Positions 1 to 22,643 of a stretch of DNA of 22,643 nucleotides are shown here, piece by piece. The position numbers and the translations under genes were made by a program. Source of the stretch: a virus; the IMG/VR virus record IMGVR_UViG_3300029913_000561, positions 1 to 22,643 of that record. One strand, given 5' to 3'. The notes below the pieces were generated by a model that made no database searches, was not told where the DNA came from, and was given only the letters and a program-made list of their open reading frames with translations. How positions within the stretch are numbered: the first letter of the stretch is position 1; each line of letters opens with the position of its first letter.

Positions 1-744
1 GCTCGATGCACTGTTGGAGAGGAGCAACTGTGCGTCGGTGCCTGGCGCGATGTTGGCGACCGGCAGCGTCCCGGTCACCCACCCAGAGCCGCCACCCAGG
101 TTCAGTGCGGAGTACGTGAGCGCAGACGCGCCGGTGACGTAGGCCGCGTTGCCTGTCACAAGCGAGCCTGCGGCCGGCACCGTCGCGCCGTTCACCCTCA
201 CAACCGTTGCGGCCGTGGACCCCGGCCCGGTGGCCGTGACGTCGCCAGTCAGGGCAGTGATGCCGCCGCTCGCGGAGCCCGTCGCCCGGTTGGTGACCTG
301 TTGCGCCCATACCCAGCCCTTGTTTACGGAAAACTGCGTCGTTTCGTTCCATCCGATATCGTCGATCCCCCCGGAGCTTTCCATCCGAATCGCGGCGGTT
401 TCGTCGATCAATCCCGCAGTCCCAGCGGGGAGGTTCCCGTTGATCGTCAGCCGGACCATGAACTTGCCGAACTGCGGGCTGGCGCTCGACGGAAGCGCAG
501 CGATGCGAGGCGGCACCACGCTTGTGCTCTGATAGCTGGATCCAGTGCCGGCGAGGAGTGCCCATCCGGCCGGCGCCGTCCACCCGTCAGGGTAGGAGTA
601 AACCTCCCACAGTTGGGACGTCACCCCGACGGTGCTCACCATCTGGAAGTCGATTGACGCCGCAGACGGAACGGTCACTCCGCCAGCAGCGTAGGGTCCG
701 CTGTTTACCGACAGCAGGGCTTGCGCGTAGGGGGGGGCGGGCAT
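1..744 (-). CDS. Tail fibre protein, partial (fourth fibre-type gene, C-terminus outside window)
   Basis: The frame is open from the ATG at 744 to the window edge, giving the first 248 residues of a longer protein; the 3' end is missing. The first ~130 residues read as a beta-rich domain (Gly/Ser/Thr/Val with several Trp). From about residue 165 comes a stretch typical of phage tail fibres, with motifs such as LTGDVTATGPGS, VNGATVPAAG and GASALTYSALNLGGG, which resembles the repeated shaft segment of many phage fibres. It starts 3 bases after the stop of the previous fibre gene, without a clear Shine-Dalgarno sequence, so coupled translation is likely. It lacks the NGDxGGTxxP signature of the three upstream fibre genes, so it is a different fibre type. 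Role by family and position: virion fibre contacting the host surface. The receptor-binding end is not visible. Confidence 0.8.
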   Translation of the reverse strand, partial: MPAPPYAQALLSVNSGPYAAGGVTVPSAASIDFQMVSTVGVTSQLWEVYSYPDGWTAPAGWALLAGTGSSYQSTSVVPPRIAALPSSASPQFGKFMVRLTINGNLPAGTAGLIDETAAIRMESSGGIDDIGWNETTQFSVNKGWVWAQQVTNRATGSASGGITALTGDVTATGPGSTAATVVRVNGATVPAAGSLVTGNAAYVTGASALTYSALNLGGGSGWVTGTLPVANIAPGTDAQLLLSNSASS

Positions 745-747
745 GGT

Positions 748-1758
748 CTATTCGGTCTGAAGGGTTGTGATGTTCGTGTACCCGAGCTGCAAGCTGGTGA
801 AGGTCACGCCTGGGACTGGAATATTGTCCTGCGCAACCGTGACCACGTACTCGTACTGCGACGAGTCTACGACCAGCGCGCCGGAAGACGAAGCCCATGT
901 GGCGCCCTCCGCTCCGAGCGTCATCGTGACCGACGCGTTACTCACGCCGTGCCCACCGTAGGCGTTGGTGGCCGCGAGCACGCTCATTTGCCCCGACTGA
1001 TCCACGCACGTCCAGCTCACCGTCCCGTCGACCACTACACCGCCGAGCACGCCCGGCCAAGCGACGGGAGTGCTGCCGGACACACCTCCGGTCGTGCACT
1101 CGTAGGTAAACCCGTCTGCTAGCGTGGTCGGGGGGATGACGAACATGCCCGCCGTGTAAGTATGGGTTGGCTTCCAGACTGGCTGCATCGTGAAGGAGCG
1201 GGCGAGTACGGAACCCCACACGTCCACGACCGTCAGCACGAGCGACGGACAGATCGTCGGGATGCCCTGCCCATTGTTGGCCACCTGCATGTTGAGCACG
1301 AGCGACGACAGCGACGCGCCTTGGTGTAAGAATCGCTTAGGGATCGCGAACGTGAAGCCAGGGCCATATGGCACGCTCGGGAACACTCCCATGGGCGCTG
1401 TGGATACCTGCAGTCCGTTCGTGTTGCTTCCGAAGTTTCCGGCGCACCGGAAGAGGTCCACGTACACGTTTCTGTACAGGGTGCGGGCGAGCCCCGGCCA
1501 CGTCGTAGGAGGCAGGTAGATCCTTCCTCCGTTCTTTGTTACTAGCGAGCCGGACAGGCCGGTGTACGTGCCGTAGTAAGCGCCTCCGCCGATGCCGTTG
1601 GGCGCGCCTCCGAAGACGATCGGGCTGGCGGGCGCGTAGGTCCCCCCAGCGTCACCGTTGACGAGCTGCGACGCGGTGAGATCGAGCTGCCCGATATCGG
1701 CCGCTGTCGGCACAGCGGACGGCTGCCAGACTCCCGTGGGACGAACAAAGTCACGCAT
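748..1758 (-). CDS. Putative tail fibre/adhesin, third of three paralogous genes
   Basis: This 336-residue protein starts at an ATG preceded by a good TGAGG ribosome site that overlaps the stop of the upstream fibre gene. The N-terminal part carries VNGDAGGTYAP (residues 33-43), also present in the two upstream genes. A second shared block (about 145-190) begins HQGASLSS and ends near VVDVWGSV. Residues about 197-252 form a module with the pattern Y-x-A-G...F-x-Y-x-C-T-T-x-G-x-S-G...W-P...DGTVSW, like small carbohydrate-binding-type modules seen in phage fibres; a related copy lies near the C-terminus of the 732 aa fibre. The C-terminal ~80 residues look beta-rich. The fibre role is inferred from composition, modules and position after the baseplate genes. 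No enzyme motif was recognised. Confidence 0.72.
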   Translation of the reverse strand: MRDFVRPTGVWQPSAVPTAADIGQLDLTASQLVNGDAGGTYAPASPIVFGGAPNGIGGGAYYGTYTGLSGSLVTKNGGRIYLPPTTWPGLARTLYRNVYVDLFRCAGNFGSNTNGLQVSTAPMGVFPSVPYGPGFTFAIPKRFLHQGASLSSLVLNMQVANNGQGIPTICPSLVLTVVDVWGSVLARSFTMQPVWKPTHTYTAGMFVIPPTTLADGFTYECTTGGVSGSTPVAWPGVLGGVVVDGTVSWTCVDQSGQMSVLAATNAYGGHGVSNASVTMTLGAEGATWASSSGALVVDSSQYEYVVTVAQDNIPVPGVTFTSLQLGYTNITTLQTE

Positions 1759-1767
1759 CGTAAGACC

Positions 1768-2592
1768 TCACTGAAAATGCGTGTCCAGAATATTGATGAA
1801 CGTGCAGGCGACGTCGAGAAAGATGTCGCCTGCTACCGCAGCGGTGGCGCCGAGGATACCTGGCCCGCTCGCGTCGATGATCTCGGCGTAGTATCGATAC
1901 TTTGTCGTATCAATGAATGCGAATGGGTAGATGAGGAGGGACTGCGTTTGCCCCAAGCCATAGTAACTTCCGGCATACGTGGTGTTGGTCGACGCGAAGC
2001 CCTGATAGTCGAACGTCGCCGTCGTCTGCAACCCGAGGGTGGGACTGATCCAGGCGCACCTTCTTGTCAGCGCAGTAACGTTGCCTAGCGCGTCAACCTG
2101 GACGAGCCGAAACCGGATCTGGTTGATTGGGCACTGGCCGATGGTCGGGATCCTGTACGTTAGGGACGCGACTTGCAGCACCGCACCGTTGTGCACGCTC
2201 AGCGGAAGGACGATTCGGGTCCCTACCAAGCTTGCCACGGCTGCGGTGGCCGTGTTGCTCATCGTCCCCCGGCGAGCCACGCACGGGGTCACGATCGTGC
2301 GAGAAAACCCCGGATGCGTCGCGGGCACCATGAAAAAGTCGCCGGATCCGAACGTGATCGCGCCGTTGATGTACGAGCCCACACCGAGCACGGTGCCGCC
2401 CGCGAACCACATCCCGGCGCCTCCGATCGTAATGTAGCCAGACGGCTCCCATGTGCCGCCGACGTCCCCGTTGATGCTCGCGTAGCTACTGCTGTCGATC
2501 ACCCACCAGTGCGCCGGCGTGATTGTGCTCAGCGGGGGCCACGCAGGAGGCACACCGCCCTCCGTCGTCCACGCCGTGATGAAGTGAGCCAT
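1768..2592 (-). CDS. Putative tail fibre/adhesin, second of three paralogous genes
   Basis: This 274-residue protein begins at the ATG directly after the stop of the upstream fibre gene (TAGATG, no spacer), so coupled translation is likely. Its N-terminal region has INGDVGGTWEP (40-50), matching the signature in both flanking genes. The block starting HNGAVLQ (134-) and running to VDALGNVTALT (to ~176) aligns with HDGATLSS...DQWGNLTTL and HQGASLSS...DVWGSV of the other two. It lacks the W-P/DGT-W module of its neighbours and seems to be the minimal form: the shared head-like part followed by a ~100-residue beta-rich tail. By context it is a tail fibre or an adhesin attached to the baseplate. 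No homologue is named with certainty. Confidence 0.68.
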   Translation of the reverse strand: MAHFITAWTTEGGVPPAWPPLSTITPAHWWVIDSSSYASINGDVGGTWEPSGYITIGGAGMWFAGGTVLGVGSYINGAITFGSGDFFMVPATHPGFSRTIVTPCVARRGTMSNTATAAVASLVGTRIVLPLSVHNGAVLQVASLTYRIPTIGQCPINQIRFRLVQVDALGNVTALTRRCAWISPTLGLQTTATFDYQGFASTNTTYAGSYYGLGQTQSLLIYPFAFIDTTKYRYYAEIIDASGPGILGATAAVAGDIFLDVACTFINILDTHFQ

Positions 2593-4791
2593 CTACTCCC
2601 ACCTCGTATCAGCGATGCCGGTGTACGTGAGCGTGAAGCCCAAAAAGATCGTGCCGTAGGCAACGAGCATGGGCACCGTGGCGTTGTACGGCATCGCCTG
2701 CGTCGTGCCGTAGTTCAGGAGCGCGCCGGGGTCAGTGACGGCAGTCCAAACTATGCTCCCATCCGTGACGACTTGCCCCGCCACGGTCGGCCAGTTTGGC
2801 TGGACCGTTCCGGCCGTTCCAGCGGTAGAGCACTGGAACGCGATGCCTGGCGTAGCCTTTGCCGATGTCACCGTGACGCCCGGCGAGGTCAAAGCCACCG
2901 TGCCAAGCGTGGCGGTGCCGCTGATGGTCGCAGAGGGTGCGCTCGTATAGCCTGCGCCAGGGTCGTCGATGATGCACGTCGAGCCGGAGACCACGCCCGT
3001 CAATACGGCCTGCGCCGAAGCTCCCGAGCCACCGCCGCCAGAAAAAACCAGCGATGGCGGGTCGGTGTAGCCAGCCGTGGCAAGACTCACGGCGAGGCTG
3101 GCGACCGTATACGTGGCGGCACTACCAAGGGTAGCAGTGCACGTAGCTTGCGTGCCCGCTCCCAACGGGGCGTCGATGACGATCGTTGGTGTGCTCGTGT
3201 ACCCATAGCCGACGCTTTGCACGACCAGAGACAGCACGCCAACCTGGCTGTTGCCGCCTCCATCAACGAAGGCGCCCACCTGAGCGACGACGACCGCGCC
3301 GGACCCGCCGCCGCCAGAGACGGTAACGTTTGGGATGTCGTAGACCTCCTCAGTCGGAGAGACAGAGGTCCACCCGTAGCCCGACCCTTGGTCGGTGAGG
3401 GTCAGGTTGTTACTGATTCCGTAGCTCGAGGCCGACATCGTCGGCGTAATCGTGACCTGCCCCGGCCCCCCGCCCACTGGCGTAATGGTTGGAGCGGATG
3501 TGTATCCGTCTCCTCCGACAAGATTGGTCGTCCCCGTGACGCTGTACGCCATGTTGACGTGTGCGCGAGCCTGAACGGTGCATGGTCCGGTGATGGTGAC
3601 CTGCGCTGGTCCAGTGTATGAGCCGCCAGCTCCAGTTATCGGGATGCTGGCGACGCCGTAGATCGTCACGCTCGTTGCCGTAGGGCACACGATGTCGCCG
3701 ACGGTGTGAGTCGCTGGGCTCGCGAGCCACGACGGGTAACCGGTGACTGCGGTGACCGGGTTTTGCTGCTGCCAGAGAGTGCCCGCGTTGGCGTTGCCAC
3801 CGTTGCACGTGACAAGCTGACCCTGCCCGAGTGGCCCCGCAGTGCGGGCGTCCGCCGAGCGCGCCCACTGCCCAGCGTTGGCGAGGTAGATACCGTTCTG
3901 CGTCTGGTCAACCTGGTCTTTGACCAGCACACGGTTGCCCGGCGTCGTCGACGTCGTGAGCTGGATCGCATGCCCGTCGATTGTCTGCGCCCCGTTCAGC
4001 GCGACGACGCCGGTTGTCGCAAAGTCAACGCTCGTGCTCGTGACCTGAAACGGAAATCCGGTCAGCCCCTGCTCGTCCGTGACGATCGCGTAGAGTAGCC
4101 CTGTTGCGTTGTTCACCGTGTAGGGTGCGACAGGGATGGTGAAGGTCTGCGCGGCGCCATTGGCGTACCATGCTGCAGGTGTGGACGGCGCAGGAAGAGT
4201 GTAGTTCGCCAGCGTCGTCAGGTTGCCCCACTGATCGCTCACAACGATCTGGACCGTTGGCATCGTCGGTGGCAATGAAGTGTGCGGCGTCGGCACCATG
4301 AGCTGCAGGCTCATGCTCGAGAGCGTCGCTCCGTCGTGCGCGAACAGCGGCACTACGTGGTAGACGGGGATGACGGCCCCAACCGGGGAGAGAAGGCTCG
4401 GAAAGATGGCTTGGACGCCAAATTGCGCGACCACGGCCGCATTGACGGGAGAGGTCATGCCCGTCAAGCAGTCCTGCTGGTAGACGTGCGTCGAGGCCGG
4501 ATGGTTGCCGCCGAGCGCCGGAAAGAGGAGCAAACTGTACGCAGCGTTAGACACCAGGGTCAGGGCCCCTAGCTTGCCCCACACGACGGTCGGCCCGGTG
4601 ACGACGAGGCCAGAGCTGACGGACCCGTAAATCTCGATCGCATAATACGTCGGCGCGTAGGTCCCGCCGAGGTCACCGTTGACGCCTTGCGCGACCTTGG
4701 TTTCGAGGCTTTCCAGGTCGGCCACAGCCACGCCGGACGCGCCCCACGCGGCAAGGCTGGCCCTGGTCAGCGCGTTGTGCGTGGACGGCAT
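2593..4791 (-). CDS. Large modular tail fibre protein, first of three paralogous genes
   Basis: This is a 732-residue protein. The start is the ATG overlapping the gp48-like stop (TGATG); the frame is open further upstream, but that would run deep into gp48. Visible modules: shared N-terminal signature VNGDLGGTYAP (37-47); shared block HDGATLSS...DQWGNLTTL (152-194); a segment at about 253-340 (TTGVVALNGAQTIDG, NRVLVKDQVDQTQNGIY, GTLWQQ) matching a segment common in phage tail fibres; then 425-625 with about five copies of a GxGYTSxPxV...GGGGSGA type repeat; then a W-P/DGxxxW module (about 650-686) similar to one in the 336 aa fibre. This mosaic is typical of receptor-contacting fibres. It directly follows the baseplate genes. 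The order suggests an N-terminal attachment domain, a repetitive shaft and C-terminal binding modules; the binding specificity is unknown. Confidence 0.8.
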   Translation of the reverse strand: MPSTHNALTRASLAAWGASGVAVADLESLETKVAQGVNGDLGGTYAPTYYAIEIYGSVSSGLVVTGPTVVWGKLGALTLVSNAAYSLLLFPALGGNHPASTHVYQQDCLTGMTSPVNAAVVAQFGVQAIFPSLLSPVGAVIPVYHVVPLFAHDGATLSSMSLQLMVPTPHTSLPPTMPTVQIVVSDQWGNLTTLANYTLPAPSTPAAWYANGAAQTFTIPVAPYTVNNATGLLYAIVTDEQGLTGFPFQVTSTSVDFATTGVVALNGAQTIDGHAIQLTTSTTPGNRVLVKDQVDQTQNGIYLANAGQWARSADARTAGPLGQGQLVTCNGGNANAGTLWQQQNPVTAVTGYPSWLASPATHTVGDIVCPTATSVTIYGVASIPITGAGGSYTGPAQVTITGPCTVQARAHVNMAYSVTGTTNLVGGDGYTSAPTITPVGGGPGQVTITPTMSASSYGISNNLTLTDQGSGYGWTSVSPTEEVYDIPNVTVSGGGGSGAVVVAQVGAFVDGGGNSQVGVLSLVVQSVGYGYTSTPTIVIDAPLGAGTQATCTATLGSAATYTVASLAVSLATAGYTDPPSLVFSGGGGSGASAQAVLTGVVSGSTCIIDDPGAGYTSAPSATISGTATLGTVALTSPGVTVTSAKATPGIAFQCSTAGTAGTVQPNWPTVAGQVVTDGSIVWTAVTDPGALLNYGTTQAMPYNATVPMLVAYGTIFLGFTLTYTGIADTRWE

Positions 4792-5810
4792 CAGTAGCTC
4801 GGCGTCACGGTGTAGGCCGTGAGCGGCGCAGAGTCGAGCACGAAGGTTGCGGTGGTCGCAGGCACAGCGATGGTCGGGAAGGTCCCTGCGGCCCCCTCCA
4901 CGATCGCCCACTGGTCGACCTCGCGCGCCACCGCGGTCATGATGGCGTGGACCTGCGCCCGGATCGCGACGTTGTAGACCGTTGGCGCCGACACCACGAT
5001 CAGCGCCGTGCGCGCTGCCGACCACTGCACGGGCCAGTTTGCCGTAGAGACGCTTGCCCCGATGTCGTGGGCGTTGGCGAACGTCGCGGTCAGCGTGGGG
5101 TACGTGACGCCGTAGACCGTCTCAGCCCCCACCGAGGAGATGGTCACCCGCTCGGCAAGGAGCGAGCTTTCGCCCTGCACCATGACCACGTCGCCAACGA
5201 GCGCGGGGGTGAGCGATAGCGACGGGTCGAGCATCCCGTACGCGACAGCCCACGGGATACCCGTCTGCACCACCGGGTCGAGGATCTGTAGCCACTTGGG
5301 CACCACCGTGGTCGTGTTGACCTGGGCCGACGTCTCCGGCGAGGCCGGCTCAACGGTGGTATCCCCTAGCGCGTGCGCCGGGTAGTACCCGAGGAACGCA
5401 GCGCCGAGCTCCGCACGGAGCTGCGCAGCGATGTTCCATGGCATGCCGCCATTCGGTAAGAGGCGCTTGGCTGCGACGTTGGCGCGTCGCTGCCCGAGGT
5501 TCGTCGTCTGAGACGGGACGGCCCCATAGTCCTTCTCCAAGCTTGGCAGAAGGTCTCGCGCTTTGAGTGGATTGCGCTGGTTGCCGGCCCGCTCTACCGC
5601 GCTACGAGCCCTCGCAAGCGATCGGGCCTTAGCGTAGACTGTGGCCTCGAAGTGCCCCCCGGGGGTCATGTCGAACGTCGCCAGCGGGCCCATGGTCGGA
5701 CCGCTGCCGCAGTACGCCTGAATCAGCGCGTGATAGATGTTCTCGACGTCCGAGCTGCGGTTGCTGGAGCGCAGCATCCCCGCAGGATTGAAGATCGACG
5801 GCTTGGGCAC
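4791..5810 (-). CDS. Baseplate protein, Mu gp48-like (DUF2313/YmfQ-type)
   Basis: This 339-residue protein starts at GTG, 3 bases after the upstream lipoprotein stop. The N-terminal half (about 15-160) has the features of the gp48/YmfQ family, which connects wedge to fibres in Mu-like baseplates: a leading segment of paired helices, the NPLKARDLLPSLEKDYG region, then QRRANVAAKRL and a conserved helix before GYYPAH. The order gp46-gp47-(two small genes)-this gene-fibres is that of Mu. The family is usually about 190-200 residues; here an extra ~170 C-terminal residues, beta-rich with AERVTISSVGAET and a final mixed helix/strand region, are added. The extension may be where the unusual fibres dock; this is inference. 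Confidence in the family is moderate to good because it rests on motif reading plus synteny. Confidence 0.75.
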   Translation of the reverse strand: MPKPSIFNPAGMLRSSNRSSDVENIYHALIQAYCGSGPTMGPLATFDMTPGGHFEATVYAKARSLARARSAVERAGNQRNPLKARDLLPSLEKDYGAVPSQTTNLGQRRANVAAKRLLPNGGMPWNIAAQLRAELGAAFLGYYPAHALGDTTVEPASPETSAQVNTTTVVPKWLQILDPVVQTGIPWAVAYGMLDPSLSLTPALVGDVVMVQGESSLLAERVTISSVGAETVYGVTYPTLTATFANAHDIGASVSTANWPVQWSAARTALIVVSAPTVYNVAIRAQVHAIMTAVAREVDQWAIVEGAAGTFPTIAVPATTATFVLDSAPLTAYTVTPSY

Positions 5811-5813
5811 GAA

Positions 5814-5963
5814 TCACCCCCCGTCGCGGCGGTCGACGCACTCGCGGTAGGCGATCTTTCCTGCGTCCTCTGCGCACGCCGTCGGAGGCGCGTCCTCGGC
5901 CACAGCGCCGCACGCGGACAAAATGAGCAGAAAGACTGGCAGAAGTATGACAAAGACTCTCAT
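5814..5963 (-). CDS. Small lipoprotein (49 aa)
   Basis: This short gene is nested in the baseplate cluster. The peptide starts MRVFVILLPVFLLILSAC: a basic residue, a hydrophobic stretch of about 15 residues and a lipobox LSAC with the lipid-modified Cys at residue 18. The mature part is only ~31 residues, with two more cysteines (30, 42). The ATG at 5963 lies 2 bases after the TAG stop of the upstream gene. The frame also opens further upstream, but that part is a shadow of the neighbouring 166 aa gene and would bury the signal peptide. Processing by signal peptidase II and anchoring in the inner leaflet of the outer membrane are expected. It could be an Rz1-like outer-membrane spanin, a superinfection-exclusion lipoprotein or an entry factor; no Rz partner was seen in the window. 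Confidence 0.7.
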   Translation of the reverse strand: MRVFVILLPVFLLILSACGAVAEDAPPTACAEDAGKIAYRECVDRRDGG

Positions 5964-5965
5964 TG

Positions 5966-6466
5966 CTACATGATGTCCACGGTGAAGTTGCCGTCGGCCT
6001 GGCCGCTGCTGTTCGTCACGGTTACGTTGACTCCCGCCTGTCCGCCGTACGTTCCTCGAGAGGCGGAGATCGAGTTGGCTCCAGCCGTATTCATGTACGC
6101 CTTGTCGCCGCAGACCTGCGGCGGGAACGTGTTGGGGGGCCACGTGATCCAGTAGACCCCTGCGCTCACCCGGGTCAGCGTCAGCGTCCCGCTCACCAGC
6201 GTGATCGCTGGGTTGCATGCGGTCACCCACGCCAACGTGGCAACTCCTGCCGCAACCGTCACACTCACCGTGCAGTTGGGCACCACGGCGCCGATGGCGA
6301 TGTCCTGCGCGCCGTACGCGTTGAATTTTGCCGCGCTCGGCATCGTCGACGGGTCAGCCGGCTGCGCGTCCTCGATAATGCCAAGACCATCGTACGTCGT
6401 CAGGCTCGGACGGGCCGGGGCACCAGGGATCGCCCACGTGGGCGTGCTGCCAGGGCCCATCGACAT
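5966..6466 (-). CDS. Beta-rich structural protein of unknown function (166 aa)
   Basis: The function is not recognised with certainty. The protein has a Pro-rich N-terminus, then a clearly beta-rich body: IAIGAVVPNCTVSVTV, ATLAWVTACNP, a central segment VSAGVYWITWPPN (about 113-125), and an end NVTVTNSSGQADGNFTVDI. This pattern resembles small phage proteins with an xVYxITWPxG motif and a terminal strand, but I cannot name the family. It lies between gp47-like and gp48-like genes, where Mu has none, so it may decorate the baseplate or support fibre attachment. The start at ATG 6466 is 6 bases after the gp47-like stop, with GGAG overlapping that stop; a second in-frame ATG follows two codons later. 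Three internal cysteines (about 64, 84, 132) could form a disulphide. Confidence 0.7.
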   Translation of the reverse strand: MSMGPGSTPTWAIPGAPARPSLTTYDGLGIIEDAQPADPSTMPSAAKFNAYGAQDIAIGAVVPNCTVSVTVAAGVATLAWVTACNPAITLVSGTLTLTRVSAGVYWITWPPNTFPPQVCGDKAYMNTAGANSISASRGTYGGQAGVNVTVTNSSGQADGNFTVDIM

Positions 6467-6472
6467 GAGGGA

Positions 6473-8050
6473 CTACTCCGGAAAGGCGAGGAGGTTCGAG
6501 AGGGTGAGCAAGTGCGAGCTTACCCCAGCCGACCCGACCGGCGTAGCGTATGGAACCGTCGGCTCCTGCAGAACCACATCCCCCAGCGTAGGCAGGCCGA
6601 AAAGCGTGATCGGCGGAGGCGCCGACTGCTGCGCTGCGACCGGGACTTGTGCGGGCACGCCGAGGAGCCGGTTGCTCACGACGCTCGGCCATTTGCCGGG
6701 ACTGGCGGGGGAGCGCTTCTGCCGGAGCCCGAGGTCGAAGAAGGTCGCCTTCTGCTCACCAGGCCCGACAGTGTCGAAGTAGGCCAGCACTGGCGGCACG
6801 AGGCTCTGCAGACTGTCGCTCCACGGGCACACGCACTGACCAACGACCGGGGTGTACCCGAGGTCGCTGGCGGCCGTCGTGGTATCGACGACGATGTCCC
6901 ACCCGGCGACACTGTCGGCCGTGACCGTCAGGATGACCTTGCGCCGAAAGGTGGGCGTCGTGCCGGTCATGTCGAGGAATGCGACGCTCTGCCCGACCTG
7001 CGGCTTAGTGATCGTCGACCCGTTCAGCGCGAAGGCCGTTGGAGTTGTGGGCGCCCCGCCACCGATGGCGACGACACGCACGCCATTGCTCGACACGGGT
7101 GACGCGTACGCAGGCCACGGCGAGGCGTCGGCCCAACCGGTCGCGCCCTGCGACCACTGGACCTTGAGTACAACGACGAGCGTGCTGGCAACGATGGTGC
7201 ACGCAAGAGGAACGTCCGAGCCCGGCATCTGCCCCTGAACCCACGCGAGCACGGCAGCGATCTGTGCGGGGTTGGGGATGCGGTTCCCGCCGCTCTGCGG
7301 AGGAACTAGCGTGAAGCAGAAGCCCATCGTCCCAGGGCCCTTGATGGACGGGTAAGTGAACCCCTGCTGCACGGGCACGAGCGGCGTTGCTAGGATCGCC
7401 GTCTGGTACTCGGCGTCGTTGCCGCTCGCGGGGGGGTTCGCGCGGTAGGCTCGGATTCTCGCGATAGCTTGCGCGTGGGTCTCGGGGTTGCTTCCGCCCG
7501 AGAGCCCCGTTCCGTTCTCCTGCGCGATAATGAGCGCCGTCGGAAGGCACCCCACCGGAGCGCTTAGCCACTGCAAGCTTGTCGCTGGAGTGGTCGCGAA
7601 GACGTTGGTTCCTGGTCCGGTCGTATTTGCCTGGACGGCGCAGGGAGCCCCGTTCTGGAAGATGCCGGTAGGGCTCGTCGTCCTGTACTGGATCTGCGTT
7701 GCCGTGTTCAGGAGGATCGAGCCGTAAGGGATGGTCGTCCCGCTGGCGTTGCACGCGACAGTGATCTCGCCGCTCGAGGGGTAGGCGGGCAGGAACGCGC
7801 TGCCGATGTTCGTCAGCTCGGTAGTGAGCTGGCTGGTCGTCATGTTGTCGAGCGCCGCCGCGTTACCTACTTGCTGCGCAAGGTAGTAGATCGGCGCAGT
7901 CGTGTCCGCCATGACCTGTGCGTCCACGTCCGGCAGCGAGCCGCCCGACATGTCGGCGCCAGGGTTGCGCAGCGCATAGTCCCGCTTGTACGCAGCGCGC
8001 TCCGATTCTCGGGTGGGCACCTGGAACGCGTCGGGAAGCTGCTGGGTCAC
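6473..8050 (-). CDS. Baseplate wedge protein, Mu gp47/baseplate J-like
   Basis: This 525-residue protein forms part of the baseplate ring of contractile tails. The start is the GTG at 8050, sharing GTGA with the gp46-like stop; upstream in-frame sequence is only the shadow of gp46. Family features: an N-terminal helical segment with DVDAQVMADTTAPIYYLAQQ; the strand region GEITVACNASGTTIPYGSIL; the 'A..ANTTGPGTNV' step; then GGSNPETHAQAIARIRAYR followed by PPASGNDAEY, which corresponds to the conserved E-S/T...R-I...P..G..A-x-Y pattern; and a C-terminal PVGSAGVSSHLLTLSNL ending typical of this group. Mu gp47 is about 360 residues, so some 150 residues are added, mainly in the second half (about 300-480). 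It would pair with gp46-like and contact gp48-like. Confidence 0.85.
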   Translation of the reverse strand: MTQQLPDAFQVPTRESERAAYKRDYALRNPGADMSGGSLPDVDAQVMADTTAPIYYLAQQVGNAAALDNMTTSQLTTELTNIGSAFLPAYPSSGEITVACNASGTTIPYGSILLNTATQIQYRTTSPTGIFQNGAPCAVQANTTGPGTNVFATTPATSLQWLSAPVGCLPTALIIAQENGTGLSGGSNPETHAQAIARIRAYRANPPASGNDAEYQTAILATPLVPVQQGFTYPSIKGPGTMGFCFTLVPPQSGGNRIPNPAQIAAVLAWVQGQMPGSDVPLACTIVASTLVVVLKVQWSQGATGWADASPWPAYASPVSSNGVRVVAIGGGAPTTPTAFALNGSTITKPQVGQSVAFLDMTGTTPTFRRKVILTVTADSVAGWDIVVDTTTAASDLGYTPVVGQCVCPWSDSLQSLVPPVLAYFDTVGPGEQKATFFDLGLRQKRSPASPGKWPSVVSNRLLGVPAQVPVAAQQSAPPPITLFGLPTLGDVVLQEPTVPYATPVGSAGVSSHLLTLSNLLAFPE

Positions 8051-8505
8051 ACCGGCCCCCCGGCGACCTCCGGCTTGGAGCCGGGCAGGCGAAGGTTGAC
8101 GTATTCGCAGTACCGGACCGTGCGCCCCGGCACCGACTGGTCGACGCGGAAGCCCAGGATCTTCACGTCGCCGTTGGCAACGATGGAAGCGACGGCGGTG
8201 GTCATGACGGCAACGTGCTCCGCTTTGGACTGCTGCGTCTGCCGAGCAGGTCCCTTCGCGCATCCTACCTCGGGCGCGCTTGGAATCGAACCCAAGACGA
8301 TACCTAGCGCCATCCGCATGCGCAGGTCGACCGCGTGGATCGACTGAAAGGTTCCGTCTGAGTTCTGCGTGATCTGCTTCGTGCCCAGGTCGAAGCACGG
8401 CATGCCCCACGCCTGGCGAGGCAGAGGCGGAGGAGTCGGCGCAAGCGGAAGCCCGACACCTGCTGGAACAAGCCCGGCGTTGGTGATGCCGGCGCGGTCA
8501 GCCAC
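8047..8505 (-). CDS. Baseplate wedge protein, Mu gp46/T4 gp25-like
   Basis: This 152-residue protein has the size and layout of gp46/gp25-like wedge subunits, which join the sheath to the baseplate. Visible features are a Pro-rich N-terminal arm, CFDLGTKQITQNSDGTFQSI (the first strands), the helix RMRMALGIVLGSIPSAPEVG, then helix EHVAVMTTAVASIVANGD and the closing strands VKILGFRVDQSV and VRYCEYVNLRL. The start is a GTG at 8505, overlapping the end of the four-cysteine gene by 8 bases; the stop overlaps the gp47-like GTG. The neighbours (gp45-like upstream, gp47-like directly downstream) fit this role. The usual GSRLW-type motif after the first helix is replaced by a shorter Ser/Pro/Cys stretch. 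Confidence 0.78.
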   Translation of the reverse strand: MADRAGITNAGLVPAGVGLPLAPTPPPLPRQAWGMPCFDLGTKQITQNSDGTFQSIHAVDLRMRMALGIVLGSIPSAPEVGCAKGPARQTQQSKAEHVAVMTTAVASIVANGDVKILGFRVDQSVPGRTVRYCEYVNLRLPGSKPEVAGGPV

Positions 8506-8647
8506 GGCGCACGATCGGCTTCCCGCACGTCAGGCCCGCACACACGACCGCTCGCCCCTCGTTGCGCAGATCCTCACCCACACACGTGCAGGTGCGGCGC
8601 CACTTGGCCCAGAAGGCCGCGAGATGCTCTGCCACGATGTCGATCAT
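8498..8647 (-). CDS. Four-cysteine miniprotein (49 aa), possible zinc ribbon
   Basis: A 49-residue frame starts at an ATG that shares ATGA with the stop of the hydrophobic protein upstream and overlaps the gp46-like gene by 8 bases. This double fit into the operon is the main reason to call it. The peptide has an amphipathic N-terminal helix (IVAEHLAAFWAKW) and then Cys20-x-Cys22 ... Cys36-x4-Cys41, a spacing that could bind one zinc ion as a short ribbon or make disulphides. The frame is also open upstream, but that sequence is the shadow of the neighbour. No known family was recognised. Being inside the baseplate block, it may be an assembly factor, a minor baseplate part, or a small regulator of host functions. 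Confidence 0.6.
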   Translation of the reverse strand: MIDIVAEHLAAFWAKWRRTCTCVGEDLRNEGRAVVCAGLTCGKPIVRRG

Positions 8648-9003
8648 AGTTCGTCCTCCGGTGGGGGGTCTCGTAGGCATGGTAGCGGGATCTCGGCCAG
8701 GAGCGCGAGCACCTGATCGACCACTGGCGTCACGACCTGCACGATAGCAGCGACCGCGATGGCTTCGGCCGCGATGATAGCGTTCTCGATGACCACCGCC
8801 TCCGCCCCCGCCGAAGCAAGCGCCGCGTTCGCCTTCTGCTCGAGGGTTAGGATGGCCTGCGGCACCGGCAGGGAGATCGGAGGCATGTTGCAGCACGGAG
8901 GCGGAAAGATCGGCAGGCCGGGGAGCGCAAGCGCCGCCGTGAAGCTGATCGGCAGGAGGCTCGGAAGCGTCGGAATCGGCGGTAAAGAGACGCAGCCAGG
9001 CAT
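8644..9003 (-). CDS. Hydrophobic Pro-rich protein after the spike gene (119 aa)
   Basis: The start is the ATG overlapping the spike-gene stop (TAATG); a much longer upstream reading is the out-of-frame shadow of the spike gene. The protein has a Pro/Leu-rich N-terminal ~45 residues (SLPPIPTLPSLLPI; PIFPPPCCN), then long Ala/Val/Ile-rich helices (about 50-105), and an acidic end PPPEDEL. The C-terminal helices are hydrophobic enough to consider membrane interaction, though no clean single transmembrane segment stands out. Function is not recognised. Placed between the spike and the gp46 wedge, it might be a spike-tip or hub-associated protein, or a membrane-active entry peptide; both are inference. 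Confidence 0.65.
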   Translation of the reverse strand: MPGCVSLPPIPTLPSLLPISFTAALALPGLPIFPPPCCNMPPISLPVPQAILTLEQKANAALASAGAEAVVIENAIIAAEAIAVAAIVQVVTPVVDQVLALLAEIPLPCLRDPPPEDEL

Positions 9004-9902
9004 TACGACACCAACACCCCCGCCGCCGCGTACGCCGGAATCGGCGGAGCGATGGCCGCAGTCAGGGCCGTCAAGGCGGTAGAAACCGCCGTCTCTGCCG
9101 CAGCGACCGGACCAACGCTGGCCACGGGCAGGTTGGCCCCTCCCGCAACTACAGTGCCCGAGGCTGCGGTCAAGGCTGTGATGGCCGTCGCCTGCGCTTG
9201 CAGCGCCGCCGCGAAGAGCTGCAGCACGCCCGCGAGGCGTTCGGCGACCACCGCGTGTGTAGTGGGAGCTCCAGGGCCAAGCGTGATAGCGGGCGCCGAG
9301 AGCTGGAGGGTCGCACTCGTGACGCGGAAGTACGCGCCTGCCGACCCGATACCGGGGCCCGCAATGCCTCCCGCGTCGATCTGCACGCCGGATTGCGTGA
9401 GCAGGTGCCAGCCCGACATGTTGAAGCTCTGCTTGCCGAACTGGCCAAAGATCGACCAGCCAGGGCCGAGGATCCCCAGCCCTGGATCGAGCTGCCAGCC
9501 CATATCGAACCCGCCCGTGTCCTGCGTACCGCACGCCACACGGTTCTTGTTGACCCCCTGTCCCGTGAGCTTGAAGAACCCGGCGCCCGAGCAGTACATC
9601 GCCGAGTCACCCTTGCCCATCTGCAGCGACGTGGGCGTGACCGAGCGCGGGTCGTTCAGCGGGATGAGGTACTTGCGCGACCCCTCCCCGACCGTCCACA
9701 TCGTGCACCCGTTGGTGACGGCGCCCGTACCGTCCACCACGGGATCGAGTGGCCGCGAAACGAAGCCGAAAATATGCTTGATCTCGCACGGGATGCTTGA
9801 CTCACCGCCGTAGTCGTCCACCGCGCCAACGAGGAACTTGTCCGCGTCGTAGCTGGTCGTGCAGCTCACCCCGAGGTCGAGCGCGAGGATGTCGTCACTC
9901 AT
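9003..9902 (-). CDS. Baseplate central spike protein, Mu gp45-like
   Basis: This 299-residue protein occupies the gp45 position, directly after the gpP-like hub and before the wedge genes. Residues ~20-95 look like a small beta-barrel (OB-type) region, followed by MGKGDSAMYCSGAGFFKLTGQG and a run of Gly-rich strands to about residue 210 that would suit a triple-stranded beta-helix spike. From about 215 to the end the composition changes to Ala/Thr/Val-rich helices (LAGVLQLFAAALQAQA and similar), which is not the usual metal-binding HxH tip of Mu gp45. The ATG overlaps the hub gene by 8 bases. The product would be the needle that pierces the outer membrane. The family call rests on synteny and on the barrel-plus-glycine-strand layout. 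Confidence 0.68.
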   Translation of the reverse strand: MSDDILALDLGVSCTTSYDADKFLVGAVDDYGGESSIPCEIKHIFGFVSRPLDPVVDGTGAVTNGCTMWTVGEGSRKYLIPLNDPRSVTPTSLQMGKGDSAMYCSGAGFFKLTGQGVNKNRVACGTQDTGGFDMGWQLDPGLGILGPGWSIFGQFGKQSFNMSGWHLLTQSGVQIDAGGIAGPGIGSAGAYFRVTSATLQLSAPAITLGPGAPTTHAVVAERLAGVLQLFAAALQAQATAITALTAASGTVVAGGANLPVASVGPVAAAETAVSTALTALTAAIAPPIPAYAAAGVLVS

Positions 9903-11160
9903 CCTGGCTCCCGAACCCTACGAGATCGATTAGGCGCATAAGGCGCACCGTAGTCGTCGTCCCTGCTCCGCTGCGTCCATATCGCACGCTCTCGACGTAG
10001 AAGTCGCCCGACAGGCCCAGCTCGTCGTCCTCCACGTGCGCGACCGTGTCGGGGGTAATGACGCACCGAGCGCCGCCGTCCTGCAAGCTTGGCGCGGTGT
10101 GCCCAGCGATGGTGTAGGTGAGGCTCCAACCTGCTCGGCGTGCTTCGCAGTCCTTGCGCACCGCGTACGTCTCGCACTGCTCGGTGCTTGTACAGTTCTT
10201 GTCCCGGTAGGCATGATACCGAAGCGGTGATCCGTCGGGCAGCACGTACCCGAAGGTGGCCGACATCTCGACGTCGTCGTATGTGCCCGAGAACTTTGCG
10301 TGCCCGCCCGCCTTGCCTCCGCTGCGCGAGTGCACCTCGATGCTCGAGAAGCGCCCCACCGTGTTGTTGCGCCACTTCGCCTTGAGGATGTTGACGAGGT
10401 TGGACGGCAGGCCACGCTGGCGAATGAAGCTGTAGCTCGCCTTCTGGTCCCCGTTGGGGATGGCGATGCAGAACGATGGCAAGCCGGCGCTTGCCGCTGC
10501 GGCGCCTTCGGCCCCCTGCGCTCCCGCCCAAAACATGATGCCTGCGCGGTCGAAGTGCCGACGCATGAAGCGGTAGTACTTTTCGTTCACCTTCGCCCGG
10601 ATCACGGTGTTGGGAGACGGCTCACCACCTCCACCGATTACGTCATCGTCAGGCGTTGGTTCCGTCACCGAGACCACCCCCACCCCTGCGCGGATCTGCC
10701 GACTCGAAGCGTTGTCGCCGAATAGCGCGCAGTTGCCGCTACCGGGTGTGGGGTCGAAGCCGATCAGCTTGAGCATTTCCACAGCGAGGTCGCGATAGGT
10801 CAGGTTGCTGTAACTGACCTCCGACGAGAACTCGCCCACATGCAGCTCAGCCGAATTGTCGCGCCCCTCGATCGTCAGCTCCGTGGCCCCCGTATCCCCT
10901 TCCGCCTCGAAGCCGTCGGTGAAACCGGCGAAGGATGGAACCTCCCCGATGAATAGCTGAAACGGTGTACGTGGCGGCGTCTGTGCGATCAGGCTTGCGA
11001 TGGTGTCGCCCTTGCCCATGCGTAGCGTGAAGCTCGCCGGCTGCTGGAGCACCCCCACGTGAACGTCGTAGCTCTCGCATACCATCACGTCCTGGTTGCC
11101 GAGCTGCAGACGGACCGTATCGTCGACCTTCCCGACCTGTGTCGTATCGAACGCGCTCAC
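9895..11160 (-). CDS. Baseplate hub protein, Mu gpP (gp44)-like
   Basis: This 421-residue protein follows gpN, as in Mu, with its GTG start sharing GTGA with the gpN stop. The N-terminal third has the signature of the gpP/gpD-type hub: strands VRLQLGNQDVMVCESYDVHV, PASFTLRMGKG, PFQLFIGEVPSFAGFTDGF, then ELTIEGRDNSAELH, which is typical of the hub (the 'T..G.D....L' motif). The later part includes FMRRHFDRAGIMFWAG, the domain that in the family carries a downstream barrel, and a closing DDELGLSGDFYVESVRYGRS with VRLMRLIDL. Six cysteines in the second half (for example CTSTEQC and CEARR) are more than usual. The hub would hold the spike below the tail tube. It is somewhat longer than Mu gpP. 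Confidence 0.8.
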   Translation of the reverse strand: MSAFDTTQVGKVDDTVRLQLGNQDVMVCESYDVHVGVLQQPASFTLRMGKGDTIASLIAQTPPRTPFQLFIGEVPSFAGFTDGFEAEGDTGATELTIEGRDNSAELHVGEFSSEVSYSNLTYRDLAVEMLKLIGFDPTPGSGNCALFGDNASSRQIRAGVGVVSVTEPTPDDDVIGGGGEPSPNTVIRAKVNEKYYRFMRRHFDRAGIMFWAGAQGAEGAAAASAGLPSFCIAIPNGDQKASYSFIRQRGLPSNLVNILKAKWRNNTVGRFSSIEVHSRSGGKAGGHAKFSGTYDDVEMSATFGYVLPDGSPLRYHAYRDKNCTSTEQCETYAVRKDCEARRAGWSLTYTIAGHTAPSLQDGGARCVITPDTVAHVEDDELGLSGDFYVESVRYGRSGAGTTTTVRLMRLIDLVGFGSQDE

Positions 11161-12062
11161 GCGGCGGCCTGCCCCGTCGTCGACAGGTACGTGACGTCGA
11201 AGCCAGGCGGGATGGCAAACGCGTCGTCGATCGCATTCATCTGCAGGAGCGTGATCGCCTGGCTTGTGTTGCCGAAGATCGCGGTGCTCACCTGTGCGAT
11301 GCTCATCTGGTGCGGCACCGAGTATTTCATCGGCACGCCAGACTTGAGGGACATGCTCTGAGCGTACGCCTGGACACCCGAGACGACATCGTAGATCGCG
11401 TCAAGTACGGGCCAGTTGGCGGAGTTTTGCATGTCCGCAGAACTGTCAAGCGACTCGAAGATTCCGAGGATGCCAGACACCTGATTGCCAAGGTAGCTTC
11501 CGTACAGCGCGAGGCCGGAGACGACGCCCGAGAACTGTGCCACCAGTCCGGTGAGTTGCTGCAGGAGGGACAGAGTAAACGGCGACAGCGAAAGTCCGCC
11601 TGCCAGACTGTTTGCGCTCGCCATCGACGTCGCGATCGACTGCTGCGCGTTGTAGACGAGAAACGCCGCCGACTGATCCCCCGGGTCCTCGGTGAACGTA
11701 AATTTGGCGGTCTCGCCGTTGCGGATCTTGACGAAGTCCTGCTCGCGCGGCCAGTCGTCGCAGACGGCCATGATGGTGCCCACCATCGGGACCACAAGCG
11801 GGAACGTGAGCTGCCGCTCGAAGAGCCCGACAAGCGACCGCATCAGCCCCGTCGGCTCCGCGTAGGTCTTGAACGTGTCGAGGAACAGCGCGTGCTGTTC
11901 GATGACGTAGAGCTTCCGTCCGAGCTTTTCGATCTGCCCGCCGCCGCTATGCGGGTACTCGTGCACGTGCTTGCGCCCCGATCCCTTCACCGACTGCTTG
12001 GTGATTGGGTACTCGAAACCAGAGAAGCTCGCGCGAGGCAGGCTATCGGCAAGTTGCGGCAT
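11157..12062 (-). CDS. Mu gpN-like tail/DNA circularisation protein, N-terminal-domain type
   Basis: This 301-residue protein has the typical start of the gpN/DNA circularisation family: LPRASFSGFEYPI, then VKGSGRKHVHEYPHSGGGQIEKLGRKL (the family's HEYP...V.DLGR pattern), and a segment with helix ALFLDTFKTYAEPTG followed by a predicted strand (RQLTFPLVVPMVGTIMAV). The C-terminal half is helix-rich, and the family's usual C-terminal end with a peptidoglycan-binding repeat is not present. Mu gpN is near 490 residues, so this form is truncated at the C-terminus or reorganised. Its ATG overlaps the tape-measure stop by one base (TGATG). In Mu-like tails the protein belongs to the distal tail/hub complex and connects tube to baseplate. 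Confidence 0.82.
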   Translation of the reverse strand: MPQLADSLPRASFSGFEYPITKQSVKGSGRKHVHEYPHSGGGQIEKLGRKLYVIEQHALFLDTFKTYAEPTGLMRSLVGLFERQLTFPLVVPMVGTIMAVCDDWPREQDFVKIRNGETAKFTFTEDPGDQSAAFLVYNAQQSIATSMASANSLAGGLSLSPFTLSLLQQLTGLVAQFSGVVSGLALYGSYLGNQVSGILGIFESLDSSADMQNSANWPVLDAIYDVVSGVQAYAQSMSLKSGVPMKYSVPHQMSIAQVSTAIFGNTSQAITLLQMNAIDDAFAIPPGFDVTYLSTTGQAAA

Positions 12063-14254
12063 CAGGGGGGGAGACTCTCGGGGGTTCCGCCCGCGGTGGG
12101 CGCCGTCTTGGCTGCGGCCGTGTTCTTGGCGATGATGGTGAGCTGGGCGAGCATTTCCCTGCCATCAAGCGCCCGCAACGTGTTGGTCAGCTCCTCAAGC
12201 TTTGCCTTGTTTCGCTCGAGATCCTGCTGCTTGTTCTTGAAGGCTTCCTGTTGCTCGGCGTTCGATGACATACCATCACCGCCACCGCCTACATTGCGGA
12301 GTCCAGGAAGGCCAAGGTCGAAACCGGCCGAACCGAGGGAGCCTCGCGTCTTCGTGACCTCGGCTTGCTGCTTGTCGACGAGCGCCTGCTGTAGCGCCTG
12401 CGCCCGTTTCGCCATCTCGACTTGCTCCTCCGAGATGGTGTGATGCTCAAAACCGTTAGCGTCCGTCGTCTTCGTCGCGTTGTATGTTCTGTTCAGTCCA
12501 GCCGTGGCGTCCTGCGCCTTGCCCCGAGTGTCGGCAGACGCCCTGTCTGCGGCCGCTTCGTCGAACCCAAACATGTGCATTAGTCTTTTCGCGCCATCGG
12601 TCATCACGCCAGTGAGGCTCACCATGGCGGGCAGCATCGCGATCAGCGCGGGGCGCATTTCGTCCATCATCGTCGCCGTCGTCTCGGCCATCTTGTTGTT
12701 GAAGACCGTTACCTGAGACTCGCCCGTTTGCATCGCGAGCGCATACTTTTCCTGAATCTCCCCCGCGACCATCGTGACCGACAGGAACTCGTTGTACTTC
12801 TCGGTGACCGCAGCGAGCCCCGCCGCGTTGTCGGCCTCCGCCTCTTCCTTCGCGGATCCGTACTTCTTGTGTTTCTCTCGGTGCACAGCGCGTGACTGAT
12901 CCACGGCGGCGTTGTAATGCGCCGCGAACGCCATCACCGGAGCCCGACTGTTCACGTTGCTGAGCAGGTGCGCGATCTCGTCGCCCTTACCGTGTGTCTT
13001 CGTCAGCACGTCGCGGATGATGTCGATCGGGTCGCGCTCCTTCGTGTGGCCATTGTCCGAATAGATGTCGATCCCTGCAGCCTTGAACCGCTTTTGCGCG
13101 GTCTGTCCCATGAGGTCACGGACGAACGCCTGCGCGCTGTTCGTCGCGGTCGTTGCCGTGCCTCGCCCCCCGGTCTGCATGCTCGCTTGGGACAGCGCGC
13201 CAAGCACCGCGATGCTCTGTCCGATGTCCGTTCCGACACCAAGCTTGCCGAGAAGTGCCGCCGTCTCCTCGTTCACCTTGAAGTTGCGCGCCTGCGCGGC
13301 GAGCTTGGTCATTTGCGTGGCCATATTTCGGATCTCGATCGCGCCGACCTGGCCTTGCCCCGCGAAGACGCGCATGACCTCGGTGGCCGCCTCTCCCTTA
13401 TTCGGGATGTCGCCGAGCTGGTTTGAAATGGCGGCGGCGGCAAGCACCGTGTCGCTCATGTTCGAGCCCGTCGCCTTCGACAGGACGGCCATGTCCTTGA
13501 GGATCTTCCGTCCCGTGTCGAGGTCGCCCGTCTTCTCCGTGAACGCGATCAACCCGTCGAGCGCGTCCGTCGCACTCTGCGCGGTTTCGTTGGCGACCTG
13601 CCGCGCTTCCTTCTCGAGCTGCTTGGGGTCCACCCGCTGTCCGGCCGCGCCGTGCTCGCTCGGAATGTACGCCGAGTTCGATAGCTGTACGGCCTTGCTC
13701 TCGATCCCCATGTTCGTCCCGATATACGAGCCGAGGTCGGTATTGATTCCTGCGCCGTGCATTATGTCGCCAAGCACGCGCCCGCCAAAACTCATCGAGC
13801 TGCCGATGCCTCCAGCGATGGCGGAAGCGTGCCCGCCTAGCCGCCCGAAGGTGGATCCGGTCGAGTACTTCCCCACGCCGAGCGAGCGCTGTGCCTGATC
13901 GCGCTGCGACTTGCGCAGGATGCTGTCGATCTCTCGCTGCATCGCCTTGAAGTCGGACGCAACCGCGGAGAACCGGCGCGACGCCTCCTGGCCGAACTGA
14001 ATCGTCGACCGCGTAGCTGGGGTCAGGAGGTCGCGCCCCTTGCCAGATATCTCGCGCTCGAGATTGGCGAACGCCTTGTCGGCCGCGCTGAGTCCCTTCT
14101 TGATGCCAGCGCCGCCCGCCTTGCCGCCCGCCGTCAACTCCTCGCTGACGACGACTCGTGCACGCTTGGCCTGGCTGGTGATCGAACGAAAAACGGTGTC
14201 CCAGCTCGCGTCCTTCGCGGCCCCGACCTTCACCATCACGGTGCGAGTGGTCAC
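12062..14254 (-). CDS. Tail tape measure protein
   Basis: This 730-residue protein sits between chaperones and gpN and has the composition of a tape measure: Ala, Lys, Glu, Gln-rich helices with a Gly-rich central region. The N-terminal ~130 residues form helical coiled-coil-like sequence (SWDTVFRSITSQAK, RRFSAVASDFKAMQREIDSI); residues ~133-185 are Gly/Ser-rich with hydrophobic patches (AIAGGIGSSMSFGG); residues ~210-430 fit the phage tape-measure minor-tail core (for example SDTVLAAAAISNQLGD, AFVRDLMGQTAQKRF); residues ~560-600 include a hydrophobic stretch (ALIAMLPAMVSLTG); the end (620-720) is again coiled coil. The GTG start has AAGG five bases upstream. Using the usual rule of ~0.15 nm per residue, the tail would be about 110 nm long (inference). 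Confidence 0.9.
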   Translation of the reverse strand: MTTRTVMVKVGAAKDASWDTVFRSITSQAKRARVVVSEELTAGGKAGGAGIKKGLSAADKAFANLEREISGKGRDLLTPATRSTIQFGQEASRRFSAVASDFKAMQREIDSILRKSQRDQAQRSLGVGKYSTGSTFGRLGGHASAIAGGIGSSMSFGGRVLGDIMHGAGINTDLGSYIGTNMGIESKAVQLSNSAYIPSEHGAAGQRVDPKQLEKEARQVANETAQSATDALDGLIAFTEKTGDLDTGRKILKDMAVLSKATGSNMSDTVLAAAAISNQLGDIPNKGEAATEVMRVFAGQGQVGAIEIRNMATQMTKLAAQARNFKVNEETAALLGKLGVGTDIGQSIAVLGALSQASMQTGGRGTATTATNSAQAFVRDLMGQTAQKRFKAAGIDIYSDNGHTKERDPIDIIRDVLTKTHGKGDEIAHLLSNVNSRAPVMAFAAHYNAAVDQSRAVHREKHKKYGSAKEEAEADNAAGLAAVTEKYNEFLSVTMVAGEIQEKYALAMQTGESQVTVFNNKMAETTATMMDEMRPALIAMLPAMVSLTGVMTDGAKRLMHMFGFDEAAADRASADTRGKAQDATAGLNRTYNATKTTDANGFEHHTISEEQVEMAKRAQALQQALVDKQQAEVTKTRGSLGSAGFDLGLPGLRNVGGGGDGMSSNAEQQEAFKNKQQDLERNKAKLEELTNTLRALDGREMLAQLTIIAKNTAAAKTAPTAGGTPESLPP

Positions 14255-14283
14255 GCTCGCCTTACCTGGGCTACAACCCGCAC

Positions 14284-14673
14284 ATGATGCACGTGCTTAC
14301 CTGCCTGCTCCTCTGGCTCAACCCAAACCCCCGAGACGTCTACCGACTCGTTGAGCTGGTCGACATTGCCCAACAGATCGTGTCGACAGATGCCGACGAA
14401 GCCGAAGGCGAAACATTGGCTGCTGTTGCAATCCACGAGACCGGCGCCCGCATCTTTCGACATGGCACGCACAGCCTCGTCACCGATGGGCGCGGCGCGT
14501 TCGGCCCATGGCAGGTTGTGGGAGGCCCACCAACGGCTGCCGAGGCTCTCCGGCGCGTCCGCTGGAGCGTCGGACTTTGCGGAGACTTGAGCCTCTACGC
14601 TGGTTGCGGTCGTTGCGGCGCCTGCCCCGACATCGCCAGCTCGCTTTGGGACCCGACACTCCCTCGCCGCTGA
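14284..14673 (+). CDS. Lysozyme/lytic transglycosylase-like protein, opposite strand
   Basis: This is the only credible plus-strand gene. Its 129-residue product has a short hydrophobic N-terminus, then TLAAVAIHETGARI (catalytic-type Glu52), GRGAFGPWQV (71-78; the GLMQ/GAWQ step of transglycosylase-fold enzymes), EALRRVRWSVGLCG, then YAGCGRCGACP and an end DPTLPRR. The order Glu-helix, Gly-x-x-Q, substrate helix and cysteine-rich YAxGxC end matches small peptidoglycan-cleaving domains seen in phages and GC-rich genomes. The start may be this ATG, the next codon (also ATG), or GTG 14293; no good ribosome site or promoter is visible. It sits between a minus-strand chaperone and the tape measure, with its start 29 bases from the divergent tape-measure start. 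A rival minus-strand frame covers the same bases. Confidence 0.6.
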   Translation: MMHVLTCLLLWLNPNPRDVYRLVELVDIAQQIVSTDADEAEGETLAAVAIHETGARIFRHGTHSLVTDGRGAFGPWQVVGGPPTAAEALRRVRWSVGLCGDLSLYAGCGRCGACPDIASSLWDPTLPRR

Positions 14674-14725
14674 CAACGCAAAGCTGAGCAGCACGATGGC
14701 GACGAGAAGGCGCACTCGCGGGAGT

Positions 14726-15274
14726 CTACTCTACCAAGCGTAGGTCCGTAAGCACCGAGCGCAGGAGCCGACGCACGCGCCTCGCGTAGCTCGTCGTGAG
14801 CCCGTTCAGCCTGTCCGCTTCGAGGAGCGCGATCAGCTCCCCAACCTCTTCGTCCTCGAGCGCAGCGTCGAGCGGCGAGGTCTCGAGGAGCATCGTCTCG
14901 TACCGCTCCCAGATGAGCTGCACGCCTTGCGACGTGAGCGCATCACGCACCGTGTCCTGGGCGAACGCGAAGAAGTCGCGCGACAGGTCGGACGGGTGGC
15001 ACGCAGCGCACGAGATGATCCAGCGCATCAAAAAGTCGTTGTACGATTCGATCTGCAGCTCCCCCGGCGTCGGGTGCATCTCCACGGCCCACTTCGCCGC
15101 TTCCGCGCGTGCGGTTTCCTCAACGCCCATGGCGACGTGGCGCAGCCCCATGAGGACTGGCGCATTCGGGCGGCCCTTCCACGTCTCCGCAAACGCCTCA
15201 AGCGGCAGGAGCACCTGCGCGGGTGGAGGGAGCGGCTCCTCGATCGGGGTGAAGGCGCCCACGCTACGACTCAC
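14726..15274 (-). CDS. Putative tail assembly chaperone (second gene, 182 aa)
   Basis: Function is inferred from position between the G-type chaperone gene and the tape measure. The 182-residue protein has a Pro-rich N-terminus, a helical middle (APVLMGLRHVAMGVEETARAEA; LQIESYNDFLMRWI), and an acidic-to-basic C-terminus (ALEDEEVGELIALLEADRL, then ARRVRRLLRSVL). Helical, acidic proteins at this place in Mu-like and lambda-like phages wrap or guide the tape measure. The start is a GTG at 15274 whose bases GTGA include the stop of the -1 frame of the upstream gene; relative to the normal upstream frame the overlap is 11 bases. No enzyme motif was found. Whether it is a genuine chaperone or an unrelated tail factor is open. 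Confidence 0.65.
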   Translation of the reverse strand: MSRSVGAFTPIEEPLPPPAQVLLPLEAFAETWKGRPNAPVLMGLRHVAMGVEETARAEAAKWAVEMHPTPGELQIESYNDFLMRWIISCAACHPSDLSRDFFAFAQDTVRDALTSQGVQLIWERYETMLLETSPLDAALEDEEVGELIALLEADRLNGLTTSYARRVRRLLRSVLTDLRLVE

Positions 15275-15920
15275 CTGAGCCTGGCGATGGCGTCTCGTCC
15301 GGCCTGATCGAGGGCTGCGTCGTCGAGGGTGCGGGGCGCGGCGGTGGCTGCGGCAGGCTTGGAGGGCTTGGAGTGCTCAGAGAGGTGCCACCAGAGCCAG
15401 AACTGAGCCTCAGAAAGTCGACAAGCAGGCGTGCCGTAGTACGCACAAAGATCCACCGCAAACCTGGCCGCATATCGACGAAAGGGTCCGGTGAATCGGC
15501 ACCTGCAATCGCTCGTAGCTGCGTGTGGAACTCGCCGTCACTGAGGCGCAGCCGGGACGGAACGCACTGATCCTCGTAGTGCTCTTGCAGCTCGTTCAGG
15601 TAGACGATGCGCTCCGCGCCGATCCGACGATCCTTGAGGATCGCCTCCGCCCCCATCGGGAAGAACGGCGCGCTCGTGTTGTCCGGGTCGACGAAGGACA
15701 GCACAACACGCTTGGCAAGCCGCCCGCGCTCTTCGAGGTCTGCGTCGCCTGGGTACCCCAGCCCCTTCGCGTACGACTTGCCGAACGTCTCCGCCTCCGC
15801 GTCCTCGGCGGACGAGAGCGGACGGTACGCGACGCGCACGCGGATCTCGTTGCGCAGCTCGACCTCCCGAGGCGCAGAGTATTGCTCGGTGCCAGCTACG
15901 ACAGAATCGAACGTGGGCAT
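15264..15920 (-). CDS. Putative tail assembly chaperone (G-type), possible frameshifting gene
   Basis: This 218-residue protein directly follows the tail tube and precedes the second chaperone and tape measure, the standard position of gpG-type tail chaperones (Mu gp41). Residues ~20-145 are acidic/helical with a mixed first sheet (ELRNEIRVRVAYRPL, LSFVDPDN, RIVYLNELQEHYEDQ). Residue 147 (Phe) lies on a slippery CCCTTTC. After it the normal frame gives a helix and then a Ser/Thr/Pro-rich tail (about 185-218), while the -1 frame gives a more ordered, Trp/Ala-rich helical tail. The ATG at 15920 lies right behind a small inverted repeat. Length with a -1 shift would be 216, so the two products would have different C-termini of almost the same size. 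Confidence 0.68.
   Translation of the reverse strand: MPTFDSVVAGTEQYSAPREVELRNEIRVRVAYRPLSSAEDAEAETFGKSYAKGLGYPGDADLEERGRLAKRVVLSFVDPDNTSAPFFPMGAEAILKDRRIGAERIVYLNELQEHYEDQCVPSRLRLSDGEFHTQLRAIAGADSPDPFVDMRPGLRWIFVRTTARLLVDFLRLSSGSGGTSLSTPSPPSLPQPPPRPAPSTTQPSIRPDETPSPGSGES
15271..15479 (-). other. -1 frame extension of the tail chaperone (candidate frameshift product end)
   Basis: After a -1 slip on CCCTTTC the ribosome would read 69 codons to a TGA at 15271. The peptide begins RRYAARFAVDLCAYYG and continues with a helical, Trp-containing part (SEAQFWLWWHLSEHS) and an Ala-rich, charged end (LDDAALDQAGRDAIARLR). It looks like folded protein rather than a random frame, and its stop shares GTGA with the start of the next gene, a junction type used repeatedly in this operon. 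The frame is closed upstream by a TGA around the codon pair for Ser127-Asp128 of the normal frame, so it cannot be an independent long gene, though a GTG at 15456 exists. Confidence 0.42.
15480..15486 (-). promoter_or_regulatory. Candidate -1 ribosomal slippery heptamer CCCTTTC
   Basis: In the chaperone frame the bases read ..C CCT TTC.., an exact X XXY YYZ arrangement. Slipping back one base keeps pairing at CCC (Pro) and TTT (Phe). It sits about two thirds into the gene before the tape measure, where programmed frameshifts are known in many phages. No convincing stimulatory pseudoknot was seen by eye; GTCGA just downstream can pair with TCGAC about 55 bases later, which is weak support. Confidence 0.45.
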
Positions 15921-15933
15921 GTCTCGCGGAGAC
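15921..15933. repeat. Short inverted repeat touching the chaperone start codon
   Basis: GTCTC-GCG-GAGAC is a perfect 5-bp inverted repeat with a 3-base loop. On the minus strand it ends immediately before the chaperone ATG, in a 30-base spacer that otherwise has no clear Shine-Dalgarno sequence. In mRNA it could form a small hairpin next to the start codon and lower initiation. It is short enough to be chance. Confidence 0.35.
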
Positions 15934-15950
15934 TATACCGAAGAGCGAAG

Positions 15951-16331
15951 TCAGACAGTAGGATTCGGACTCGGACTCGCGCCGATGAACTTCCAGTTGC
16001 CATCGCACGACCCTTTGGCCACGTCCCACTTGACGTTGGCGCCCGAGATGATGCCCTCGAACGTGACGAAGCCGGCGTCCACGTAGAGCTGGACGGAGAC
16101 CTGCGTCTGGTTGATCGACATGGCGAGTAGGGACGTCTTCATCCCGGCCACCGGCATGATGGTGTCCAGGTCGACTTCGCATGTGACCACGCCGCACGAG
16201 ATGCCCGTCTCGTCCTGTGCTGGCTCTAGCGCGACGTTGGGATTGATCTGGAAGCTGCCGCTCTTGCCCTCGCCAATCTTGGCGGAGCCGACGTAGACCG
16301 GGACCGGCCGAAGGATGGGGTTTGCTGCCAT
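15951..16331 (-). CDS. Tail tube protein
   Basis: This 126-residue protein directly follows the sheath, the universal place of the contractile tail tube gene, and has the right size. It shows an N-terminal arm (ILRPVPVYVGSAKIGEG) and alternating strands (GSFQINPNVAL; GVVTCEVDLDTIMPV; VSVQLYVDAGFVTFEG), ending with NVKWDVAKGSCDGNWKFIG, a hallmark layout of Mu gpM-like tubes in which the last strands close the tube ring. The ATG is preceded by a good TGAGG site that overlaps the sheath stop. It should polymerise around the tape measure and be surrounded by the sheath. Confidence 0.82.
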   Translation of the reverse strand: MAANPILRPVPVYVGSAKIGEGKSGSFQINPNVALEPAQDETGISCGVVTCEVDLDTIMPVAGMKTSLLAMSINQTQVSVQLYVDAGFVTFEGIISGANVKWDVAKGSCDGNWKFIGASPSPNPTV

Positions 16332-16339
16332 GGTCTACC

Positions 16340-17896
16340 TCAGAGGGTTTGCGCGGTGGGGGCGGGGTACGGCGAGCCGAGCTGTCGAACGCTGTTGCCG
16401 TACTGGTGGTTCCCGGGCGACACGGGGCACGGGAAGACCGACTCCATGCGCCGGGCCGTGGCGTTGAAGCCCGCGACCGGAAGGTTCTGCGCGACGTTCA
16501 CGAACCAGCCCTTGAGCTGATACTCGACGGCAATGCCGACGAGCCACGCCGTCGCCTGCTTGGGCACCCACACGCCGGCCGGGGGCTGCGGCTGACCGAC
16601 CGCGACATCGTCCGCCACGCGCGGATTGTTGGGCTTGATCGAGCTGATCCAGCGGAGCCCGATGTCACCACGCGCGTAGTCCGGCATGGTGACGTAGTAC
16701 GTCTGCAGGCATCGGTAGTCTGCCCCGGCCCCGAAGAGCGAGTACGTGGTGATCAGCATGCCGATCGTGGCCTGCCCGTTCACCGTGACCAATGGGGTGA
16801 CGCTGTTTTGCAGCGCAGAGACCTGCTGCGCGTGCGTCGGCACGTCCGCGATGAAGCGATTGGGCACGACCCACGGCATCGCCACGCCGTCGTAGTACGC
16901 GACAGGGTTCGCCCCCTCGGTGACCGATCGGAGCGCCGCCATGCCGGCCACGACGGTCGCGTTGTGCGATTCGCCGTCGTTCATCCAGAGGCAGCTTGCG
17001 CGGTACTCGTTGAGTGTGGTCTGGGCGAGGGAGGTCGCGGCGGCGAGCGTGCCATTCTGCGCGAACATGAACTGCTCGAGCCGGCCCTCCGTGATCGCAG
17101 CCTTGCCCTCGACCTGCGTCTTCATCGCGGTGAGGCTGACCGTGTCCACCGCCGCGATGGCGATGTAGTCCCACGTGCCTGGCCAGAGCGCCGTCAATAG
17201 CGTAGTCATCAGCTCGGCCGTGCCAGTGCCCGCCGTGGGGCGAACGCCGGTCAGGCCATTGGTGCTTGTGAGCGAGGAGGACGAGCCGGTGAACGTGCCA
17301 GTGAGCCACGCGGGCGCCTGGGTCATGTCGAGATAGATCGAGTGGTCAGCCGTACGAGATCCGAGGTCGACGGTAGACAGCACGACGACACCAGCGGTCG
17401 GTGCGGCCGTCATCGGGCATCGCGGATTGCCAGCCATCGCGGCCTGCATCGCCACACCGATCTGCGTCAGCGTCATCGACGGCGTAACGCCGAAGGAGTA
17501 TCGGGTCCCGTCGATGTAGAAGACGACGTTTCCGGTCACGGCAGATGTAGTGCCAGTCCACGTCAGCGTGACCGTTCCTGCAGTCGGCGACCCCGTCGCC
17601 TTGAGGATGGGCGCGGCGTAGACGTTTGCGCCTGGCACGCTGAGCGCGGCCACGCACATGACGTTCAGCTCGGAGCCGGGACCATGGAACCCGTCCGTGT
17701 CCGCGGGCGAGTAGATCCGGTTGATGTCCTGGTTCGGCGTTGCCGTCCCGGCAGTGCCCTGCAGGCCGATCATGAGCGCCTTCTTCGTCAGGCTGCCCGC
17801 AGAGATTGTACCCTGCGCGAAAAGCGACTCTGCGTACGCGCCCGGGACGAAGTCAGTGTTGCCCCAGCCGACGAACTGATTGACAGGAGATGTCAC
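16340..17896 (-). CDS. Contractile tail sheath protein, Mu gpL-like
   Basis: This 518-residue protein has the features of gpL-type sheath proteins: an N-terminal FVPGAYAE segment after ~15 residues; a first domain with strands (KKALMIGLQGTAG); a beta-rich insertion (about 95-205, with GTVTLTWTG and NVVFYIDG); the core helix-strand region TWDYIAIAAVDTVSLTAMKTQVEGKA; then MAALRSVTEGANPVAYYDGVAMP; and the conserved C-terminal domain (ITTYSLFGAGADYRCLQTYYVTMPDYARGDIGLRW, then AVEYQLKGWFVNVAQNLPV). Its GTG start shares GTGA with the gp38-position gene. Contraction of this sheath drives the tube through the envelope. Its presence defines the virus as a myovirus-type phage. Confidence 0.9.
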   Translation of the reverse strand: MTSPVNQFVGWGNTDFVPGAYAESLFAQGTISAGSLTKKALMIGLQGTAGTATPNQDINRIYSPADTDGFHGPGSELNVMCVAALSVPGANVYAAPILKATGSPTAGTVTLTWTGTTSAVTGNVVFYIDGTRYSFGVTPSMTLTQIGVAMQAAMAGNPRCPMTAAPTAGVVVLSTVDLGSRTADHSIYLDMTQAPAWLTGTFTGSSSSLTSTNGLTGVRPTAGTGTAELMTTLLTALWPGTWDYIAIAAVDTVSLTAMKTQVEGKAAITEGRLEQFMFAQNGTLAAATSLAQTTLNEYRASCLWMNDGESHNATVVAGMAALRSVTEGANPVAYYDGVAMPWVVPNRFIADVPTHAQQVSALQNSVTPLVTVNGQATIGMLITTYSLFGAGADYRCLQTYYVTMPDYARGDIGLRWISSIKPNNPRVADDVAVGQPQPPAGVWVPKQATAWLVGIAVEYQLKGWFVNVAQNLPVAGFNATARRMESVFPCPVSPGNHQYGNSVRQLGSPYPAPTAQTL

Positions 17897-18489
17897 GAAG
17901 TCACCGCCTTAGCGGGTGGGATGGGTGCGGGCGGGGGGAGAGTCGGCGTGGCCGATGGTAGCGGCGCGGGCGGCGCAGGCGGCGCGATGGGCGCAGGCGG
18001 CGCGATGGGCGCAGGCGGCGCGATGGGCGTGGGGAAGATGGGGCACGGGTCGGAGGCCCAAGCGGGCTCCTTGCCGTGGGTGGCGATGTGCTTGGCGAGC
18101 GCCTTGGCGCGGTGCGCGGCCATCAGCTCCTTGGGGTCCGTAAACGGAAGGGACAGCTCGTCAGCAGTCTCCTGGTCGGCCGCGATGAGGTCACCACAGC
18201 GGACAGCGCGAAGGTAGTATCCGTCCGGTGTCGCCGCGACCTCTTCAGGCTCCTGCGAGAACGTCCACACTGTGTCCTGGATCGTCGGGGTGTTCGCGAC
18301 GTTGACCGCGATACCCTTCTTGATCTGCGGCGTGGCGAGAGGGTTCTCCTTCACCGTCGTGGCTGCCCCCACGCTCGCGCCAACCTTGCGCGTGCCGGTC
18401 AGAATGCCAGGCGACGGGTAGATCGGGCAAGTGCCAGCGAGGCGGCCCTTGTGGTCGGTGTGCACGTACGGATTGGCGTAGAGCTTCAT
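17893..18489 (-). CDS. Mu gp38-position protein (DUF2635-like) with proline-rich tail
   Basis: This 198-residue protein lies right before the sheath, where Mu-like phages have gp38 (DUF2635). The region TPDGYYLRAVRCGDLI (88-102) resembles the conserved W/Y-x-R-R...G-D-x-V end of that family. The rest of the N-terminal part contains Thr/Asn/Val-rich strands. The C-terminal ~48 residues are Pro/Ala-rich, with three perfect PIAPPA hexapeptides (155-172). DUF2635 proteins are usually much shorter (under 100 aa), so the Pro-rich tail is an addition. The start ATG shares ATGA with the terminator-position gene and the end shares GTGA with the sheath, so the three are coupled. Function in the family is unknown, probably tail assembly. 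Confidence 0.6.
   Translation of the reverse strand: MKLYANPYVHTDHKGRLAGTCPIYPSPGILTGTRKVGASVGAATTVKENPLATPQIKKGIAVNVANTPTIQDTVWTFSQEPEEVAATPDGYYLRAVRCGDLIAADQETADELSLPFTDPKELMAAHRAKALAKHIATHGKEPAWASDPCPIFPTPIAPPAPIAPPAPIAPPAPPAPLPSATPTLPPPAPIPPAKAVTS
17973..18026. repeat. Three perfect 18-bp tandem repeats
   Basis: The unit GCGCAGGCGGCGCGATGG occurs three times head to tail with no mismatch. The repeat is in frame (six codons), so copy-number change by slippage would only add or remove PIAPPA units in the encoded protein. Similar but imperfect GC-rich sequence continues on both sides. Confidence 0.9.
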
Positions 18490-19214
18490 GTGTTCAGGGC
18501 GCGTCCGAGAAACAGGGGGGTTGCGTCTGCAGACTGCAGCGTCGTCACCAGTCCACCCGAGAGTAGGTCGAAGGTTCCCAGGTCCCTATCCCATGTCTCG
18601 AGCATCTTGATCGTCCCCTCGAACCCCCGGAACGGAAGCGGCGAGCCGTCTGCCATCTTGTTGAGGTACGTGGTCGGCTTCCACCCCGTGAAGTGCAGCC
18701 GGAAGAAGTGCACGAAGTTGCCGATCATGCTGCCGTACTCCGCAGCCGTCGCGTCGGGATCCCCCTGCACGACCCACGCTGGCTGTCGCTCCTGGTCGAA
18801 CGCGATCGCTAGGATGCCGTGCAGGCCCGTGCCGAAGGGTCCGCGGCTGCGCTGCTTGTCCTGCCCCGGCGGCGACTTGGGCAGCCAAAGGAGCTTGAGC
18901 GTGACCTCTCGTACGAGGTAGTCCTCTGCGATGCGGTAGCTCTCGCCGATGCTGTCCGCCCAAAGGAACATCGCCGGCAGCCACGCTTGCGAGAAGCCGG
19001 CGTCGTCCGGGTCGAACCCGTAGACGTTCTCCACGACTGGACCCCCCGCAGGCCACGCAGCGCACGCGTATGCGTTCGCGCATGTCTGCATGTACGAGAG
19101 CAGGTACATGAGCGTCGTGTTGCCGGGCTGACCCTGAAAGGTGCCCCCGCCCACCACCGAGAACGCGACCGGCGCGACCAGCGGTGTCGGGGTGCCAGAA
19201 AAGTCATTGCTCAT
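18486..19214 (-). CDS. Tail terminator-position protein (242 aa)
   Basis: By position (after the gp10-type gene and before gp38-position/sheath) this is a candidate tail terminator or neck protein. The start is taken as the ATG at 19214, which shares ATGA with the gp10-like stop; an earlier in-frame start would lie inside that gene. Visible are an N-terminal Gly-rich segment (VVGGGTFQGQPGN), a helix (TTLMYLLSYMQTC), and a central LVREVTLKLLWLPKSPPG with FGTGLHGILAIAF; then YGSMIGNFVHFFRL and a C-terminal strand part. The middle, LVREVTLKLLW, is the kind of long strand expected in ring-forming terminators. It is longer than typical gpU-like terminators (130-180 aa). No certain homologue. Confidence 0.55.
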   Translation of the reverse strand: MSNDFSGTPTPLVAPVAFSVVGGGTFQGQPGNTTLMYLLSYMQTCANAYACAAWPAGGPVVENVYGFDPDDAGFSQAWLPAMFLWADSIGESYRIAEDYLVREVTLKLLWLPKSPPGQDKQRSRGPFGTGLHGILAIAFDQERQPAWVVQGDPDATAAEYGSMIGNFVHFFRLHFTGWKPTTYLNKMADGSPLPFRGFEGTIKMLETWDRDLGTFDLLSGGLVTTLQSADATPLFLGRALNT

Positions 19215-19645
19215 GGGAAAGCCTTGTCGATGGCAGTCGCGATACACGCGTCCAGTACGATCTCGGCCTTAGCCAGCGCGTTGTCCATGAACGGGTCGGG
19301 ACGCGTACCTGGGTGGTCGACGCCGTGGCTCGAGACCCACCGCCCACCAACCTGAAACCGCAACACGGCCGCCTTGCGTGGCTCGATTCGGTGCGGCTTG
19401 GACCCGTCCGCCAGAACCGCAGCGTACGGCACCGAGCACTCGATCAGTCCCTCAGCGCCGTTGCTCGTGACGCGCTGGAGGAACGGCTCGATGCTGGACT
19501 CGGCATCGCCGGTCCGGTTGACGAAGCGATGTGTCGAGCGAGCCTCGCGGGCGCCTTCCGCGATGGCTTCTTCGACAGCTCCCACCAGCTCCGCACCAAG
19601 CTTGCCGACGGCCTCGTTCCAGTCCGCCTCGAAGTCGTCGGCCAT
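19211..19645 (-). CDS. HK97 gp10-type tail completion/neck protein
   Basis: This 144-residue protein has the signature of the gp10 family, which closes the junction between connector and tail: an N-terminal helix (VGKLGAELVGAVEEAIAEGA), HRFVNRTGDAESSIE, then CSVPYAAVLADGSKPHRIEPRK, and the closing HGVDHPGTRPDPFMDNAL. The PYAxxxE/DGxxPHxI and HPGTRPxPFM motifs are close to the family consensus. The ATG lies 12 bases after the upstream stop. The overlap with the next gene (ATGA) suggests coupled synthesis of two neck proteins. Confidence 0.83.
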   Translation of the reverse strand: MADDFEADWNEAVGKLGAELVGAVEEAIAEGAREARSTHRFVNRTGDAESSIEPFLQRVTSNGAEGLIECSVPYAAVLADGSKPHRIEPRKAAVLRFQVGGRWVSSHGVDHPGTRPDPFMDNALAKAEIVLDACIATAIDKAFP

Positions 19646-19657
19646 GCCATGCTCGGC

Positions 19658-20473
19658 TCAGCGGTACTTGCAGGCGAGGATGAACTCGGGGGCGAGACTC
19701 GCCGACGAGTTCGGCATCCAGATGTGCCCGGCGAGGCAGAAGCCGGGAGGAACCGCGACAACAGGGTCGCAGCTCGTACGCGAGCCAGGCTGGCCGGCGC
19801 CTTCGGCCGCGGTCGGGGAGAAGGAGGACCCGGCGTCGTACTGGCCGAAGTTGATCCGCATCTCATCACCCACGATGTTGAGCCCGCCGAGCGTCCCCCG
19901 GGCGACGGTCTGAGCCTGACCGGACGCTGCGGCAAGAACGCTCGCCGTGGCCGAGTCCTGGAATCCGATCAGCATGTTCGGCGGCGAAGAAACGCCGTTC
20001 GGGATCTGCACGGAGAGAGGCTTGACGGCCGACTGCGAGGGGGGCGCGCCGCTGGTAGCGTACCAGTCCATGTACTGCGCCGACGTCATCGCGCGGGGCA
20101 GGTAGTCGCGCACGAAGAGGTACTGGATCGCCGTGCAGCCCGTGGCCGCCGCAGTCGAGACGAGCTTGAGGAACCGAAGGTAGATCGTCTTTCCTCCGAC
20201 CGGCTCGTTGTTCTGCAGGTAGAAGACCGGCGTGGTCAGCGACAGTGCCGTCTGCGCGGCGACCATCAACTGCCCTGTGCCCGGCGTCGGGCTCGAGACG
20301 GTGAAGTAGCCGCCCTCGTCCGCATCGCCGACGTCACTCGGAGACGCGGAAGAGACCTTGATTCCGCCGTACCGATCGAGCGACAGCGGCGCGTCTACGT
20401 CCGTGCTGTCCGGCTTGGGGACCGGGAGGTAGCGCTGGATGAGGCCGGACAGAAGGGTTGCGGGTGATCGCAT
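19658..20473 (-). CDS. Predicted virion structural protein (271 aa)
   Basis: I cannot name a family with certainty. The protein is Ser/Thr/Ala-rich, beta-rich and without long helices. Notable segments are VFYLQNNEPVGGKTIYLRFLKL (about 84-104), RDYLPRAMTSAQYMDWYA, IPNGVSSPPN, RGTLGGLNIVGDEMRINFGQYD, and near the end VVAVPPGFCLAGHIWMPNSSAS. This layout (an xNxxxxGKxIYLxxxKL strand pair, then a hydrophobic LxxHIWMP strand close to the C-terminus) resembles surface or decoration proteins found in several phages, from memory. It lies among neck genes where Mu has no counterpart. A GGAG ribosome site lies ~10 bases before the ATG. A head-decoration or neck-fibre role is the best guess. Confidence 0.6.
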   Translation of the reverse strand: MRSPATLLSGLIQRYLPVPKPDSTDVDAPLSLDRYGGIKVSSASPSDVGDADEGGYFTVSSPTPGTGQLMVAAQTALSLTTPVFYLQNNEPVGGKTIYLRFLKLVSTAAATGCTAIQYLFVRDYLPRAMTSAQYMDWYATSGAPPSQSAVKPLSVQIPNGVSSPPNMLIGFQDSATASVLAAASGQAQTVARGTLGGLNIVGDEMRINFGQYDAGSSFSPTAAEGAGQPGSRTSCDPVVAVPPGFCLAGHIWMPNSSASLAPEFILACKYR

Positions 20474-20488
20474 CGAGGTGAGTCTCCG

Positions 20489-20746
20489 TTACGGCACGAA
20501 GCCGGGGGCGAGCTGGGCGAGGTACTGGTTGGTGCGTCGAACTTCGGCGGTAAGGTCGAGAAGGGCCTGGTAGATCCGGTCGCCGCTGACGTCGGCCATC
20601 TTGCCGTCCGTGTCGCTCACTCGGACAACCGGCATTGCGACCTGCGCGTTGGCAGCAGGGCTCTCTTGGATCGTCTCGGTCTGAACGCGCTCAGGTACCG
20701 GAGCGCCGCCCCCATTGGGGACGAGTACGATGCTCTCGGTGGGCAT
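20489..20746 (-). CDS. Small protein of unknown function (85 aa)
   Basis: The start is ATG at 20746 after a spacer of 42 bases (one of the longest in the window) with an AGGG sequence about 10 bases upstream; the stop is 15 bases before the next start. The N-terminal half is low in complexity (Pro/Val/Gln, for example VQTETIQESPAANAQV), and the C-terminal half is a helix: YQALLDLTAEVRRTNQYLAQL. Such short proteins with one helix appear next to neck/decoration genes, but I do not recognise it. Codon use is like its neighbours, and it seems cotranscribed with the 271 aa gene. Confidence 0.6.
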   Translation of the reverse strand: MPTESIVLVPNGGGAPVPERVQTETIQESPAANAQVAMPVVRVSDTDGKMADVSGDRIYQALLDLTAEVRRTNQYLAQLAPGFVP

Positions 20747-20788
20747 GCGACAACCCTACTTCACGAACGGCGTAGAACAGACCCCATG

Positions 20789-21256
20789 TCAAAAGTCTCC
20801 CGTGCCGTCGAGCGTCATGCGTGGCCCGCAGTTCGCCAACGTGCCACCGTCGTTGGGCGGAGACTGTTGCGGGGCATCATCGGGCAGCTCAAGCTGAGCG
20901 CTCTTGATGTCGTTGCACAACTCTCGCGCACGCTTGTAGTGCGACGCGATGGCGCGCGTAGCGTCGCCAAATTGGCGCGCGTACTCGGGCCGGCGCTCGA
21001 ACATGAACGCTGTACAGAACTCAAGGCAGACCTCCAGGCAAAGCCGGTCTGCGGGCACCTTCAGGGGAAGCAGGTCCTCCGTCTGGAGCATCGCGTCTAG
21101 CATGCCCTCCGACCTCGTGATGAGCGAGGCGACGATGGCCTGCACGCCAGCCGAAGACCCGTCCCCCGGGTCCTTGCCGGCGTCGTCGCAGCACTGCACG
21201 ACCATCTGCACGCTCTGCGCGCTGCAGAGGTCGGACTGCTGGATGTACTTGCCCAC
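20789..21256 (-). CDS. Mu gp36-like head completion/connector protein (DUF1320)
   Basis: This 155-residue protein has the layout of the gp36/DUF1320 adaptor group: KYIQQSDL at the N-terminus, a helix ending with the conserved hydrophobic part (GVQAIVASLITRSEGMLDAMLQ), LPLKVPADRL, then LEVCLEFCTAFMFERRPEYARQFGDATRAIASHYKRARELCNDIK (the 'PexaRxY..A...L..i..G' helix bundle), and a Gly/Asn/Pro C-terminus. These proteins form the first ring of the head-tail connector. The start is a GTG three bases after the upstream stop. Order (capsid, gp35-position, this) matches Mu. Confidence is good on fold and position. Confidence 0.75.
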   Translation of the reverse strand: MGKYIQQSDLCSAQSVQMVVQCCDDAGKDPGDGSSAGVQAIVASLITRSEGMLDAMLQTEDLLPLKVPADRLCLEVCLEFCTAFMFERRPEYARQFGDATRAIASHYKRARELCNDIKSAQLELPDDAPQQSPPNDGGTLANCGPRMTLDGTGDF

Positions 21257-21259
21257 CGG

Positions 21260-21910
21260 CTACTTCACGGACTTGCCGCTCTTGACCATGTCGGCGACGG
21301 ACTGGATCGATGCTGGCGGCGCGTCGGGCACAGCGGCCGGGGTCGGAGGGGCGGAGGGCGCAAGCTCGCTACCCAGCGGCGCGGCGGGCGGCTGCGCAAG
21401 CTTGGTCTCCTGCGCTTTGCGCACGAACTTCAAGTAGTCGTCGTAGTCTTCGGCACGAAGACCGCCGCGGACGAACTCCTCGAGCGACAGCGGCTTGATG
21501 GGGAGCTGCTGAGCCTGACCCTTGGCCTCGGCCTTGAGCTTCGCGATGTACCCGTCGAAGTGGTCCGGGTCGAACCCGCCCGCGATGTACTCCTCGAGCG
21601 TCGGCAGCTTGCGCCCCGCCACGTCGACCGTCGAGTCCTTGGTGTAGTCGACGAGCTTGTCGATATTGGGCTCGTAGCGCTTCAGCGTCTTCTGCCGGAC
21701 CAGCTCCTTCGCCTCAAGATAGGAGAGAACGATCAGCTCTCCCGGCTTCTTGATTCCGGAGTTGTGCACGTGGTTCCCGTGCAGCACGAAGAACGTCAGG
21801 AACCCAGGGGGGGCCGGGTCGACGAACTTGGACTTGAGGATCGAGTCCTGCGCGGCGAGCTTCGCCTGGAGGTCGGCGATAATCGCGTTCTGCTCTTCGA
21901 TGGTCGGCAT
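21260..21910 (-). CDS. Mu gp35-position protein with internal repeats (216 aa)
   Basis: The start is taken as the ATG at 21910, because the longer form would need a TTG. Residues 1-25 form a helix (EEQNAIIADLQAKLAAQDSI). The centre has the segment NSGIKKPGELIVLSYLEAKELV (50-71), as in many proteins that follow phage capsid genes. Two ~28-residue repeats follow (102-129 and 140-167), each with L-x-x-LEE-Y/F-I/V-x-GG...D...Y...KA. A Pro/Ala-rich linker and a short helix (IQSVADMVK) end the protein. In Mu this place is taken by gp35. It could bind the head as an assembly or completion factor; no enzyme motif is present and function is not known. Confidence 0.62.
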   Translation of the reverse strand: MPTIEEQNAIIADLQAKLAAQDSILKSKFVDPAPPGFLTFFVLHGNHVHNSGIKKPGELIVLSYLEAKELVRQKTLKRYEPNIDKLVDYTKDSTVDVAGRKLPTLEEYIAGGFDPDHFDGYIAKLKAEAKGQAQQLPIKPLSLEEFVRGGLRAEDYDDYLKFVRKAQETKLAQPPAAPLGSELAPSAPPTPAAVPDAPPASIQSVADMVKSGKSVK

Positions 21911-21965
21911 GCGGTACCTGCGGCTGATGGGTGGAGGCAAGGGGCGCCAAGCGCCCCGCCCGAGC

Positions 21966-22643
21966 TTACTGGATCGGGTTGACGATCACGCCGCCGACGA
22001 GCGACGAGGTGAACACCTCGGCGTCCGCGTGGCAAACGACGACCATCTGACCACCGAGCGAGCCTCGCGACTCCTCGAAGAACCGGCGAATCATGAACCC
22101 GCCAGCGACCGCCGACACGCGCGGCCCGCCGCCTTCGCCACCGTTGCCCGTGCCTCCGGCCCAGCGGGCCGTGAACATCGTGGCAATGTCGCGCTGGTCG
22201 GACGGCGGCATCTTGGGGGGCGTGCGGACGCCGACGACATAGCTCGCGCTCGCGACGTCCGGCCACACGTAGATCAGGGTGCCCGTCGCGCCGTAGTACT
22301 TCATGCGGGCGATCGTGATCGGCGCGACGCGAAGAAGCGCCGCGACGGACGCCTCCGGGACAGCCTGCACGCCCTGCTTGTAGGCGACGAACTTCTGCAC
22401 AGCCGCGTTGGTCGCGAAGGTGTCGTACGTCGACAACGGCATGATCCATCGCGAGATGTCCATCGCGCTGGTGTGCTCGAGCGTCTGCAGATCCGTGACC
22501 GGCTGCGAGCTTGCCCCGCCGTTCCACTGGTACCCGGAGCTGAGCGTGCGCACCTGCTGCGACGTGAAGTTGGCGGTCGTGGTCGCCTGCGTCATCACGC
22601 GGATCTCGCGCTCGAGCTTGAGGGCCTCGAGGATGCGCTGCGT
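21966..22643 (-). CDS. Major capsid protein, C-terminal part (5' end outside window)
   Basis: The frame is open to the window edge, giving the last 225 residues. It begins in a helix (ILEALKLEREIRVMTQAT), followed by the family's TLSSGYQWNGGASSQPVTDLQ: the L-S/T-G-x-x-Q-W-x-x-x-x-S-x-P-x-x-D pattern is typical of Mu-like major head/HK97-fold capsid proteins, as is the next helix with the PLSTYDTFATNAAVQKFVAYK segment (family: 'vl...a..al..hp.i.++i+y'). The C-terminal half has strands VVGVRTPPKMPP, MFTARWAG, FMIRRFFEESRGSLGGQMVVVCHADAEVF, ending with VIVNPIQ. Only Mu-like family membership can be claimed; scaffold and protease genes would lie just upstream. It forms the icosahedral shell. Confidence 0.8.
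   Translation of the reverse strand, partial: TQRILEALKLEREIRVMTQATTTANFTSQQVRTLSSGYQWNGGASSQPVTDLQTLEHTSAMDISRWIMPLSTYDTFATNAAVQKFVAYKQGVQAVPEASVAALLRVAPITIARMKYYGATGTLIYVWPDVASASYVVGVRTPPKMPPSDQRDIATMFTARWAGGTGNGGEGGGPRVSAVAGGFMIRRFFEESRGSLGGQMVVVCHADAEVFTSSLVGGVIVNPIQ

Follow-up and report, generated by a model that had tools for sequence, protein, structure and literature searches.

A predicted tail gene on the minus strand of IMG/VR virus record IMGVR_UViG_3300029913_000561 (positions 1 to 22,643, referred to here as the window) contains a slippery heptamer followed by an open -1 frame, which raises the question of whether one gene supplies two versions of a tail assembly chaperone. It very probably does (probability of about 0.9), through a -1 slip at CCCTTTC. 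The features on which this reading depends are as follows.

12062..14254 (-), tape measure protein (PHROG 1272, E 4.2e-4; Pfam PhageMin_Tail, E 2e-12)
14726..15274 (-), gene X (182 aa), distantly paralogous to the N-domain of the chaperone; begins with a GTG that overlaps the -1 stop
15264..15920 (-), tail assembly chaperone gene, 0-frame product of 218 aa, assigned from the ORF, its position between tube and tape measure and its syntenic homologues
15480..15486 (-), slippery heptamer C CCT TTC at Pro146-Phe147, identified from the sequence, its conservation in relatives and decoding rules
15271..15480 (-), tail in the -1 frame (69 codons plus TGA), with a conserved T-like domain (RRYAARFAVDLCAYYGTPACRLSEAQFWLWWHL...) that is always in the -1 frame in the 11 other distinct loci
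15264..15479 (-), 0-frame tail, 71 codons plus TAG, variable and Ser/Pro/Thr-rich, starting with an RPGLRWIF-type motif
15951..16331 (-), tail tube protein, assigned by position and synteny; its homologue in relatives is the ORF that separates the sheath gene from the chaperone gene
16340..17896 (-), tail sheath protein (PHROG 165, E 4.5e-38)

The heptamer (GAAAGGG at 15480-15486 on the plus strand) is in the phase X XXY YYZ. This placement, and a -1 frame open for 69 codons up to a TGA that overlaps the GTG start of gene X as GTGA, had been reported in the preliminary description of this DNA, and both are confirmed from the sequence. The -1 product comprises 216 aa, and FAVDLCAYYGTPACR is an example of a peptide encoded by the -1 frame. 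Taken alone, the heptamer and open -1 frame of the window are compatible with chance and argue only weakly for frameshifting. Control tail genes from six contigs (~39.8 kb) contain 14 in-frame X XXY YYZ sites in which Z is not G, i.e., at ~0.1% of codons, so that ~0.2 would be expected per gene of the chaperone's length, and at a GC content of 65% an open -1 frame is common. What raises the heptamer above chance is the conservation of both the site and the -1 peptide, together with the fact that CCT is a minor Pro codon.

Established decoding rules allow tRNA-Pro and tRNA-Phe to re-pair on CCC UUU. On the favored reading, programmed -1 ribosomal frameshifting would generate two chaperone forms from one start. 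Most ribosomes would read on through CCU UUC to the 218-aa 0-frame form, and a minority would slip back one base at C CCU UUC, with both tRNAs re-pairing, to make the 216-aa form, which would end in a conserved 30- to 35-residue T-like domain that is Trp/Tyr-rich and probably helical. If lambda G/GT is taken as the model, the N-domain common to both forms would coat the tape measure, and recruitment of tube subunits would fall to the -1 domain. Reporter frameshift rates of two other phage tail chaperones are 6 to 7% (PMC3711429).

Heptamer and -1 domain in relatives

The 0-frame protein matched only a near-identical contig, IMGVR_UViG_3300029911_000848, and no chaperone homologues were found in genome contigs or GenBank phages. 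Searching with the -1 tail retrieved L006, and a DNA pattern combined with tail alignments retrieved L030/L012, L038, L042, L043, L050, L051, L052, L053, L055, and L058. L012 equals L030 over 4643 bases, and the total is 12 distinct loci from viral contigs, including the window. Matches of the DNA pattern were mostly due to chance, the real ones being L012, L013, L016, and L030. The L007 match, confined to the extreme C-terminus, is unrelated and due to chance, and homeodomain matches of the -1 profile were short and attributable to chance.

In every one of the 12 distinct loci, a chaperone-like ORF runs into the tail domain (consensus PFRxxAARFAVDLxAYYGxPxxELTxxQ) from upstream, and the domain is in the -1 frame of that ORF, most relatives having been retrieved with the tail peptide alone. 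A full slip heptamer marks the boundary of the domain in 11 of the 12. It is CCCTTTC in seven loci (window, L006, L030, L042, L053, L055, and L058), CCCTTTA in L038, TTTTTTC in L052, and an A run (A AAA AAG or A AAA AAC) in L043 and L051. The exception is L050, where GCTTTTA (G CTT TTA, L050:4977-4983) permits A-site re-pairing only and the -1 domain is still conserved; slippage there may occur at U UUA alone.

Conservation at the boundary extends to codon choice. Ahead of the site, coding is in the 0 frame; even so, the Pro codon is CCT in all five CCCTTT-type loci tested, in which CCT makes up 10 to 18% of Pro codons (joint chance, 3.5e-5). In L038, the Leu codon at the site is TTA, which preserves CCC TTT, and TTA accounts for none of 101 Leu codons in the control genes of that locus. 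In L006, a -1 frame stop abuts the heptamer. When 0-frame peptides were fixed and synonymous codons were resampled, the conservation score of the -1 frame (SP) was 2667, versus 230 ± 137 expected (z 17.8), and the test was also run in reverse (see below). The predicted frameshift is thus conserved in distant relatives. The programmed -1 shift proposed in the preliminary description gains support from the conserved heptamer and -1 peptide: comparison with homologues reveals a -1 C-terminus far more conserved than the 0-frame end, and at the boundary the relatives have retained CCCTTT[C/A] or some other slippery run.

Downstream RNA structure showed no covariation across loci, and single folds did not exceed those of shuffled sequences except in L050, so slippage would depend either on the heptamer by itself or on a stimulator that escaped detection. 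A Shine-Dalgarno-like GGAGGTGG located 16 to 22 nt upstream in several relatives was rejected as a candidate; it is missing from the window and L006, and the residues it encodes are conserved.

The gene order neck-terminator-sheath-tube-chaperone-X-tape measure-hub of the window is shared by most relatives, as far as their contigs extend. L043 contains the sheath, chaperone, tape measure, and hub genes, and only the tape measure confirms the context in L051. The tail tube ORF of the window (15951..16331) has no family match among PHROG and Pfam profiles. Gene X encodes another chaperone-like protein, one that lacks the -1 domain, and its profile matches that of the chaperone (A8 versus A10; hhalign profile-profile probability, 97.4; E 1.5e-11). 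It follows the chaperone gene in nine relatives and was not seen in L043 and L051.

Two further observations concern this neighborhood. An ORF on the opposite strand (14284-14673, +) separates gene X from the tape measure gene and encodes 129 aa (VAIHETG...FGPWQVVG...) that appear transglycosylase-like by eye and have no Pfam match; L042, L030, and L038 likewise have opposite-strand ORFs between X and the tape measure. An 18-bp tandem repeat at 17961-18029 encodes a Pro/Ala/Ile repeat within the gene at 17893-18489 (-), and the near-identical contig has 36 bp more at this repeat.

The 0-frame tail

The 0 frame of CCCTTT-type loci remains open over 46 to 71 codons and ends within ~20 bases of the -1 stop. 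The lengths of the two products differ by ≤13 residues in nine relatives. The near-equal lengths noted earlier for the window are therefore common to CCCTTT-type relatives but do not extend to the more distant L043 and L051, in which 0-frame tails of 26 and 32 codons accompany -1 tails of 91 and 65 codons. Both layouts, near-equal and shorter 0/longer -1, consequently exist with one homologous -1 domain.

The 0 frame is open in eight lineages, counted as one per clade and with L052 counted to its codon 49, and the joint probability of this is ~4e-4 under synonymous resampling given the -1 peptides. In the reverse conservation test (-1 peptides fixed), extra 0-frame conservation has a z of 6.0, compared with 3.2 to 3.4 in a single-coding control block of the same genes, which measures shared ancestry plus codon bias; the extra conservation is concentrated in codons 1 to 13. 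In addition, the 0-frame stop and the start of the next gene share bases (ATGA, TGATG, or TAGTG) in L006, L038, L042, L053, and L058, whereas that start is overlapped by the -1 stop in the window, L050, and L052. These overlaps make translational coupling the simplest reason for the open 0 frame, which is probably retained to keep the next gene coupled. Perhaps it also preserves a functional 0-frame C-terminus, and the pattern of codon conservation is suggestive of dual coding in this tail.

Frameshifting might accordingly be a means of swapping functional C-termini over ~45 to 70 dual-coding codons, with both ends selected, rather than of adding a domain; we advance this tentatively, at somewhat less than even odds. 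The 0-frame end in question consists of the conserved RPGLRWIFMRT-type start followed by a low-complexity tail, and the -1 end of the T-like domain. A simpler view, which is compatible with frameshifting, is that only the -1 form needs its tail and that the 0-frame tail is passive, in a frame that high GC happens to leave open. At a single locus, an open 0 frame does have a probability of 0.2 to 0.5, and 0-frame tails diverge strongly after ~15 codons. Passivity is nevertheless rather unlikely given the joint probability over the eight lineages, the excess of 0-frame conservation over the control block, and the stop/start overlaps in five relatives.

Other possible sources of the -1 domain

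Three explanations dispense with ribosomal frameshifting. The -1 domain could be a separate small protein that is started internally, for example, at the GTG at 15456, which opens an ORF in the -1 frame of the window (15271..15456). Conservation, however, begins at the heptamer, 10 codons ahead of this GTG; the -1 ORFs of L038, L050, and L043 are without any ATG, GTG, or TTG; and an internal start leaves the conserved heptamer unexplained. Such a protein is very unlikely.

The preliminary description regarded a single-base assembly error as the main alternative to programmed frameshifting. If one base were wrong through assembly or sequencing, or if the gene had been inactivated by a genuine frameshift, the -1 fusion would be the only true protein, in keeping with the better conservation of the -1 C-terminus. 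Against this, the 9.7-kb alignment of IMGVR_UViG_3300029911_000848 with the window shows 8 SNPs and a 36-bp repeat difference, none of them in the chaperone gene. The chaperone locus is identical in this SNP-distinct contig, so an error peculiar to one assembly does not explain the site. Furthermore, all 12 loci share the same offset, the junction carries a slip heptamer in 11 of them, and an error would have no reason to recur at CCCTTT as well as at heptamers that differ in composition. Error or inactivation is consequently disfavored and highly improbable.

Transcriptional rather than ribosomal slippage, for which the nine-A runs of L043 and L051 would be suitable, is just as improbable, since CCCTTT is the sequence in 8 of the 12 loci and the homopolymers of CCCTTTC, at ≤3 bases, fall short of the long runs that characterize that process.

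Comparison with known tail chaperones

The gpG/gpGT chaperone frameshift of lambda is described as conserved in long-tailed phages (Xu, Hendrix, and Duda 2004, as reviewed in PMC5009743), and the same review assigns tape measure binding to the N-domain and binding of tube subunits to the T domain. As in lambda, the gene in the window lies between the major tail (tube) protein and tape measure genes, an in-frame slippery heptamer for a -1 shift is located in its 3′ part with an open shifted frame, and a shared N-domain is joined to a different end domain from the -1 frame. Slip site and shifted-frame domain are both kept in relatives. The window differs from lambda in its slip site, which is C CCT TTC, in the presence of a chaperone-like paralogue (X) that intervenes between the chaperone and tape measure genes, and in lacking detectable similarity to named families: profile comparisons of the chaperone with Pfam, PHROGs, and NCBIfam gave no significant match, and it is therefore not filed under any named sequence family. 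Lambda makes a short G and a long GT, whereas the 0-frame product of the window is as long as the -1 product.

In P2-type E/E+E′ systems, a contractile-tail phage uses a -1 shift between the tube and tape measure genes, and the shifted form is clearly longer. The uncultured phage of the window is likewise contractile-tailed, with its predicted -1 shift between tube and tape measure, but its predicted products are about equal in length and no sequence match to the P2 system was found. A clearly longer shifted product is typical of lambda and P2 rather than defining; among the loci compared here, it is found only in L043 and L051 and not in the window. Frameshift efficiency is given as 2- to 3-fold higher in P2 relatives in the review cited above (PMC5009743).

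The shift in Mu is reported as -2 (PMC4378225, citing Xu 2004). The nearest annotated phage matches of the relatives' tail proteins are the Mu-like sheath gpL and tail protein gpP; the shift predicted for the window, by contrast, is -1, and the chaperone genes show no match. In the D3112-like phage PaMx73, T TTT TTC in ORF35/36 lies 43 codons upstream of the 0-frame stop and a fusion to the downstream ORF is predicted (PMC4378225). The slip site is similarly well upstream of the 0-frame stop in the window, and T TTT TTC is also present in L052. PaMx73 differs in the predicted fusion to a downstream ORF, whereas frames of the window type overlap along almost the whole of their tails.

The present analysis would widen the range of the tail chaperone frameshift to include a phage group in which the chaperone matches no named family in the libraries searched. 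Single-frame gene callers end such chaperones in the wrong frame or leave them incomplete, and the conserved -1 domain together with the heptamer provides a practical handle for their annotation. In addition, C CCT TTC recurs across loci in a layout giving two near-equal products, which separates the proposal that the T form works by length from the proposal that it works by domain. Judged by its sequence and gene context, the putative frameshift is a divergent variant of the known G/GT tail chaperone frameshift and is predicted to function like it.
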